DNA of 64,000 nucleotides from Planctomycetota bacterium (GTDB lineage: Bacteria > Planctomycetota > UBA8742 > UBA2392), in contig JAIOJA010000010.1 in assembly GCA_019912315.1 (NCBI GenBank), positions 1 through 64,000 on the forward strand, read 5' to 3'. The number at the start of each line of letters is the position of its first letter. Within the stretch, counting starts at the first letter, position 1. Positions 1 to 64,000 of the stretch are shown here, piece by piece. The notes beneath the pieces are model-generated. The model did no database searches. It was not told the DNA's origin and worked only from the letters and a program-made list of their open reading frames with translations. Position numbers and translations under genes: made by a program.

Positions 1-141
1 CCGCGCCCCGGCGAGAAATCCCGACGCGGCACCAACGCGGCCGTGCAGTTGCTGAACATTCGTCTGCGGGCAAAGAACCTGCTGCTGCGTGTGCTGAAGA
101 TCCTGAAGCCGGACCTCGCCAAGCAGTTGCAGACGGTCTAG
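1..141 (+). CDS. C-terminal end of an unrecognised protein (5' end outside window)
   Basis: Frame 1 is open from the first base to a TAG at 139-141 and gives 46 residues rich in Lys, Arg and Leu, ending in a likely amphipathic helix (KNLLLRVLKILKPDLAKQL). No family is recognised. It is kept because the composition is protein-like and the frame runs in from outside the window. The next 233 bases to the end of gap hold nothing I can support. Confidence 0.45.
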   Translation, partial: PRPGEKSRRGTNAAVQLLNIRLRAKNLLLRVLKILKPDLAKQLQTV

Positions 142-374
142 AAAATTTGAAGGGCAGTGCCGTACAGACAGCACGGAAGACTCCGTCAGCACTGTGTGAG
201 CCAGGGCGAATCGCGCTCGCCAGTGTTCGCGGTTTAACAGCCAACGCCAGGACGCAAAGAATAGCGACGTGACAGCACAAGAACCGCGTTACCCGGTCCG
301 TGCTCGACGGGTTCATGGCGTCGTTTATCGAAAACGAGCGGCAGCGAAACGTGACACTTATCATCTAAGGAGAA

Positions 375-1367
375 CTAGAGCGTGCAGATCAGCTCGGCCA
401 GGCGGTTGCTGTAGCCCCACTCGTTGTCGTACCAGGCGATGGCGCGGATCAGCGTGGTCTCGGCCGTTGTGGCGTGGGTGAGTCTGCTGTCGAAGATGGC
501 GCTGTGCGGGTTGCCGACGATGTCGCTGCTGACCAGCGGGTCTTCGCTGTACTCGATGATGCCCTTGTAGTCGGGGCACTCGCGGACGGCGTCGTTGACT
601 TCGTCCGTGTGCGGGCGTCCGCGTACCTCGAGCACGAGCTCGACGTTGCTGCCGTTCACGACCGGCACGCGCTGGGCCATGCCGGTGATTCGACCGGCGA
701 GCTCGGGCATGACCTGCTCGAAGGCCGACAGGCTCTCGGTGGTGGTCGGCACGATGTTGCTGGCGGCCGCGCGCCCGCGGCGCGGGTCTGTATCATGCCC
801 ACCATCGACGACGTTCTGGGCGCTGGTGTAGGCGTGCACGGTCATCATGTAGCCGCGCACCACGGGCCAGCGTTCGTGAATGAGTTTGATAAGCGGCGTG
901 TAGCAGTGCGCGGTACACGAGCCGGCGCTGAGGATGCGGTCTTCCTTTTTAAGGGCATCGTGGTTCACGCCCATCAGCACGGTGCGGTCGCAGACGCCGC
1001 GGTCCAGCGGCTTGCTGACAACGACGCGCTTCGCGCCGTGATCGAGGATGCCCTCCAGGTTCTCGCGTGTGTTGTTGCGCCCTGACGAATTCAGCACCAC
1101 GTCGCAGCCGTCGGCCGAGGTCAACATGCCGTTGTGGCTTAGCAGAATCGGGCGGCCATTGACGACAAGGGTGTTGCCATCGACACCGATCTCGCCGCTA
1201 AAACGCCCCATCACCGTGTCGTACTTCAGCAGGTAGGCAAGCTGGTCGGCGGGCAAGGGGTCGTTGATGGCAACAACCTGCGCTTCGCTGTGCTGCTCAA
1301 GCAGGCGAAACAGGGCGCGCCCGACGCGACCGAAGCCGTTAACCAGGATACGTTTGGGCTCTGGCAT
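375..1367 (-). CDS. gap: Glyceraldehyde-3-phosphate dehydrogenase family protein (divergent)
   Basis: A 330-residue protein of typical GAPDH length. It would oxidise glyceraldehyde 3-phosphate with NAD(P) and phosphate in central carbon metabolism. Visible marks are the N-terminal Rossmann loop NGFGRVGR (10-17), catalytic Cys151 in SAGSCTAHC, the catalytic histidine near 179 in TVHAYTSAQ, the RAAASNIVPTTT segment and the C-terminal WYDNEWGYSNR. It departs from the classical enzyme: SCTTN reads SCTAH, the usual STGxF region reads NSSGRNN, and the following SAP motif reads SKP. A GapB or erythrose-4-phosphate dehydrogenase-like role is therefore possible. It stands alone, with 121 bases to the next gene. 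Family certain, exact substrate less so. Confidence 0.9.
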   Translation of the reverse strand: MPEPKRILVNGFGRVGRALFRLLEQHSEAQVVAINDPLPADQLAYLLKYDTVMGRFSGEIGVDGNTLVVNGRPILLSHNGMLTSADGCDVVLNSSGRNNTRENLEGILDHGAKRVVVSKPLDRGVCDRTVLMGVNHDALKKEDRILSAGSCTAHCYTPLIKLIHERWPVVRGYMMTVHAYTSAQNVVDGGHDTDPRRGRAAASNIVPTTTESLSAFEQVMPELAGRITGMAQRVPVVNGSNVELVLEVRGRPHTDEVNDAVRECPDYKGIIEYSEDPLVSSDIVGNPHSAIFDSRLTHATTAETTLIRAIAWYDNEWGYSNRLAELICTL

Positions 1368-1488
1368 GGAAGCCTTATAGATGGCGGCTTGCAGGAATCA
1401 CAGGGGCGGGAGTTGGTCAGTTCAGTGCGCAGAGTGCCGAGTCGACTCAACGCCTGACTCAGAACCATGAACTCTGACTAAGAACTCG

Positions 1489-2040
1489 TTACGCGAGGTC
1501 ACTCAAGCGGTCCTGCACCTGCTCAACGCCGGCTTCGTCCAGTTCCGGGTTCAGTACCTCGTAGGTCTCGCGCTGGCTGGCGCGTCCAGGCGTTTCGAAC
1601 ACCAGAAATTCATGCCGCTTCGTGCGGCGCGTGCCCTTGAGCTTGAGCTTCTTCATGCGCAAGAGCCCCAGGGCGGCGACATAGGCAAACCGGTCCAGTT
1701 CTTCACGACTGAAGTCGTCAATTGCTTCCGGTGCCTCAGACTCGGCTTCCGGCTTCCTCGCATCCTCGCCATTCTTGCGGCGGGCGCGGTGGAAGACCTG
1801 CCACAGGGCATCCGGGTCGTGCAGCGCGGGTTTGCGCTTCGTGCTGTGCTCGGTCGGCCAAAAGGCGGTGTAGCCCTCTTCGCCCTGGCGCTCCCAGGCT
1901 TCCATGCAGATGTCGACACGCGTGAACACGCCCTCGTGCTCGCCTTCCGGGCGCAGGGCCACGATGTACTTCTCGCCGTCACTGAACGCGCGGCCTGTAA
2001 TGCTGCACTTGCCCTGCCCGCGGTTGATTTTGAAGTCCAC
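1489..2040 (-). CDS. Conserved-looking hypothetical protein, 183 aa
   Basis: No family recognised. The protein is soluble, with no signal peptide or membrane segment. The N-terminal part has a CSITGRAFSDGEKY segment with isolated Cys residues (12 and 46). The middle is charged and Glu-rich (about 95-115), followed by a basic helix (KKLKLKGTRRTKRHEF, about 130-145). The GTG start overlaps the TAG stop of the upstream lipoprotein gene by one base (TAGTG), so the two are almost certainly co-transcribed and translationally coupled. Confidence 0.7.
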   Translation of the reverse strand: MDFKINRGQGKCSITGRAFSDGEKYIVALRPEGEHEGVFTRVDICMEAWERQGEEGYTAFWPTEHSTKRKPALHDPDALWQVFHRARRKNGEDARKPEAESEAPEAIDDFSREELDRFAYVAALGLLRMKKLKLKGTRRTKRHEFLVFETPGRASQRETYEVLNPELDEAGVEQVQDRLSDLA

Positions 2041-3353
2041 TACTCGCCTTTCAAATCGACGCCACGCGCCTCAGCCAGGGCGCGCGCGTCCGCGATGTTG
2101 CGCACGTTCTTGCCGGTCAGCTTGTACACGGCGGCGATGGCTGTGTTCTCATGGAACTCATCCATTTTCCAGAGGCGGATAATCGGGCGCAGGGCTTCGG
2201 GCTTGCGCATCTGCCCGAGCGCCTGGATCAGGTGGTCGTGAAACAGAAAGTTTGCGTCGTCCGTGCCGCGCGGGTCAATCCTGACCTTGCCTTCGGCCAA
2301 CGCCTTCTCGTCGTACTCCTGCACGATCACACGGTCGATCTCGGCCTCGAGGGTCGGCAGGGCGCGGGCGTCCCCAAACCGCCCCAGCAACTCGATGAAG
2401 AATTTGCGGTAGCGCCAGCCTGGCCCCACGAACTTGCCCTTGTGCTCACCTTCGGCGATCACCACGTTATCGAGCTCAAGAATCACCTGCCCCACGGCGC
2501 GCGGCCCGATGCGGTACAGCGTATCAGCGATGTAGCGGTTGTAGTTCGGATTGCCGACTGTCTTGAAGAACTCCGTTCGCACGCGGCGCCCGGTATCCGG
2601 GTCAAGCTCTTCCTCCCAGGCGGCAATCATCTGCCGGTGCATGGTCCACATGGCGGCGCATAGAGGCTCGATGGCGGGCTCGCCCACTTGCACCAGAATG
2701 TCCTGGGCGCGCTGGCAGACATCCTCGAGCGGGTTGCTGAGGGCGACGATCATGTTGGCGACAAGCAACTCCTCGCCGTCTTTGCCGTAGGCCAGCATGG
2801 ATTCCGCGAACTGCCGCCAGTACTCCGTTTCACGCGTCGCCGAGCCGTGGGCCTGGCGGGTCTGAAACTCGTGCAGCAGCGCGTACATACGCCCGTAATT
2901 CGCAAGGCGCAGGCGGCTTTCGTCGCTGTCCCAGTCTTCGGCATGAAGCAGCCCGCGAATGTGATCCGGCCACAGCTCGTAGGACATCCACTGTCGCTGG
3001 CGTTCGTTCAGGTCGTCGGGGTCGCGCGGCGGCCAGTCGTAGTTGCGTTCCGTGATGCGCCCGTAGTCGTCGTACTCGGCGGGGGGCAACGGGGCCGGGT
3101 GGACGTGGCGGCGAACGTACACCCAGTCGTCGCGTTCCTGGCTCTGCATTCGCTCGAGCAGGTTCACCATCTCTGTGCCGCGGAACCTCTGGACGTCGCT
3201 GCGTTCAAGCACGATCGGCGCGAGGTCAGCCACGTCCTCGTCGCCTTCCTTGTTGTCGGGCGTGTTGCCCGCGCCGTTGCCCGCGGACGGGGTGCTCTGG
3301 CACGCGCACAGGCCTACGGTTGCAGCAAACAGCAGGATAGTCAGGTACTTCAC
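2040..3353 (-). CDS. Lipoprotein with probable HEAT-like helical repeats, 437 aa
   Basis: The N-terminus is a lipoprotein signal (MKYLTILLFAATVGLCAC), with the lipobox Cys at about 19, then a low-complexity Asn/Gly linker. The long body contains helical stretches such as LVANMIVALSNPLEDVCQRAQDILVQVGEPAI and IQALGQMRKPEALRPI, which read like degenerate HEAT repeats; this assignment is by eye. Probably an envelope-facing lipoprotein with an interaction role. It is the first gene of a two-gene unit with the 183-aa protein. It diverges from ald across 145 bases. Confidence 0.75.
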   Translation of the reverse strand: MKYLTILLFAATVGLCACQSTPSAGNGAGNTPDNKEGDEDVADLAPIVLERSDVQRFRGTEMVNLLERMQSQERDDWVYVRRHVHPAPLPPAEYDDYGRITERNYDWPPRDPDDLNERQRQWMSYELWPDHIRGLLHAEDWDSDESRLRLANYGRMYALLHEFQTRQAHGSATRETEYWRQFAESMLAYGKDGEELLVANMIVALSNPLEDVCQRAQDILVQVGEPAIEPLCAAMWTMHRQMIAAWEEELDPDTGRRVRTEFFKTVGNPNYNRYIADTLYRIGPRAVGQVILELDNVVIAEGEHKGKFVGPGWRYRKFFIELLGRFGDARALPTLEAEIDRVIVQEYDEKALAEGKVRIDPRGTDDANFLFHDHLIQALGQMRKPEALRPIIRLWKMDEFHENTAIAAVYKLTGKNVRNIADARALAEARGVDLKGE

Positions 3354-3444
3354 GAAGCGACTCCGGGGACCGCGGCGGGGTGAGGCGATGATCGGTGATC
3401 AACGCCCAATGGTCAATGCGGGGTCGCGGCGCCGCACCCTGTAT

Positions 3445-3476
3445 TTGCAGTCTCGTCGCGGCGCGTTATAACGCGC
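3445..3476 (+). promoter_or_regulatory. Probable ald promoter with a perfect palindrome over the -10
   Basis: GCGCGTTATAACGCGC at 3461-3476 is a perfect 16-base palindrome 22 bases before the ald start. Its centre supplies a TATAAC hexamer (5 of 6 to the -10 consensus) at 3467-3472. A weak TTGCAG lies 16 bases upstream. A palindrome over the -10 is a natural operator for a dimeric repressor. AGGAG at 3490-3494 is the ald ribosome binding site. Confidence 0.45.
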
Positions 3477-3498
3477 GCCCCACAGCTTAGGAGCAGCC

Positions 3499-4605
3499 AT
3501 GAAGGTCGGCATTCCCCGTGAGATCAAAGACCACGAATATCGCGTTGGCATGGTGCCCGCGGGCGTTCACGCGCTTGCGCAGGCAGGACATCAGGTATTC
3601 GTGGAGGTTGGCGCGGGGCTGGGCTCCGGCATTCTTGACGAAGACTTTGAGGCCGCCGGTGCCAGGTTGCTGGGCACGGCCAAAGAGATCTACGACACGG
3701 CGGACATGATCGTAAAGGTCAAGGAGCCGTTGCCTCCCGAATACGCGCTGATCAAGCAGAATCAGATAGTCTACACGTACTTTCACTTCGCCGCGTCGCG
3801 CGAGTTGACGGAAGCCATGGTCAAGACCGGCGCCGTGTGCGTCGCCTACGAGACCATGGAGGATAGGCGCGGCGGCTTGCCACTGCTGACGCCCATGAGC
3901 GAAGTTGCCGGGCGCATGAGCGTGCAGGAAGGCGCAAAGTACCTGGAGCGCCCCACCGAAGGGCGCGGCATCCTGCTGGGCGGCGTACCGGGTGTCGAGC
4001 CGGGCAAGGTCGTGATCATCGGCGGCGGCGTGGTCGGTACCAACGCGGCAAAGATGGCCGCCGGCATCGGCGCGCGCGTGACCATTATGGACGTGAGCCT
4101 TGACCGCCTGCGCTACCTTGATGACGTGCTCGCCCCGAATGTGGTTGAGATCTACAGCAACGCCTACAACATTCGGGAAGAGATTCGTGAGGCCGACCTG
4201 GTAATCGGCGCGGTGTTGATCCCCGGCGCGAAAGCCCCGAGCCTGATCCGGCGTGAAGACCTGGCCCACATGAAACAGGGCGCGGTGATAGTTGACGTCG
4301 CCGTTGACCAGGGAGGCTGCGTCGAAACCACCAAAGCAACCACCCACAGTAACCCTACCTATATAGTAGACGGTGTTGTGCACTACTGCGTCGCGAACAT
4401 GCCGGGCGCGGTGGGACGCACCAGCACGTTTGCGCTCACGAACGCGACCACCCGCTTCGCCCTGGAAATCGCCAAACACGGCTGGAAGGACGCCGCCCGC
4501 AAGCACGGCGAAATCCGTACCGGCATCAACGTGGAAGGTGGCAAGATCACCTATGAAGCCGTCGCACAGGCCTTCGACATGGAGTACACGCCTCTCGCTC
4601 TGTAA
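3499..4605 (+). CDS. ald: Alanine dehydrogenase
   Basis: A 368-residue protein, the standard Ald length. It catalyses reversible NAD-dependent deamination of L-alanine to pyruvate and ammonia. The N-terminal signature MKVGIPREIKDHEYRVGMVP carries the substrate Arg; Lys is present in VKVKEP (about 75) and the catalytic His in YFHFAA (about 96). The NAD loop is GGGVVGTNAAKMA (about 174-186), and the catalytic Asp lies in VDVAVDQGG (about 268-276). The start follows AGGAG at good spacing. The gene is monocistronic, ending just before a strong hairpin. Confidence 0.96.
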   Translation: MKVGIPREIKDHEYRVGMVPAGVHALAQAGHQVFVEVGAGLGSGILDEDFEAAGARLLGTAKEIYDTADMIVKVKEPLPPEYALIKQNQIVYTYFHFAASRELTEAMVKTGAVCVAYETMEDRRGGLPLLTPMSEVAGRMSVQEGAKYLERPTEGRGILLGGVPGVEPGKVVIIGGGVVGTNAAKMAAGIGARVTIMDVSLDRLRYLDDVLAPNVVEIYSNAYNIREEIREADLVIGAVLIPGAKAPSLIRREDLAHMKQGAVIVDVAVDQGGCVETTKATTHSNPTYIVDGVVHYCVANMPGAVGRTSTFALTNATTRFALEIAKHGWKDAARKHGEIRTGINVEGGKITYEAVAQAFDMEYTPLAL

Positions 4606-4610
4606 GGATG

Positions 4611-4662
4611 AACCTGCCAATGAAACACCCGGCTGCGCGCCGGGGTGTTTCATTGGCAGGTT
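4611..4662 (+). terminator. Long hairpin terminator after ald
   Basis: A near-perfect inverted repeat with 22-base arms (4611-4632 and 4640-4662, one bulged G) and a 7-base loop, starting 5 bases after the ald stop. No U-tract follows, as for several other hairpins between genes in this window. Confidence 0.7.
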
Positions 4663-4716
4663 CGCGAGGCGCCCGGATTGTGATATCATGGGGTCGACCT
4701 GTTTGGGGGATCATTC

Positions 4717-5802
4717 ATGTCGGATCTGGCCCCTTGGGAATCAAGTGGCAGCAAACAGCCGTTCCACCCGGACGCGCCCACGGAGAAAGTTCCGCGTCGC
4801 GCGCCGGGTCGCCTTCCCGAAATCTACAAACGACAGACAGAGGCGTTCATCGCCCCACCGGGCAACGTGGTGCCACGCCCGCAACAGACGCCGCGTCCGC
4901 TTGAGCCGCGCGCCCTTTACGCCATTTACGCGCTGATCGCCATGGCTGTGCTGGGACTCGGTTGGAGCGGGCTTGTGTTCGTCATCTTCAGCGCCGAGGC
5001 GGGCGCGATCCGATTTGCGTACGCCGCCGTCGGGCTTCTGCTCGCGATCACGGGCGTTGCCGTGCTGCTGATCGAGATGCCTCGCATCAACAGGTATCGC
5101 ACTGGGCACTTTATTCCGGGTGTGCTGGTGTACGGTGCACGGATTAATTTTGACAAAGTGCTGGGGCCGGCCGGCGTTGGCTCCGTGACCGCGCAGTTGG
5201 CCCGGGGTACCGGCGAGGGCCTGCTAAGCAAGGTGTTCGACCGCTCTAGCCACAAGACAGCGCCGCCGGAGATTGTGGCTTTGCACGTGAACCGGGGTAA
5301 CGGCCCGGAAATGATCGGCATTGAGTGGGAAGCCGTGCGCGAATTGCAGCGCGGCGACATAGTCTGGTTCCAGTTGATCAATCCGCAGACCTTGCTGATG
5401 TTCCACAAGTTGATTCCCTACGCGCCTTGGGTGTCGCAGGATGAAGCCACGCGCAAGGAAGTTTTCGCGGCACTGCGCGTCGGCGACAACATGTTCAAGG
5501 ACCGCGTGGACGCCAAGAACATGGGCACCACCAAGGTTTTTCACACGGACGCGGACGGCAACCTGCAGGCCGGCGGCGCGCCGCCGCATTCGCCTCAGCC
5601 GCACCAGGGCGAAAACACGAAGCAACTGGGGCTTACGTCGCGGGGAGGAATGCTGGGGGGCGATGAGCAGTATAACCAGCAGGACGACTACGCTGTGGAC
5701 CCTCAGCAAAGCCACGATAACACGCACCGGTACCGCATCGGACAGGAAGGCGCGTCATTCGCCGACTACGACCAGCCCGAACAGGGCGATACATACGAGT
5801 AA
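4717..5802 (+). CDS. Membrane protein with two N-terminal helices, 361 aa
   Basis: No family recognised with confidence. A Pro-rich cytosolic N-terminus (1-65) precedes two adjacent hydrophobic helices (about 67-90 and 96-118). A soluble domain of about 150 residues follows (YGARINFDKVLGPAGVG through HKLIPYAPWV), then a low-complexity Gln/Asp/Gly tail from about 280. GGGGGA sits 6-11 bases before the ATG. The stop is 3 bases before the next ATG, so it forms an operon with the DUF4863 gene. The paired layout suggests a shared but unknown function. Confidence 0.75.
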   Translation: MSDLAPWESSGSKQPFHPDAPTEKVPRRAPGRLPEIYKRQTEAFIAPPGNVVPRPQQTPRPLEPRALYAIYALIAMAVLGLGWSGLVFVIFSAEAGAIRFAYAAVGLLLAITGVAVLLIEMPRINRYRTGHFIPGVLVYGARINFDKVLGPAGVGSVTAQLARGTGEGLLSKVFDRSSHKTAPPEIVALHVNRGNGPEMIGIEWEAVRELQRGDIVWFQLINPQTLLMFHKLIPYAPWVSQDEATRKEVFAALRVGDNMFKDRVDAKNMGTTKVFHTDADGNLQAGGAPPHSPQPHQGENTKQLGLTSRGGMLGGDEQYNQQDDYAVDPQQSHDNTHRYRIGQEGASFADYDQPEQGDTYE

Positions 5803-5805
5803 GTC

Positions 5806-6273
5806 ATGAGCAATGAAACCGTGATCGACGCGCTTGCGCCGGTACTGGAACGTCTGAAATCGCTGGACTTGACTGATCCCGGGGCGGCCAAGGAAACCCT
5901 CGACATGGAGTTTCCACTGCACAGCGAATTCGGCGACAATCTGCGCACGCTGGCCAGGCAGGGCATGGAGGACGGCTGGTTGTGCAACCGCGAAGGCGGT
6001 CCCAGCCGGTTCTCGCGGGTAGCGAAGCCGGACGCGGGAAAGGGCTTCAGCATCGATGCGGTATTCATGTGGGGCGACGGCCCGTGGCACAAGCACACCA
6101 AGGGTGAGGTGAATTGCCTGCTTGCGCTTGAGGGCGAGCCTGCCTTCTGCGGCTTCAAGGAGGGCTGGGCTGTCTTCGAGCCCGGCAGCCAGCACGTACC
6201 CAGCGTCAAGGGCGGCAAGATGATGATCTTCTACATGCTGCCCGGCGGCGAAGTTGAATGGAAGAAAGCTTAG
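5806..6273 (+). CDS. DUF4863 cupin-like protein (4-hydroxylaminobenzoate lyase-type)
   Basis: A 155-residue protein matching the DUF4863 pattern as I recall it: FSIDAVFMWGDGPWHKHTKGEVN, then LEGEPAFCGFKEGWAVFEPGSQHVPSV and the terminal FYMLPGGEVEW. His and Glu residues in WHKHTKGE (about 93-100) and the later SQHVP His look like cupin metal ligands. The family includes a p-hydroxylaminobenzoate lyase (PnbB), but most members are uncharacterised, so the substrate here is unknown. It sits 3 bases after a membrane protein gene and is surely co-transcribed with it. Confidence 0.8.
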   Translation: MSNETVIDALAPVLERLKSLDLTDPGAAKETLDMEFPLHSEFGDNLRTLARQGMEDGWLCNREGGPSRFSRVAKPDAGKGFSIDAVFMWGDGPWHKHTKGEVNCLLALEGEPAFCGFKEGWAVFEPGSQHVPSVKGGKMMIFYMLPGGEVEWKKA

Positions 6274-6368
6274 GCGCTGGCGGCGCTGGCCGCATATCTG
6301 CGGTGGATATGCAGCGGGTGATTGAGGGCGGATTGTTTGACGCCTAACAATCGTCTTCCGGCGCCTGG

Positions 6369-6725
6369 TCACTCCAGCAGCAGGTTCGCGCAGCGGGCAA
6401 GCTCGCGCAGGATTTCTTCTTTCTGCTTGAACGTGGGTAGCCCGTCCACCATCAGACGGTTCTGCAACTTGCGCAGCTTGCGAATCGCGGTTTCAAGTTC
6501 CGGGCGCTGGCTGACGCGCGAGAAATTGCGGCGCCCGCATTCATGCCAGAACACTTTCCCCTCCACATGCTCGATCGCCCGGTCGACGGCCCACAGCCAG
6601 AAGCGCTGCTGGTTCCACTCGGCGGTCGCGGCGCCGGCGTGTCCCTGCCCCAGACGGCGTACGACGTCGTCCCGGTAGCCCTCGGCCGTCTGGAACGCGG
6701 ATCGATACAATGAGAGTTTTTCCAT
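6369..6725 (-). CDS. Small helical protein, 118 aa, unknown
   Basis: No family recognised. The frame is open further upstream to 6860, but the ATG at 6723-6725 (MEKLSLYRSAFQ) starts the protein-like part. The product is almost entirely helical, with Arg/Gln/Trp-rich segments (YRDDVVRRLGQGH, WNQQRFWLWAVDRAIEHVEG, LRKLQNRLMVDGLPTFKQKEEILRELARC). It could be a four-helix-bundle or DNA/RNA-associated protein; no function is claimed. It diverges from dnaA. Confidence 0.6.
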   Translation of the reverse strand: MEKLSLYRSAFQTAEGYRDDVVRRLGQGHAGAATAEWNQQRFWLWAVDRAIEHVEGKVFWHECGRRNFSRVSQRPELETAIRKLRKLQNRLMVDGLPTFKQKEEILRELARCANLLLE

Positions 6726-7047
6726 GGCGCTACTCTGCGAAAGTTGAAGCGCGGCGCCACAGTGGAAAATTGTGGAAATCACCATGACCAAATCCCACGG
6801 CGCTGTTTTGTCAAGGCAAAAACAGCGCAGGGTGAACGGATGACACGACTTCTGAGTCACGCCACCAGCCCCTTTGCGGTGCGGGTTTCAAACGATCGGC
6901 AAGCGGCATTTGACGACGTTGATTGGCGGTGCTACTTTCGCCCCTCCACTGACGGGAAACACCAAAAAAGGGCCGGGGGTAACTGTCCATCAACGTGCAG
7001 GACGCGATTGATGAGGACCGCAATCCCAATGAAGGGTGGAGTACGGA
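6726..7047. promoter_or_regulatory. dnaA upstream region with DnaA-box-like pair and a hairpin
   Basis: A 322-base non-coding stretch between the divergent 118-aa gene and dnaA. On the minus strand it has two adjacent DnaA-box-like 9-mers, ATTTCCACA (6771-6779) and TTTTCCACT (6761-6769), each matching TTATCCACA at 7 of 9 positions. An inverted repeat CGCTGTTTT/AAAAACAGCG lies at 6801-6827. This suits dnaA autoregulation. I see no AT-rich unwinding region or box cluster sufficient to call oriC. Confidence 0.4.
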
Positions 7048-8454
7048 GTGACAGAAACACTCGCCAAAGAACATTGGAACAAGGTCCTGACCGACCTGCA
7101 GGAACACGTTGGCGAAGAGTTCTTCACGCTTTGGCTGCGCAACACCCTGATCGTCCGTCTTGAGCCCGAGCTTATCGAAATCGGCGTACCCAACCTGGTT
7201 GTCAGTGACTGGCTGCGCAGCCAGTGCAGCGACGAGATACTCAGCAGCGTGAACCGCGTCGTGGGCTTCCGTCCCGGCGACATCAAGTACAGCGTCAACG
7301 GACACCTGTTCCGACAGATGCGCAAACAGCAGGAGATCGCGCATCGCGCGGCCGGCGAACCCAGCCCGACCTCGCGCACAAGCCCCAAAGCCGAGCCCGC
7401 GCCCAAGCAGATTTTCAACCTGAATGAGCGTTACACCCTCGACCGCGTCATCGTCGGGCCCAACAACCAGCTCGCCTTCAACTGCGCGTGGGAAGTCGCG
7501 CGCAACCCCGGCGAAAATTTCAACCCGCTATTCATTTTCGGGCGCACCGGCGTCGGAAAATCGCACCTGTTGCAGGGCATTGCCCGTGAAGTTCTTGAGC
7601 GTTTCCCGAGCAAAGAAACTCTTTACATCCCGGCCGAGTACTTTGTGAACCAGTACGTGCAGTCATTGCAGAAGCGTGATGTGGAGCCGTTCCGCCACCG
7701 CTTCCGCACTCTAGACGTGCTGATCATAGACGACCTGCATTTCCTCGCGGGCAAGGACGCCAGCCAGGAAGAGTTGCTGCATACCCTGAACGCGCTTGAG
7801 CAGGCCGGCAAACAGGTCGTGCTTGCGAGCGACCAGCACCCTCGCCAGCTTGAAGAGTTCATGGAGCATCTGACCACGCGCTTTCTGCAAGGCATGATCG
7901 CGGAGATTCAGCTTCCGCCGCGCAACACGCGCCTGGCGATCATCAAGAGCAAGCTGGAAGGTCATCGGGCGTTGTTCCCCACCGCGGTGGTGGACTTTCT
8001 CGCCGACAAGCTTGAGTGCAACGTGCGTGAGATGGAAGGCTACGTCACGCGCCTTGTGGCCCTCGCCGGGCTGACCAATGAGAAGGTCACCTTGCAACTT
8101 GCTGAACAGGCGTTGCAGGACTTCCTTAGCAGTCGCTCGCGCATGGTTGACCTGACCGACATTGAGAACGTGGTGATCGCCCACTACGGCGTCACGAGTC
8201 AGCAGTTGCACAGTCGTCTGCGCAAACGCCCCGTCGCGCTGGCCCGACAGGTCTGCATGTACCTTGCCAGGCGCCTGACCAGCTACAGCTTGAAAGAGAT
8301 CGGGCGTTTCTTCGGCGGCAAGAATCACACCACGGTGGTGTTCGCCGTGCAGGCCATTGAGGCCAAAATCAAGAAGTCCGCGGCCCTGAACGACGAGGTC
8401 GAGCACCTGCGCCGCACGCTAACGGGTGACGGAGCTAACGTCCGCACGCGCTAG
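7048..8454 (+). CDS. dnaA: Chromosomal replication initiator DnaA
   Basis: A 468-residue initiator with all four domains. Domain I is at the N-terminus (WNKVLTDLQEHVGEEFFTLW) and a short Pro-rich linker follows (about 105-125). The AAA+ domain has Walker A FGRTGVGKSHLLQ and Walker B VLIIDDLHFL. The C-terminal helix-turn-helix carries the signature GGKNHTTVVFAVQAIE. The start is GTG at 7048 because GGAG (7038-7041) is well spaced from it; a second GTG four codons upstream (7036) is possible. It is not followed by dnaN, unlike the classical order. Confidence 0.97.
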   Translation: MTETLAKEHWNKVLTDLQEHVGEEFFTLWLRNTLIVRLEPELIEIGVPNLVVSDWLRSQCSDEILSSVNRVVGFRPGDIKYSVNGHLFRQMRKQQEIAHRAAGEPSPTSRTSPKAEPAPKQIFNLNERYTLDRVIVGPNNQLAFNCAWEVARNPGENFNPLFIFGRTGVGKSHLLQGIAREVLERFPSKETLYIPAEYFVNQYVQSLQKRDVEPFRHRFRTLDVLIIDDLHFLAGKDASQEELLHTLNALEQAGKQVVLASDQHPRQLEEFMEHLTTRFLQGMIAEIQLPPRNTRLAIIKSKLEGHRALFPTAVVDFLADKLECNVREMEGYVTRLVALAGLTNEKVTLQLAEQALQDFLSSRSRMVDLTDIENVVIAHYGVTSQQLHSRLRKRPVALARQVCMYLARRLTSYSLKEIGRFFGGKNHTTVVFAVQAIEAKIKKSAALNDEVEHLRRTLTGDGANVRTR

Positions 8455-8543
8455 ATTTCATCGTACATCCCACTACAATTCGCCCACGCCGGAAGCATCC
8501 CGGGCGCGCAGGCGTTTCCTTTCCGAGTGGGGCGGAGAGCATC

Positions 8544-10553
8544 GTGATCAAGCAACCTATGGTCGTTGGCGTCACGTCGATTGTCGGCGAGACCAGGCGA
8601 CCACAGAACATTCCCGAGCAGCCTACGCGGACGGCGGTCGAGATTCGCCTTGACCTCGGCGCGGGGTGGCACCAGGTGTTGAACGATCGTTCGGTGCTTA
8701 CAGAGCGCGTGGCATGGCTCAGCGCCGACATCGACGAAACGTCGCCGCCCCCGGTCATCATCGCCAGTTGCCGTCGCAAGCAGGATGGCGGCGAGTTCAA
8801 CGGCGATGAGAAACAGCGCCTGCAGGTGCTTCAGCTCTGCGGCAAAATCTGCGACTACGTGGACATCGAAAGCGGAGTACAGGCGGATGTTCCACCCAGC
8901 AAGATCCTGCGCAGCTTTCACGACTTCAAGGGCGTGCCGGACTTCGATGAAGTCGCCGACCGCCTGGCCCGGGAAGGCGGCGCCCTGCTGAAGATCATCG
9001 GTACCGCGTCCTGCCTCGCCGATAACCTGAAGGTCCGCGACTTCCTCGACGGTCGCCTCGACGCAACCGCATTCCTGATGGGCGAGTACGGCGTGCCTTC
9101 GCGCATCCTCGCGCTGATGTGGGGCAGCCGCATGACCTACGCGTCTCTGGGCGGCGAGGCGCTGGCACCCGGCATGATAGACTTCCAGCGCCTGGTAAAC
9201 CTGTATCGCGCCGCGCTGATCGAGTCCGACTTTGAGTTGTTCGGCATCACCGGCGCGCACGTCGGGCACAGTCTCAGCCCGGCCTTGCACAACGTCGCCC
9301 TGAAGGAATCCCGGCAACGGCGGGTGTACCTGCCCCTGGCTGCCGCCAGCGTTGACGACTTCCTGGCGTTCGCCCGGGCGACGTCGCTGGTTGGCGCCAG
9401 CGTAACCGTACCGTTCAAGGAAGAGGTGCTGAAGCGCTGCGAAAAACTGGACGAAGCCGCTGAAAAATCCGGCGCGGTCAACACGCTGATCCGCCTCAAG
9501 GACGGCGGCTACCGCGGGCGCAACACGGACGTGCAGGGCTTTGCCGACGATATCCGCGTTGAATACGGCAAGTCGCTGTTCGGGCGCACGGCGCTTGTGC
9601 TTGGCGCGGGCGGGTCCGCGCGCGCCGTGGTTCAGGCCCTGCGCCAACAGCGCGTCGGCGTGCGCATCTGGGCCCGACGCATTGAGCAGGCCGAGGCGCT
9701 GTGCAAAGAACTGGGCGGCGAGCCGATCGCCGATGTCAGCGAGATCGGCGCGCGCGTTGACCTGTTGATCAACACGACGCCGTGCGGGATGGAAGGGGAA
9801 CACGAAGGCGAAATCGCCCTGCCCTGGAGCACGCTGAAGCCCCTGATGGCCCACGACGGGCTGATTTACGACCTCGTCTACGAGCCTGACGAAACACCGC
9901 TGATGAAGAGCGCCGAGTCCGACGGCTTCAGGGCGCTGAACGGGCTTGGCATGTTGCGCCTGCAGGGCGCGCTTCAGGCCGGCATTTTCGGCTACAAGCT
10001 TCACTACGATGTTGTGGAACCCGCGCGCGTACCGGAACACATCTGGCTGGTCGGGTATCGGGGCGCCGGCAAGTCCGCCCTTGCCCGCGAGCTTGCCATC
10101 AGGCTGCGCCGCCGGGCCGTGGATACGGACACGCAGATCGCCCTGCACGAGGGTGTGCCTGTCGCCAAGCTGTTCGAGGAGCGCGGTGACGACGCCTTCC
10201 GCAAGCTGGAACGTGACGCCGTCACCAAGGCCGCGGCGGGCAAGCCGGACGCGATCATTGCTGTCGGCGGCGGTGCCGTGGAGCGCGAGGAGAACATCAA
10301 GGCTATGCGCGCCAGCGGCACGGTGGTCTTTCTCGACGCGCACGAGGAGGCGCTGGTGAAGCGTCTGGCCGGCGACCAGGACCGTCCGTCCCTGACAGGG
10401 CGTCCTGTGCATGAGGAAGTACACGAGGTGCTGCAACGCCGCCTGCCCCTGTATCGTCGGGCCGCGCACATCGACTTCGCGGTGACCGACAAACCCATCC
10501 GGGAGTTGGCTGGCGAACTTGCCGACAAGCTGGCAGAGTTCGGTAAGCTGTAG
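8544..10553 (+). CDS. aroDEK (fusion): Trifunctional shikimate enzyme: 3-dehydroquinate dehydratase, shikimate dehydrogenase, shikimate kinase
   Basis: A 669-residue fusion of three consecutive shikimate-pathway steps. Residues 1-220 are type I dehydroquinase: EIRLDL at 33-38, His126 and Schiff-base Lys150 in LLKIIGTA. Residues 230-490 are AroE: GHSLSPALHN at 241-250, Lys292 in VTVPFK, Asp329 in GRNTDVQGF, NADP loop GAGGSARAV at 354-362 and INTTPCGM. Residues 497-669 are shikimate kinase: P-loop GYRGAGKS at 504-511, DTDTQ at 527-531, AVGGGAV and RPSLTGRP. All catalytic residues checked are present. The GTG start follows GGAG by 6 bases. AroD-AroE fusions are known in plants and some bacteria, and a pentafunctional AROM in fungi; an added C-terminal kinase in a bacterium is uncommon. 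Confidence 0.94.
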   Translation: MIKQPMVVGVTSIVGETRRPQNIPEQPTRTAVEIRLDLGAGWHQVLNDRSVLTERVAWLSADIDETSPPPVIIASCRRKQDGGEFNGDEKQRLQVLQLCGKICDYVDIESGVQADVPPSKILRSFHDFKGVPDFDEVADRLAREGGALLKIIGTASCLADNLKVRDFLDGRLDATAFLMGEYGVPSRILALMWGSRMTYASLGGEALAPGMIDFQRLVNLYRAALIESDFELFGITGAHVGHSLSPALHNVALKESRQRRVYLPLAAASVDDFLAFARATSLVGASVTVPFKEEVLKRCEKLDEAAEKSGAVNTLIRLKDGGYRGRNTDVQGFADDIRVEYGKSLFGRTALVLGAGGSARAVVQALRQQRVGVRIWARRIEQAEALCKELGGEPIADVSEIGARVDLLINTTPCGMEGEHEGEIALPWSTLKPLMAHDGLIYDLVYEPDETPLMKSAESDGFRALNGLGMLRLQGALQAGIFGYKLHYDVVEPARVPEHIWLVGYRGAGKSALARELAIRLRRRAVDTDTQIALHEGVPVAKLFEERGDDAFRKLERDAVTKAAAGKPDAIIAVGGGAVEREENIKAMRASGTVVFLDAHEEALVKRLAGDQDRPSLTGRPVHEEVHEVLQRRLPLYRRAAHIDFAVTDKPIRELAGELADKLAEFGKL

Positions 10554-10585
10554 GGCGCATTGCAGGACTGCCTACCCGGCCGCCA

Positions 10586-11578
10586 ATGACTGAAGTTTTC
10601 GAAATCATCAAATCCATGCCGCCATGGTTCTGGCTGGCGTGGTGGTTTGTTGTGGGCTCGTTCGTTGGCAGCTTCATCAACGTTGTCGTGTATCGCCTGC
10701 CGCGCAACTGCCTCAGCATCAACAACCCGAAGCGCAGCTTCTGCCCGAGCTGCAAAACGCAGCTCAAGTGGAAGGACAACCTGCCCATTGTCGGCTGGCT
10801 TTGGCTGCGCGGAAAGTGCCGCTACTGCGGCGTGAAATTCAGTATTCGCTATCCGGGCGTTGAGCTGGTCACGGCGCTGCTGTTTCTGCTGGCCGCCTGG
10901 CGGGTGCTGTACGCCGACGGCAACATCTCGGACCAGTGGCAGGCTTGGTTGACGGTCTTTCACATTGTGGCGATTGCCGGCGTCATGCTGCCCTGGGGTC
11001 TGATTGACTTCGACCTCACGTACATCCCCCACAGGCTGACGTTCGGCCCGCTGCTGCTGTTTGTGCCGCTTGGCGCACACTACCACGCGCTGAATTGGGG
11101 GCTGGATACGTGGCACAGCAACCCCGGCATGTTCGAGATCGGAGCGCCACAAACTGCGGTGGACCACATCCCCCACCTGCTGTTCCAGTTCGAGCCGCTG
11201 TGGCTGAACAGCATTGCCAGCGTGGCACTGACAGGCGTTTGCGCGTCGCTGGCGCTGTTCTTCATTGGCAAGATCTTCAACGTCGTATTCCGTCGGCGGG
11301 TAAAAGAGATCGGCGGGGAGTCCATTCACCGGGCCGACATCTACCTTATGCTGCTGCTGGGCGTGATGCTTGGCTGGCCCAAACTGATCGCGGCGTTCTT
11401 TCTGGCGATCTTCCTGGGCGCCGGGTTTGGCATCATCCAGATCGCCATGAAACGCGGGCACGGCACGCCCTTCGGGCCGTACCTGGCATTCGGCACCATC
11501 GGCGCCGCGCTGTTCATGGATGTGCTGATGGGCGTCTACAACTGGTATATGAACCTGCTGCAGAACTGGGCGACATGA
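10586..11578 (+). CDS. Prepilin peptidase (A24 family), divergent catalytic loop
   Basis: A 330-residue polytopic membrane protein. The N-terminal helix and GSFVGSFINVVVYRLPR are classical for GspO/PilD. A zinc-type double CxxC follows (CPSCKTQL, then CRYCGVKF; about 53-56 and 79-82). The first catalytic Asp fits GLIDFDLTYIPHRLT (about 140-154). The second, normally GxGD, appears as SIHRADIYLMLLLG, keeping Asp but losing the glycines. A longer insert separates the two than is usual. It would cleave type IV pilin/type II pseudopilin leaders and may methylate them. The last four bases overlap the next gene (ATGA). Confidence 0.85.
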   Translation: MTEVFEIIKSMPPWFWLAWWFVVGSFVGSFINVVVYRLPRNCLSINNPKRSFCPSCKTQLKWKDNLPIVGWLWLRGKCRYCGVKFSIRYPGVELVTALLFLLAAWRVLYADGNISDQWQAWLTVFHIVAIAGVMLPWGLIDFDLTYIPHRLTFGPLLLFVPLGAHYHALNWGLDTWHSNPGMFEIGAPQTAVDHIPHLLFQFEPLWLNSIASVALTGVCASLALFFIGKIFNVVFRRRVKEIGGESIHRADIYLMLLLGVMLGWPKLIAAFFLAIFLGAGFGIIQIAMKRGHGTPFGPYLAFGTIGAALFMDVLMGVYNWYMNLLQNWAT

Positions 11579-12447
11579 GCGACTACGTAATCAGCATCAA
11601 CGGCGAGATGACGGAAGAAGCGAACGCGAAGATCAGCGTGCTCGACCACGGCTTCCTGTTCGGCGACAGCGTCTACGAAGTCGTGCGCACCGTGGGCGGT
11701 AAGCTGTTCGCGGCCGACCGCCACCTGAAACGCCTGCACGGCAGCGCGGGCGCGATTGGCATGACGCTGCAACAGGACGACAACTGGTACCTGGACCTCT
11801 GGCGAAAGCTCCATGCGCGACGCGAGGGCGGCGAAAGTTACCTGCGCGTCATCATCACACGCGGCGTGGGGCAACTCGACCTTCACCCCGCCACCTGCGA
11901 GACGCAGACTGTCATCGGCATCGGCAAGGCGCTGAACCGCTGGCCTGATGAGCACTACGCCCACGGCTGCAAGGTCATCCTCGCGAAGGTCCGTCGCAAC
12001 CCGAAGCAGAGCACGGACCCGGCCATCAAGTCCGGCAACTACCTCAACAACGTGCTCGCGATCATAGAGGCCCGCAAGCAGGACGCCGTTGAGGCGATCA
12101 TGCTGAACGTGAAAGGGCACGTAACAGAATGCACGACCAGCAACGTGTTCATTATCAAGGACGGCGTGGTCAAGACGCCGGGACTCGATGAGGGTCTGCT
12201 TGAGGGGGTGACTCGCGGGTTCATTCTTCAGGTGTGTAGTGAGTTGAAGCTGCCGGTTGTAGAGGGGCAGCTAACCGAGCAGGACATACTGGACGCCGAT
12301 GAAGTCTTCATCACCAGCACCACACGCGATGTCATGCCCGTGGGGTTCATCGGCGATCACAAGGTCAGGCGTACGCCGGGCACGCTTACGATCCGGATTG
12401 CAAACGCATATCACGAACTTCTGCACGACAGCAAGAACCACACATAA
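11575..12447 (+). CDS. Class IV PLP aminotransferase (D-alanine/branched-chain aminotransferase or aminodeoxychorismate lyase)
   Basis: A 290-residue fold-type IV PLP enzyme. The ATG at 11575 overlaps the stop of the prepilin peptidase; an open frame continues upstream but is out-of-frame shadow. Marks are VLDHGFLFGDSVYEVVR (22-38), catalytic Lys152 in AIKSGNYLNNVLA, and CTTSNVFII (186-194) preceded by Glu185. The family includes IlvE, PabC and D-amino-acid transaminases, which short motifs do not separate. Proximity to the AroDEK fusion is weakly compatible with PabC (chorismate to 4-aminobenzoate). Confidence 0.88.
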   Translation: MSDYVISINGEMTEEANAKISVLDHGFLFGDSVYEVVRTVGGKLFAADRHLKRLHGSAGAIGMTLQQDDNWYLDLWRKLHARREGGESYLRVIITRGVGQLDLHPATCETQTVIGIGKALNRWPDEHYAHGCKVILAKVRRNPKQSTDPAIKSGNYLNNVLAIIEARKQDAVEAIMLNVKGHVTECTTSNVFIIKDGVVKTPGLDEGLLEGVTRGFILQVCSELKLPVVEGQLTEQDILDADEVFITSTTRDVMPVGFIGDHKVRRTPGTLTIRIANAYHELLHDSKNHT

Positions 12448-13328
12448 TGGCCCAGCGTCGCCTGCTTGCAGTCGCAAACCCCATTTCCGGGCGCGGGCGC
12501 GCGAAGCGTCTGCTGCCGCAGTTCGCTAGACTTGCGGAAGCCGCGGACGTACAGATCGACGTCACGCTGACTCAGGCGCCCGGGCACGCACGCGAACTCG
12601 CTTCCGCCGCTGGCGACAATGGCTACGACGGCGTAATTGCCGTCGGTGGTGACGGTACGATCAACGAAATTGTAAACGGGCTTGGGGCATACGGATTGCC
12701 CCTGATGGTGATTCCGCAGGGCACGGGAAACGTGCTGGCCAAGGAGTTGCGCGCGTCACGCAAGGCGATGGATTACGTGGATGCTGTGCGCGAATGGCGT
12801 GTCGGCAAGCGGGACCTCGGACGCATGCAGGACGGGCGGCTGTTCAGTTGTTTTGTCGGTGCCGGCTTTGATGGTCAATGCACGCGCGCACTGGCCGAGC
12901 GCGACGGCGCGATCCATATGGCCCAATACGTGCCGATCATGTGGGGCGCGGTGAAGCACTCCGACTTCCGCACGTTGCGGGTCCACAGCGACGGCCAATC
13001 CGAGAACAGCGTAAGCTACGCGCTGGTCAGCATCACACCCGAGTACGGCGGCCCCATGTGGCTGACCGGCAAAGCCCGCCCGGATGACGGGCGCTTTGAC
13101 GTGCTGACCGTGCATGAGCGCATCACACCGCTGTCGCTGCTCAAACTGCTCGCCTTCGCGATGTTACGCCGTATGGGCAGCGCGAAAAGCAGCCGCTTTT
13201 TCCGTACCACCAAAGTTCGCGTCGAGGCGGACGAAGAAGTCCCCATCCAGGTGGACGGGGACTTCGCGGGGTTTCTTCCTGTTGAGTTGGAGGTGCTCCC
13301 GAACGCGTTGAGCTACTTCGTGCTTTGA
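12447..13328 (+). CDS. Diacylglycerol kinase-like lipid kinase (YegS/DgkB family)
   Basis: A 293-residue member of the diacylglycerol kinase catalytic family. It has NPISGRGRA near the N-terminus, the nucleotide loop VGGDGTINEIVNG (about 67-79), PQGTGNVLAKEL (about 91-102) and GAGFDG (about 139-144). These enzymes phosphorylate diacylglycerol, sphingoid or other lipid hydroxyls at the inner membrane; the substrate cannot be read from sequence. The ATG shares a base with the preceding TAA, so it is translationally coupled to the aminotransferase. The 3' end overlaps the converging LysM gene by 16 bases. Confidence 0.9.
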   Translation: MAQRRLLAVANPISGRGRAKRLLPQFARLAEAADVQIDVTLTQAPGHARELASAAGDNGYDGVIAVGGDGTINEIVNGLGAYGLPLMVIPQGTGNVLAKELRASRKAMDYVDAVREWRVGKRDLGRMQDGRLFSCFVGAGFDGQCTRALAERDGAIHMAQYVPIMWGAVKHSDFRTLRVHSDGQSENSVSYALVSITPEYGGPMWLTGKARPDDGRFDVLTVHERITPLSLLKLLAFAMLRRMGSAKSSRFFRTTKVRVEADEEVPIQVDGDFAGFLPVELEVLPNALSYFVL

Positions 13329-13972
13329 TGTCCGGCGGGGATTTTGACCTTCACGCCGGCGCGCAACTTCACGCCCGGGTTGGCGTTGGCGACGTCGTCG
13401 CTGGTAATCCCGCGATCCTTGAAGTGGACGTAGGCGATCTTCCACCAGGAGTCGCCGTCCTTGACGATGTACTCCGTTTCGCTACCCGTACCGGCGCCTG
13501 CTTCCGTGCGCTCCGACACCGGGGCGGGGGCGCCGCCCTTCAGCGCTTCCTTGTTCGGCGGGATCTTGATGGTCTTGCCCGGCACCAGCGTGACGTTGTG
13601 GTTCGCGCGCTCCAGGTCGCTGGATGACAGCTCGCGGTTCTTGAAGGTCACGTGGGCCAGCTTCCACCAGGAATCGCCGTTCTGGACAACGTAGTCCGTC
13701 CAGGGCGCGTCAACCTGGACAGGCTCGGCTTCAGCGGGCGGCAGTGTGTCCAGGTTCGGTATGGGAAACTGTGGGTCCAATTCATCAGGCACGTTCAGGC
13801 GCGCGATATCCGGCGAGCCGACTCGCGCGTCAATTACCTCGGGCGCGAGGACATCCGCCGGGTTGTCCTCGACCAGCACGCGGGCATGGCTCAACACCTG
13901 ATCCCAGATCAGCCCAAGCCCCAGGCTTGCGATGCTGGCTACAAAAATGGCGATCTTCACTCCACGATCCAT
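13313..13972 (-). CDS. Membrane-anchored protein with two LysM domains, 219 aa
   Basis: The start is ATG 13970-13972 (MDRGVKIAIFVASIASLGLGL), preceded by AGGAG; the open frame further upstream is rejected. One N-terminal hydrophobic helix (about 6-22) is an anchor or signal. A linker follows, then two near-duplicate LysM repeats, TDYVVQNGDSWWKLAHVTFK and TEYIVKDGDSWWKIAYVHFK, each closing with a KIPP/KIPA motif. LysM binds peptidoglycan or other N-acetylglucosamine polymers, so a periplasmic wall-binding role is likely. No catalytic domain is present. Confidence 0.88.
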   Translation of the reverse strand: MDRGVKIAIFVASIASLGLGLIWDQVLSHARVLVEDNPADVLAPEVIDARVGSPDIARLNVPDELDPQFPIPNLDTLPPAEAEPVQVDAPWTDYVVQNGDSWWKLAHVTFKNRELSSSDLERANHNVTLVPGKTIKIPPNKEALKGGAPAPVSERTEAGAGTGSETEYIVKDGDSWWKIAYVHFKDRGITSDDVANANPGVKLRAGVKVKIPAGHQSTK

Positions 13973-14069
13973 GCTTGCTCCTGTCTGGCCGACATCGTCG
14001 GCTTTCCGTACTTCGGCAGGCGCGCTTTGCAACTTGAGCCCAAGGGGGCAAACGTGGTATGGCATTCAC

Positions 14070-15287
14070 ATGAAATACGCCACAGCAGACGTTCCCGCCT
14101 GCCCGGGACTGATCAAATCCGTCAATGAGGACTTTCGTGTATTTGAGGTGCCCCTGTACGACTACAGCGGCAGCGGCGACCACACTCTCGTCCACATTGA
14201 AAAGACCGGCATCAGCACGTTTGAAGCCATTCGCCGCATCTGTCGCGAGCTCAAGTTCAACGAGCGCGACGTTGGCAGCGCCGGGCTGAAGGACGCGCGT
14301 GGTGTTACCCGCCAGTGGCTGAGCTTTGAGCACACCAACCCCGAGAGCTTCCTGGCGTTGAGCATTCCCAAACTCACGGTCCTCGAAGTCACGAGACACG
14401 CCAACAAGCTCAAGCGCGGGCATCTGGCCGGCAACCGCTTCGCCGTGACGCTTCGCGACGTTGACCCAGGTAACGTCGCCCACGCGGAGTCCGCCCTTGC
14501 GCTTCTGGCCAAACGCGGCGTGCCGAACTGGTACGACACCCAGCGCTTCGGGCGACGCGGTGAAAACCCGCAGGCCGGGCTTGCCATCCTGCGCGGCGAT
14601 CTTGAGGGCTACTTCAGGACCTTGCTGGGCGGGCACGAATCGGAGCCCGACGCCGAGGTCCGAGATGCCCGCAAGGCCTACGACGACGGCGATATCGAAC
14701 GTGCCCTTGAGCTGTGGCCCCGCCGCATGAACCATGAGCGCGCGGCCTTGAACGCCGTGCTGCGCGACGGCCCAAACTGGAAGGCGCTCAAGAAGCTGCC
14801 CCAGAAATTGAAGCTGTTGCAGGTCAGCAGCGTACAGTCGATGCTGTTCAATCGTCTGCTCGACGCCCGATTTGAGGATTACGACAAGGTGTGGGACGGC
14901 GACATCTGCCGCCTTGCCAACGGCGCCGATTTCGCCGTAGAGGACGCAGGCGCCGAGCAGCCGCGTGCGGCCACACTTGAGATTTCCCCCACCGGCGCGA
15001 TCTTCGGACACAAGGCCCGCCTTGCCGGCGGGCGCGAAGGCGAGCTTGAACAGCAGGTCCTGACAGAATCCGGGCTCACACCCGGCATGTGGGATATCGG
15101 ACGCGGATTGAGTCAGAAAGGCGATCGTCGCCCGTTCCGGTTTGTCGCGTCCAAGGTGGGCGCCGAATACGCGGACGGAGCCCTGAACCTGACTTTCACC
15201 CTGCCGAAGGGCTGCTACGCGACCGTACTACTGAAAGAGATCACGAAGTCCGGCGAGGACCTTGCCTTTTCACGCGATTCGGAGTGA
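14070..15287 (+). CDS. truD: tRNA pseudouridine(13) synthase TruD
   Basis: A 405-residue TruD-family pseudouridine synthase, acting on U13 of tRNA-Glu in characterised members. Catalytic Asp75 is in AGLKDARGVTRQ, the defining motif. NWYDTQRFGRRG replaces the common NYFGxQRFG, and KLKRGHLAGNRF lies before it. A variable insertion (TRUD) domain sits in the middle, and the C-terminal half returns to the catalytic fold (SVQSMLFNRLLD, FTLPKGCYATVLLKEI). The ATG at 14070 fits the first conserved segment; the frame extends upstream without homology. Confidence 0.95.
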   Translation: MKYATADVPACPGLIKSVNEDFRVFEVPLYDYSGSGDHTLVHIEKTGISTFEAIRRICRELKFNERDVGSAGLKDARGVTRQWLSFEHTNPESFLALSIPKLTVLEVTRHANKLKRGHLAGNRFAVTLRDVDPGNVAHAESALALLAKRGVPNWYDTQRFGRRGENPQAGLAILRGDLEGYFRTLLGGHESEPDAEVRDARKAYDDGDIERALELWPRRMNHERAALNAVLRDGPNWKALKKLPQKLKLLQVSSVQSMLFNRLLDARFEDYDKVWDGDICRLANGADFAVEDAGAEQPRAATLEISPTGAIFGHKARLAGGREGELEQQVLTESGLTPGMWDIGRGLSQKGDRRPFRFVASKVGAEYADGALNLTFTLPKGCYATVLLKEITKSGEDLAFSRDSE

Positions 15288-15296
15288 ATTAGCACC

Positions 15297-15803
15297 ATGA
15301 GAACCATGATCCTGATTTGCGGTGTTGTGCTGATGGCCCTGGCCGGATGCAACTCAACGCCGGCGGAAACCACAACCACAGAGGGAAGTCCATTGGAACA
15401 GCTTCGGAATGACATCAAGGAAGTCGCGGCGCGCGATGAGCGCAAGGCTGACACCATCGAAGTACAGCACCTGCTCGTCGCGCACAAGGATGCCGGCATC
15501 GGCGGCGTAACACGCACCAAAGAAGCAGCCGAGCAATTGACGGCGGAGTTGTACGCCAAGATTAAAGACGGCGCCGATTTTGACGACCTCGTGAAAAAGC
15601 ACACGGATGACGCCCATCCGGGCATCTATGGCATGACGATGGTTGGCGGTGGCGATCAAGGCAAGAACATCTATGCCCGCAAGGGCATGGTCGCGGCCTT
15701 CGGCGACGTTGGCTGGAGGCTGGATGTGAACGAAGTCGGTGTCGCACCATTTGACGCGCGCACAAGCCCTTACGGCTGGCACATTATCAAGCGCACGAAA
15801 TGA
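15297..15803 (+). CDS. Parvulin-type peptidyl-prolyl isomerase lipoprotein, 168 aa
   Basis: A lipoprotein signal (LMALAGC, Cys about 19) precedes a single PpiC/parvulin domain. The domain begins IEVQHLLVAHKDA, continues with EQLTAELYAKIKDGADFDDLVKKHTDD and ends SPYGWHIIKR, the usual parvulin close. It would act as a peptidyl-prolyl isomerase or chaperone at the envelope. The Gly-rich GGDQGKNIYARKGMVAAFGDVGW region replaces the usual GDLGWF stretch. The TGA overlaps the next ATG (ATGA), so the pair is an operon with the second parvulin gene. Confidence 0.9.
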   Translation: MRTMILICGVVLMALAGCNSTPAETTTTEGSPLEQLRNDIKEVAARDERKADTIEVQHLLVAHKDAGIGGVTRTKEAAEQLTAELYAKIKDGADFDDLVKKHTDDAHPGIYGMTMVGGGDQGKNIYARKGMVAAFGDVGWRLDVNEVGVAPFDARTSPYGWHIIKRTK

Positions 15804-16816
15804 AGCAGCTCGCGCCCGTGTTCGCGCTCATGCTGATCGCCCTCGCGGTCAGCATGAGCGGTTGCGGCAACGGCAACACCGATGTCCCGATCATTGAGCC
15901 AGGCCCGGACGTCAAGGCGTTCCGCGAGGCCGCCGTCGAGCTTCAGAAGCGCGACGAGCTTGACCTGGATCAGGTGACGATCCAGTACGTTCAGCTTCCG
16001 ACCATGATCGAGGGCAACGCTGAATCCAAGCCCCGACTGCTGGCCGAAGAAGCCGAAGCAAAGGCTGCGGAGTTGTTCAAGCAGGCCAAAGCCGGTGCGG
16101 ACTTTGACCGCCTGGTGTACATGCACTCATACGGCAATCTTACGCCGGCGCAGCGCCCCGGCGCCTTCACGCTGCTGAAAGGTGAGTTGCCTCCGAACCT
16201 TGGCCCCGCCACCTTCCAGCGTGAGCAGCAGGACACCAGCGTCTGGAAAGCGGCCTGGCGTCTGCGACCGGGCGAAATCGGTGCAGTGGAGAAACACCAT
16301 CAGGACAGCCCCGGCGGCTACTACGTGATTCGCAGGCTAAGTGAAGAAGAACGCCTGAAGGACAACCCGGCCAACTTTGACCCGCCGAATGCCCACGTCG
16401 CGAAGTACCGCGAGGACGCCCAAGCCCTGAGCAGCCGCCCTGAGCACAACGCCGAGCGCGTGAAAGTTCAACACTTCGTGATTGCCCGCTATATGTCGGC
16501 GCCTGGCGGCCGCGGCGAGATCCTGCAGCCCGCGGAAGCAGAGATCAAAGCCGCCGAGCTATACGCGCAACTGCTGGACGGCGCGGACTTCTCGGCCATC
16601 GTTCGCGAGTACACCTACGATCATCTGGATGGCGCCCCGCCCGGAGTGTACGTCATGGTAGCCGACGACTCGGAGCTTGAGGGCACCAAGCGCAGCGGCA
16701 TGACGCGCGCGTTCGGTGACGCCGCCTGGCGTCTGGAAGTCGGCGAATTCGGGCCCGTGCTTTACGACCCGGCCCGCAGCTTTTATGGCTACCACGTGAT
16801 CAAACGCCTGGAGTAA
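15800..16816 (+). CDS. Lipoprotein with two parvulin-like domains, 338 aa
   Basis: Signal sequence with lipobox SMSGC (Cys about 22). Two parvulin-like units follow. The first is about 55-180, beginning TIQYVQLPTMIEG and ending GGYYVIRRL. The second is about 215-338, beginning VKVQHFVIARYMSA and ending YGYHVIKRLE. The second is closer to the family and to the neighbouring single-domain protein; the first may be degenerate. A SurA-like envelope chaperone role is a reasonable inference. The 3' end abuts the converging glycosidase gene directly. Confidence 0.85.
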   Translation: MKQLAPVFALMLIALAVSMSGCGNGNTDVPIIEPGPDVKAFREAAVELQKRDELDLDQVTIQYVQLPTMIEGNAESKPRLLAEEAEAKAAELFKQAKAGADFDRLVYMHSYGNLTPAQRPGAFTLLKGELPPNLGPATFQREQQDTSVWKAAWRLRPGEIGAVEKHHQDSPGGYYVIRRLSEEERLKDNPANFDPPNAHVAKYREDAQALSSRPEHNAERVKVQHFVIARYMSAPGGRGEILQPAEAEIKAAELYAQLLDGADFSAIVREYTYDHLDGAPPGVYVMVADDSELEGTKRSGMTRAFGDAAWRLEVGEFGPVLYDPARSFYGYHVIKRLE

Positions 16817-18250
16817 TCACGCCTGCAAGGTGTGCATGCCCGGCTGCAGGTCATGCACCTGGCTCTTGGCGCCCTGCCGCACGCGCAACCTGAACGGCAC
16901 ATCACACATCAGCTCGATGGTGCGGCGAGCCCCGGTCTTGTCCGCCGGACCGACTTCCATGTTGATCGTGCCGTACGCAAAGCGCAGACCCTCGATGGTG
17001 TGCGTGCTCTCGAGGTAGGGAATCAACTCAAGCTCATGGCGATGTGCGTGCGGGCGCAGCCCCATGTAGATGCCCAGTGTCGCCTGGATATTCAATGCCA
17101 GCGCCAAGGGTGCGTTCGCCCCTGAAGAGCCGTCGTGCAGGGGTGCGGGGATGTCACGGTCCGGGTCATGCGCCAGGAACATCTCCCCCGAATCCGCCAG
17201 CACTTTTCCAACCCGCTTCAGATACGCCTCGCAGGACCTTTGTGCCGTCGAGTACTTGTGCAGTGCGAACAGCGATTCCCATGCGGGCAAGCTGAAATCC
17301 ACACGCGACACGCCGCCCGGTGCGCCATCCCTCTTCCGGTAGTCGCCCTCGCCGGCGCTGACCGTCGAATACGGATGCGCGCGTTCGAATTGGGTAGGAT
17401 CGGACAGGCGTTTGATCATGGCTTCGGCATGGGTGCGCGGGGCGATACCACTCCAGACCGCCCAGATACTCGCGAGCGTCTTCACGGACAAGTGTTCGCC
17501 GTGCTCATCCAAATCGTAGTACCACTCGTCTTTTTCGTGCCACATGAGTGCGTTCGCGCGCGCCGCCACGTCACGTACCGCCCACTCTAGCTCTCCGGCT
17601 TCTTCCTTGCGTCCGAGCACCCGGGCGATCTCGCCCAGCACGCGCGCGTTGAGGGCGTACATGCCGCTTGCGTCTACCCAGCTCGCGCTGGCGGCGAGGC
17701 TCGGGACGACCCGTCCGCCCAGCATGAAGCGCCCGGTAGCGTGCAGCGCATAGGCGTCCGGCGTTCCGGCAACCAGCCCGTTGCGCTTGCGTTGATGGTC
17801 TTCGCGGTACATGAAGTCGGCCAGCAGCAATTCAAAGGCGTGCCCGAGTCTTTCGCGATTGCCGTGCAGCTTGAATAACTCCCATTCCGCGAGGGCGAAC
17901 AGGGGCGCGGCAACACGGCGATTCGGCTGATCGGAGGGGGGATTGCCCCCGGTTGCGGTCTCCAGTCGGGAGGGCAGATAGCCGCTTCCGTCCAGCGCGC
18001 CCAGGAACGGGTCCGTCACGCTGGTCGTGCCGATGCCGGCCCAGCGCAAGCCAAGCGTAGCCAAGGCGGCGTCGCGGGCTTCAACGAAACCCTGCGACAG
18101 CCCGCGCAACGCCGGGGCAACGAGGGCGCTTTCGTCGCCGGGCTCCACGATGTACTCACGCAGATGGCGGCAGGCGTGGCGGTATGGGTCGAGCAGGGAA
18201 TCCTGCTCGCCTGTAATTTTCAGGATCGGAAAATCTCGGGGTTCGGGCAT
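16817..18250 (-). CDS. Six-hairpin glycosidase-like protein (GH63/amylo-alpha-1,6-glucosidase type)
   Basis: A 477-residue protein from ATG 18248-18250 (MPEPRDFPIL). The layout is an (alpha/alpha)6 glycosidase: helical segments with WDAxxAWG-like motifs are replaced by ASASWVDASGMYALNARVLGEIARVLG, WHEKDEWYYDLDEHGE, LASIWAVWSGIAPRTHAEAMIKRL, and late LPAWESLFALHKY. A beta-rich cap closes it (RTIELMCDVPFRLRVRQG). This suits debranching or mannosyl-oligosaccharide-glucosidase relatives (MGH1-like). The substrate and catalytic acid pair are not certain. It is transcribed divergently from folE. Confidence 0.7.
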   Translation of the reverse strand: MPEPRDFPILKITGEQDSLLDPYRHACRHLREYIVEPGDESALVAPALRGLSQGFVEARDAALATLGLRWAGIGTTSVTDPFLGALDGSGYLPSRLETATGGNPPSDQPNRRVAAPLFALAEWELFKLHGNRERLGHAFELLLADFMYREDHQRKRNGLVAGTPDAYALHATGRFMLGGRVVPSLAASASWVDASGMYALNARVLGEIARVLGRKEEAGELEWAVRDVAARANALMWHEKDEWYYDLDEHGEHLSVKTLASIWAVWSGIAPRTHAEAMIKRLSDPTQFERAHPYSTVSAGEGDYRKRDGAPGGVSRVDFSLPAWESLFALHKYSTAQRSCEAYLKRVGKVLADSGEMFLAHDPDRDIPAPLHDGSSGANAPLALALNIQATLGIYMGLRPHAHRHELELIPYLESTHTIEGLRFAYGTINMEVGPADKTGARRTIELMCDVPFRLRVRQGAKSQVHDLQPGMHTLQA

Positions 18251-18443
18251 GTGCTTTCGTTCATAAACTACCTGCGGACAGTGGGATAACAGAATTTCGG
18301 ACAGATTTTGTCTAGTATCGCGTTGCCGACTCGGCAGAATCTTAGTTGTTCGAGAGCAACCGCAAGCAACCCTTGCCCAAGCTCGCGGGCACTTTCGTGA
18401 CACTCCCGCCCATGCGCGGGATCAAACGCAGGAAGGCTTGCGA

Positions 18444-19097
18444 ATGACATCCTTTTCAGATGACCCACTCATGGACGAGGCCGCCATCACTGATGGCGAC
18501 ATCCAGGGTGTAGTTGACGTCGGCGGCGTGAAGCCGGGCGACAACGTGGCATGCCTGGTGAAAGGCATGCTGCGCGCCATCGGCGAAGACCCGGAGCGCG
18601 AGGGACTGGCAAAAACGCCGTTTCGCGTGGACCAGGCCATGAAGGCCCTGACCAAAGGCTACGCCAAGAAAGTGGAAGACGTCGTCAATGACGCCATTTT
18701 CACAAGCGATAACGACGACATCGTGCTGGTCAAAGACATCGACATCTTCAGCCTGTGCGAGCATCACCTGCTGCCGTTTTACGGCAAGGCGCACATCGCC
18801 TATATTCCCGACGGCAAAGTCATTGGCATCAGCAAGCTGCCGCGCATCGCGGAGATCTTCGCCCGCCGCCTCCAGATCCAGGAGCAGTTGACCGTAGAAA
18901 TCGCCAATGCGGTCGAGCAGGTTGTCCGCCCAAGGGGCGTCGCCGTGATCATTGAGTGCGCCCACATGTGTATGGTCATGCGCGGCATCCAAAAGGTAGG
19001 CAGCACCACGGTAACCCGCAGTCTACTTGGTGCATTCAAGGAAGACCCCGCGTTGCGGAATGATCTTGCGCGCATGATCCACGGCGAGGCAGTTTAG
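18444..19097 (+). CDS. folE: GTP cyclohydrolase I
   Basis: A 217-residue FolE, converting GTP to 7,8-dihydroneopterin triphosphate, the first step of folate and pterin synthesis. Visible are zinc and active-site motifs [41 protein letters not shown] and the second zinc Cys in [17 protein letters not shown]. The ATG at 18444 follows AGGAAGG by 7 bases; a TTG two codons upstream is less likely. The N-terminal about 40 residues are an acidic extension. It is monocistronic or leads into the 70-aa gene. Confidence 0.96.
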
Positions 19098-19153
19098 CTT
19101 CCAGTAGCCCGGACCTGACAGCTTTACTAGACTCCCGCACAGGAGACACGACC

Positions 19154-19366
19154 GTGCCGGAACTAACCGACGATTTCATACGCGACAAGTTCGCTCACCT
19201 GTACGAGCAGTACTTCGACAAGTTTGAAATCCGCACCGACGGTGAAGACAAACGCTACATTCACGCCGAACACTCCCACCCGCGCTTCAAGCGCACATGG
19301 GTGCCCGTGGTCTTCTGCGGTATTCGGGTCCACTGCGTGCCGACCGAAGCCGAAGCGAACGCCTGA
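19154..19366 (+). CDS. Small protein, 70 aa, unknown
   Basis: GTG start with AGGAGA 9-14 bases upstream. The product is acidic at the N-terminus (MPELTDDFIRDKFAHLYEQYF) and ends in a beta-rich segment (KRTWVPVVFCGIRVHCVPTEAE). No family is recognised. The good ribosome binding site and the terminator right after it support a real gene, probably in the folE transcript. Confidence 0.6.
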   Translation: MPELTDDFIRDKFAHLYEQYFDKFEIRTDGEDKRYIHAEHSHPRFKRTWVPVVFCGIRVHCVPTEAEANA

Positions 19367-19386
19367 GCCATGCTCACCGAATACCC

Positions 19387-19417
19387 GCGACTGCACTCAA
19401 AAGCGCAGTCGCTTTCT
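19387..19417 (+). terminator. Rho-independent terminator
   Basis: GCGACTGC (19387-19394) pairs with GCAGTCGC (19405-19412), followed by TTTCTT. It lies 20 bases after the 70-aa gene and ends the folE unit. Confidence 0.75.
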
Positions 19418-19455
19418 TGAGCCAACTCCGTGCTCAGAACTCTTAAACTGGGGCC

Positions 19456-20604
19456 ATGGCCGCATCGAAGAAGAACAAGCCGACCGCCGGTGAGTCCCTT
19501 CGCACACGCAAGGGCAAGGCCAGTCTTGGTTTTGTTTCGATCACCATGGTCGCGCTGATCATCGGCGCCCTGTATCTGCAGGTTACGGACCAGTGGAACG
19601 TCATCACCGGCGCGGCCACACTCAGGTATCAGGAGTGGTTTGAAGGAATCGTCAACGACCCGGACAACGAAGAGTACCGGGCGCAACTTATCGCCCACGT
19701 TGTCGAACACTACCGCGAGACGCCATCCAGGAAATCGCTGCCCCTGCGCAACGACGCAGGCCAGGTGATCGGGCGGTTTCGAATTAACACCGCTGACGTG
19801 CTCCAGCCGCACCAGGACGACCCCGACCCGGCCAGGCGACGCGTTTACGTCGTGAACCTTTCGGGCTCCGGCGAGCTGTGGCACGACGTGGGCGGTCGCG
19901 TGCGATTCAATGGCGTCGCCGTCGTGACCTATCATGTCGACTTCAAGGTCGAGGAATGGGCGGCTTACGCCTACTTCGAATGCGCGCAGATTGAAGGCGC
20001 GAAGTTCGAACACACGCACATCGACAATTTCCTCGGCAAGATGTTCCCCATGGCTGTGCGCAATGCGGGCACGGAAGCGCTGGAAGAATCCCTGCGCCCG
20101 GGTTTTACGGTTATCGCCAAATCAGGCGGCGACACCTATCTCGCCGCGGGGCGGGTTGGCACCGAGTTCGTGCCGCGCAAGGGGCCGTATGCCGAGGCTG
20201 ACGCCTCTGCCAGTTTTGAAACGATTCACAACGATACGACCCTGCTGCACGCGGGGTACCGCGACTATCTGGGGCCGATTGAGTTGTTCGACGACGCCGA
20301 GTTGCGCATCACCCTCGAGGCGGAGTCCCTGGAGCCCCGCAAGTCGCTGGGCGTAGACGTCTACGTGCTGACCGAGGAACAGTTTCAGCACTTCGAGAAT
20401 TTCTATCCGGACGAGCTGGACAAGCTGCCAAAGCTCGAGTGCATCGAGGCCGTCCACGACATGCGCAAGGTGAATCGCACACTCACCGGGCTCAGCGGCA
20501 ACGTCTACATCCTGATCGACTACACCGAATTCGGCAGCGGCAAGGACCCGGACGACTTCGCGGATGCTGGTTTCATCAAATACTACGTTCGCGCAAAACG
20601 CTGA
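19456..20604 (+). CDS. Membrane-anchored protein of unknown function, 382 aa
   Basis: No family recognised. A basic cytosolic N-terminus (KKNKPTAGESLRTRKGKA) precedes one hydrophobic helix (about 24-44) and a large extracytoplasmic part. That part looks beta-rich, with repeated short strands (RRRVYVVNLSGSGELWHDVGGRVRF, VTYHVDFKVEEWAAYAYF, ELRITLEAESLEPRKSLGVDVYVLTEEQF). The last third may be a jelly-roll or pre-peptidase-like domain. No repeats or catalytic motifs are seen. Confidence 0.7.
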   Translation: MAASKKNKPTAGESLRTRKGKASLGFVSITMVALIIGALYLQVTDQWNVITGAATLRYQEWFEGIVNDPDNEEYRAQLIAHVVEHYRETPSRKSLPLRNDAGQVIGRFRINTADVLQPHQDDPDPARRRVYVVNLSGSGELWHDVGGRVRFNGVAVVTYHVDFKVEEWAAYAYFECAQIEGAKFEHTHIDNFLGKMFPMAVRNAGTEALEESLRPGFTVIAKSGGDTYLAAGRVGTEFVPRKGPYAEADASASFETIHNDTTLLHAGYRDYLGPIELFDDAELRITLEAESLEPRKSLGVDVYVLTEEQFQHFENFYPDELDKLPKLECIEAVHDMRKVNRTLTGLSGNVYILIDYTEFGSGKDPDDFADAGFIKYYVRAKR

Positions 20605-20621
20605 TCAGAACTTTCCACCGC

Positions 20622-20649
20622 TTGACCTTACACGGGTGAGTTCTATATC
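20622..20649 (+). promoter_or_regulatory. Candidate sigma70-type promoter for guaB
   Basis: TTGACC (20622-20627, 5 of 6 to TTGACA) and TATATC (20644-20649, 4 of 6 to TATAAT) are separated by 16 bases, in the gap between the 382-aa gene and guaB. This leaves a leader of about 100 bases that contains the hairpin at 20683-20712. Confidence 0.45.
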
Positions 20650-20682
20650 TGTCCCATGGAAGTGATGGAAAATGTGCCTTCA

Positions 20683-20712
20683 CAGCCCTGCCGGAACCAT
20701 CCGGTGGGGCTG
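20683..20712 (+). promoter_or_regulatory. Stable hairpin in the guaB leader
   Basis: CAGCCC-TG-CCGGA, loop ACCA, TCCGG-TG-GGGCTG. It forms a 13-pair stem including two T-G wobbles, ending 41 bases before the guaB ATG. No U-tract follows. It could be a leader regulatory structure, but no known purine riboswitch class is recognised. Confidence 0.4.
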
Positions 20713-20753
20713 CGTGCGTTAATGACTGCCTTAGTGACGACGAGACGACTGCC

Positions 20754-22268
20754 ATGACTACGCCGAACGGACGCACGGCCAAAGAGCTGTTCGAAAACTC
20801 GCCCTACGCGTTGACCTACAACGACATCATCCTGATGCCGGGGCACATCGACTTCGGGCCTGCGGATGTCGATCTGACGACGAAGCTCACGCGCGAGATC
20901 ACACTGCGCCGCCCGCTTGTCAGCTCACCCATGGACACGGTGACCGAGCACCGCATGGCCATCGCGCTGGCCCTGTGCGGCGGCATCGGCATTATCCACT
21001 ACAACTGCACGATTGACGAACAGGTCGCCCAGGTGAAAAAGGTCCGGCGCTTCGAGAACGGGTTCATACTCGATCCCCTGACTCTCAGCCCTGACCACAC
21101 GGTCCAGGATGTCTGGAACATCAAGGCGCAGCACGGCTTCAGCGGGATTCCCATCACCGAAGACGGCACCATCAAGTCAAAGCTTGTCGGCATCGTGACG
21201 AACCGCGACATCGACTTTGAACCGGATCGCGGTCGCAAATTGCGCGAGGTCATGAGCACCGACATCGTCAGCGCGAAGAAGGGCATCTCGTTGCCGGAAG
21301 CCAACGAGATCCTGCGCGAGTCCAAGAAGGGCAAGCTGCCGGTGATCGATGATCAGGGCCGCCTGGTTGCTCTCACCAGTCGACGTGACCTGCGCAAGAA
21401 CCGTGACTTCCCGGACGCCACCAAGGACGCCAAGAAGAACCTGATGGTCGGCGCCGCTATCAGCACCAAGAACGAAGATCGCGATCGCCTGGCGGCCCTG
21501 GCCGAAGCAGGCGTCAGCGTCGTCGTGATCGACAGCGCCCAGGGCGACAGCACCTACCAGCACGACATGATCAAGTGGATCAAGAAAAGCCACCCGGACG
21601 TGCAGGTCATCGGCGGCAACGTAGTCACCGAGCGACAGGCCGAAAACCTGATCAAAGTCGGCGCGGACGCGCTGCGCATCGGCATGGGCCCCGGCAGTAT
21701 CTGCACGACGCAGGAGGTCATGGCCGTCGGGCGCAGCCAGGGCACGGCCGTCTATCACACAGCCAAGGCTGCGCGCAAACACAGTGTGCCGGTGATCGCC
21801 GACGGCGGCATCAGCGTTATCGGACACATCATGAAGGCCCTGAGCCTGGGCGCCAGCGCGACCATGTGCGGCAGCCTGTTTGCCGGCACGGACGAAAGCC
21901 CCGGCGACTACGTCTACCGCGATGGCGTGCGCCTGAAAGTTTACCGCGGCATGGCGAGCCTCGACGCCATGAAGGTCGGCGGCAACAAGCGCTACTTTAC
22001 GGAAGCGCAGGACGTGAAAGTGGCGCAGGGTGTCAGCGGCTTTGTGCAGGACCGCGGCAGCATGTCAGACCTTGTGGCGTACCTGAGCCAGGGTTTGCGA
22101 CTCGCGTTCCAGGACGCCGGTGTCCGAAGCGTAGAGACGCTTCATGCGGCCCTGGAGGACGGCAGCCTGAAGTTCGAGCTTCGCAGTCCATCGGCCCAGC
22201 GCGAAGGCGGCGTACACGACCTGCACAGCTACACCCAGCCGGACCAGTTCAACCAGCGGAACCAGTAG
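20754..22268 (+). CDS. guaB: IMP dehydrogenase, eukaryote-type
   Basis: A 504-residue IMPDH, oxidising IMP to XMP with NAD, the committed step of GMP synthesis. Catalytic Cys317 is in [11 protein letters not shown]. Two CBS domains occupy about 104-225, and the flap region is present ([14 protein letters not shown]). Many segments follow the animal/fungal enzyme rather than the typical bacterial one: [15 protein letters not shown] near the N-terminus, [28 protein letters not shown] and the C-terminal [10 protein letters not shown]. This indicates the eukaryote-like IMPDH clade. The weak Shine-Dalgarno leaves the ATG assigned by homology. The neighbours are unrelated. Confidence 0.96.
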
Positions 22269-22859
22269 CTACTTGGCTGCCTGGGTCCACTTGGCGGTGC
22301 CTGCGGCATCGTACAGCGACATGGTGGTTTCGCCTTCGTCGGTGTACCTGAGACTGAAGCGGGGCTTGTAGTCTTTGCCGCTCGCGTACATTGAGAACGA
22401 GTCGTCGATCGATTCCATGTTGAAGGCGTTCTTGCCGTCGGCCCGGTTGACCGCGATGCCCGCATCGTGCTTGGGCCCGAGGTAGATGCGCATGCGCGAC
22501 TCACCCTCTTCGTTGCTGAACTTCAGCTCGGCGTCGTTGCTGCGTCCGGCCACGAGTTCCGCACCGACTTTTTCATTCCAGCTGTAGTGCAGGCGAAGCC
22601 CGTAGTAATCGTTACTGTCGTTGGCCAACGTCGCGCGCAGTTTGCCCTCCTTGTCGTAGAGCATGATGCTGCCCGAATCGTTTTCGTCGACTCCGATCCT
22701 GGCGCGAACCTTGCCGTCCTTGTTCTTGATGACGAACTCCTGCGCCTCCACGCTGGCCTGTGCGGGCTCAGCCATCACCGTGTTTCCATCAAACGCGTTG
22801 GCGATCCAGCCGCCGCCCATTGCAGCGGCCAGAAGCCCCGCATACTGAAGCTTGGTCAT
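22269..22859 (-). CDS. Secreted or anchored hypothetical protein, 196 aa
   Basis: No family recognised. An N-terminal signal-like helix (LQYAGLLAAAMGGGWIANAF) is followed by about five repeating beta-hairpin units. Each has a charged strand and a short turn: VIKNKDGKVRARIGVDENDSG, IMLYDKEGKLRATLANDSND, ELKFSNEEGESRMRIYLG, RFSLRYTDEGETTMSLYD. The pattern K/EGK-R-I/L-hydrophobic recurs about every 25-30 residues, suggesting a beta-solenoid or beta-sandwich repeat. The stop codon abuts that of guaB (convergent). Confidence 0.7.
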   Translation of the reverse strand: MTKLQYAGLLAAAMGGGWIANAFDGNTVMAEPAQASVEAQEFVIKNKDGKVRARIGVDENDSGSIMLYDKEGKLRATLANDSNDYYGLRLHYSWNEKVGAELVAGRSNDAELKFSNEEGESRMRIYLGPKHDAGIAVNRADGKNAFNMESIDDSFSMYASGKDYKPRFSLRYTDEGETTMSLYDAAGTAKWTQAAK

Positions 22860-22929
22860 GTCATGTCTCCAAGTAGAAGCACTGGGCGAATACTACCCGC
22901 CAATCCCGTCGGTTGAAACCGACAACAAA

Positions 22930-23619
22930 CTACTCGTCTTCTGCCGACAACTCGATGCCAAGCAGCGCGGCCGCTTGTTCGCGGAAGTCGTTGGCGCCGC
23001 CGCGCGCGGGGTGCCGGACACTCGCAACGACTTCGATTTCGCGTCCCTGGACTTTGAAGCCTGTCAGCGCCGTTGCCGGTGTCCGACCCACGGCTACTAC
23101 TTTGACGTTGGGGTAGAGGCGTTGGAAGAAGTACTCCAGTACTTCCAGCCCGTAGCCGATGGTCTCCGCGTCCGGGTCGGCGTTGCTTAGTGCTTCACCT
23201 GGCTTGTGCGGGTGCCACGGGACGATGTTCCAGCAGACGACGTCCGTACGTGATCCGAGCAAGTCGAGCACGATGCCGGCGGTCGCTTCCCGGTACGCGG
23301 TCTCGCGAGTGCTCGTGCGGTCGTAACAGGAGCCGGGAAAGCAGATTCGTGACTCGTCGCTGAAGGGCACGCCGGTAAAGCGTGCACCGCGATAGCCGGG
23401 TGCGATCCCGATGAACGCGTACTTCGGCGCGGGCAGGGCCTTCAGGTAGCGTCTTAAATTCTCGCGCCGCTTTGCCGCACCGCCACGTGTATCCAGCGCC
23501 GGGTCATCGTGCCGGTACAGGTTAAAAACATGCTCCGGCAATTCAGCACGCCGAAGGCGCGAGATCAGTTTCTCAATGCCTTCTTCAAACGGTTTCTGTT
23601 GGATGGGTGGTTCGGCCAT
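22930..23619 (-). CDS. Uracil-DNA glycosylase superfamily protein, 229 aa
   Basis: Starts at ATG 23617-23619 (MAEPPIQQKPFEEG); the frame upstream runs into a repeat and the shc end. The fold markers are IGIAPGYRGARFTGVPFSDESR, the GxxPG-then-F/Y pattern of the UDG superfamily, VVCWNIVPWHPHKPGE carrying the NxxPxHP-like second motif, and VVAVGRTPATAL with SVRHPARGG, resembling the terminal HPS/HPA motif. It probably acts in base excision repair, but substrate class and activity are unproven. Confidence 0.75.
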   Translation of the reverse strand: MAEPPIQQKPFEEGIEKLISRLRRAELPEHVFNLYRHDDPALDTRGGAAKRRENLRRYLKALPAPKYAFIGIAPGYRGARFTGVPFSDESRICFPGSCYDRTSTRETAYREATAGIVLDLLGSRTDVVCWNIVPWHPHKPGEALSNADPDAETIGYGLEVLEYFFQRLYPNVKVVAVGRTPATALTGFKVQGREIEVVASVRHPARGGANDFREQAAALLGIELSAEDE

Positions 23620-23644
23620 AATTGATTGCCGCGACGAATTCGCT

Positions 23645-23667
23645 GGCGACGCAAGCGTCGCCCCTAC
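23645..23667. repeat. REP-like palindrome, family A (GTAGGGGCGAC type)
   Basis: GGCGACGCAAGCGTCGCC (23645-23662) is a perfect-arm hairpin followed by CCTAC. Read on the minus strand it begins GTAGGGGCGACGC, the same end sequence as the copies at 55851-55874 and 56508-56575. Its GTAG supplies the TAG stop of shc. Confidence 0.8.
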
Positions 23668-25751
23668 ACTGTCGGAAGACCGCACTTCAGGTTGCGGTAG
23701 CGGGCTAGCGCCATTAGCGGGAAGTACTCGCGATAAAAATGGTAGTTGAGATAGAACGCGTTGGGGAAGCCGGTGCCGGTGAACTTGTCCTCGCGCCAGC
23801 CGCCGCCGGGTAGCTGATTCTTGATCAGCCACTGGATGCCCTTCTCGACTCGCGGGTCGTCGACTTCGCCCGCAGCCATTAGTCCGAGCACGGCCCAAGC
23901 CGTCTGGCTGGGAGTGGCCTCGCCTTTGCCGGCCAGTTCCTTATGGCGATAGCTTTCGCAGTCTTCGCCCCAGGCGCCGTCATCCTGCTGCACGGAGTAC
24001 AGCCAGTCGACGGCCTTGCGCACGAAAGGCTGGCTCATGTCCTCGCCGACCTGCGCGAGCCCGCACAACACACCGTGGGTGCCGTAAATGTAGTTCACCC
24101 CCCAGCGCCCCCACCAGCTTCCGTTGGCTTCCTGCAACTTCTTCAAGAACACGATCCCGCGCGCGACCGGCTTGAAACTGCGCGTGAAGCCGAAGTGTCC
24201 CAGGGTTTCCAGCACGTGGCCGGTCACGTCGGCCGTGCTTGGGTCGAGCATGTTGTCGAGGTCGTTGAAGGGGATGTGGTTGACGATGTCCTTGTTCACC
24301 GAGTTCTCGAACGCGCTCCAGCCGCCGTCGCGGTTCTGCATCGCCAGCAGCCACTCCAGCCCGATGCGCACCTGTTCTGTGCGCATGCACTTGCCCTTGC
24401 GGAAACCGCCCCACAGCAGCGCCATCAGCACGACCGCGCTGTCGTCTAGGTCCGGGTAGAAGTCGTTGTAAAACTGGAAGCACCAGCCGCCGGGGATCGC
24501 GTCGGGGTTCTTGATCGCCCAGTCGCCTTCGCGGAAAATCTGCCGAGAGTAGAGCCAGTCCACGTGCCGCTGCATTTCCGGTTTGCGAAGGTCGTGCCCG
24601 GCTTCCGCCAGCGCGACCAGGCTCCAGGCCGTGTCCCAGACCGGGCTGACGCAGGCCTGCACGTGCAGACCGCGCTCGCCGTGGTCGATCATGAAACGAT
24701 CAAGCGCCTGCCAGGTTTTCAAAACGCGCGGGTCATCCTTGGCCACGCCGACCTGGGGCAAGGCCATCAGATTGTACATCATGGGCGGATAGATGCCGCC
24801 CCAGTCGCCGCTGTCGTCCTGGTGGTTGAGGATCCAGTCCTTGGCCTTGCGCAGGGCGATTTTTCGAATCACGCTGCCAATGGTGCCCTCAAAGCGTTTG
24901 ACGAACTTGGCCCCGAGCTGGATCAAGCCACCCAGGCTGATAATGCCGGGGTCGGTATAGCTCTCGTAATCCCAGACGCGCTGCTCTGTGGGCTCCACAA
25001 ACAGCTCGTCGATATCGACGTGCAGCTTCTTCAGCGGGCGCGTTTCGTACAGGACCGACATGGGTACAAGGCTGATACGACACCAGTAGCTGAGATCGTA
25101 GATGCTGACCGTTTTGCGCTCGAGTAGATCCGGCAGTTGCGGCAAGTAGGGCAGCAGCACCAGCCACGGCGGAATGGGCGGCACGCCGGCCCAGTCGAAC
25201 TGACCAAACAGCGCAAGCAGGAATCGCGTTTCAACACCAACGCGCATGGCGCCGCCATTGGCCAGAATCCACTCGCGCGCCTTTACCATGTGCGGCGCAG
25301 CCGGCGAATCGCCGGCGACCTTCAAGGCGAAGTAGCAGGTAATCGTGTAACTGAGGTGCCCCGGGCCGCCCTGGTGGATGGTCCAGAAGCCTTCTTCCGT
25401 CTGCCAGTTGCGCGTGTAGTCGGCAATCCGCCTTTGCTTGGTCTCATCGACGCGTTCGAGAAAGTGCATCATCAGGATGTACTGCGCGCCAAGCCCGGCC
25501 GTGGAATCCAGCTCGGCGTTCCAGTACTCGTTGTGCGGCTTCTCGCGCAGGTTTAGAAGGCGCTTGATCTGGATGTTGATGACGTCGTCCAGGGCGCGGT
25601 TGTTGGATTTCGTAGCGCGTGCGGGCTTGCCGCCAAACTCTTGAAGCATGACCTCAAGCTTTTCGAGGTCGCGATCAATCTCGCGCAAGGTCCGGTGCCG
25701 CGGGCGCTTGCGGTTCAAGTCTCGATGCAACGTCTGTGAGTGGCGAGCCAA
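23664..25751 (-). CDS. shc: Squalene-hopene cyclase
   Basis: A 695-residue class II triterpene cyclase that would convert squalene to hopene/hopanol at the membrane. Catalytic DxDD appears as DLDD (about 434-437, FYPDLDDSAVVL). QW-type repeats are scattered through the protein (NHQDDSGDWGG, MQNRDGGWSAFEN, LQEANGSWWGRWGVNYIYGT, QQDDGAWGED, KNQLPGGGWREDKF). The start is probably TTG at 25749-25751, because GGAGG lies 7 bases upstream; an ATG 20 codons earlier adds an unmatched extension. The TAG stop is provided by a REP element. No other hopanoid (hpn) gene is adjacent. Confidence 0.95.
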   Translation of the reverse strand: MARHSQTLHRDLNRKRPRHRTLREIDRDLEKLEVMLQEFGGKPARATKSNNRALDDVINIQIKRLLNLREKPHNEYWNAELDSTAGLGAQYILMMHFLERVDETKQRRIADYTRNWQTEEGFWTIHQGGPGHLSYTITCYFALKVAGDSPAAPHMVKAREWILANGGAMRVGVETRFLLALFGQFDWAGVPPIPPWLVLLPYLPQLPDLLERKTVSIYDLSYWCRISLVPMSVLYETRPLKKLHVDIDELFVEPTEQRVWDYESYTDPGIISLGGLIQLGAKFVKRFEGTIGSVIRKIALRKAKDWILNHQDDSGDWGGIYPPMMYNLMALPQVGVAKDDPRVLKTWQALDRFMIDHGERGLHVQACVSPVWDTAWSLVALAEAGHDLRKPEMQRHVDWLYSRQIFREGDWAIKNPDAIPGGWCFQFYNDFYPDLDDSAVVLMALLWGGFRKGKCMRTEQVRIGLEWLLAMQNRDGGWSAFENSVNKDIVNHIPFNDLDNMLDPSTADVTGHVLETLGHFGFTRSFKPVARGIVFLKKLQEANGSWWGRWGVNYIYGTHGVLCGLAQVGEDMSQPFVRKAVDWLYSVQQDDGAWGEDCESYRHKELAGKGEATPSQTAWAVLGLMAAGEVDDPRVEKGIQWLIKNQLPGGGWREDKFTGTGFPNAFYLNYHFYREYFPLMALARYRNLKCGLPTV

Positions 25752-25819
25752 TGTTATTCCCTCCGCGCGGGAGTATGTATCGCGTGGAAACAAAAGAAAG
25801 CCCAGGCGCATCCCCAGGC

Positions 25820-26791
25820 CTACTGGTCGCGTTTGTCCGGGCGGTCTTCGGGCGGCTGGTATTCGGGCTCGGCGTCCAGCTTCACCGTCACCTTGTACTT
25901 CATGGTGTTGGTTTCGCCGGCCTTGATGCCCTTGGGGAATTTCCAGCGCAGCAGGTTTCGACGGTCATCGCGCTTGATGTATTCGACGCTGGTGCCTTCT
26001 TTGGGAAGTGTCGCCGTACCATCGATGTATTCCGTATAATACGGCACGGGCTCATCAATCTCCGTGGGGCCCGTGCCAAAGTCATTCGTGTTGTAGTACA
26101 CCAGCGTGTACGTGATCTCAACAGAATCGGCCACCAGCTCACGGTCCGCGTACTTCCAAAGGTGCAGCCCGACGACGCGCGTGCTGAATGCGGCGTCGTA
26201 GCCGTAGCGTGTACGGGCGCCCTCGGCGTAGGCCTCACCGCGCATGGATTCGACCCAGCTGCTGGAGCGCATGCCTTCCGTGGCGAGTTTACCCGACGTG
26301 ATGGAAGGCGTCTCCTGGGTCGAGTACGCACGGTAGCGGTCGCGTCCCAGTCGAGTGCTGAGATGCTCATTCGTGTAGGCGCCCGGATACAGCGTGTTTG
26401 CGCGCCGGGCGATCAGCCCTTCGCTCATGTAGTCGTCTTCAAAGCCGTGAAAGCGCACGTCGCGGTCAACGTAGTCGACGTGCCGAAGGCCCTCGAACAC
26501 CGTGCGAACATAGCGCGATTCGTAGCCCGACCTGCGGTGGAACGCGTAGCCTTTGCTGGTTACGGCGTACTGGGCGAACTCCATCACCGGTATGTCCACG
26601 CGGTTGGACTCCGTGCGCGTGGTGTCCTGCCGCGAGGCGCCGTCCTTGGTTGTGGCCTCGGCCTCCGGGTCTTTGATCCAGTCGCCCTCGCGCGCGTCTT
26701 CGTTCGCACCCGTGTACACAATCTCGCCGCTGCTCGTGCACGCTGTGCCGAGCAGGGCGAGAAGGGTGAGCGTGTACAGCAGTCTGTGCAT
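25820..26791 (-). CDS. Lipoprotein with C-terminal DUF11-like domain, 323 aa
   Basis: Lipobox LLGTAC (Cys about 18). The middle is an Arg/Tyr/Asp-rich region of unknown fold. The last 100 residues read as a DUF11/conserved-repeat beta domain: VEITYTLVYYNTNDFGTGPTEI, VPYYTEYIDGTATL, LLRWKFPKGIKAGETNTMKYKVTVKL. Such domains occur in surface proteins. It is 3 bases from the preceding lipoprotein gene in the same direction, and 68 bases before the likely shc start, so all three may be co-transcribed. Confidence 0.8.
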   Translation of the reverse strand: MHRLLYTLTLLALLGTACTSSGEIVYTGANEDAREGDWIKDPEAEATTKDGASRQDTTRTESNRVDIPVMEFAQYAVTSKGYAFHRRSGYESRYVRTVFEGLRHVDYVDRDVRFHGFEDDYMSEGLIARRANTLYPGAYTNEHLSTRLGRDRYRAYSTQETPSITSGKLATEGMRSSSWVESMRGEAYAEGARTRYGYDAAFSTRVVGLHLWKYADRELVADSVEITYTLVYYNTNDFGTGPTEIDEPVPYYTEYIDGTATLPKEGTSVEYIKRDDRRNLLRWKFPKGIKAGETNTMKYKVTVKLDAEPEYQPPEDRPDKRDQ

Positions 26792-26794
26792 GGA

Positions 26795-27355
26795 CTACTT
26801 GATGTATTCGCTGTTGCCGAAATCAATGACCGCGATGACGTGCCCGTTCAGGCGGGCCTGTTCGATCAGCGCCTCACGCGTGACGGTGTCACCGTAGTCG
26901 TAAACCCGCAGCTGGGTGTCCTCACCGGCGGTGCCGCGCACGTTGGCGTCGCGGTAACGCTGGTACACCACGTAGGTGACGGCCTTGAAGTCGTCAACGG
27001 CGGTGATGATGTCGTTGGTAAGGTGGACCGGCACGACCGAAATACGGGTGAGCGCCGTGTGGTCATAGACGTCCATCTTTCCGTAGACGGTCTTACCGTT
27101 CCAGGTCAGCTCAATCTTCTTTTCGGAGTCGTTGCTCTTGAGCGTGTACACCTCGCCGGTGTTGCCGCGATAGACCGAGCCTTCATCAATTTCGATCTGG
27201 GCCTGCCCGCTCGGTACCTTAAACTGGAACCGCATGGGCTTGCTTGAGCCACAGCCGACAATGATAAGGGAAAGGGCAACAAACAGGACGCCGGTCAGAA
27301 CGCCACCAATGCGGTGCATCGGCAGGGCGCGCGTTCGCTCTGCGAACTGGGCCAT
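26795..27355 (-). CDS. Lipoprotein, 186 aa, unknown
   Basis: Start ATG 27353-27355 after GGAGG (spacing 6). The hydrophobic segment and lipobox SLIIVGC put the modified Cys at about 35; an internal ATG 12 codons on (MHRIGGVL) would give a more standard signal. The mature part is beta-rich at first (RFQFKVPSGQAQIEIDEGSVYRG) and ends with an alpha/beta segment (TREALIEQARLNGHVIAVIDFG). No family recognised. It lies upstream of the DUF11 lipoprotein in one unit. Confidence 0.75.
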   Translation of the reverse strand: MAQFAERTRALPMHRIGGVLTGVLFVALSLIIVGCGSSKPMRFQFKVPSGQAQIEIDEGSVYRGNTGEVYTLKSNDSEKKIELTWNGKTVYGKMDVYDHTALTRISVVPVHLTNDIITAVDDFKAVTYVVYQRYRDANVRGTAGEDTQLRVYDYGDTVTREALIEQARLNGHVIAVIDFGNSEYIK

Positions 27356-27744
27356 GGAAATCCTCCACGCAACGACAGATATGTTCAGCGGGGGTGTTGT
27401 GCAACCTTCTAACTGATTCGTGTTTGCGGTGCAACGGACTACCCCCATGCCCCATTGCCGAACCCTCGATGAGACTATCCGGGCGTCGATGTGCACTTAA
27501 CCTTACATGTCGTGTGTGATAACCGTTCGTCTCGATCTGCTATATAATGTGTCCATTGGTGTACTGTGCTATATGTTGGGTGTTCATGGCTGGCCGCGTG
27601 TAAGAGGCGCGTCTGCCGGGCAGGTTTTCTTGACATAATCTTGCAATTTACCTTCCATTGCGTCAGAATCATTACACAAGGTTCGAATGAACGGCGTCAA
27701 ACGGCGCCCCAATATGTCGAGAAGGATTGACCTTAAGGACTGCC
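27356..27744. promoter_or_regulatory. 389-base divergent intergenic region, AT-richer than its surroundings
   Basis: The stretch holds no supportable gene. It separates the lipoprotein operon (leftward) from the CI/LexA-like repressor (rightward). TGCTATATAAT at 27538-27548 is a good -10, with an extended TGn if TATATA is used, but no -35 is convincing. TTGACA occurs at 27630-27635 without a usable -10. An autoregulated operator for the repressor is expected here, though no clear palindrome was found. Confidence 0.4.
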
Positions 27745-28458
27745 ATGACCGATCAGCCTTCCACCGTGGCCGCCGGCGAGCGCATCAAGCGCCTGCGCAG
27801 TTTCCGCGGGCTTACTTGTGCGGAACTTGCCAAGCGTATCGGCTGTACCCGCCCGTACCTCAGCGCCGTTGAAAACGGCCGCTATCCCGTCAGTAGCAAG
27901 ATTCTGCGTAAACTGAGCCAGGCCCTGAACGTGACGCCCGATTTCTTCATTGCAACCGACGAGCCCGACCTCGAAGACACCGAGACTCTCACCCGCGAGA
28001 TGCTCAATCGCAAGATGGCGGAGCGTTCCCGTGAGGCCGTCAGCGTCGGCGCCCGCAGCGGCACGCGCATGATTCCGGTTGTCAGTATCACGGCGGCGGG
28101 TCGCCCCCTGGCAGCCTTTGATGACTATCCATCGGGCGCGGGCAGCGAGTACGTGGATTGCCCCCGCGACGTGGGCGACGAGAACGCCTTCGCGCTGCGG
28201 ATTTCGGGCGACAGCATGGAGCCCGTAATTCCGGACGGCAGCACGATCATCATCGCGCCGAACATGATGCCTCGTGAGGGCAAGCCGGTAGTGGCCAAGC
28301 TTGAAAGCGGCGACGTTACCTGCAAGGTTTACCAGCGCCGCGGCGACAACGTGATTCTGGCGCCCTACAACACGGCCCATGACGTCCAGATTTTCAGTGT
28401 GCGCGAGCTTCAGTGGGTCTACCCGGTCATGAAAGTGACGGTGGATTTGTACCATTGA
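27745..28458 (+). CDS. XRE-type repressor with LexA-like S24 self-cleaving domain
   Basis: A 237-residue protein. The N-terminal helix-turn-helix of the Cro/CI class spans about 11-67 (ERIKRLRSFRGLTCAELAKR, then CTRPYLSAVENGRYPVS). The C-terminal S24 peptidase has Ser157 in RISGDSMEPVIPDG and Lys194 in VTCKVY. An Ala-Gly pair at 118-119 (TAAGRP) lies where self-cleavage is expected. These are the residues for RecA-stimulated autoproteolysis, so it is probably a stress or SOS-type repressor. AAGGA precedes the ATG; the TTG six codons upstream is less likely. No phage genes surround it, so a chromosomal regulator is favoured. Confidence 0.92.
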   Translation: MTDQPSTVAAGERIKRLRSFRGLTCAELAKRIGCTRPYLSAVENGRYPVSSKILRKLSQALNVTPDFFIATDEPDLEDTETLTREMLNRKMAERSREAVSVGARSGTRMIPVVSITAAGRPLAAFDDYPSGAGSEYVDCPRDVGDENAFALRISGDSMEPVIPDGSTIIIAPNMMPREGKPVVAKLESGDVTCKVYQRRGDNVILAPYNTAHDVQIFSVRELQWVYPVMKVTVDLYH

Positions 28459-28476
28459 TCGCTCGGGCTCTCCCGT

Positions 28477-28509
28477 AACAACGCCCGCGTACGCGGGCGT
28501 TGTTGTTTT
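28477..28509 (+). terminator. Rho-independent terminator
   Basis: A perfect inverted repeat with 14-base arms meeting at 28490/28491 (AACAACGCCCGCGT and its complement), followed by GTTTT, just after the repressor gene. Confidence 0.85.
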
Positions 28510-28588
28510 GGCAAAGACCAATCAGGCGTTACGTCGATGACTGCTTCCGCGTAGTATAGGTACACAGGCAATCGAACCCGGGATCACC

Positions 28589-31483
28589 GTGCGCCACCTG
28601 TTTCTGTTAAGCGTTGTCGCGACCCTGGCCCTTGCGGGCTGCGGTGAGCCCAACACGTCACCGTCGCCCCCCGGCAACGGGGGCAGCGCCACGTCAACGC
28701 CACCGGCGCCCACGCCGCGAATTCGCGCGCTCATACCCGCGGATCTGAACGCAGACGGCAACCCGGACGCGATCCCCCACACCAGCCTGCGACGCCTTCT
28801 GGTGCAGGCGCCCGCGGGGACGGGTTTTCGCCTCACGCGCGGCGGCGTTGATATGCCTTTTGCCGTTGCCCTGGTAACGCTGGACGACGGCAAGACCGTT
28901 CACGAACTCACCCTGGAAGACCCGATCGGAACCGCCGCCCTGACACTGCGCGCCGAAGGCTACACTTTGAATCTGCAAGGCAGCCCCGACTTCGGTATCC
29001 AGCAACAGCTTACTGCGCGGGCCGCCACGACGGGTGCCTTGACCAACGACCTCGCCAAGCCCAACGGCGCGCTGTTTCCGGGGGTAGAGGACGTGGCGCT
29101 TGCGCTCAGCGGCGGTTTGCCGTCGCTTGTGGAAAGCGGCATCGTGTTGCAATCGGGCCAGGGACGCGAAATCCCGCTGCGACTTTCCCTCACACCGGAA
29201 GGGCTGATCGCGAAGCCCGCGGCCGCGCTGGAGCCGCGCCGCACGTACGCACTCAAACTGACGGGCAAGCTTGTGGACCCCTATGGGCGCGAGGCTGACA
29301 CCCGTTTCCATCTCATGTGTCGCGGCGGCGCCGGCAAGGCGCCAATCAGACTGAAGCTGGGTGATTTGAACCGCGACGGCGACGACGAGTTGATTGCTCT
29401 GTTTGAAGACGGATCCGTTACCGCACTCACCAACCCGCAAGGGCGCGCCGAAGGCATCCTGCCCCGCGGCACGGACACGGGCGTGGATTTTGCAGCCGGC
29501 GACTTTGACGGCAACGGTGCGACCGATGTGGTCGTTTTGCTGCGCGTGCAGGACGGGTTCCGCCTGCTCACGCTTTACAACCAGACCCGCGTCGGCGAGT
29601 CCCGCTTCCTGATGCAGTCGGACGCGATACCGCTGGAGGCGCCGGTGGCGGTATGTGCGGGCGACTTCGACCGTGACGGGCGGGATGACGTCATGATTCT
29701 CGATGCGTTTGGCGACGTGCTGGCCCAGTACAGTTCGCGCGCGACGCAATTGTTCTCGGCGCTGGACTCCCGTCGCCTGGCATGCGCGATCGTCTGTGAT
29801 GACATCAATGCGGACGGCAAGCCGGACCTTTATGTCATGGGTGCGGATGGTACAGGGCGCCTGCACCTGAATGTGGGCTCCGGCTTTGGTGGCGAACTCG
29901 GCGTGCTGGACGTGAACTCGCCTGGTGCGCAACGTGTCGTCACCGGCGAGATTGACGGCGACCGGCACGCCGACTTCATCTTCACGGGGCGCGGATCGAC
30001 CATGACGGTGATGATGGGCGTGACGCTGAACTCGCCCGGGACGTTTCGCATGAACGGCGAAACCGAGCGCCTGGCCGGCGCGATGCTGTGCCGCGACGTG
30101 AACCGCGATACGCGGCGCGACATCCTGGTGGCGCGCGAGGATGATCGCGGCATCACGGACGAAGTCGCGATCTACCTGAACTCTGACCGTGTAGACGGCA
30201 GCCCTGACGCAATCCTGCCCCTTGGTGCGCGCGTCAGTGTGGATGCCATCGACTACTGGCGCGACCATGTCGTTTTCGCCAGCAACGCCGGGCTGCTGGT
30301 ACTCAAAGTCAATCCGGCGGACATGCCGCCGACCGTGGACAGCAAGGTGCGGTTCATCGAGGCCTATCATCCGGTGCCCCCGATTCCGGCACCGCTCGCG
30401 GCCGCCATGGCCGATTTCAACGACGACGGCAAATCCGACCTCGCCGCCATTGACCGCGACGGCAATCTGCAAATCTGGCTTAGTGGCGACGAAGGTGAGC
30501 CGTTCACGGCATCAGGAGATCCCATCGCGCTTGACGGCCCGGGCGTATTGCAGGCCATCGACTTTGACCGCGACAGCGCCCCGGACCTTCTGTACATCCC
30601 CAACGACCGCTCACGCAAGCCGCGTGTTCTGCGCAACAACCGCGCGGGACGCTTTGACGGCAACGATGAAGGCTTCCTGCCGACGCCACCCAGCAATCTT
30701 CGGGGCGCACCGGCGCTCGGTGATTTTGACCGCGACGGCGACCTGGACGCGCTGTGGCCAAGCCCGCTGGGGTGGGTGCAGTACCGAGAGCGGGAAGACC
30801 GCTGGAGTGCGGGGCAATCGCTTCCTGAGATTCGCGACGATGCCAGCCTGCGCCTTCAATTCAGCGGCGAGCTTTGCTGCGCGGATTTCACGGGCGACAG
30901 CATCGAAGATGTTGTCGCTGTCATGCAGACCACCGAGGATGGCGCGGGGCCGCAGTATCTGGTGCTGTTCGAAGGCACCGGCAGCACGGATTTTGCGACA
31001 GGCCCATTCCGGGTAGTCATAAGCACGCAGATCAAAGGACGTCTGTTCGGCCTGTCGCCAGCCGACTTTAACGGCGACGGCAAGCTGGACCTCGCGGTCG
31101 GTTTCGGTCAGACCGAAGCCGACGCGCAGCTGACACTTCTGCAACTCGGAGCCGACAAGCAGTTTGTCACGTTTGAAGGGTCGCCCGCACCGAAGGGCAA
31201 ACTGCTGGACATCGCGCTGGATGACCTCGACCGTGACGGTGACCTGGATCTGATTGTCAGCGAAGACTCCATCGATCACGGCAATGTGATGACCCTGTGG
31301 GTGAACGACGGGCGCGGACGCTTCGGCGAAGCCACCGAAGCACAGCGAAGCCTGAGCGAAGCCATGGGCGGCTTTCGCGCGACAAACCTGTCACTGGCGG
31401 ATTTCACCGGCGACGGTCGCCCGGACCTGATGGCCATTGACCGCGACGGTAACGTCGTCATCGTGCGCACCACTCTGCCGTGA
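28589..31483 (+). CDS. Large lipoprotein with many FG-GAP/VCBS-type Asp-rich repeats, 964 aa
   Basis: GTG start. The lipobox is LALAGC (Cys about 19), then a Pro/Ser linker. From about 50 onward, calcium-loop motifs of the D-x-N/D-x-D-G type recur: DLNADGNPDAI, DLNRDGDDELI, DFDGNGATDVV, DFDRDGRDDVM, DINADGKPDLY, DFNDDGKSDLA, DFDRDGDLDAL, DFNGDGKLDLA, DLDRDGDLDLI and DFTGDGRPDLM. This is an FG-GAP/VCBS beta-propeller array, typically a Ca2+-stabilised surface protein used in adhesion or matrix. Its TGA overlaps the GTG of coaX (GTGA). Confidence 0.9.
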   Translation: MRHLFLLSVVATLALAGCGEPNTSPSPPGNGGSATSTPPAPTPRIRALIPADLNADGNPDAIPHTSLRRLLVQAPAGTGFRLTRGGVDMPFAVALVTLDDGKTVHELTLEDPIGTAALTLRAEGYTLNLQGSPDFGIQQQLTARAATTGALTNDLAKPNGALFPGVEDVALALSGGLPSLVESGIVLQSGQGREIPLRLSLTPEGLIAKPAAALEPRRTYALKLTGKLVDPYGREADTRFHLMCRGGAGKAPIRLKLGDLNRDGDDELIALFEDGSVTALTNPQGRAEGILPRGTDTGVDFAAGDFDGNGATDVVVLLRVQDGFRLLTLYNQTRVGESRFLMQSDAIPLEAPVAVCAGDFDRDGRDDVMILDAFGDVLAQYSSRATQLFSALDSRRLACAIVCDDINADGKPDLYVMGADGTGRLHLNVGSGFGGELGVLDVNSPGAQRVVTGEIDGDRHADFIFTGRGSTMTVMMGVTLNSPGTFRMNGETERLAGAMLCRDVNRDTRRDILVAREDDRGITDEVAIYLNSDRVDGSPDAILPLGARVSVDAIDYWRDHVVFASNAGLLVLKVNPADMPPTVDSKVRFIEAYHPVPPIPAPLAAAMADFNDDGKSDLAAIDRDGNLQIWLSGDEGEPFTASGDPIALDGPGVLQAIDFDRDSAPDLLYIPNDRSRKPRVLRNNRAGRFDGNDEGFLPTPPSNLRGAPALGDFDRDGDLDALWPSPLGWVQYREREDRWSAGQSLPEIRDDASLRLQFSGELCCADFTGDSIEDVVAVMQTTEDGAGPQYLVLFEGTGSTDFATGPFRVVISTQIKGRLFGLSPADFNGDGKLDLAVGFGQTEADAQLTLLQLGADKQFVTFEGSPAPKGKLLDIALDDLDRDGDLDLIVSEDSIDHGNVMTLWVNDGRGRFGEATEAQRSLSEAMGGFRATNLSLADFTGDGRPDLMAIDRDGNVVIVRTTLP

Positions 31484-32241
31484 GCAACCAGACCGAAATC
31501 ATCGCCGCCGACATCGGCAATTCCAACGCGACTATCGCGCATATGCGCGGCGCGGCGTTGATCAGCCAGTTCGACGTTCCGACCAGCACGCCCCACGACG
31601 AATACGTCGCGGCACTCACGGCATCGCTGGGTGCCGGGCTGTTTGCCTTGCCGCTGGTGGTCGCCAGTGTTACACCGCGAGGACTTGAGGCCCTGGAGGC
31701 TGCCTGGGCGCTGAGTGGCGGCGGCGAGGTCGCGGCCCTTGGACGCGATTTTACCGCGCCCATAGAGAATCGCGCGAATCCGCCTGAGCGCGTTGGGCAG
31801 GATCGCCTTGCCAATGCGTTGGCTGCTTCCCGTCGAGCCGACGGGGAAGCAATCGTGGTGGACTTCGGGACTGCTGTCAGTTTTGACGTCGTGAAAGAAG
31901 GGGCGTTCGCGGGTGGCGTGCTCACGCCCGGCATCGGGCTGGCAATGGAAGCCCTGCACCAGAAAACTGCACTGTTGCCGCTCGTAAACCCGACCGCCGT
32001 CAAGCCGCCGGTGATCGGAACGAACACGGAAGACGCGATTAACTCGGGCGTGTACTACGGCTACATCGGTCTGGTGAACAATATCCTGCGTGAGCTGACG
32101 AAGACATATCAGCGCAAGCCGACAGTCTTCGCCACCGGCGGCTATGGCGCCTACCTGGCGCCGGAGATTGACGGCATCGACGAAATCGTGCCCGGGCTGA
32201 CCCATGAGGGCATCGCCCTGGCCTGGGCCGAAAAGCAATAG
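31480..32241 (+). CDS. coaX: Type III pantothenate kinase
   Basis: A 253-residue ASKHA-fold enzyme that phosphorylates pantothenate, the first step of coenzyme A synthesis. AADIGNSNATIA near the N-terminus is the phosphate-1 motif, followed by VVDFGTAVSFDVV (about 124-136), GGVLTPGIGLAMEAL and NSGVYYGYIGLV. TGGYGAYLAPEI is the late glycine motif. The GTG start overlaps the stop of the large lipoprotein (GTGA), so translation is coupled. Confidence 0.93.
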   Translation: MSNQTEIIAADIGNSNATIAHMRGAALISQFDVPTSTPHDEYVAALTASLGAGLFALPLVVASVTPRGLEALEAAWALSGGGEVAALGRDFTAPIENRANPPERVGQDRLANALAASRRADGEAIVVDFGTAVSFDVVKEGAFAGGVLTPGIGLAMEALHQKTALLPLVNPTAVKPPVIGTNTEDAINSGVYYGYIGLVNNILRELTKTYQRKPTVFATGGYGAYLAPEIDGIDEIVPGLTHEGIALAWAEKQ

Positions 32242-32292
32242 CCCACGGCAGGTCGCCGGACTACAATGCCCGGCAATCTCACGGGCGAGAAC

Positions 32293-32763
32293 ATGGACAC
32301 AAGCCGGCTCAACAAGCAGTACTACGGGATTCCCTACTGGGCATGGCTTGTGATCGGGCTGTTCCTAGCGAGCTGCATACTGGCGGGCATCAAGTACATC
32401 GGAACTGAGGAAGAGAAGACCCAGCAGGAAATGATGCGGGACATCGATCAGGATCTGGTGACGCGACAGCGCGCCGAAGCCGAGGCGATGATCATGAACG
32501 CGATCGCGGATGCCTGGAGCATCTACAAAAAGAACCCTGATGACCACCGCGCCGTGACCGCGTTTGACGGCAAGTGCAAGCAGGGCAGCTATGCAACCGC
32601 AAGTTACTCAATCACGCAGGCCGTTCTGACGCGGTCCAAAGACCCGGACGGCTACGACGTAAGCATCATCTGCAACCCGACAGCGCAGGCTGCTTCGCCG
32701 GTTGGCGCGTGTTATGCCTACTTTCGCTGGCGAGACGACAAGACCAAGCTGGAATGGCGCTAG
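32293..32763 (+). CDS. Membrane-anchored small protein, 156 aa
   Basis: Start at ATG 32293 (MDTSRLNKQYYGI). A single helix (IPYWAWLVIGLFLASCILAG, about 12-31) is followed by a charged helix and a C-terminal beta domain with three Cys (KCKQGS, IICNPT, GACYAYFRW). No family recognised. The next gene encodes a protein with a comparable helix-plus-small-domain layout and a similar ending (YFRWRDD...LEWR against EFVWSHGMGQIRW), so the two may be related or partners. Confidence 0.7.
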   Translation: MDTSRLNKQYYGIPYWAWLVIGLFLASCILAGIKYIGTEEEKTQQEMMRDIDQDLVTRQRAEAEAMIMNAIADAWSIYKKNPDDHRAVTAFDGKCKQGSYATASYSITQAVLTRSKDPDGYDVSIICNPTAQAASPVGACYAYFRWRDDKTKLEWR

Positions 32764-32778
32764 GAACAGGAGATTGCC

Positions 32779-33300
32779 ATGCAACCCCCACCGGGCTATC
32801 CGCAACCGGGACAACCGCCGCAATATCCTCAGGGCGGTCAGCCGCAATATGCGCAGGGGCAACACGGCATGAGCCCAATGCCGTACTACCCGCAAAAGAA
32901 AAAGGGCATGCCTGGTTGGGCCTGGGGGCTGATCATCGGCGCCATCGTGTTGTTTTGCGGGTTCCCCCTGCTGGCAATCCTGATGATTCCATTGATCACT
33001 TCCAACACCCGTGACGCGCGACGCGCTGAGGGCGAGCAGTTGCTGGGATCAGGGCGAGACATGGCCCGGATCGAGTATTCGAAGAAAGGAGCCGCGCCCG
33101 TCAGCTTCTCCCGCTTCGAGATGCCCATCCAGCCATCCATGCTGACCGGCAAATACTACCGCGTAGACGACGCCATCCACGCCAAACCCGGCGGTTCGGC
33201 CGAGATCACCTGCACCCCGCAGCAGACGATGTCGGACGGCACGGGGCGCCTGGAGTTCGTGTGGTCGCATGGCATGGGTCAGATCAGGTGGGACAACTAG
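32779..33300 (+). CDS. Pro/Gln-rich membrane protein with pilin-like stalk, 173 aa
   Basis: A Pro/Gln/Tyr-rich N-terminus (1-40, repeats of PQYPQGGQPQYAQGQ) precedes one helix (WAWGLIIGAIVLFCGFPLLAI, about 47-67), then an amphipathic segment SNTRDARRAEGEQLLGSGRD. A small beta domain follows. The helix plus stalk slightly resembles pseudopilins, but there is no leader with a G/E cleavage site, so this is only a resemblance. The stop overlaps the converging stop of the next gene. Confidence 0.7.
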   Translation: MQPPPGYPQPGQPPQYPQGGQPQYAQGQHGMSPMPYYPQKKKGMPGWAWGLIIGAIVLFCGFPLLAILMIPLITSNTRDARRAEGEQLLGSGRDMARIEYSKKGAAPVSFSRFEMPIQPSMLTGKYYRVDDAIHAKPGGSAEITCTPQQTMSDGTGRLEFVWSHGMGQIRWDN

Positions 33301-34478
33301 GAAGCCGCAGCGGACAGCTTCCCGTTCAACTCGTCACGGCGTGCGTTCCAGCGCTCAATCATGGCGCCAAGTGCTTCGATTTCGCCTTGCAGGGGCAGCC
33401 CGTGTTCTTCGGCGACGATCTCGAGTGCTTCGCGCAGTGACTGTGCATCTTCCGTATAACGCGCCCCTTCGCCCGTAAAGCGGGCTGCAACCGCGCGCAG
33501 CGCGTCATCACTTTCGCTGGCAAGCTGCTCGAACGACTTCACCCGCAGGCACATGAGGCGGCACAGATTGATCAGAAACTTGGGGTTCTCGCTTACCAGT
33601 TTCGGAAAATGCCCGGACGGGATAACCCCCACCACGCTTGGCTCGTCGGCCTGGATGTCAGCCATGCGTTTGGGCTCCTCGTCGCCCAGCAGCACGCCGA
33701 TTTCACCGACTATCTCACCGGGGCGGACGATACCGAACTGTTCGCCGCCAATGCGCACACTGAGGCGTCCGCTGACCAGCAGGTAAACGCTGTCGCCCGG
33801 ATCGCCGCGGCGGCACAACAGGTCGCCGGCTTTCAAGCGGTGTTGTTTGCCGACCATGTTCTTGTCGTCAACGACGCGAGCCATCAGCACGCGAGTGTTC
33901 TTGGTCAGCCCCGCGCCGCCGGTTTCACCAACGCCGTAGCTCCAGCTTCGCTTGGCGGCGCTCAGGGACTGCAAGACGTCGTCCTCACCCTGGGCGTCGT
34001 CGCCGATGCGCTGGATCAGGTTGTAGAAATCCGAACACAGCCCCTGAAAGTCACGCAGGAAGCGACTCGCCAGACGCTGCGAGCTGCCAAGGCTTTTGTT
34101 CGCCGCCACAAGCCGTCGTGCCGACGCACGCGCCAGGGACAGCCCGAACCCCGGATCCTCCTGCGCCATACTCATGACCGCACGGGTATCGACGGGAAAC
34201 TCCGCCACAATCGTGGTTTCCGCGGCAATCAGTGACGTCAAATAGTGCCCCGTCAGTCCACCGTCAATTTCAATCAGCGCGCCGGGCTGCGTGTACAGCG
34301 TCACGTCGTGCCCCCTGCGCAGGCGCGCCTCGTCGGCCTCGATCAGTACTTTGTCGGGCACCACTACACTGCGCAGGCTGCCGGCCTTCAACACGTACGC
34401 CCGCGTCGCCGCCGCGCCCTGTCGGCACAGCAACTCGCCCGGTGCGTATTCGCGGATAACGGCCTCGCGTGCGCTCAA
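33297..34478 (-). CDS. Two-domain cyclic-nucleotide-binding protein, 393 aa
   Basis: Two CNB (cyclic-nucleotide-binding) domains. The first is about 1-115: EYAPGELLCRQGAAATRAYVLKAGSL. The second is about 215-330: LKAGDLLCRRGDPGDSVYLLVSGRL, then FGIVRPGEIVGEIGVLLGDEEPKRMADI. The second keeps the phosphate-cassette-like GEIG and R pattern and is the more likely ligand-binding unit. A helical linker lies between them and a C-terminal helix follows. No DNA-binding domain or catalytic domain is visible, so it is a stand-alone sensor or scaffold. Confidence 0.88.
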   Translation of the reverse strand: MSAREAVIREYAPGELLCRQGAAATRAYVLKAGSLRSVVVPDKVLIEADEARLRRGHDVTLYTQPGALIEIDGGLTGHYLTSLIAAETTIVAEFPVDTRAVMSMAQEDPGFGLSLARASARRLVAANKSLGSSQRLASRFLRDFQGLCSDFYNLIQRIGDDAQGEDDVLQSLSAAKRSWSYGVGETGGAGLTKNTRVLMARVVDDKNMVGKQHRLKAGDLLCRRGDPGDSVYLLVSGRLSVRIGGEQFGIVRPGEIVGEIGVLLGDEEPKRMADIQADEPSVVGVIPSGHFPKLVSENPKFLINLCRLMCLRVKSFEQLASESDDALRAVAARFTGEGARYTEDAQSLREALEIVAEEHGLPLQGEIEALGAMIERWNARRDELNGKLSAAAS

Positions 34479-34537
34479 CAGGACTCCTGTACGTCAGAAA
34501 ACCTGATTTCAGCAGTTCTGGGCGGGCGGGGCAATGA

Positions 34538-34732
34538 TCAGAGGATCGTGGGGTCCGTGGCGAGTTGTACCAGAAAAATCAGCGCGGCCATGCCGCCGAC
34601 CAGCAGGACACTATTGAGCGCTCCGCGCAGCAGCCCGCGCTTGAACTCTTTGCTGCCAGCGACCCCCAGCACCAACCCCGCGACAATGGCCACCGGCGCG
34701 TAGTAGAGTATGTACTCGACCACATCGCTCAT
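34538..34732 (-). CDS. Small two-helix membrane protein, 64 aa
   Basis: MSDVVEYILYYAPVAIVAGLVLG gives one helix and NSVLLVGGMAALIFLVQL the second, with a basic turn (SKEFKRGLLRG) between. The ATG overlaps the stop of the upstream gene (ATGA), so it is co-translated with the 145-aa membrane protein. No family recognised. Confidence 0.65.
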   Translation of the reverse strand: MSDVVEYILYYAPVAIVAGLVLGVAGSKEFKRGLLRGALNSVLLVGGMAALIFLVQLATDPTIL

Positions 34733-35166
34733 GCGGCCTCCTTGCCCGTGATGGCATCGGCGCGCATGGTATCGCTCGGGCCAGGCTCGAGGGGGTGTAC
34801 GTGTCGCCGGTACAGCTCGCAGATCACGATCAGGTTCAGCACGCCTGCCACGGCCGCATATACGGTGCCGGTCTGGTGGGCCATGACGCTGATGCTTTCA
34901 CCCAGATAGATGCCCTCCGGGTGACGCAGATAGTCAATCACAATGGATGCCGGCCCGGCCATCAGCTGGCACAGAAAGTACCAGAAGTGGTCCGTGGCGT
35001 TGATGGACGTGCCGTCGGACACAATCATCCCGGCGCCATACAGCCCGGCGATCATCACAAAATAAAACAACCCGTGCAGTTGCCGCCTGGCATAGAAGTG
35101 ACCCAGCCCGGGCACGAGCCAGCCGAGTGCCATCGCGAACCAGATGTTGACCTTGCGCTCCGCCAT
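34729..35166 (-). CDS. Polytopic membrane protein, 145 aa (DUF6677-like)
   Basis: Start ATG 35164-35166 (MAERKVNIWFAM); a GTG ten codons earlier is possible. Four hydrophobic helices can be drawn. The segment AMALGWLVPGLGHFYARRQLHGLFYF (about 6-31) is a TM2-like signature (GxxxPGxGHFY). The C-terminal tail is soluble (RHVHPLEPGPSD). DUF6677 membership is from memory of planctomycete proteins and is tentative. It is coupled to the 64-aa gene. Confidence 0.65.
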   Translation of the reverse strand: MAERKVNIWFAMALGWLVPGLGHFYARRQLHGLFYFVMIAGLYGAGMIVSDGTSINATDHFWYFLCQLMAGPASIVIDYLRHPEGIYLGESISVMAHQTGTVYAAVAGVLNLIVICELYRRHVHPLEPGPSDTMRADAITGKEAA

Positions 35167-35270
35167 GCGCGGGATGTTAGGCACGCGCGGCGTCACGCGC
35201 CAGTACCGACGTTTCGGGATGGAACGGACGCTCCGGCTTGTTATACAGCGCTGTCCAGAAAGGTTATGAG

Positions 35271-36236
35271 ATGAGCAACCACAAGGTACTGATCATTGGC
35301 TCCGGTCCCGCGGGCGACACGGCCGCTCTTTACGCCGCACGTGCCGGCTTGAAACCAAAGGTATTCGCGGGTTTCGGGGCGGGCGGCCCGCCGGGCGGGC
35401 AGTTGATGCTGACGACGGAGATTGAAAACTTCCCAGGCTTCCCGAACGGCGGTATCTCCGGGCCCGAACTCATGGCGCGTATGCGGCAACAGGCGATGGA
35501 TTTCGGCGCCGAGTTCGAGGACGTCGACGTAACGAAGGTCGATTTCAGCACTCGCCCTTTCAAGGTGTGGGTAGGCGAGCAGGAGTACCTGGGTGAAACG
35601 GTAATCATCGCCACTGGCGCGCGCTCCCGCATGTTGGGCATCAAGGGTGAAGAGAAACTGATCTCGCGCGGGCTGCACACCTGCGCGACCTGCGACGGTG
35701 CGTTTTACCGCAACAAAAGCATGATCGTGATCGGCGGCGGTGATACCGCCATGGAAGAAGCCACGTTCCTGACACGCTTCGGCGACGTGAATCTGGTGCA
35801 CCGGCGCGAAGAGTTCCGCGCCAGCAACACCATGCTCGATCGGGCCAAAAAGAACGAAAAGATCAGTTGGACACTCAACGAACAGCCAACCGAGTATCTG
35901 CTGCGCGAAAACGGCACCGTCTGCGGCATCAAAGCAAAAAACACCCAAACCGGCGAAGAGAAGGAAATCAAAGCCGACGGCGTGTTCCTGGCGATTGGAC
36001 ACATCCCGAACACCGACCTGTTCGAGGGTCAGCTCAAGATGCACGACAACGGCTATCTTGTTACGGGCGCCGAAGCTGGCGGGCCTGCGGGTCACCCCAA
36101 TACCTACACGAGCGTGGAAGGTGTGTTCGCGTGCGGCGACGTACAGGACCACACCTACCGCCAGGCGATCACAGCCGCTGGTACGGGCTGCATGGCGGCA
36201 ATCGACGCGGAACGCTGGCTGGCTGAGCGCGAGTAG
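35271..36236 (+). CDS. trxB: Thioredoxin reductase
   Basis: A 321-residue flavoprotein, NADPH-dependent. The FAD loop is IIGSGPAGDTAALYAARAG, the redox pair is CATCDGAFY (about 137-140), the NADPH loop is GGGDTAMEEATFL, and the late ACGDVQDHTYRQAITAAGTG holds the FAD ribityl/AI motif. The ATG at 35271 is preceded by AAAGG. The FAGFGAGGPPGGQLMLTTEIENFPGF segment matches the family. No thioredoxin gene is adjacent. The 3' end meets the converging methyltransferase gene without a gap. Confidence 0.95.
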   Translation: MSNHKVLIIGSGPAGDTAALYAARAGLKPKVFAGFGAGGPPGGQLMLTTEIENFPGFPNGGISGPELMARMRQQAMDFGAEFEDVDVTKVDFSTRPFKVWVGEQEYLGETVIIATGARSRMLGIKGEEKLISRGLHTCATCDGAFYRNKSMIVIGGGDTAMEEATFLTRFGDVNLVHRREEFRASNTMLDRAKKNEKISWTLNEQPTEYLLRENGTVCGIKAKNTQTGEEKEIKADGVFLAIGHIPNTDLFEGQLKMHDNGYLVTGAEAGGPAGHPNTYTSVEGVFACGDVQDHTYRQAITAAGTGCMAAIDAERWLAERE

Positions 36237-37046
36237 CTATGCCACTGCGCTGATAATCGGCACCTGCCAGCAGGCGTAGCCGTTGGGATTGCGGATGGCC
36301 GCGATCATGTCGTTCCAGTAGTCCCACACCTGTTGACGCGTCAATGTTGTATTGCCGGCGATCACGTCGCTGTAGCCGTCGCGCCAGGCTTCCCAGATGC
36401 GCGCAAACACCTCGCGCTCAACGCGTATTGTGTCCAGCACCACATAGTCAACGCGCACTTCCTTGCAGCCCAACTCGCTGAGCCAGCTAAACACCTTGCG
36501 ACCGCTGCGCAGATCGCTGCCGGTGTTGCGCGCAAAGGTGATCGGCCCGAGTCGCCAGAACTCGTCGGCATCCAGCTTTGTCGGGTAAAAGTGCATCATG
36601 CTGTAGTCTTCGGCCAGAATGTGAACCCGCCCGCCGGGCCTGGTTACGCGCACCAGTTCGGCCACAACCAGATGGGCGTCAGGCACCGCCTGCAGCATGT
36701 GGCGGCAGACCGCAAGGTCGAACGTGCCGTCCGTGTATCTCAACTCGAATGCGTCGCCGGAATCGTACGTCACCCGCTTACCCAGATCGGCGCTCAGCTT
36801 GCGCGCCGAGTTCAAATGAGACTCCTCCAGGTCTACGCCGGTGACCTGTGCGCCCGTAAACAACCGCGCCAGGCGTCGCGTGATCTCTCCGGTGCCACAA
36901 CCAAGGTCCAGGATCGTCGCCGGCTCTCCGTAGCGCCCGAACAACGGCATCTCCTGGGGCCAGATCGCCTGCGCCTGCGCGGCAAGGTTGCGCACCATGG
37001 ATTCATCCGCCATTTGCGCCTGTTGCGGATTGCGATTCACAGACAT
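36237..37046 (-). CDS. SAM-dependent class I methyltransferase, 269 aa
   Basis: Motif I is ATILDLGCGTGEITRRLA (about 43-60), the acidic residue is TGVDLEESHL, motif II DSGDAFELRYTDGTFDLAVCRHMLQAVPD, and post-motif LVRVTRPGGRVHI follows. This is a UbiE/Methyltransf_25-type Rossmann enzyme; the substrate is unknown. A C-terminal helical region of about 90 residues (RLGPITFARNTGSDLRSGRKVFSWLSE) may give specificity. Confidence 0.88.
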   Translation of the reverse strand: MSVNRNPQQAQMADESMVRNLAAQAQAIWPQEMPLFGRYGEPATILDLGCGTGEITRRLARLFTGAQVTGVDLEESHLNSARKLSADLGKRVTYDSGDAFELRYTDGTFDLAVCRHMLQAVPDAHLVVAELVRVTRPGGRVHILAEDYSMMHFYPTKLDADEFWRLGPITFARNTGSDLRSGRKVFSWLSELGCKEVRVDYVVLDTIRVEREVFARIWEAWRDGYSDVIAGNTTLTRQQVWDYWNDMIAAIRNPNGYACWQVPIISAVA

Positions 37047-37089
37047 GACGTAGTTCCCGACTTCAGGTCCAACTGCCGGTGTATGGCGA

Positions 37090-37464
37090 TCACGTCGGCA
37101 GGCTTATGGCGCGCACAGCCCTTAACAGCACGTACACAACGCCGCCCGCGCAGGCGGTCAGTAACCCGGCCACGATCAGGAACGCCGCAAGGAACACCAC
37201 TTCCGTAAAGAACGCCCCCACAAAACAGGCGCCGGCTATCGCCATCAACCCGAGGGCATACAGCCACAACTTGAGGCGAAGCTCCTTGAGGCGCCGGTCG
37301 GCCTTTTCGGCGTCGGCGGGAAACGAAAAGACACTGCGCCCGAATACGGTTCCGGGCGGAATGCGCTGAACGTCAACCTTCTCAACGCGAGTATGGGGCT
37401 CGTCGTCGCGCACGACTTCAGCCTCTACAACGCGCGGCGCGTGTTTTTCAGGCTCTATGCTCAT
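37090..37464 (-). CDS. Small membrane protein with two C-terminal helices, 124 aa
   Basis: The cytosolic part (1-65) is charged and carries a Glu/Arg-rich run (DRRLKELRLKLW). Two helices follow (LYALGLMAIAGACFVGAFF and EVVFLAAFLIVAGLLTACAGGVVYVLL). The start overlaps the stop of the diadenylate cyclase gene by 4 bases (ATGA), so it is probably a functional partner of that protein, perhaps its membrane anchor. No family recognised. Confidence 0.75.
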   Translation of the reverse strand: MSIEPEKHAPRVVEAEVVRDDEPHTRVEKVDVQRIPPGTVFGRSVFSFPADAEKADRRLKELRLKLWLYALGLMAIAGACFVGAFFTEVVFLAAFLIVAGLLTACAGGVVYVLLRAVRAISLPT

Positions 37465-38945
37465 TCGCCAGCTTCCGTCGGTACCTCGACACGGCTGCGT
37501 GACGGACTGATTGTCATTACCGACTTGCCGTTGCGGAATACCGTCACACGCCCCGTGCTCTGGGACAGCACAATCGCAAGCGCCCGGCTGGCCTTGGTCA
37601 TCGCGGCCGATACCCGGTGACGCGTGCCAAGCCCTGAAATCAGGTCCACCCTGATTTCCGCAGGCGGCGACAGATACGCGCCCGCGGACAACAAAACCCC
37701 GGCCCTGCTGACTACAAACGCCCCGTCGAGTGCGGAAAATTCCTTGACGGTCTCCTCGAGCGCGGGATCCAGAATGTTGCGCTCCGACTCGTCGTATCCC
37801 CGGAATGGGTTAATCGTCAACTGCTGGGTCATGTCGCGCACAAGCTCTTCATCGCCCAGTATCATCACGGTGCCGATTGGCTTGCCCTCTCGTCCTTCTT
37901 CCGACATCTCCAGCATCAGTTGCAGCGCGCGCTCAAAAACTTCCGGCAAAACGGTTTCCTTCGCCGTCTTGCTGAATATGCGCGAAATCATCAGACGCGG
38001 AGTCTCAATGCGAATCACATCGAACGAGTCGCTGTTCCGCTCGCCGCAGACAGCTACAACCCGCCGCCCCGCACCGAGAAGCCCCTTCGCGCCGGCCGAC
38101 AGCAGCGCGAGTTGCACCGCGCTTTCTTCGCTGAAATCGCCACGGGCGAGTTTCACCACCCCGCGCGCCTTGGCGGACAACGCCTCCGGAATCTCCGCCG
38201 CGCGCGTGGCGAGAATCAGTTTCTTCGTGATGAATGAGCCCAGCAAAGCCGGGTTACGGAACACATCCGTAAACAGGATGATCGCCTCCGCATCCACATC
38301 GTCGGCAAACCGAAGCAGGTTGCGAATCAACGCCCGTGTCACCTGTGGCAGGCGACGCGATACAATGATCCGGCGTTTGCGCACGTTTTCGCCGAGGGCG
38401 CTTTTGAGCTTCGCCGGAGTATCAGCCCGAATAGCCCGTTCCAGTCGATCCGGGTCATCGGGATCCTTGAACACATTGGCGAGTTGGCTAAGTACGCGCA
38501 GGTACACATCGTGGTTTCGCGGCGAGCTGATGAACAGGAAAATCAGATGCACGCGCCCCAGCTCGGGTCGCCCGTATTCAATGCCCGACTTGCTGCGCCC
38601 GATCACCATCACGAGCTCGTTGCTTACGTCCAGCATCGCGTGCGGCGCCGCCCAGCCCGCCCCCAACTGGGTGTTTAGGGCGGCCTCGCGCGCCTGTACA
38701 GCGGCGGACAGGTCCAACTGCTCGCCCGCCGTCAAGTTAAGCGCGCGCGAGGCCGAAGAAACAAGCTGCTCAAGCGCGCCGCCCTTGTCGCTGCCCTTGA
38801 TGCGGACCATGCGATTGCGGTGGACCAGGCTGCCGATTGTAGGACCATCATGATCCTGCGACGCGGATTCCTTCCCGCCCTCTTCGGGTTTACGCGTACC
38901 AGTGGAGCCTTTACCGGAACTCTTTTTCGCCATCGGCTGGTTCAC
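37461..38945 (-). CDS. PTS EIIA-like / PK_C-like / diadenylate cyclase (DAC) fusion, 494 aa
   Basis: Three-part architecture. Residues 45-165 resemble a PTS EIIA (fructose/nitrogen) domain: LGAGWAAPHA with the phospho-acceptor His at 102, then RVHLIFLFISSPRNHDVYLRVLSQLANVF. Residues 190-310 are an alpha/beta region resembling the pyruvate-kinase C-terminal-like domain of archaeal DacZ. Residues 340-480 are a DisA_N/DAC domain: DGAFVVSRAG with DGA at 407-409, and GLGTRHRVSAAMT with RHR at 442-444, the two catalytic motifs for making c-di-AMP from 2 ATP. Both motifs are intact. EIIA input into c-di-AMP synthesis is an inference. GTG start overlaps the stop of fmt (GTGA); an ATG four codons later is an alternative. 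Confidence 0.88.
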   Translation of the reverse strand: MNQPMAKKSSGKGSTGTRKPEEGGKESASQDHDGPTIGSLVHRNRMVRIKGSDKGGALEQLVSSASRALNLTAGEQLDLSAAVQAREAALNTQLGAGWAAPHAMLDVSNELVMVIGRSKSGIEYGRPELGRVHLIFLFISSPRNHDVYLRVLSQLANVFKDPDDPDRLERAIRADTPAKLKSALGENVRKRRIIVSRRLPQVTRALIRNLLRFADDVDAEAIILFTDVFRNPALLGSFITKKLILATRAAEIPEALSAKARGVVKLARGDFSEESAVQLALLSAGAKGLLGAGRRVVAVCGERNSDSFDVIRIETPRLMISRIFSKTAKETVLPEVFERALQLMLEMSEEGREGKPIGTVMILGDEELVRDMTQQLTINPFRGYDESERNILDPALEETVKEFSALDGAFVVSRAGVLLSAGAYLSPPAEIRVDLISGLGTRHRVSAAMTKASRALAIVLSQSTGRVTVFRNGKSVMTISPSRSRVEVPTEAGE

Positions 38946-39886
38946 TCACAGAAACGCATACCGGGCTTGAGACGCAGCCCGTTGGCCACATCCCGCGCGG
39001 GTTTGTGCGGCTTGCCCTCAAGTTGTACTTCGCTCAATGATATCGAGCCAGCGCCGCATCCCACGACGATTCCCCGTTTGTCTATCGCAAGAATTTCGCC
39101 AGGCGATCCGGGGCCATCATCAGAAACCACTTCCGCCCGGTGGACAATCACGCGGATTTCGCCCCTGTCCGGGATGCCCACCCATGTTTCGCCGCGCGGC
39201 CACGGCTGTACAGCCCGGATACGATTCACGACCTGTCGCGCCTCGCGGTCGAAATGCAACTCGCCGTCCGCCTTCTCAAGCGGCGGCGCGTAGCTGACCT
39301 GCGACTCATCCTGCGGCGTCGGGGTTATCTGTTCAATTCGCGCAAGCACATCCAGCATCATGTTGGCGCCGATCTCACCGGCTTCGCTCAGCAACTCACC
39401 GGCGGTCTTGGTCTGGTCCATGCGCCACGATTGCTGCATCAACACCGGCCCGGCATCCAGCTTCTTCACCAGGCGCATCACTGTAAGCCCGGATTCCACA
39501 ACGCCTTCCAGCACGGCACGCTGAACCGGAGCGGCGCCCCGGTACTTCGGCAACATGCTTGGATGAAAATTCAGGCAGCCATGTTTCGGCAAGTCCAGCA
39601 CCGCCTGCTTCAAAATCTGGCCGAAAGCCACGACAACAATGACGTCAGGTCGCAGCGCGGACAAGGCGTCAAGAGCTTCGCCGCGGCTTACCGCCTGCAC
39701 CTCATGCACCGGCAACCCTAGAGCCTTCGCCGCCTCGCCGACCGGGCTGGATTCCGCACCGCCACGACGCGAGCGCCGCGCCTGGGGCTGGGTGAACACC
39801 GCCGTCGGGCGAAAGCGTTCATCGCCGCTCATTGCGCGCAACGTTGGCAACGCGATCTCAGGTGTACCAAGAAACACTGTTCGCAT
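38942..39886 (-). CDS. fmt: Methionyl-tRNA formyltransferase
   Basis: A 314-residue Fmt. It transfers a formyl group from 10-formyl-THF to initiator Met-tRNA. The N-terminal MRTVFLGTPEIALPTL is classical; the catalytic NFHPSMLPKYRGAAPVQRAV contains the Asn/His pair, and LDAGPVL follows with the Asp. The C-terminal OB-fold (PLEKADGELHF, then VNRIRAVQPWPRGETWVG) is present. The start is ATG 39884-39886 rather than an upstream start (MYVAPMRT). No def (peptide deformylase) gene is adjacent. Confidence 0.95.
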   Translation of the reverse strand: MRTVFLGTPEIALPTLRAMSGDERFRPTAVFTQPQARRSRRGGAESSPVGEAAKALGLPVHEVQAVSRGEALDALSALRPDVIVVVAFGQILKQAVLDLPKHGCLNFHPSMLPKYRGAAPVQRAVLEGVVESGLTVMRLVKKLDAGPVLMQQSWRMDQTKTAGELLSEAGEIGANMMLDVLARIEQITPTPQDESQVSYAPPLEKADGELHFDREARQVVNRIRAVQPWPRGETWVGIPDRGEIRVIVHRAEVVSDDGPGSPGEILAIDKRGIVVGCGAGSISLSEVQLEGKPHKPARDVANGLRLKPGMRFCE

Positions 39887-39929
39887 GGGCGCAACATACA
39901 TTTCAGGCGGCAGGAAGTACCAAATGCAA

Positions 39930-39954
39930 GAAGCCGACGCAAAGCGTCGGCTTC
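39930..39954 (-). terminator. Hairpin terminator between fmt and the 763-aa gene
   Basis: GAAGCCGACGC, loop of three, and GCGTCGGCTTC, a perfect 11-base stem. On the minus strand it is followed by TTGCATTTGG. It lies 20 bases past the stop of the 763-aa gene. Confidence 0.65.
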
Positions 39955-39974
39955 CACGCGATTGAGTATGCTCG

Positions 39975-42266
39975 TTACTTCATCTTGTACGTCGTAAGCC
40001 CGGCGCTGCCCGCCACGAAGAATTCCTTGCCCTTGGGACTGATGGCGGCAAGCCCGCGTGGCTCCCGACTCCAGGCGTATAAAGTGATCGTTCCTTTGCC
40101 GATGTCCACGTCGAGGGCGCCGGCCGGGCAGGCGAACTTGCAGTTTCGTTCGTCGCCCGCGAACAGTCCGCCGAAGAACGGTGACGCCGCAGTTGCACCA
40201 TAGGTGCTGCGCCCCGGAAGCTCCTCGGACTTGAAGACCGCGCTGAAGCTGGTCTCTATGGCCTCGCCTTCGCTGCCTGGACCGATCACGGTGCAGTTGA
40301 TGCCCGTGTAGCTCCACTTGTTGATCTCGCTGATCAGCACCGCCTGCTTGCGCTTGGTAACAAAGCCGGTCACGGCCGTATCGCCGACATACATGGGGTC
40401 GGCTTCCGCGACGTTGTAAGCGATTTCGACGTCGCCCTTGGCGTTCACAAGAAACAGTCGCCCCTCGCCAATCTCTCGCTCCGCTATCAGGAACTCATCG
40501 CCTTTGTCATTGATCCAGTAACAGACGGCCATGGCGTCCTTGTACTCGCAGCGATAGATGCGCTCCGGCTCTCCACCCTCGAGCTTCTGCAACATCACGT
40601 TGCCGCCCTTGTCCTTGCCCTGGCTGAAGACCACGCCACTGAAATCCGGCATGGGGCGGGCCCAGGTGCCGTCGATAGCCGGCAGGCTCTTCTCGATCGT
40701 GTTGGTCGCAAGATCAATCAGCCATACGCCTTTGCCGCGGGCGCACGCCATCAGCTTCTTGCCCTTACTGTCGAAGGCAACGAACTCGCCAAGCGTGTTG
40801 GCTGGCAGCGCCGCCTCAAACGGAATGCTGTGAATCTCCTCGCGGGATTTGGCATCCAGAACAAAGACTCGGTCCAATGCCAGCACGGCGACCATCTTGC
40901 CGTCGTTGTCGTAGCTCATGCAGATTGGCTCAAAATCCACCGCCTGGGCCTTGTACAGCCATGTGGGTGTGTCGCTGGTGACACCCTGGAAAATCCCCCA
41001 CTGCGCCGCGATAACGCTGGCGCCGGGGGCGACGCTGGTAAACGGCTCGTCGTCGCCGTCGCCGGTGGCTTCGGCGTGGGTAATGCTGGTTTCCCAGAGG
41101 GCTTCCCCCGTGGCGAGTTTGATGCCTTTCACGGCCGCACGCTGGGGTGATTTGTTTTCGGCGAACACGCCGATGCCGCCCTCGGGCGCGAAGCCGTAGC
41201 AGGCGTCAAAGTAGTCGCACTTGTAGCCGACTTCCCAGGTACCGCGCGTGTGGATGTGTGAGTAGAGCGTGTCCTCGGAGTGCGCAACGAAGAACACGCC
41301 GGCGGGCTCTATACAGAACCGGTTGGCGTTGTTTCCCGACCACGATTTGGGCGATGTCTGCGCTTCCTTGAGGTTTCCCTTACGGTCGAACACCAGGCAC
41401 GTGAGTTCATGCGCGGCGTTGAAGCCCCCCGGCGTGCGCGGCCTCACCACCAGCACAATGATCTCGTTGTCCGTGACGGCGCATACCGCGTCGCGGTCTC
41501 TGGGCGGCACGCCATATTGGGCATGATCCCAGCTCAGGTTCACGCTTTTCTCGTCGGCGAAATGCAAGGTCGCGCCGGAGCCGGTGTACTTCTTCGCATC
41601 CTTGTCGTACTTGACCAGTACGCTCAACGCATATCTGCCGGCCGGACCGCCGTGCACGCGATAGGCTTCCGCGGCCAGCGCGCCGCTTTTCTCACGATTC
41701 CGCCAATCCTTCTTTTCGGTTGCGGGCTTGGCAGACGCTCGGGCCACGGCGCTGTCGTATCCCGCCGCGACTTTCACCTTACCCTTGAACGGATCGACAA
41801 ACAGGGTTGCAGCCTGGTCCGAAACCACGGCGTTGGCACCGCCATCGAATGACATGCGAGGGTTGTCAGGCAGGTCGGGCGCGTCTGTCGGCAGCTTGAC
41901 GTCATTCGCTTTCACCAGCCCGGTAATCAGGTCGACGACCGCGAACTTCAGGACTCGCGTGGAGGGCTCATAGGACACCAGGCGATAGGCCTTGTCCTCC
42001 GTGACCCCGATGCGTGGCTGCTCTTTGGCGGTCGGCAGCAAGTTGACGACTTCAAATGCACCGTCCGGCTTCACGTCCTCGATCTTCAGAGACGGAAAGC
42101 TCTGCTTGCCGGCGTTCTTGCCCCATTTGCTGTTGCCATTGCCACCGTTGGGAGCACCGCCTTTTCCCTTGCCTTTGCCGCCACCCCGCTGGGCTTCAAC
42201 GAGAATCGGCGCGGCGATCAACGCGAGCGCAAGAACCGTTGCCAGACACCACACCGTTTTGTTCAT
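39975..42266 (-). CDS. Large secreted protein with propeller-like repeats, 763 aa
   Basis: Start ATG 42264-42266 with AAAAGG upstream. Signal peptide MNKTVWCLATVLALALIAAPILVEA, cleaved near QRGG. A low-complexity Gly/Lys/Asn segment follows (GGGKGKGKGGAPNGGNGNS). The body consists of short beta blades (VDLITGLVKANDVKL, DRVFVLDAKSREEIHSI, GVWLIDLATNTIEKSL, LFLVNAKGDVEIAY) that look like a seven- or eight-bladed WD40/PQQ-like propeller. Function unknown; an extracytoplasmic binding scaffold is the best guess. Confidence 0.8.
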   Translation of the reverse strand: MNKTVWCLATVLALALIAAPILVEAQRGGGKGKGKGGAPNGGNGNSKWGKNAGKQSFPSLKIEDVKPDGAFEVVNLLPTAKEQPRIGVTEDKAYRLVSYEPSTRVLKFAVVDLITGLVKANDVKLPTDAPDLPDNPRMSFDGGANAVVSDQAATLFVDPFKGKVKVAAGYDSAVARASAKPATEKKDWRNREKSGALAAEAYRVHGGPAGRYALSVLVKYDKDAKKYTGSGATLHFADEKSVNLSWDHAQYGVPPRDRDAVCAVTDNEIIVLVVRPRTPGGFNAAHELTCLVFDRKGNLKEAQTSPKSWSGNNANRFCIEPAGVFFVAHSEDTLYSHIHTRGTWEVGYKCDYFDACYGFAPEGGIGVFAENKSPQRAAVKGIKLATGEALWETSITHAEATGDGDDEPFTSVAPGASVIAAQWGIFQGVTSDTPTWLYKAQAVDFEPICMSYDNDGKMVAVLALDRVFVLDAKSREEIHSIPFEAALPANTLGEFVAFDSKGKKLMACARGKGVWLIDLATNTIEKSLPAIDGTWARPMPDFSGVVFSQGKDKGGNVMLQKLEGGEPERIYRCEYKDAMAVCYWINDKGDEFLIAEREIGEGRLFLVNAKGDVEIAYNVAEADPMYVGDTAVTGFVTKRKQAVLISEINKWSYTGINCTVIGPGSEGEAIETSFSAVFKSEELPGRSTYGATAASPFFGGLFAGDERNCKFACPAGALDVDIGKGTITLYAWSREPRGLAAISPKGKEFFVAGSAGLTTYKMK

Positions 42267-42362
42267 GGTTTCCTTTTCGCCGCAGCAGGATAGCAATGGA
42301 AAACGCCCCGATTGCATTCGGATTATGCATTCAACCCATAGGTAGAGCGAGGGTTGCGAAAA

Positions 42363-43193
42363 TTACGCAGGAATCAGACGAATCCACCGCTCCAGGTTGC
42401 GTATGTGCTCAGGCTGCCGCCGTTGTGCATAAGCGCCCGCCAGGTTTCGCAGAAAGCGCGCCAGTATTTCGCGATCCTTGACCGGGTTCAGGTGCCGGTG
42501 CTCAACCGTTTCAACAAAACGGTTCAACAGCACCCGAATCTCGCCGGCCGTGAGGCGTCTGAAGCCGTCAAATGGGTCGAAATAGCTGCCAATTCGAAGG
42601 TCGGCATCACCGTAAAAGCCAAGGAAGTGCCCCGGTGCACCGATTCCGGTAACGGGCAGCTCAAGACGGCGCGCGACGAGAATGGCGACGCTGCACAGAC
42701 TGATCGGGACTCCCAGCCCGCTGTGAAGCACATGCGCAAGATAGCTGTTTTCGGGCGCGTGGTAGTCCTTGGCGTTGCCGCGAAGATGGTGCTCGCGATA
42801 CAACACACTCGCCAAAACGTGCAGCCCGTTGTCGAAGGCGCGGTCACCGCTAAGGCGGTCGCCAATCTCATTGGCGTAGGCATCCAGAGTGGCAGAAATG
42901 TCTACAGGAAGCGGATTTTCCGCGGTGCGGGAGATAAGGATCAGACCCTGCTCAAGCTCGACGCCTTTCAGGGACGCCCATTCGCCTTCTGCAGCACGAT
43001 AGCGGGCGCGGATCAAGCCGCTCTCTATGTTTGCCCTCACATGCTCGTTTGCGCCCATGCCGCGGGCCACTACCCGGTCTCGATCGGCCGGACTCATGAC
43101 CGCGATCTGGTCGATCAACGGGTCGGCATTGCCGAGGTCCGGGTCGTCCAGCAGGTGAATGAGTGCTTCCAGGTTGCCGGGCGTTATCGTCAC
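42363..43193 (-). CDS. SirB1-family transglutaminase-like protein, 276 aa
   Basis: Matches the SirB1/Transglut_core2 pattern: VLYREHHLRGNAKDYHAPENSYLAHVL, then HSGLGVPISLCSVAILVARRL, then ELPVTGIGAPGHFLGFYG and a late FDPFDGFRRLT. The transglutaminase-fold His is in PGHFL and the Asp in FDPF; the Cys in ISLCSV may be the third residue, but this is not certain. Many SirB1 members are non-catalytic and act as regulators. The C-terminal helical repeat region (RFLRNLAGAYAQRRQPEHIRNLERWI) is typical. Confidence 0.85.
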   Translation of the reverse strand: MTITPGNLEALIHLLDDPDLGNADPLIDQIAVMSPADRDRVVARGMGANEHVRANIESGLIRARYRAAEGEWASLKGVELEQGLILISRTAENPLPVDISATLDAYANEIGDRLSGDRAFDNGLHVLASVLYREHHLRGNAKDYHAPENSYLAHVLHSGLGVPISLCSVAILVARRLELPVTGIGAPGHFLGFYGDADLRIGSYFDPFDGFRRLTAGEIRVLLNRFVETVEHRHLNPVKDREILARFLRNLAGAYAQRRQPEHIRNLERWIRLIPA

Positions 43194-43236
43194 GCTCGCC
43201 CCTTCACAAGCCTGTGTACCAGCTTACTCTTATGCG

Positions 43237-43731
43237 ATGTTCGAAGGAAACGTGCATCGCCATAATGAGTGTCCCTGCTGCGGTATGCCCGCATCCGGCG
43301 AGGGCGACCGCTGCATCATCTGTGGCAACAGCCTACTGCTCGAAACCGTTTCCAACTGGCGCAAAGTCTACCACCCCTACAGTTACGCGGATGCAATGCT
43401 GGCCCACGCGACTTTGCAGGCACACGGGCTTACAGCCCGCCACCTGCACAGCAACATGGAGCGCGTTTTGTGCAGCAACGCCGGCGGCGTAATCGTGGTC
43501 GCGGAGGGCGAGCACCTGTTCGCCCAGGAAGTATTGCGTCAACTGCGGGGCGTACGTACGGACACCGAATACATGGAATGGCAGGAATGCAAACAGCGCA
43601 AAGCCCGCCGGCGCCGCATCATCATGGGTGCGGTGGCAGCAACGGCCGCTCTCGGCGCGGCGGCTGTGCTTGGGCTGATACTCGACGGGCGCCTCACGCC
43701 TGAGCCTGAGACGGCACAAGAGCATCGCTAG
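43237..43731 (+). CDS. Zinc ribbon + DUF2007 protein with C-terminal helix, 164 aa
   Basis: Start at ATG 43237 (MFEGNVHRHNE). A four-Cys zinc ribbon comes first (CPCCGM and CIICGN, about 13-32). A DUF2007-like domain follows (VYHPYSYADAMLAHATLQAHGL, GGVIVVAEGEHLFAQEVLRQL). A basic patch (KQRKARRRRIIMG) leads into one helix (AVAATAALGAAAVLGLIL). DUF2007 is a putative signal-transducing domain of unknown ligand. The TAG stop overlaps the GTG of the next gene, so they are coupled. Confidence 0.8.
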   Translation: MFEGNVHRHNECPCCGMPASGEGDRCIICGNSLLLETVSNWRKVYHPYSYADAMLAHATLQAHGLTARHLHSNMERVLCSNAGGVIVVAEGEHLFAQEVLRQLRGVRTDTEYMEWQECKQRKARRRRIIMGAVAATAALGAAAVLGLILDGRLTPEPETAQEHR

Positions 43732-44312
43732 TGCTGTCGCGCATCCACACGATCCTGTTTGATCTGGATGGCACGCTAACCGTGCCGGTGATCGACTTTG
43801 ACGGGCTGCGTCGGCGGCTGAGTTTGCCCGCCGGCGTGAGCATTGTTCACGCACTGGAGGACATGGACGCACCCACCCGTGAGCGCGCCTACGAAGTCGT
43901 GCATGAAGTCGAGCTTGAGGCCGCCGGCAACGCGACGCCCGCACCTGGCGCCGTGGACCTGATCCGCTGGCTTGACGTTGAGGGCTACGCGACGGGCATT
44001 ATTACTCGCAACAATCGCGAGGCCGTAGATATCACCCTGCGTGCGCTGGACGTGCAATTTGACGTAATCATTACCCGTGAGTGCGCGCCGCCAAAGCCGG
44101 CCCCGGACGCGGTGCATGAGGCGCTGCGGCGTCTGAGGCGCAAGCCAGGCGATACGTTGATGGTCGGCGACTACCAGGACGACATGCTGGCGGGCAAGAA
44201 CGCGGGAACCATGACCTGCCTTGTAACCAACGGCGAATCACCCAGCTTTGAAGCCGACATTCATGTGCCCTGGCTGAGCGACTTGCACAAGCTGTTACGC
44301 AAACACAAATGA
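43731..44312 (+). CDS. HAD-superfamily phosphatase (phosphoglycolate phosphatase-like), 193 aa
   Basis: Motif I is ILFDLDGTLTVP (8-19), motif II is TGIITRNNREAV, motif III Lys fits APPKPAPDAVHEAL, and motif IV is MVGDYQDDMLAGKNAG. The cap is short and helical, typical of subfamily IA. The substrate is unknown. The GTG start shares one base with the preceding stop. A strong hairpin follows the stop. Confidence 0.88.
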   Translation: MLSRIHTILFDLDGTLTVPVIDFDGLRRRLSLPAGVSIVHALEDMDAPTRERAYEVVHEVELEAAGNATPAPGAVDLIRWLDVEGYATGIITRNNREAVDITLRALDVQFDVIITRECAPPKPAPDAVHEALRRLRRKPGDTLMVGDYQDDMLAGKNAGTMTCLVTNGESPSFEADIHVPWLSDLHKLLRKHK

Positions 44313-44313
44313 A

Positions 44314-44342
44314 ACACGCCCCGGTCATAGACCGGGGCGTGT
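44314..44342 (+). terminator. Bidirectional hairpin between converging genes
   Basis: ACACGCCCCGGTC, loop ATA, and GACCGGGGCGTGT form a perfect 13-pair stem between the HAD gene and the converging LamG gene. There is no U-tract. Confidence 0.7.
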
Positions 44343-44354
44343 AGTTGACGTGGC

Positions 44355-47207
44355 TTACTGCTTGCGCGCACGGAATGTACCGACCACTCCGAGCATCGCC
44401 AGCAATCCAACCAGCATGAGCCAGTGCGAGTTGCCGGCATCAGCGGCGCAACCACCGCCGCCGCCACCGCCACCGCCCAAGCTGCCAGTCCCGGAACCGG
44501 AACCAGGCGCTATCACAAGCGAAAATGCCTGGACGTCTGTCTCTGGTGGCGCATCCGAGTCCATCACCTGAATCGTGAAGTTGAACGTCCCGCTTGCCGT
44601 TGGTGTTCCGCTAAGAACAACCGTGCCGGTCGCCGACGCACCGAGACTCAGCCCGGCCGGGAGCGGTCCTGCGCTTACGCTCCACGTATGATTGCCAACA
44701 CCGTTGATGGCCACAATGTTCGTGGAATAGGACTGGTTCTGCGTTCCCCCCGGCAGTGAAGCAGCAGTGGTGATCAACAGAGTCCCTGCGGCCACAACGT
44801 CAAAAGTATAGGCTCGGATCGCAGTTTGCGGCGGAGCGCCGTTGTCCGTGACAGTCACGGTCACGTTGAACGTGCCCGAGGCTGTCGGCATACCAGTGAT
44901 CTCACCCGTGGCCGGGTTGATGGTCAATCCTGTCGGAAGCCCTATCGCACTCCATGTATAGCCGGGAGTGCCGCCAGATGCGGTGATCGTGGCCGGGCCC
45001 CAAGTCGCGCCCAGGCTGCCGTTTGGCAACGACACCGGACCGGTAATCTGAAGATTGGCCGGTCCCGGCCCCCCGGTCAGCGGCGTTTCATCGGCACCAA
45101 TGTCGTTGGTGGTAGCCGCCGGCTGCGGGCGCGCCTCGCCGTCGACATCTGTTGTGGCGGTGGAACCCACGGCGCCGCCGATTGCTGCGGAAGTGCCCAA
45201 CAGATGCAGATCCGCACTGCCGCCGGTAATGCTTACCAGCGCCGGGTTGCTGCTGAGACTGTTCGCATCCAGCCCGCTGGCGGTGCGCCACGTAGCAAGA
45301 CTGGCGTAATCCGTGCTGAACGTCGCCAGCCCGGACGGGTAGTAAAAGATGTTGCGGTTGGAGGCAACCGGTTCAAGACCAGGCGGAATGCTGACCAGCT
45401 TGGTGTTGGCAACCGTTGTGTAGATGATGTTGTACATGAGCGAGCCCAGGTCCGACAATCCGCCCGAGATACCTACGCAGCAACCTGCGGAGGTCGGGAA
45501 CCCGAAACTGGTCAGCAGGAACGTGTTGTGCTCGACCCGGCAGGTCGAGTCCGGATTGAAGAGCGACAGCATTCCGTTCTGTGGAATCGTCAGTCCGGTG
45601 TGCAGCACACTGCCGGTTGGTCCGCAATCCCACACGAAGTTGTTTTCAAACGTAAAGCCTGTTAGCGCCTGGCCATTCGCCAGCCCTGCGACCGCCATGC
45701 CGCTGATGTTGCCGCTGAACTTGCAGCGGGACACGTTGACCGTACCGCCCGGCAAGATGGCGTCCTGGTAAATGAACAGGTTCGCATCCGTGGTGCCGTT
45801 AAAGCTCAACCCGATAATGCTGATGTTGGAAACGTCGGTCAGGGCCATCGATACGATTCCGAAGCTGGTCTGACCGAACAGGTTGATCGGGAAGTTCCCG
45901 CTGATCACCGGCGAAGCACCACTCGCGGCGACAAACGTAATGCTGTTGGCACCCGTTCCCAAGACCGTCTGCGGTGTTACAAACCCGCCGTCAGAGCCCA
46001 ACTCGTAAGATGGATTGGCGGCGTAGCCGCTGCCATTGTCGAAAATCGTGAACGTCACGTTGCCGACGACGCCAAGATCTTCCAAGTCATCGAACGCAGC
46101 GCCGATATCGGTGTAATCACCGCCACCACCGTTGTTGATCGTGAACGAACCACTGAGCCCGCGTGAGCCATTCACCGTGATCGTGTACGGGTTCTCGTTG
46201 GCATCGTTGCTCGGAATGGAAATCGTGAAGCTCAATGTGCCGGTGCCGGCTGAACCAGTGACCAGAATTGACAGGATAGTGGAACCACCGCCGGCTACAG
46301 TTGTGCTTGAGGGGTTCGCGCTGATCGAGGTGGTGCAGCCCGCGCCCGGCGTAACTACAACTGTGCCAATGTTCAGGCCTACCGTCGGATGAAGATTCTG
46401 AATGGTCCAGCTGAAAGTGCCGTTGCCGGAAGGACTCACCGGGTCAATGCGATGGGAGCCGCCTGATGCAACAGGATCTCCGTTGGGATCAATTACATTG
46501 ATCTCAGGCGTTGACTGGCCAATTTCGATTCCGGTGTTCGCCGAAATCTGCGCGCCGGACCGCGCGACGTTCCAGAAGCGGAACTCGTCCAACCCTCCGA
46601 CAAAGCCGGTTGTGTTGTAACCGCCAATCAGAAAACCGGTACCGGCCGCAGCCGCCGGCACCTGCGCCGTGACCTGGGAATCCTGGGCGCCGTCCAGATA
46701 GGAAGTCGTCGTCTGAGTACCTGCGTCATGCACAAACGCTACGTGGTGCCACGCGTTATCATCGAGCGCACCGACGATTGGAACATCCTGAAGCCCCGCG
46801 CCACGAAGAATGGCACCGCTCAAAGCAATACCGTGAACAAACAGGCGGAACCCCGTGTGCCCCACGTCGCCGCATATGTAGTTCGGATTCGCGCCTGCGG
46901 CGCCCACCCGAACCCAGACTTCAATAGTCCATGAACCGGCCGTCACGTTGGCGTTGTAACCGGTCGGCAAAGCATAAGTGCCGGTGAAGTCCACGTCCGC
47001 CGCGCCGACCTGCCCTGGTGTTTCCCACGTCGGGGCAGCGGAGAACGTTGCGGTTGCGGTACCCTGCGCACCCAGATTCGCAGTCGTATTGCCGGTGCCC
47101 TCATTGAATTTGTAGTACAGAACTCCTGGATTCTGCGCACACAGCGCACCACTCAAAACGCCGCACAGCGTCAATGCGAGGGCCGTCAGCCCCAATAATC
47201 TGTACAT
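44355..47207 (-). CDS. LamG surface protein with putative-Ig repeats and Gly/Cys C-terminal sorting tail, 950 aa
   Basis: Start ATG 47205-47207 after GGAGGAG. Signal peptide (LLGLTALALTLCGVLSGALCAQ), then a LamG/concanavalin-type domain (about 25-215: LYYKFNEGTGNTTANLG). A choice-of-anchor region with right-handed beta-helix features occupies about 340-690, then two He_PIG/Ig-like repeats follow (GGTPGYTWSAIGLPTGLTIN and GVGNHTWSVSAGPLPAGLSL). The tail is a run of glycines, Cys-Ala-Ala-Asp, a helix (LMLVGLLAMLGVVGTF) and RARKQ. This resembles Cys-type C-terminal sorting signals (MYXO-CTERM/Synerg-CTERM class). Same architecture as the next gene. Confidence 0.88.
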   Translation of the reverse strand: MYRLLGLTALALTLCGVLSGALCAQNPGVLYYKFNEGTGNTTANLGAQGTATATFSAAPTWETPGQVGAADVDFTGTYALPTGYNANVTAGSWTIEVWVRVGAAGANPNYICGDVGHTGFRLFVHGIALSGAILRGAGLQDVPIVGALDDNAWHHVAFVHDAGTQTTTSYLDGAQDSQVTAQVPAAAAGTGFLIGGYNTTGFVGGLDEFRFWNVARSGAQISANTGIEIGQSTPEINVIDPNGDPVASGGSHRIDPVSPSGNGTFSWTIQNLHPTVGLNIGTVVVTPGAGCTTSISANPSSTTVAGGGSTILSILVTGSAGTGTLSFTISIPSNDANENPYTITVNGSRGLSGSFTINNGGGGDYTDIGAAFDDLEDLGVVGNVTFTIFDNGSGYAANPSYELGSDGGFVTPQTVLGTGANSITFVAASGASPVISGNFPINLFGQTSFGIVSMALTDVSNISIIGLSFNGTTDANLFIYQDAILPGGTVNVSRCKFSGNISGMAVAGLANGQALTGFTFENNFVWDCGPTGSVLHTGLTIPQNGMLSLFNPDSTCRVEHNTFLLTSFGFPTSAGCCVGISGGLSDLGSLMYNIIYTTVANTKLVSIPPGLEPVASNRNIFYYPSGLATFSTDYASLATWRTASGLDANSLSSNPALVSITGGSADLHLLGTSAAIGGAVGSTATTDVDGEARPQPAATTNDIGADETPLTGGPGPANLQITGPVSLPNGSLGATWGPATITASGGTPGYTWSAIGLPTGLTINPATGEITGMPTASGTFNVTVTVTDNGAPPQTAIRAYTFDVVAAGTLLITTAASLPGGTQNQSYSTNIVAINGVGNHTWSVSAGPLPAGLSLGASATGTVVLSGTPTASGTFNFTIQVMDSDAPPETDVQAFSLVIAPGSGSGTGSLGGGGGGGGGCAADAGNSHWLMLVGLLAMLGVVGTFRARKQ

Positions 47208-47543
47208 CTTCTGCTCCTCCTCAAGTGCGCTGCCCAGTGCGCGAAAAATGACACACACGGTGCTGCGCCATGCACGCACCATCCACAACAACTCAAAGTT
47301 GGAAGTGTCCCCAAGCGGCAAAAAGCATAAGACCCGCGCGACCAGTTACAACAGTCGAACCCGACGATTGGCCGCGAAAACAGCGTAACTTACTACCCAA
47401 CAGACCATTACAGCAAGTGCAATATGTACGTCACAGTTTCTGTACCGCATGATCCTGTGCAGATTCCTCACACCCGTGTGCAAATGACGTGAGGCTCGGG
47501 GGGCACATCCCCGAGCCTCGTCATGTTCAAACAATCGACTAGC
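47208..47543. other. 336-base intergenic region upstream of the first LamG gene
   Basis: No gene is supported. It contains GGAGGAG of the downstream gene near 47212-47218 and a hairpin at 47491-47519. AT content rises around 47380-47450, where a promoter for the 950-aa gene is likely, but no convincing -35/-10 pair was found. Confidence 0.4.
47491..47519 (-). terminator. Hairpin terminator after the 1252-aa gene
   Basis: GAGGCTCGGGG and CCCCGAGCCTC with a 7-base loop, 25 bases past the stop of the 1252-aa gene. Without a U-tract. Confidence 0.65.
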
Positions 47544-50500
47544 CTAGCGCGATGCCACGTACTTCCTGCGCAGCGCGTAGCCTATCAGCGCCAGGACGCC
47601 GAGGAGTGCAAGCAGTGAAGTCTGCCCGTTGGACGAGCATCCACCGCCTCCGCCGCCTCCACCACCACCGCCGCCACCACCACCACTATCATTGTCGGTG
47701 ATGTTCATGGTGGCTGATGCCGGCGTGCCAACTCCGTAGCCGGTGCCTGGCATCACGGTAAGTATGACCGTTTCGGTCACCTCGCTCGCTGTATCGTCTA
47801 CGGGGGTGATCGTGACCGTAGCCGTGCCGCCGACGCCGATCGTGACGGTCGTAGTCGCAGAAGCACTGTAATCAAGCACGTCCGTGGCTGTGCCCGTCAA
47901 ACTAATGTTCACGGTGAGCGGAGCCAACGGCGCGGGCGTCGCTGTCAGAGTGAACGTGTTCGGCGTCATGCCTGCCTCGGCCGCGTCCCCGTTGGCAACG
48001 ACGCTGACGACAATCTGATCGTTGTCCGTGATCGTCACATCACCGAAGTCCGGCGTGCCCGGCGCGTACCCGACGCCGGTATCCAGTGTCAGCGTGGCGA
48101 CTTCCGCGGGCTCCACCAGCGAGTCATCAACGGGCGTAAGGATGATCGAAACGAGTGTCGTAGCCGCCGGGACCGTGATGGTGCCCGACGGGCCGGTGAA
48201 GTTGACCACGACGCCGGCAGTCGTGGAACTCAGGTCATAGTCCGTGCCCGCTGTCGTTGACGCCGCGCCGGACATGGTGAAGTTCAGCGTAAGCGCCGCC
48301 GCCGGAGCCGGAGACAGAGTCAGCAGGTATTCACCGGTCTGGTTGTTGGCCGGATCCTCAGCGGCGTTCGGGTCTGGGACAGACACGGCAATATTGACGT
48401 CGTTGTCGGCGATGGTGACGTCGTCACCGGCTGGCGTGCCAACAAGATAGTTGACGCCACTCTGCACGGTAAATGTCGCAGTTTCCTGCCCCTCGGGTGT
48501 GGGATCGTCCACCGGCGTCAGAACAACATCAATTGTCGGTGTGTTCGCGGGAGCGCTGATCGTGCCGGATGGCCCGACGTAGTTCACGACCACACCCGCC
48601 GTCGGCGAACTCAGGTTGTAGTCCACACCCGGCACCGTGTCGGCCGTGCCGCTCATCGTGAAGTTGAACGTAAGCGGCGTACCTACTGCCTGGCTAAGCG
48701 CCACCTGAAAGGTACCAGGGTCGGTACCTTGCTCCGCCGCCGCGTCGTCAGGCGCCGTTACCGTAAGCGTCGGCGTGTCGTTGTCGGTGATGAAGACATC
48801 GTTCGTCGGAGTCGCGCCTGGCGCATAGCCTGTGCCGGTGGACACGGTTAGGGAAGCGAGTTCCGCACCCTCGTTCAGGTTGTCATCAATCGGGGTCAAC
48901 ACCACGTTGAACTGCGTTTCACCAGCGGGGACGGTAACGGTGCCCGTCGGACCGGTGAAAACAACCGCCGAGCCTGTTGTCGTCGTGCTGAGGTCATAGT
49001 CCGTACTTGGCACATTCGACGCAGTCCCGCCCATTGTGAAGTTCACGGTAATCGGGACAGCGGAAGCAAACGTCAACGAGAGGTTGAACTGACCGATAGC
49101 CGGGCCGGTTTCCGACGCCGGTGTCACCGTCGTCAGCACGTCAACACCTGGATCACCGGCGTATTCGTCGGCGCCGGCATCAACTCCGCCGTGGGCTGGA
49201 CGTGTGTCGCCGTCAATGTCGACAATTTCGGTGCTGCCGGCCGCCAGGTTGAACGCTGATGAGCTGGCGTGTATGTGCATGTCAAAGGGCGCATTCACGG
49301 CTTCCACGAGCGCAGGGTCCTGCGTGGTGCTCGCGCCGTCGTACCCGAGGGCCTGCCAGAGCGCGAGTGTTGCCTGCGCCCGACTGATCGAGCCGTTGGG
49401 GGCGTGAAGCACGTTGCCGTCAGAGGCCAGGGGATTGTTGGTCGGGAAGCTGAACAGTGCGGCGCCACTTGTGGTGGTATCAAGAACATTGAAAGCGATG
49501 TTCTGGATGGAACCCGCACCACTCGTATGAATGCAGTTCGCGGCCGAATTCGCCGATGGCGGCAGCGAAAGTGTGTTGTGCTCAATGATTGTCCCGGTGC
49601 TCGGGTTCAGGAACGAAATCAGCCCCTGCATGTCCGCCGCGAGGACACCACTGGTCACCAGATAGCCGGACACCATGTTGTTGCGAATCTCGACGCCCGG
49701 CATCGCGACACCGTTCCCGAGGTAGCACAACGGGGCGCCGCCAACGGCCACGCCCGTAAACTCGTTGCCGACAAAATTGATCGGGCCGACGTTGGTCATG
49801 TCCGGCTCGCGCCATTGCAGGCTGGCCCAGTCTCCCAACCCAACCTCAAACCGGAAGCCCGTGAACGTGAGATGGCCGACATTTGTAAACGACATGAGCC
49901 CGATGCCACTTATCAGGCCCTGGTAATTGAACGTGCAGCCACCACCGCCGACGTTTCCAACCACCGGAACCTGAGCGCCGGTGCCCTGGAAGGTAATCGT
50001 ATTGACCGCTGATGTGCCGTAAACCGGTGTGTACGTCGGCAAAACCATTCCGTCGGAGCCCAACTCGTAGGTCGCGTCTGGCGTATACGGGGTGCCCGTG
50101 CCTTCGACGTTGAAAGTAACAGCGCCGGCGACTCCGAAGCTTTCGAGGTCATTGAACGCAGCCCCGAGGTCGGCGTAATCCGCAATGGCGATGTTGTTTA
50201 CCGTGTAGGTGCCGCTCAAACCCCGGCTCGACAGGACTGTCAGGTTGTACGGGTCCTCACCTACATCGTTGTTGGGAATGCTGATCGTGAACCCGATCGT
50301 TCCCAAGCCCGCGTTGGCGGTGAGCTGGATACTGAGGGTTGCGCTCGATCCCCCGGTCAAAGCCGTGTTTGACGGGTCGGTGCCGGTGATTGCGACGCTG
50401 CAGCCGGTAAGGGCCGCCACGGAGATCGTGCCAAGATTGAGTGTCGTACCGGCTGCTAAACTCTCGATGGTCCAGTCAAGCGTCGTAACAGAAGACGGAT

Positions 50501-51302
50501 CAACGGGAAGAACTCGGTGGGTCGAGCCGGAGGCGACACTTGCACCGCTGGGTTGTTTGACGTTGATCTCCGGGTTTGCCTGCCCGAATTCGATACCCAT
50601 GTTGGCGTTGATCTCGCCGACGGTACGGGCGGTGCTCCAGACACGATACTCGTCCATGTCACCGGTAAACGACCCCCAGCCCGCTCCGAGAGTCGCTACT
50701 GTATCGTCGAACAGTGTCATGTTCGTCGCGGTGAGTACCAACGGCAAGGTGCCGGGAGGTCCTGCGAACAGAGTCAAAGCATCGCTTACGCCATCGATGT
50801 ACAGGGTGGGGTTCCCCGCATCGACTACCAGCGCGACGTGATGCCATTGACCGTCAGCCACGGAAACTGCGCCGTAGAGTTGCACGTACCCACCGGTGGA
50901 ATCACACAGCAAGCTGATCTCACCTGTGCCGAGCACGATGATATGGAATAGATTTCCGATGGTGGTTGCACCGGAACCGATCACACCACACGCGAGTGTC
51001 GTGCTGGTGCGCAACCAGAATTCGACAGTGATGGTTGCAGGACTCACAGCCGGGCTAAAACCCGTCGCCATCGTCACGTTCTGCGGAACGTTGACCGCAC
51101 CGCTGCCGATTTGGCCTGGCTGAAACCAGGTGGGCGCGACCGTGAAAGAACCGCTTGTGCCTGCCGTGCCGTCGTTGACCGCAGTCGTGCCGGAAGTTTC
51201 GTTAAACTTGTAGTGCAGCAAGGGTGTCTGAGCGAATGCATCCGCCGCGAACCCTCCGGTAACCAGCAGCAGTGCTGCAAGCCAGAATCCGTATCTCCTC
51301 AT
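47544..51302 (-). CDS. LamG surface protein with Calx-beta repeats and Gly/Cys C-terminal sorting tail, 1252 aa
   Basis: Signal peptide MRRYGFWLAALLLVTGGFAADAFAQ, then a LamG domain (about 27-225, LLHYKFNETSGTTAVND). A choice-of-anchor/beta-helix region spans about 360-720. Five Calx-beta-type repeats of about 100 residues follow, each with FTMSGTA-like, DYDLSSTT-like and LTPVDD-like segments (about 725-1190). The tail has about 15 glycines, CSSNG, a hydrophobic helix (LLALLGVLALIGYAL) and RRKYVASR. Calx-beta modules usually bind Ca2+ in adhesion proteins. It is a paralogue-like partner of the preceding protein; both lack enzymatic motifs. Confidence 0.9.
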   Translation of the reverse strand: MRRYGFWLAALLLVTGGFAADAFAQTPLLHYKFNETSGTTAVNDGTAGTSGSFTVAPTWFQPGQIGSGAVNVPQNVTMATGFSPAVSPATITVEFWLRTSTTLACGVIGSGATTIGNLFHIIVLGTGEISLLCDSTGGYVQLYGAVSVADGQWHHVALVVDAGNPTLYIDGVSDALTLFAGPPGTLPLVLTATNMTLFDDTVATLGAGWGSFTGDMDEYRVWSTARTVGEINANMGIEFGQANPEINVKQPSGASVASGSTHRVLPVDPSSVTTLDWTIESLAAGTTLNLGTISVAALTGCSVAITGTDPSNTALTGGSSATLSIQLTANAGLGTIGFTISIPNNDVGEDPYNLTVLSSRGLSGTYTVNNIAIADYADLGAAFNDLESFGVAGAVTFNVEGTGTPYTPDATYELGSDGMVLPTYTPVYGTSAVNTITFQGTGAQVPVVGNVGGGGCTFNYQGLISGIGLMSFTNVGHLTFTGFRFEVGLGDWASLQWREPDMTNVGPINFVGNEFTGVAVGGAPLCYLGNGVAMPGVEIRNNMVSGYLVTSGVLAADMQGLISFLNPSTGTIIEHNTLSLPPSANSAANCIHTSGAGSIQNIAFNVLDTTTSGAALFSFPTNNPLASDGNVLHAPNGSISRAQATLALWQALGYDGASTTQDPALVEAVNAPFDMHIHASSSAFNLAAGSTEIVDIDGDTRPAHGGVDAGADEYAGDPGVDVLTTVTPASETGPAIGQFNLSLTFASAVPITVNFTMGGTASNVPSTDYDLSTTTTGSAVVFTGPTGTVTVPAGETQFNVVLTPIDDNLNEGAELASLTVSTGTGYAPGATPTNDVFITDNDTPTLTVTAPDDAAAEQGTDPGTFQVALSQAVGTPLTFNFTMSGTADTVPGVDYNLSSPTAGVVVNYVGPSGTISAPANTPTIDVVLTPVDDPTPEGQETATFTVQSGVNYLVGTPAGDDVTIADNDVNIAVSVPDPNAAEDPANNQTGEYLLTLSPAPAAALTLNFTMSGAASTTAGTDYDLSSTTAGVVVNFTGPSGTITVPAATTLVSIILTPVDDSLVEPAEVATLTLDTGVGYAPGTPDFGDVTITDNDQIVVSVVANGDAAEAGMTPNTFTLTATPAPLAPLTVNISLTGTATDVLDYSASATTTVTIGVGGTATVTITPVDDTASEVTETVILTVMPGTGYGVGTPASATMNITDNDSGGGGGGGGGGGGGGGCSSNGQTSLLALLGVLALIGYALRRKYVASR

Positions 51303-51708
51303 GACGCGGTCTCCTCTATCCTGTTTGGGCGGCTTCCGGCCGCTCGATCTGCACCGGTTTACTTAAACAATCGTTCTGTCTTGTGTTGTCCCGACACCTG
51401 CATCAAACGGGAAACTTCATCCCCCGATCGAATAGATCCATCACAGTTACATCACACGAAATGAGCTCACAGCGATCCTCCACAAACCCATTCGGTGACA
51501 GCGCGCACCATCTGATCCCGCACTTTTACCCGCGCAGACGCTCAAGTGGTACCACTTACGTGCCATTTCCGGATCATTTTCGACACCGGCAGCAAGCCCT
51601 CCTGTCGCATGTGACACTTGGCGACGGTGCGACGTCAGTGGAAGAACTGGATTGGGCCAGGCGTTCCCTGTATGAATCCGCCAACCAACAGCCACCTATG
51701 GAGCAAAC
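51303..51708. other. 406-base divergent intergenic region with a possible small gene
   Basis: Separates the leftward 1252-aa gene from OsmC. Apart from the weak 83-codon frame at 51461-51712, no gene is seen. AT content is higher around 51361-51460, where the two divergent promoters probably lie. Confidence 0.4.
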
Positions 51709-51712
51709 ATGA
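51461..51712 (+). CDS. Possible small protein, 83 aa, overlapping the osmC start
   Basis: ATG 51461 opens a frame whose TGA overlaps the osmC ATG (ATGA), the arrangement of coupled genes. The C-terminal part (GATSVEELDWARRSLYESANQQPPMEQT pattern) is acidic and helix-like, but the N-terminus is Ser/His/Arg-rich and unmatched. No ribosome binding site is clear. A competing frame exists on the other strand. Low confidence. Confidence 0.3.
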   Translation: MSSQRSSTNPFGDSAHHLIPHFYPRRRSSGTTYVPFPDHFRHRQQALLSHVTLGDGATSVEELDWARRSLYESANQQPPMEQT

Positions 51713-52152
51713 AAGCCGTAGCGCGCATCACTGGAAAGACTTTCCGCACCGACATACGGGCCGGTATCGATCTCGAACACAAGCTGGTCGCCGACGAGCC
51801 AACCGATAAAGGCGGCGAAAACGCAGGCCCGACGGCAATGGAGTTGCTGGCGGCGGCGCTTGGCGCGTGCACAGTCGCCACGTTGCGCAGCTATGCCAAC
51901 ATCAAAGGCCTCGAACTTGAAGGTGTGGAAGTCGACGTGGATGTCCAGCGGCGCAAGCCGTCGGAACAGCAGGAGGCAGGCGAGGGCGCGAAGGCGACAG
52001 TCATAAGGAAGAAGATCACCATCAAAGGTGACAAGCTGACGAACGATCAGCGCGTGCGGATGCTCGAAATCGCCGAAAAATGCCCCGTGAACAAGGCCCT
52101 GCTCGAGGGCGTGGACATGATCAAAGACCAGGGGGCATCAGACTTGTTGTAG
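51709..52152 (+). CDS. OsmC-family peroxiredoxin-like protein, 147 aa
   Basis: An OsmC/Ohr fold of standard length. Two redox Cys are present: Cys54 in AALGACTVATLRSYA and Cys125 in AEKCPVNKALLEG. NAGPTAMELLAAALG precedes the first, as in the family. These proteins reduce organic hydroperoxides with a dithiol partner; YhfA-type members may have other roles. It is the last intact gene before the IS remnant. Confidence 0.92.
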   Translation: MKAVARITGKTFRTDIRAGIDLEHKLVADEPTDKGGENAGPTAMELLAAALGACTVATLRSYANIKGLELEGVEVDVDVQRRKPSEQQEAGEGAKATVIRKKITIKGDKLTNDQRVRMLEIAEKCPVNKALLEGVDMIKDQGASDLL

Positions 52153-52204
52153 CGGCTGACGTTGGTTTGCCGATTGACGGGTATCCTCTTTCTGGAGCCC
52201 TACC

Positions 52205-52350
52205 ATGGCGAAGAAGTACGAAGCCTTCGATGCCAAGACGGCGAACCGGATCGATCTGCACTTCACCCCCAAACACGGAAGCTGGCTGAACATCACGGAG
52301 ATCGAGTTTCGGGCGCTGACGGGACAGTGCCTTGACCGCAGGATCGCCTC
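52205..52350 (+). pseudogene. IS630-family transposase remnant (C-terminal fragment)
   Basis: The 62-codon frame contains LHFTPKHGSWLNITEIEF and GQCLDRRI, the end of the DDE catalytic domain of IS630/Tc1-type transposases (third acidic residue, ITEIE). The rest of the transposase, including the first two Asp, is absent. The homology stops at the fabI-like stop codon at 52354-52356. A decayed insertion scar at the 3' end of the lipid operon; no terminal repeats were found. Confidence 0.85.
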
Positions 52351-52353
52351 TAG

Positions 52354-53184
52354 CTACTTCGACGCCTTGTCGACGATCTCTTTGTCGAAGTAATTCGTCC
52401 CCATGCCTGCATCCAGTACGACCTCCTGCGCGTTCATGCCGCTGCTGCGCGGGCTGATCATGAACGCCACAGCGTTCGCAACCTCCTGGGTGCTGACCGC
52501 ATGGTGCCGGATCGTCGCTTTTTCGGCGTACAGGTAGCTGTCCGCGTAGTTCGGAATGCCGGCGGACGCGCTGGTCTTCAGCAGGCTGGGACAGACCGCG
52601 TTGAAGCGCACCTTTCCTTCAAAGCTCTTGGCCAGAAAAACCACACTGCTGTGCAGCGCAGCCTTGATCGGCGCCATGTAGCCGTAGTTCTCTGCGGCCA
52701 TGCGCGTGGTGCTGATGCCGATCGTGACCACGCCCGCATTCTCCGCAAAGTGAGGCTTAAAGGCGTTGCTTATTGCGACAAGGCTGAAGGCACTGATGTT
52801 GACCGCCTGCAAAAAGTCTTCGCGCCGGGTTTCAACAAACGGCTTGAATCCATCGCTGTAGTTTGCATAGGCAATGCTGTGGACAAGCCCGTGGATCGGC
52901 CCGTGCTTCTCGCCTATGGCCTTGGCAGCGTTTTCGATTTCTTCCTGTGATTCGACATTGCAGACATACACGCCACTTGCGCCGCCATGCAGGCCGCGGT
53001 GCTTGTCCAACATCTCACCGACTTCAGTCCGGCGTTCCTCGTCACGCACAACGTGAAAGACACGGGCGCCTGCCTCTTCAAGGGTCAGCGCTGTGATCCA
53101 TGCGACGGACTTTTTGTTGGCCGCACCGAAGACGACGACGTTCTTGCTGCGAAGGTCAAGGAAGTCGGAGTTAACCAGCGCCAC
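52354..53184 (-). CDS. Enoyl-ACP reductase (FabI-like), last gene of the ole/FAS operon
   Basis: A 276-residue SDR of the FabI type, reducing the trans-2-enoyl-ACP double bond. NAD loop [10 protein letters not shown] (20-29), VHSIAYAN (101-108), and catalytic Tyr167/Lys174 in [12 protein letters not shown] with the FabI Y-x6-K spacing. Residue 157 is Ile, where E. coli FabI has a second Tyr (Tyr146). The substrate loop [14 protein letters not shown] replaces ISAGPIRTLAASGI, so specificity may differ from the housekeeping enzyme. GTG start, 9 bases after the upstream gene. It probably serves the dedicated pathway. Confidence 0.88.
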
Positions 53185-53193
53185 AGTGCACCT

Positions 53194-54285
53194 CTAGATT
53201 TCGACCACCGCCACGATGAATTTGACACGCAGGACATTCTTGCCCGCGACCGACACCTTACCGTTCATCACGAAGGCGTCGCCCATCTTTTCTTCCTGGG
53301 TCACTTCAATCAGCATCACATCTCCCGGATGAACCATACCGCGAAACTTGGCCTCCAGAATGCGGGTTAGGACGGGCTTGCGAGAGTCACGTAGCGCAGG
53401 CGCCTCGCCTGCACCGGCTGTGGGCGCCCCGCCCACAGCACCACCAACCCACTTCCATTCGGCAATACCCGCTGCCGAGGGGTTCTCCAGCGTGTATCGA
53501 ACTCGACGTTCAAACTCGGCCTGATTTCGCACAATCCGATCGAACGACTCGCGTTGCCAGAACTCACCAGTCAGGCCGAGCAACTTGTTGCACGCTTTCG
53601 CGGTGTATGATTTCCACGAATGCAGGACATCAGAAAGCGAATGGCCTGATCGGGGCCTGAAAACAGTGTGAACGTGATTCGGCATCACGCACCAGGCATA
53701 CAAGTCATAACGCTCGTCATCAAACCTGGTCAGCGTCTCGGCAACAATCCGAGCACACTCATCGTTCTTGAAGTGACACGCACCGGAGCCCGCATTCAGC
53801 AATTCGTCAACGCGCTCTGAGTAGAGATGATCAAGCCTCTCTCTTTCTTCGTCCGAGAGCGGCCGCCCGACTTGCTCCGCTGTTGCAACTATGTCCCAGC
53901 GTTCAAGCTCAATCTGTCTTCTGGCGGATTCCGGGATTGAATCTGCCAAGCGAAACGTGACGAGGTAGGTCGCTCCCTCTTTCTCCCAATGCGGCAGGTA
54001 GCCTCGATTGCGCTTCGTGATTGTCGCGGGCGAGGCGCCCGCGACTCTTGCAGGCGGGGCGCCTGCGCTACTCAGCAGCATCGCGCCCGATTGAAAACAG
54101 GCTTCGCACAGCAGTACTCCGGGCATAAGTGGTGAGCCGGGGTAGTGTCCCTCGAATTGCGGCTCATCCGCGCGGACGGTGCGCTCGGTAACGATTCTTC
54201 CTTCGCCCTGCTCGACGATCCTGTCCACGAACAGGAACGGTTCGCGGTGCGGTATAATGGCTTTGACTTTGTCGAGATTGTTCAT
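53194..54285 (-). CDS. fabZ: FabZ-type 3-hydroxyacyl-ACP dehydratase interrupted in frame by a RAYT transposase domain, 363 aa
   Basis: Residues 1-73 and about 301-363 are the two halves of one hotdog domain. The first half has FEGHYPGSPLMPGVLLCEA with catalytic His47 and Glu61. The second half is RKPVLTRILEAKFRGMVHPGD, then VAGKNVLRVKFIVAVV. Between them lie about 228 residues of a REP-associated tyrosine transposase: YLPHWEKEGATYLVTFRL, CVMPNHVHTVFRP (HUH motif, His204 and His206), SWKSYTAKACNKLLG, FWQRESFDRIVRNQAEFERR and Tyr264 in RYTLENPSAAG. The frame is intact throughout. An uninterrupted FabZ would be about 135 residues. It lies 6 bases after the upstream gene. Whether the chimera folds is unknown. 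Confidence 0.9.
   Translation of the reverse strand: MNNLDKVKAIIPHREPFLFVDRIVEQGEGRIVTERTVRADEPQFEGHYPGSPLMPGVLLCEACFQSGAMLLSSAGAPPARVAGASPATITKRNRGYLPHWEKEGATYLVTFRLADSIPESARRQIELERWDIVATAEQVGRPLSDEERERLDHLYSERVDELLNAGSGACHFKNDECARIVAETLTRFDDERYDLYAWCVMPNHVHTVFRPRSGHSLSDVLHSWKSYTAKACNKLLGLTGEFWQRESFDRIVRNQAEFERRVRYTLENPSAAGIAEWKWVGGAVGGAPTAGAGEAPALRDSRKPVLTRILEAKFRGMVHPGDVMLIEVTQEEKMGDAFVMNGKVSVAGKNVLRVKFIVAVVEI
53391..54073 (-). mobile_element. RAYT (TnpA-REP) element flanked by REP palindrome pairs, inside fabZ
   Basis: A 683-base insert bounded by 22-base inverted ends (53391-53412 and 54052-54073) that differ at one position and start GTAGCGCAGGCGCC. Each end holds two palindromes: 53396-53412 and 53418-53438 on one side, 54027-54045 and 54052-54068 on the other (GCAGGCG..CGCCTGC and GGGCGCC-type stems). 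This is the layout of a BIME around a RAYT gene. The HUH and Tyr residues look intact. No clear target-site duplication was found. Confidence 0.88.
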
Positions 54286-54291
54286 GCGCTG

Positions 54292-55812
54292 TTACAGGTG
54301 GGACACCTTCGCCTCGTGCAGATATTCCGCCATTTTGTTGGCGGTGATCACGCCGTAGTTCACGGTGCCGAGCCAGCCGGACATGATGATGCCTACACTG
54401 CCCGCGTGGTACATGCCGGGCAGGTGCTCGCTGAGCTTCATGGACACGTCAAGCCCCTCGAACTTCGTACCGAACGAAGCACCCTCTGACTGCTGTGTAT
54501 AGAAGTTGAAGGTGCGCGGTGTGCTGGCCTCCAGGTGGTCGATCTTCTCACGTACGTTAGGAATGTATTGTTCCAGGTGCGTGACCGTGCGCTCGATCAG
54601 CGCGTTCTTCTCGTGCTCGTATTCTTCGTCGCTGAGCCCCTGCCAGTCCTGCCAGCGCGCGTTATTGCTGCTGACAATGGTGAACCCGGCGTTCTTCAAG
54701 TGCGGTCGCGTCTTCGGATAATAGAAGCTGAAGGTGCGCGACTTCGTGCGCAGCTCACACAGTTCCTCTGACGTGAAGTGATCGGCCGTGCTGCAGAACA
54801 GCAGGTCCGTAATGAACGGGATTTCTTCACCCTGCCTGATCCCGATGTACACCTGGCAGGATGATCCGCTCAGGCGCACGTCTTTTGCCTGCTGGATGAA
54901 GTCCCCGGATAGATGATCCTCTCCCACCAGCTTCAGCACCGTGCCCTTGATGTTGGCGTTGCTGAGTACGGTCTTCGCCTTGATGTCGCGCCCGTTCACG
55001 CGCACACCCGCCACGCGGCCTTTGTTCACCAGCACGCGCTCGACCTGCGCGCCGCTGAACATGTCCACGCCGTTGGACTGCAATATTTTGCGCATCTTCA
55101 TGATCAGGGTGTCGGTGCCGCCGCTGAAGGTAAAGACGCCTTTGCTCATGAAGTTTGAAAAGACGATGCCGTAGGTGATGGCCGGCTCGTCGAGCGTGCT
55201 GCCGTTGGCGTAGGTGATCGGCTCCATGAACGCGCGGTGCACGTCGTTGCGGCCGGGGAAGAACTGCTCGAACATCTGGCGGATGGTTTGGCCGTCGTCG
55301 TTGTAGTACTCCATCTTGCGCAGGTGGTCGTAGAAGCGTTCCACGTGCGCGCGTTCGAGGTTGAAGGCCTGCACAACCTTGTTGGTGTAATCTTCGCGCG
55401 TGAACTGGGTTTCGAAGCTGAACTGCGGGTTGTCGAACTTGATGCTTTCGAGCGGCACGATGCTGTCTGCAATCTCCTGCGACCAGTAACGGCGCATGGA
55501 CTTCTTCATGCCGACGGGGAAGCCGTGCAGCGAGATGTCAAAGATGTGTCCGCCGGGACGCCGGAACCATGTCGCCATGCCGCCGTAGTTGTAGTGCTGC
55601 TCAAGCAGGCAGACGCGGTAACCCTGCGTGGCCATCACGTTCGCGCCGGTTAGACCCGCGAGCCCCGCGCCGATCACGATAACGTCGTATTCGCCTTTGG
55701 CTTTCTCTACGGGGTTGTGCTTCTTCTCAGCACGCCCTCCGGACGAGCCCTGCAGGACCCGCTTGCCCTCGGCCTTCAGGTTGAATCCGGATGTCTGTTG
55801 CTCAGTCGTCAT
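54292..55812 (-). CDS. CrtI-like FAD-dependent oxidoreductase 1 (phytoene desaturase/retinol saturase family)
   Basis: A 506-residue flavoprotein. Start ATG 55810-55812 ([11 protein letters not shown]); the frame upstream is only repeat sequence. A short N-terminal extension rich in basic residues precedes the FAD loop [22 protein letters not shown] and [13 protein letters not shown] mid-domain insertion carries [20 protein letters not shown], and the FAD C-terminal motif is [17 protein letters not shown]. Family members isomerise, saturate or desaturate polyenes and lipids; none can be distinguished here. Its position beside ACP, FabZ and ketosynthase suggests it acts on ACP-bound or free acyl chains. 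Confidence 0.9.
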
Positions 55813-55824
55813 TGCGTTGCCTTT

Positions 55825-55874
55825 GTAGCGTCGAGGCGTGCCTCGCCCGCGGGCGACCCAAGGGTCGCCCCTAC
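55825..55874. repeat. REP pair, family A, between the two crtI-like genes
   Basis: Two hairpins: CGAGGCGTGCCTCG (55832-55845) and GGGCGACCCAAGGGTCGCCC (55851-55870), closed by CCTAC. The element starts GTAG and ends CTAC. On the minus strand its GTAG provides the TAG stop of the upstream crtI-like gene (55871-55873). Confidence 0.8.
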
Positions 55875-57376
55875 GCCTCCACTGCTGCGTTGTCACGTTG
55901 CAGCACCCAGCGGTTTGCCATGCTGATGCCGCTTAGCATGGCGCCGATGATGCCTAAAAAACCCTGGTCAGTGCCGATGATGTACAGGCCTTCGAGGCCG
56001 CTTTCGCCGGTGCGCTTCTTGATGGGGCTGCCGTAGACGGCGCCGCCTTCGTGACCGGTGTAGTGCCGGATTGTGCGCGGCGTGAACATGTCCGTAAGCG
56101 TCGTGTGTGCCCGAAATTCGGGGATGTGCGCCAGCACGTCGTCGCATGAGCGCGTGTACCAGTGCTGCTTGGCGGCCTGATAGGGTGATGTGGGCGCCTC
56201 GCTGCGCGACTGCGGGCAGGGTGCCCGCATCACTTCTGCGGGCTGGAAGCCCACTCCACGATCCACTGCATTCCACTTGTCGAAGTTGGCGATGTTGGTG
56301 ATGCGTATCAGGTGGTCGTTCGGTTGCTCCGGCAGATTGAAATTGCCGGGCATACATATCACGCCGCTGGATGTGTCGCACAGGTCTGTGGGCTGGGCGT
56401 AGTTGAACCGCTCGTTGTTGTTGAAGAAGATGATCGTCTCTTCGATGCCCAGCTCGCGCGCCGGCTTGTTCAGCACGTTGATGGTTTCGGTGAACGAGAG
56501 TTTGCCTGTAGGGGCGATGCTTGCATCGCCTGAGAGGCTACTGTGGCTTGCGGGCGACGCGAGCGTCGCCCCTACCATCTTCGTAGTCTCTACCAACCCT
56601 GCTGACGACAGCACCGTATCGGCCGTGAGGGTTTCACCATTGTCCAACTCGACGCCGACGCTGCGGTTGCCTTCGGTGAGAATCTTTGCAACACCAGCCT
56701 TCAGGCGCAGTTCGCCGCCGGCTTTGCGATAGCGGTCGATCAGCAGTTTCAGGATGTGCCTGACACCGGCTTGCGGGCGGGCGAAGCCCTCGAAGAAAAT
56801 ACTCTTGAACATCACCACGAACTGGTCCCAGTCCATGTCGTTTTCGCGCGCCGAGCCGTAGTACATCAGCGGGCAGAAGATCATGTCAGCGAGTACTGGG
56901 TCGCTGATGTGGCTTTCCACGATCTCGCGGGCGTTGAGCGTTGGCGCGTTCAGGTCCAGCTCGTTGTAATCCCGAACGGCCTGGGTCAGTGCGTCGAAAC
57001 CGTCGGCCTGTGATGGGAAAGCACGGGCGACTTCGCTGCGCAGCAACTCAAAGTCGTTGCTGAACTTCAGCTTCTCGCCGGGCCAGCTCACTGCCGAATG
57101 CCCCTGCTCATGCAGGTCTAGCTCATCCCAGCGGATACGAAGTTGCTTCAGCAGGCGTGTCAGGGGCAAGCCCTTGGCTCCGCGCGGGGCGTAATTCGTC
57201 ATGGCATGCAGTCCAACGTCGAACTGGTGTCCCTGGTATTGGTAGAATGAGTTCAGCCCGCCCCACACGTAATGGCGCTCCAGCACGACAACTTTCTTGT
57301 CGAACATCGCCAGGCGTATGCCCGCGCCAAGCCCGGACATGCCTGCACCAATGATGATGGCATCGTAGTGGGTCAT
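55871..57376 (-). CDS. CrtI-like FAD-dependent oxidoreductase 2, with two in-frame palindromic inserts, 501 aa
   Basis: FAD loop [22 protein letters not shown] and [16 protein letters not shown] at the N-terminus, [18 protein letters not shown], and the C-terminal FAD motif [22 protein letters not shown]. It is the same family as the neighbouring CrtI-like protein but clearly divergent. Two low-complexity inserts have no counterpart in the family: residues about 268-290 ([19 protein letters not shown]) and about 373-396 ([20 protein letters not shown]). Both are encoded by REP palindromes. The TAG stop also comes from a REP element. No frameshift is visible, so the gene may be functional. Only 32 bases separate it from the ACP gene upstream. 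Confidence 0.9.
56190..56259. repeat. REP-like insert, family B, inside crtI-like gene 2
   Basis: Palindromes TGCGGGCAGGGTGCCCGCA (56211-56229) and TGCGGGCTGGAAGCCCACT (56237-56255), the latter followed by CCAC. The minus-strand reading is GTGGAGTGGGCTTCCAGCCC, a variant of the GTGGTGTGGAC-type repeats in oleB and oleC. It adds about 17-24 residues in frame. Confidence 0.75.
56508..56575. repeat. REP-like insert, family A, inside crtI-like gene 2
   Basis: A 68-base element with ends GTAGGGGCGATGC (56508-56520) and GCGTCGCCCCTAC (56563-56575), nearly exact inverted repeats, each end itself a hairpin (GGCGATGC/GCATCGCC and GGGCGACGC/GCGTCGCCC). It is read in a frame that avoids the TAG of GTAG, giving V-G-A-T-L-A-S-P. 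Confidence 0.85.
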
Positions 57377-57408
57377 GGTTTACCGTTGACGGTCGACCGT
57401 CAACCTCT

Positions 57409-57672
57409 TTAGCTCACCAGTTCCTTGCCGACCATTTTGTCGCGCAGGTACGCCACGCAACTGTCGAGGCTTGCGAGGTGTTCGTAATCCGTATCCGGCA
57501 CGTGCACGCCATAGCGCTTGCGCAACTCCATCACGATGTCGAGGAAATCCATCGAGTCGAGGTCGAGCTGGTCGCGCAGGCGCTCTGCGGCGCTGATGTT
57601 GCTGGTGTCTTCGTCGGGGTTGATGTCGTTGATGATGCCGATGATGGCCTGCTTGATCTGTTCGTCGTTCAT
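57409..57672 (-). CDS. Acyl carrier protein, 87 aa
   Basis: Start ATG 57670-57672 after AAGGAAG (MNDEQIKQAIIG); the open frame extends upstream without homology. Helix, then DLDSMDFLDIVMELRKRYG, with Ser40 as the phosphopantetheine site (DSM). The second half (YEHLASLDSCVAYLRDKM) completes the four-helix bundle. It holds the growing chain for the neighbouring ketosynthase, FabZ and FabI, and is probably dedicated to this pathway. Confidence 0.93.
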   Translation of the reverse strand: MNDEQIKQAIIGIINDINPDEDTSNISAAERLRDQLDLDSMDFLDIVMELRKRYGVHVPDTDYEHLASLDSCVAYLRDKMVGKELVS

Positions 57673-57723
57673 TGCTGCTTCCTTCCTTTGTTGTCCCTTG
57701 CGGGTTTGTTTTCGTTCCCGTTT

Positions 57724-57766
57724 CACGCGGCTGCTTCGCCGCGTGTCCCCGGCCTTTCGGCCGGGG
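57724..57766. repeat. Two tandem hairpins between ketosynthase and ACP genes
   Basis: CACGCGG..CCGCGTG (57724-57745) and CCCCGGCC-TTTC-GGCCGGGG (57747-57766) fill most of the gap. They resemble another REP pair, or an internal attenuator that would lower expression of the genes after the ketosynthase. They cannot be distinguished by sequence alone. Confidence 0.6.
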
Positions 57767-57768
57767 CT

Positions 57769-59004
57769 CTATTCGTACTTCTTGACTATCAGGGCTGAGT
57801 TGATGCCCAGCATTCCGAAGCTCATGTTCATGATGGTTTTGATGTTGCCGACCTGTTTGGGCTCGTTGGTCACCAGGCCGCGCACTGCGCATTCCGGGTC
57901 GAGTTCATCGACGTTGATGGTCGGGTGCACGATGCCGTCGTCGAAGCTAGGCAGGTTGCCGGCCAGCTCCAGTGCGCCGGCCGCACCCATGGCGTGCCCT
58001 ATGTAGCTCTTGGTGTTGTTGACGTGCACGCCGTCGAAGTCACCGAACACGGCGTTCACCGCAGCCGCTTCCATCTGATCGCCGCTGGGTGTACTGGTGG
58101 CGTGAGTGTTGACGATGTCGATGTTGCTCGGTTCCATGCCTGCGCGCTTGACTGCTGCCCTCATGCACTGGGTCTGGCGTTCGCTGTTCGGAAGCACGTA
58201 GTCGCTGGCGTCACTGTTCACATGCCAGCCCGCGATTTCTCCGTAGATCTTTGCGCCACGTGCGAGCGCGTCGTCGAGACGTTCCAGTGTGTAAAGGCAA
58301 CCGCCTTCCGCCACGACAATGCCGTTGCGGGCTTTGTCGAATGGGCGCGACGCCTTGGTCGGGTCCTCGTGATGGGCCAGCGCGCCCTGCTGCTTGAAAC
58401 CTGCGAAGATGCCGAAGGTGTGGATGCTTTCGCTGACTCCCCCACCGAACGCAAGGTCCACTTCGCCAAGCTGCAGCATCTGGGTTGCGTGGATCACGCC
58501 CATGTTGCCGGCCGCGCAGGCTGCACCGATGGCATAGGCCGGCCCGGTGATCTTGAGGCTAAGCGTGACTTCGCCGGCGGGGTTGTTTGCGACTGTGCGC
58601 GGGTTGTGGTGGTGGGTCCAGAAGTCGAGGTTGTAGCCCTGCTTGCTGACCTCGTAGATTTCTGTTTCTGTCTCGACGTTGCCGTGTTCGGTAGTTCCCA
58701 CGTAAACGCCTACTCTTGACTTGTCAACTTTGTTGAAATCAAGACCTGCGCTCGCGATGGCCTCGTGGGCGCAATAGATGCTGATACTGCCGGCCCGTGT
58801 GCCGCGCCGTAAATCCTTGCGTTTCTGATAGCGGGTGGCTTCAAAGTCGCATACGCCGGCCAGTGTCTTGCCGAAGTAGCGAATCTCGTACGGCCGCACG
58901 CCGGACTTGCCCTCAAGCAGCGCTTGCCGGTACTCGGGCAGGCTGTTGCCATTCGGCGAGGTCAGTCCAACACCGGTGATCACGACGCGTGGAAGGCTAG
59001 ACAT
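57769..59004 (-). CDS. Beta-ketoacyl-ACP synthase (FabF/KAS II-like)
   Basis: A 411-residue condensing enzyme with the full triad: Cys163 in GAACAAGNMG, His301 in NTHATSTPSGD, His337 in TKSYIGHAMGAAG. PRVVITGVGLTSPNG opens it, and NMSFGMLGINSALI closes it in place of the family's NSFGFGGTNA-type motif. It would elongate acyl-ACP with malonyl-ACP by decarboxylative condensation. No chain-length-factor partner is visible, so it acts alone. The start overlaps the GbsR stop by 8 bases. Confidence 0.93.
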   Translation of the reverse strand: MSSLPRVVITGVGLTSPNGNSLPEYRQALLEGKSGVRPYEIRYFGKTLAGVCDFEATRYQKRKDLRRGTRAGSISIYCAHEAIASAGLDFNKVDKSRVGVYVGTTEHGNVETETEIYEVSKQGYNLDFWTHHHNPRTVANNPAGEVTLSLKITGPAYAIGAACAAGNMGVIHATQMLQLGEVDLAFGGGVSESIHTFGIFAGFKQQGALAHHEDPTKASRPFDKARNGIVVAEGGCLYTLERLDDALARGAKIYGEIAGWHVNSDASDYVLPNSERQTQCMRAAVKRAGMEPSNIDIVNTHATSTPSGDQMEAAAVNAVFGDFDGVHVNNTKSYIGHAMGAAGALELAGNLPSFDDGIVHPTINVDELDPECAVRGLVTNEPKQVGNIKTIMNMSFGMLGINSALIVKKYE

Positions 59005-59644
59005 GGGCGTCCTCCTGTTCGCGCACGGAGGCCGGCGTTTCTTTGGCGTTCTCTTTGCCGTTCAGCTGCCCGGTCTTCTTGCGCCCGTTGCGGAACTTGT
59101 TGATCTCGCCGGGCACTTTCATGCCGATGGCCGCCATGCGTTTGACTACCCGGGCCAGGCGCGACTCGTCGTTCTTGGGCACCGCGCTGCTGGCGGCTAC
59201 GAAGAACTGGATGGTGGCTTCGGCAATTTCGCTTGTCGTCACGATGCTCTGGAGCGTGCGGGCGCGCCCGTCTTCCGAGCCGTAGCGCTCGGACACGTAC
59301 TGCAATGCGCTACGGGCGTTGTCTTTGAAATTCTGCACCGCAAGTTGCTCGCGACGGCGCAATACCGTCGTCACGATGCTCATGGTGTCGCTGACGGCGC
59401 TGTGCATCTGGCAACGATGCTCACTGGAGAACTCGCTGGTGACGGCACCCCACTCGCGCAGCTCGCTCAGGCATTCGCTTACGCTGCCCGCACTCATGTC
59501 GAGTTCATTGGCGACGTCAGCGGCACTGAGGGCTTTTCCCGACAACGCGAGCAAACCCCACACCTTCCCCAAGCGCGATTTGAAACCGATCGCGGAAAAG
59601 AACGTCTCGAAGGTGCTCAAGTGTTCACGAAGCACATCATCCAT
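58997..59644 (-). CDS. GbsR/MarR-type transcriptional regulator, 215 aa
   Basis: Start ATG 59642-59644 after GAGGGAG; an ATG five codons earlier is also possible. Winged helix: ETFFSAIGFKSRLGKVWGLLAL, KALSAADVANELDMSAGSVSECLSELREWG, matching GbsR-family repressors. A helical dimerisation region follows, then a Lys/Glu-rich tail. It overlaps the oleD stop by 8 bases and the ketosynthase start, so it is embedded in the operon. It probably controls this operon in response to an osmolyte, lipid or other small molecule; the ligand is unknown. Confidence 0.88.
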   Translation of the reverse strand: MDDVLREHLSTFETFFSAIGFKSRLGKVWGLLALSGKALSAADVANELDMSAGSVSECLSELREWGAVTSEFSSEHRCQMHSAVSDTMSIVTTVLRRREQLAVQNFKDNARSALQYVSERYGSEDGRARTLQSIVTTSEIAEATIQFFVAASSAVPKNDESRLARVVKRMAAIGMKVPGEINKFRNGRKKTGQLNGKENAKETPASVREQEDAHV

Positions 59645-60662
59645 GGCTGACTCCCTCATGGGTCATCGCTACTTCTTGCTGCTCTGTTTGGTGATCTGCA
59701 ACCGCGCCGAAGTACTCATCCAGCGCGCAGTCGCCTGTCCATTGCGCCTCGTAGCCGAGGTCCCGCTTGGCGGCGTCAAGTTTGAACCAGTGTGACGTGG
59801 CCAGGTTCTCGGCCACGAACCGCGTCATTGGCGGCTCGGATTTCTTGCCCATCACCTTCCACAAGAATTCTATCACAGCGCCAGCCTTGTACGCGGTCCC
59901 GGCGCTGACCGTCGCGCTAAGTCGCGGCACACCTGCGCGCTCCAGGACTTTGTTGATCCAGGGCCACAGCTCGACCGTTTCGCTACTGATGAAGTAGGGC
60001 TTGCCGGCCGCAACTTCGATGTTATCCAACGCAAGCAGGTGTGCGTCCGCCGCGTCGTCGACGTGTGTGATGTCGACCTTGTTGCGCCCGTTGCCGACCT
60101 GCTTCAGTTTGCCCGCGCGCGCGCGATCCAGCACGCGTGGCAACAGGTGCGGGTCGCCCTTGCCCCAGATCAGATGTGGGCGCAGAGCCACACTACGCAG
60201 CCCATTCGTGCCGTTCGCCGCAAGAACTTCCTGCTCCGCCAGCGCTTTGCTTGCGGCGTAGTGGGTCAGGAACTTGGTTGGATAGGGCAGGGTTTCGTCA
60301 CCTCCCGTAATGCCGCCGCGGTCAAAGACCACGCTGGGTGTGCTGGTGTAGACCAACGACTTCACGCCATGCTTCTGACAGGCTGCAAGAACGTTGCGTG
60401 TGCCGGTCAAGTTGACCCCGAAGTACTCGTCACGCGGGCCCCATACGCCTGCCTTGGCCGCGACGTGGAAAACAACGTCCGCGCCTTCTACCGCGCGAGA
60501 TACGTCGGACGCATCCCGAAGGTCACCCGCCTTCGCCAAGGCTTCGGCGGGCAGGCCCGCGGGACTGCGGGAAAACACGACGACGTCATCGCCACGCTCA
60601 AGCAGACGCCCGACAATCTTTGCGCCCAGAAAGCCGGCGCCGCCTGTTACGACTGCCTTCAT
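59637..60662 (-). CDS. oleD: OleD: NAD(P)H-dependent 2-alkyl-3-ketoalkanoate reductase
   Basis: A 341-residue extended SDR. TGGAGFLGAKIV is the N-terminal dinucleotide loop, YAASKALAEQ (about 137-146) carries the Tyr/Lys, and LRPHLIWGKGDPHLLPRVL, GRNKVDITHVDDAADAHLLA and EPPMTRFVAENLATSHWF follow known OleD sequence. In the Ole pathway it reduces the OleA product to a 2-alkyl-3-hydroxy acid. Residues about 34-46 (PAGLPAEALAKAG) are encoded by a repeat palindrome. Its ATG overlaps the oleC stop (ATGA). Confidence 0.93.
   Translation of the reverse strand: MKAVVTGGAGFLGAKIVGRLLERGDDVVVFSRSPAGLPAEALAKAGDLRDASDVSRAVEGADVVFHVAAKAGVWGPRDEYFGVNLTGTRNVLAACQKHGVKSLVYTSTPSVVFDRGGITGGDETLPYPTKFLTHYAASKALAEQEVLAANGTNGLRSVALRPHLIWGKGDPHLLPRVLDRARAGKLKQVGNGRNKVDITHVDDAADAHLLALDNIEVAAGKPYFISSETVELWPWINKVLERAGVPRLSATVSAGTAYKAGAVIEFLWKVMGKKSEPPMTRFVAENLATSHWFKLDAAKRDLGYEAQWTGDCALDEYFGAVADHQTEQQEVAMTHEGVSHG
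60526..60563. repeat. Imperfect palindrome inside oleD (TTCGCCAAGGCTTC type)
   Basis: CCCGCCTTCGCC (60526-60537) and GGCTTCGGCGGG (60540-60551) form an imperfect palindrome, followed by GGCCCGCGGG. This sequence type recurs in many uncultured bacterial genomes from memory. Here it encodes part of the first Rossmann beta-alpha unit. Confidence 0.6.
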
Positions 60663-62368
60663 AGAGCGACCTCCGGCAGTTGTGTCTCGGCCCAGTGCTT
60701 TAGGGCGTCGCGGTTGATCTTGGCGTTGTGGCGCACGTCGACCGGCAGCCCCTCATGAAACAGGAAGTGCTTGATGCCACGCGTCTTCTCGTGCGCTTCG
60801 GACACGCGCAGCAGTTCGTCGCGAATCCGGTCGCGCAGGTCTTTGGCCGGGATGTGGCCATCATGTAGCTCAGCGATGATCACAGGCGTCTGATTCGGGC
60901 GATCACCGAGCCCAACCAGCGCGCAACGACTGACAGCGTCGTGATTGTTGAACACCGCTTCGATCTGAATCGGATACAGTGTGCTGCTTGACGTCTCGAC
61001 GCGGTGGCTTACCCGCCCGCAGAACCAAAGGCGACCTTGAACATCGAAGTAGCCGGTGTCACCCATGCGGTGCCATAGTGGTGCGGACTGGAAGTCCACA
61101 CCACGAATCTTGGCCAGCTTCGTGTTTTCCGGGCGATTGAAGTACTCGCGTGTTGTTACGGCGCTGCGGACGATGATCTCGCCGACTTCGCCGACGGGCA
61201 ACTCTTCGACTTCTTCGATGGACCCTATAGGCCCATCCACCAGTCGGATGACCTTCGCTTGAACACCCGGCAGCGCCTTGCCAACGCAAGTCCCTGCGCC
61301 GGTGGCTGTCTCCAGCATGGTCTCGCCCAGTATTTCGCTGGCGCTGATAGTGCTGAAGGGCAGTGATTCCGTGGCGCCGTAGGGTGTATGCAGGTCGCCA
61401 TCCGGCGCGAGCTTGCCCTTGAACATCGCCAGCGTGTTGTAGGGCACGGGCGCGCCAGCGATCAGGATTCGTTTGATCGTCGGCAGGGAAACGCCGCTTT
61501 GTTCGAGGTACGGGCCTACGCGCTTCCAGACCGCAGGCGAGCCGAAGCTCATGGTTGCGTTGTGCTCAATAATTGCGTCGACGACCTTTGCGGGACTGGC
61601 CTTGCCGGGGTTTGAGAAATCGATGTCAGGCAGCACAATCGTCACGCCCATCGCTACGCTGAACAGGGCAAACAGCGCGAAGCAGGGCACGTCGATTTCG
61701 CCGGCCTGGATGTCATAGGCCAGGCGAATCATCTCGGTCTGGCCGACAAACACACCGTGGTCAAAAACCACGCCCTTGGGCACACCGGTCGCGCCTGACG
61801 TGAACAGAATCGCGGCCGTGGTGTGTGCCTGGGTGAGCGAGCGCTCCGATCCCTTCACTGTACGACTACGCAAGGCATCCAGCGTCTCGCCGCCCCACAA
61901 CCAGCGACGACCGACAGTGATGCGGTGCTTGACGGTCCTGAACGCGCGCGACTTCAGCTTGCTAAGCGCATGCGCCATCGGGATCCCGACGAGTGCCTCC
62001 GGTTCCGCTTCCTCGATGCACTTGAGCATGTTGTCTACGCCCATGCCGGGATCGACAACCACAGGCACCGCCGCAACGCGGAACAGAGCGAACACGGTCT
62101 CTACAAACTCAATGCCCGGCTTGACGGCCAGTACCGTTCGAACGCCGCTCTTGATGCCCATTTGCAGGAAGCCGAAGGCGATGTTCTCAATGCTCTGCGC
62201 GAGCTCTGCGTAAGTGACTTTGCGACCTGACCAATGCTCAATGACGGCTGCTTGGTCAGGGCGCTGCTTCGCCTGCTCAAAGATGAAGTCGCAGACGTTG
62301 CAGTGCGGCGGCTCGGCAACCTCCGAGTCGTTCTGGGTCACTGGCAGCTTTGCTTCACTGATCGTCAT
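60659..62368 (-). CDS. oleC: OleC: beta-lactone synthetase (AMP-ligase superfamily)
   Basis: A 569-residue ANL-superfamily enzyme. P-loop ILFTSGATGVPKGVVFDH (about 186-203), TPYGATESLP, and the hinge region WHRMGDTGYFDVQGRLWFCGR, which is diagnostic for OleC. In characterised systems it converts the 2-alkyl-3-hydroxy acid to a cis-beta-lactone. Residues 422-431 (GVDFQSAP) are encoded by a perfect-type 27-base palindrome, just before the WHRMGD motif. It overlaps both neighbours by 4 bases. Confidence 0.95.
   Translation of the reverse strand: MTISEAKLPVTQNDSEVAEPPHCNVCDFIFEQAKQRPDQAAVIEHWSGRKVTYAELAQSIENIAFGFLQMGIKSGVRTVLAVKPGIEFVETVFALFRVAAVPVVVDPGMGVDNMLKCIEEAEPEALVGIPMAHALSKLKSRAFRTVKHRITVGRRWLWGGETLDALRSRTVKGSERSLTQAHTTAAILFTSGATGVPKGVVFDHGVFVGQTEMIRLAYDIQAGEIDVPCFALFALFSVAMGVTIVLPDIDFSNPGKASPAKVVDAIIEHNATMSFGSPAVWKRVGPYLEQSGVSLPTIKRILIAGAPVPYNTLAMFKGKLAPDGDLHTPYGATESLPFSTISASEILGETMLETATGAGTCVGKALPGVQAKVIRLVDGPIGSIEEVEELPVGEVGEIIVRSAVTTREYFNRPENTKLAKIRGVDFQSAPLWHRMGDTGYFDVQGRLWFCGRVSHRVETSSSTLYPIQIEAVFNNHDAVSRCALVGLGDRPNQTPVIIAELHDGHIPAKDLRDRIRDELLRVSEAHEKTRGIKHFLFHEGLPVDVRHNAKINRDALKHWAETQLPEVAL
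61078..61104. repeat. 27-base palindrome (family B) inside oleC
   Basis: Arms GTGGTGCGGACT and AAGTCCACACCAC around a short GG centre, with one mismatch. It is exactly nine codons long. Both ends match the ends of the oleB insert (63177-63199 and 63274-63296). Confidence 0.85.
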
Positions 62369-63408
62369 GCGTGCAAGTTCACCGTTGAGTGGTGCTCATC
62401 CGTGTAGGTCTGTTTTTCGCCCCCCAGAAATGTCTTCATGGCGGCGATGATTTCGCTGCGGGCGTCTTCCACCACGAAATGCCCGGCGTGCTCGAAGTAC
62501 TGGGTTTCAGCCTGCGGGAAGCGGTGTTGCCACTCGTGCAGGAAGCTGTCGTTGAACACGAAGTCGTGGCGCCCCCAGCACAGCAGCATCGGGTGTTGTT
62601 TGAACTGGGCCAAGCCTGCTTCGACCTGCTTGAGGGTTTCCCAACTTTCATGGTCAGGTGCAGTCGGGATGTCCTGCACGAAGCGCAAGTTGGCGATGCG
62701 ATCGTCCCAGTTGCTGTAGGGGGCGAGGTAGCCCGCCTTGCCTTCGCGCGACAGTGGCTTCTTTGCGCAACGGGCCAGAGCGCCGCGCACGAATGCGTTC
62801 AAGCCACGAATAGCCAGCGCGCCAAAGCCCGGCAGGCGGCACAAACCAATGCTCAGCGGCATCCGTCGGCTGGGAAAGGCCGCGGTGTTGAATACCACAA
62901 AGCCCTTGATGCGATCTGGAATCTGCGCGGCGAGCCCCATGCCGATCGCGCCGCCCCAGTCGTGCACGCAAAGCACGATGTTTCGCAGGTCGAGTTTGTA
63001 GACCAGAGCGCGGGCGTTCTCGATGTGCTGTGCCAGTGTGTAAGGGTAAAATTGCGGCTTGTCGGAAAGCCCGCAGCCCATGTGGTCAAGCGCGATGCAA
63101 CGGTTCGTTCCGCGGAAGCTCTGGATCAGGTGACGCCAGTAGAAACTCCATGTCGGGTTGCCATGGAGGAACATGAGTGGTGTGGACATCCTGTCCGCAT
63201 CTGTTTTGCGGGCTTCCAGCCCGCGAGCGGGAGTGTCGCCTGGCGTCTGCGGGCTTGAAGCCCGCAGTACATGTGCGGACTGGAAGTCCACACCACCCTC
63301 GTCGACGTAATGCAGTCTCGCCTCGCCCAGGTCGAGCCAGTTCGACTGGAACGGATACTCCTTCTCCCAGATGCCGTTGAAGGCGCGCGTTTGCTCGATG
63401 AGGGTCAC
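62365..63408 (-). CDS. oleB: OleB: beta-lactone decarboxylase (haloalkane dehalogenase-like alpha/beta hydrolase), with a 40-codon repeat insert
   Basis: A 347-residue protein from GTG 63406-63408, which overlaps the oleA stop (GTGA); ATG 63430-63432 is less likely. Oxyanion motif LHGNPTW (81-87), nucleophile Asp150 in VHDWGGAIGM, acid in WGRHDFVF and His in EHAGHFVVED. OleB decarboxylates the OleC beta-lactone to the olefin. Residues 38-77 are a repeat-encoded insert between ARLHYVDEG and MFLHGNP, a junction that is normally a short loop. It overlaps oleC by 4 bases. Confidence 0.93.
   Translation of the reverse strand: MTLIEQTRAFNGIWEKEYPFQSNWLDLGEARLHYVDEGGVDFQSAHVLRASSPQTPGDTPARGLEARKTDADRMSTPLMFLHGNPTWSFYWRHLIQSFRGTNRCIALDHMGCGLSDKPQFYPYTLAQHIENARALVYKLDLRNIVLCVHDWGGAIGMGLAAQIPDRIKGFVVFNTAAFPSRRMPLSIGLCRLPGFGALAIRGLNAFVRGALARCAKKPLSREGKAGYLAPYSNWDDRIANLRFVQDIPTAPDHESWETLKQVEAGLAQFKQHPMLLCWGRHDFVFNDSFLHEWQHRFPQAETQYFEHAGHFVVEDARSEIIAAMKTFLGGEKQTYTDEHHSTVNLHA
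63177..63296. repeat. Composite BIME-like element, 120 bases, in frame inside oleB
   Basis: Ends GTGGTGTGGACATCC...GTCCGCA (63177-63199) and TGCGGACTGGAAGTCCACA (63274-63292) plus CCAC. Between them lie GCGGGCTTCCAGCCCGC (63208-63224) and TGCGGGCTTGAAGCCCGCA (63248-63266). Four palindromes in 120 bases, an exact multiple of three. Confidence 0.88.
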
Positions 63409-64000
63409 CAGCGCACCCCCATGTTGAGGCACACCAAGCCGCTTCCAATTCCGAGCAGAGCCACGTTGTCGCCGGAGTTTAGTTTGTTTTGCTCGAGCCC
63501 AAGACTCAGGGAAATCGGCAGGCTTACGCTTCCGATGTTTCCAAGCGTCTCCACAGTCGGAAAGTCCTTGGCCGGATCCAGTTCGAGCTTTTCGAACAGC
63601 AGCTTGCGGTGCATCACGCCGACCTGATGGGTGAACACGCGATCAACGTTGGCGTTGGTCCAACCGAGATCAGACTTGGTTTCCGCCCACACTCGCGTGG
63701 CCAGTTTTACACCTTCCTGCATCAGGGTTTCGCTGTCGGTCTGCATAAGGATGCCGCCGACTTCGGCGCCGCCCTGGCACAGTTTCACGGCCTCGGAATC
63801 GACCAGCATTCCGCCACCCAGCAGTTGATGATCGCCGTCGCGGGTCAGCACCATCGCTGCGGCGCCGGAGCCTATGGTCAGGCTGGCGAAACTGAGCTTG
63901 CTGCTCTTGCGACTGATGCCTGTATCTTCGTTCAAGCGCCTGATCGTGCTCTCAACCAGCGGCCCGCCGTCCTCACCGGCGACGATCAGGGCGCTTTCGA
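63405..64000 (-). CDS. oleA: OleA: acyl-CoA/acyl-thioester head-to-head condensing thiolase (partial, 5' end outside window)
   Basis: The frame stays open to the window edge, giving about 197 C-terminal residues. GEDGGPLVESTIRRLNEDTG and ASLTIGSGAAAMVLT match OleA. VFTHQVGVMHRKLLFEKL carries the conserved His, and LGNIGSVSLPISL the conserved Asn of the thiolase triad; the catalytic Cys lies outside. OleA joins two fatty acyl thioesters in a non-decarboxylative Claisen condensation. Internal TTG 63933-63935 is not the real start. The GTGA joint couples it to oleB. Confidence 0.92.
   Translation of the reverse strand, partial: ESALIVAGEDGGPLVESTIRRLNEDTGISRKSSKLSFASLTIGSGAAAMVLTRDGDHQLLGGGMLVDSEAVKLCQGGAEVGGILMQTDSETLMQEGVKLATRVWAETKSDLGWTNANVDRVFTHQVGVMHRKLLFEKLELDPAKDFPTVETLGNIGSVSLPISLSLGLEQNKLNSGDNVALLGIGSGLVCLNMGVRW

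Follow-up and report, generated by a model that had tools for sequence, protein, structure and literature searches.

A complete gene for a REP-associated transposase (RAYT) is embedded in frame within fabZ in the planctomycete DNA analyzed here, a 64,000-nt contig stretch referred to below as the window. The chimeric open reading frame (53194-54285, minus strand) has 363 codons and the order FabZ(N)-REP-RAYT-REP-FabZ(C), and orthologous chimeras exist. It is likely that a REP-bounded RAYT gene (REPtron) occupies a surface loop of FabZ as an in-frame guest and is exchanged there through its REP ends.

The FabZ-RAYT chimera

The frame has no stop codon along its entire length, and the insert introduces neither a stop nor a frameshift across fabZ, which agrees with the original prediction of a RAYT lying in frame inside FabZ. 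The N-terminal FabZ part (residues 1-71; 54072-54285, minus strand) carries the catalytic residues His47 and Glu61 together with the central hotdog helix, and the C-terminal part (residues 300-363; 53194-53390, minus strand) provides the remaining hotdog strands. Between them lies a cassette of 681 nt (53391-54071, minus strand; 227 codons, one frame open), which runs from a GTAG end at 54071 to a CTAC end at 53391. The cassette opens inside codon 72 and closes inside codon 299, and its length is a multiple of three. The original prediction described the arrangement correctly, except that its junction residue (73) and insert length (683 bases) deviate slightly, by one or two bases. The residues spanning the two FabZ/insert junctions are MLLSSAGAPPAR... 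and ...APALRDSRKPVLTR.

Over 22 nt, the termini of the cassette are inverted copies of each other apart from one mismatch. Two hairpins lie on either side, as had been proposed. On the N side, these are an outer GTAG-tagged REP hairpin (54050-54071, minus strand; GTAGCGCAGGCGCCCCGCCTGC) and an inner REP hairpin (54023-54045, no strand assigned; GTCGCGGGCGCCTCGCCCGCGAC). On the C side, an inner REP hairpin (53417-53439, no strand assigned; GCTGTGGGCGCCCCGCCCACAGC) is followed by an outer GTAG-tagged hairpin (53391-53412, plus strand), which is the inverted copy of its N-side counterpart with the one mismatch. Single-strand folding of the two hairpin sides gave z-scores of -5.4 and -5.0. The RAYT domain itself (53446-54015, minus strand) has the HUH motif (NHVH at residues 203-206, with His204 and His206) and the single catalytic tyrosine (Tyr264) of a Y1 transposase domain.

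Profile searches are in line with this anatomy. In Pfam, the chimera matches FabA at residues 11-76 (74 bits) and Y1_Tnp (PF01797) at residues 189-247 (31 bits, above the cut-off). In NCBIfam, two stretches of it match FabZ (97 bits), and the best RAYT-type match is REP_Tyr_transpos (NF047646) at residues 171-276 (69.5 bits, under the cut-off of 80). In family terms, the guest is RAYT-like because this equivalog threshold is missed, and its motifs, REP flanks, and fold agree with a RAYT. Read in all six frames, the insert is open in just one, namely the one that is used, and the other five have 4-12 stops; none of 2000 shuffled insert sequences was open. Having one open frame of six implies that the cassette entered in a single orientation and a single frame. 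No second copy of the insert was found in the window's genome. The genome also has no second FabZ of the chimera's type, such as the insert-free allele that had been raised as an objection, and contains only a canonical FabZ paralogue with 47% identity.

Stand-alone relatives of the guest RAYT mostly have an ATG or GTG 10-19 codons ahead of the LPH motif. The chimera in the window has no ATG, GTG, or TTG from the junction to past this motif, and the first such codon is a TTG 16 codons after it. Without a start codon of its own, the RAYT, if made at all, would be made as a FabZ-RAYT-FabZ protein. The structure of this protein was predicted with AlphaFold from a 45-row alignment. Both FabZ halves and the RAYT have pLDDT values of mostly 90-98, and the two REP-encoded linkers are below 50. 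The pTM of 0.62 fits two domains that are free to take any orientation to each other. In the model, the hotdog closes with the guest in place, and the RAYT is predicted to fold apart on flexible REP-encoded linkers. The guest would occupy a surface loop that joins the central helix to the following strand of the hotdog. Foldseek aligned the whole hotdog across the insert to amxFabZ of anammox bacteria (8ayc; TMt 0.94, rmsd 1.4). It also matched the RAYT part to structure 4er8. The amxFabZ structures (8ayc, 7qv0) have the same fold as the FabZ part of the chimera but lack the insert. A model of an AlaRS-RAYT segment behaves similarly but more weakly (mean pLDDT 77).

These results also bear on the alternative that the insert is eliminated either ahead of translation or afterwards, in the manner of an intein, intron, or IStron, so that the FabZ produced lacks it. 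Self-removing elements do show such repeated occupation of genes that are conserved and in part essential. However, neither Pfam nor NCBIfam finds an intein match or a Hint splicing domain with terminal splice residues in the chimera, the predicted hotdog is closed despite the guest, and linker lengths vary in a way unlike splice-constrained junctions. Removal is therefore considered very unlikely.

The fabZ gene lies in a row of consecutive genes (52354-59004, minus strand) for a FabI-like SDR, FabZ, two CrtI-like desaturases, an ACP, and FabF. This row resembles the anammox ladderane candidate cluster kuste3603-3608, in which FabF, ACP, and CrtI-like genes likewise occur (PMC4790861), and amxFabZ is among the best Foldseek matches. 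The CrtI-like desaturase adjoining fabZ (55871-57376, minus strand) has its own in-frame REP-encoded loop (24 protein letters), the repeats of which vary among seven species; the loop is missing in G003 and G012. Elsewhere in the window (47544-51302, minus strand), a 1252 aa protein has repeated modules, a glycine run near its end, and a C-terminus with a hydrophobic tail and a basic end that resembles a sorting signal.

Distribution, selection, and exchange of the guest at fabZ

The search for fabZ chimeras covered 60 relatives, and the site was compared in 14 family members. The chimera is present in 10 of these 14, namely the window genome, G001-G006, G008, G009, and G011. All of these are Planctomycetota MAGs from separate projects, and one is a 6-contig assembly with the site inside a 2.45 Mb contig. 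Although every source is a MAG, which could raise the suspicion of an assembly or binning artefact, the same junction in ten independently published MAGs, including the 2.45 Mb contig, rules out an assembly artefact and leaves this explanation with a negligible probability. The doubt about an assembly join that accompanied the original prediction is thereby answered.

Nine of the ten chimeras are open throughout, and the tenth (G005) is interrupted by a scaffold gap, a stretch of N, within the linker on the C side. In a nine-row alignment of nine species, His47 and Glu61 of FabZ and His204, His206, and Tyr264 of the RAYT are invariant. The distance between the flanking FabZ motifs ranges from 693 to 912 nt among the chimeras and is in frame every time, and the copy number of the REPs that encode the linkers beside the RAYT varies by whole codons; for example, G009 has six DAGQRPAL units and G008 has five xDVGVPPA units. 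In G004 (L059), the C-side linker repeats the FabZ target sequence 'SGAMLLAGAG', which resembles an insertion-site duplication.

The empty site that had been sought in relatives does exist. Short loops of 13-29 residues take the place of the insert in G007, G012, G013, and G015, and the G012 loop contains a weakly significant REP-like hairpin (z -2.0). Within the clade, 10 of the 11 members are occupied. The reading of the insert as a tolerated domain guest, in a domain-in-domain chimera, is upheld by these comparisons. The suggestion of a very recent event is not, given that the occupied site is common to ten species of several genera and that synonymous divergence in the insert is saturated.

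Differences between species at codon positions 1, 2, and 3 of the RAYT are about 0.22, 0.16, and 0.57. The dN of the RAYT is 0.18-0.30, with dS above 2 or saturated (YN00; saturation defeated most estimates). Most FabZ pairs have a dN of 0.05-0.09, the comparison with G008 gives 0.175, and dS is near 1. Because dN is low relative to dS and the third-position excess is strong, both parts are under purifying selection, and the decay of both parts that had been named as a possible counter-sign is absent.

One rival explanation holds that the insert is a neutral relic, i.e., a dead RAYT that is tolerated in the loop and remains open only since FabZ needs the frame. Host selection alone would indeed give openness, and few other REPs are left in the genome. 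Maintenance of the frame accounts for the openness, but not for the kept RAYT catalytic site, since a frame constraint alone spares no such site. In nine species, the HUH motif, the tyrosine, and numerous further RAYT positions do not vary, and the strong third-position excess and the exchange of the guest likewise argue against a relic, which we regard as quite unlikely.

The phylogenetic evidence indicates that the guest and the host have different histories. The fabZ-embedded RAYTs fall into two types that are split at 99.9/100 support and cut across the host tree. The RAYT data reject the operon topology (delta lnL 145, AU p=6e-5), and the reverse test rejects too. The sister species G001 and G002 provide the clearest case. 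Their fabI, crt, and fabZ genes differ at 16-18% of four-fold sites and their RAYTs at 49%, and despite the close FabZ sequences, the two inserts belong to different RAYT lineages. Along fabZ, identity stands at about 93-97% as far as the first REP, falls to about 65% in the insert, and returns to about 93-97% past the last REP. Since the drop starts and ends at REPs, the exchanged unit is the REP-RAYT-REP cassette. A single insertion followed by vertical descent of the guest is rejected by both the AU test and this species pair.

In wider RAYT trees, the fabZ type of G002, G003, G005, and G008 is grouped (support 98/86 and 93/85). This points to the guest being exchanged within the fabZ locus and not to hopping at random. 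The test of fabZ-guest monophyly in the wider tree is moderate (AU p 0.031) and counts against the preferred explanation. The mobility of the guest is inferred from phylogeny, and the same swaps could also have been produced by ordinary homologous recombination or by loss from formerly tandem guests.

Related RAYTs in other host genes

The original prediction held for fabZ but missed both these guest swaps between lineages and the RAYTs of the same family that reside in AlaRS, PurH, and other proteins. An alaS::RAYT arrangement, in the gene for the essential enzyme alanyl-tRNA synthetase (AlaRS), occurs in four species at one site, always between the VRVL(T/S)MG and (F)S.ELCGGTHV motifs. Those of G007 and G009, each with one alaS copy, are clean, and those of G001 and G002 have frame breaks. 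The G002 gene (L047) has one break, which is upstream of the insert and outside it, and the G001 gene (L226), from a long-read type assembly, has several, two of which are inside or near the insert. These breaks may be either sequencing errors or decay. The window's own alaS has no RAYT insert.

Further in-frame hosts of related RAYTs are PurH (G018), an FAD-monooxygenase/FMN-oxidoreductase (G015), a DinG-like helicase (G153), and DNA methyltransferases in G051, G019, G381 (three), G178, and G086. Two methyltransferases that are 81% identical over a shared N-terminal stretch have REP-encoded residues in one and a RAYT in the other at two positions (alignment by eye). As a separate observation, restriction-modification/DNA methyltransferase genes of Planctomycetota are frequent hosts of RAYTs or REPs (L175, L177, L178, L188, L189, L052, L053, and L183). 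Across the window's family (16 genomes), roughly 15 RAYTs of the guest's family are embedded and roughly 16 stand alone. Long frames were not taken as evidence by themselves: several (for example, L182, L186, L192, and L194) turned out to be spurious and GC-rich, lacked host homology, and were disregarded, and the apparent terminal fusions RAYT-MoeA (L184), RAYT-TPR (L185), and MmeI-RAYT (L183) were not regarded as embedded. A candidate from Verrucomicrobiota (L074) proved to be stand-alone.

This host range is also relevant to co-option, in which the RAYT would be a working part of FabZ (e.g., in oligomerisation or nucleic-acid tethering) and the chimera would be kept for a joint function. 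The occupation of 10 of the 11 clade members and the conserved RAYT catalytic residues speak for such a role. On the other hand, the same RAYT family is found in the unrelated hosts AlaRS, PurH, and methyltransferases, the guest has been replaced by another RAYT lineage, G012 lacks it, and the linkers are predicted to be disordered and are freely variable. Co-option for a FabZ-related role, which the original prediction had entertained, has gained no positive support and is judged improbable.

Mechanism, relation to known systems, and implications

Under the preferred explanation of an exchangeable in-frame guest, the fabZ loop may be a REP-marked landing pad for RAYT cassettes, which would enter or be swapped by RAYT cleavage at REPs and/or REP-REP recombination in a homing-like manner. 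The host loop would be permissive, and the guest would be shielded by the host reading frame, because a stop or frameshift in the guest kills the host gene. Replacement would then occur now and then through the REP ends, and the same arrangement appears to recur in alaS, purH, and other genes. More tentatively, and with somewhat less than even chances, these RAYTs may be homing-like mobile genes without splicing, whose cassettes pass from species to species at fixed loops that REPs mark in conserved or essential proteins. Their products would arise only within the host protein, the host's need for which would shield the genes from loss, and the RAYT would still be active when it forms a domain of FabZ or AlaRS.

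The cassette resembles known REPtrons and RAYT (TnpAREP) genes in having an HUH-Tyr transposase with GTAG-tagged inverted REP hairpins on both sides (PMC3733652, PMC6006769, PMC8266576). The REPtrons described so far stand as genes of their own, mostly in single copy, and are considered domesticated, with no evidence of their own movement (PMC3733652, PMC6006769, PMC8266576); RAYTs have likewise been found mostly as single copies without such evidence (PMC8266576). In contrast, the RAYT here is a domain in the frame of a host gene and appears to be exchanged at that site. Earlier work has described REPs read in frame within genes, repair genes among them, as well as Rickettsia palindromic elements (PMC3733652, PMC10969869), and also REPs in frame inside tnpAREP genes (PMC6006769). 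Like the chimera insert, intragenic REPs and Rickettsia elements place palindromes in frame in unrelated genes at loops or linkers (PMC3733652, PMC10969869). However, they add roughly 20-50 residues and contain no gene, whereas the insert holds an entire gene, for a transposase of about 190 residues. With inteins and homing endonucleases, the cassette shares a guest ORF at a fixed site of a conserved gene, protection by the host frame, and apparent exchange between species. Unlike inteins, it has no detectable self-splicing domain and ends in DNA hairpins, and the guest is predicted to be kept in the mature protein.

A search of the open-licence literature yielded no account of complete RAYT genes that are maintained in frame within host genes and swapped at such sites. 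RAYTs and in-frame REPs were already known; what is apparently new is that a whole RAYT gene is embedded and that it is exchanged at fixed positions in its hosts. Such proteins may have been discarded by annotation surveys; one RAYT survey dropped unexpectedly long proteins as fusions or annotation errors (PMC6006769). With RAYTs in frame in essential genes and swapped between close species, their mobility and boundaries become directly testable, and REP-marked loops represent natural permissive sites for whole-domain insertion. Furthermore, these findings suggest a possible route by which a selfish gene could persist without splicing, namely in a loop of an indispensable protein.
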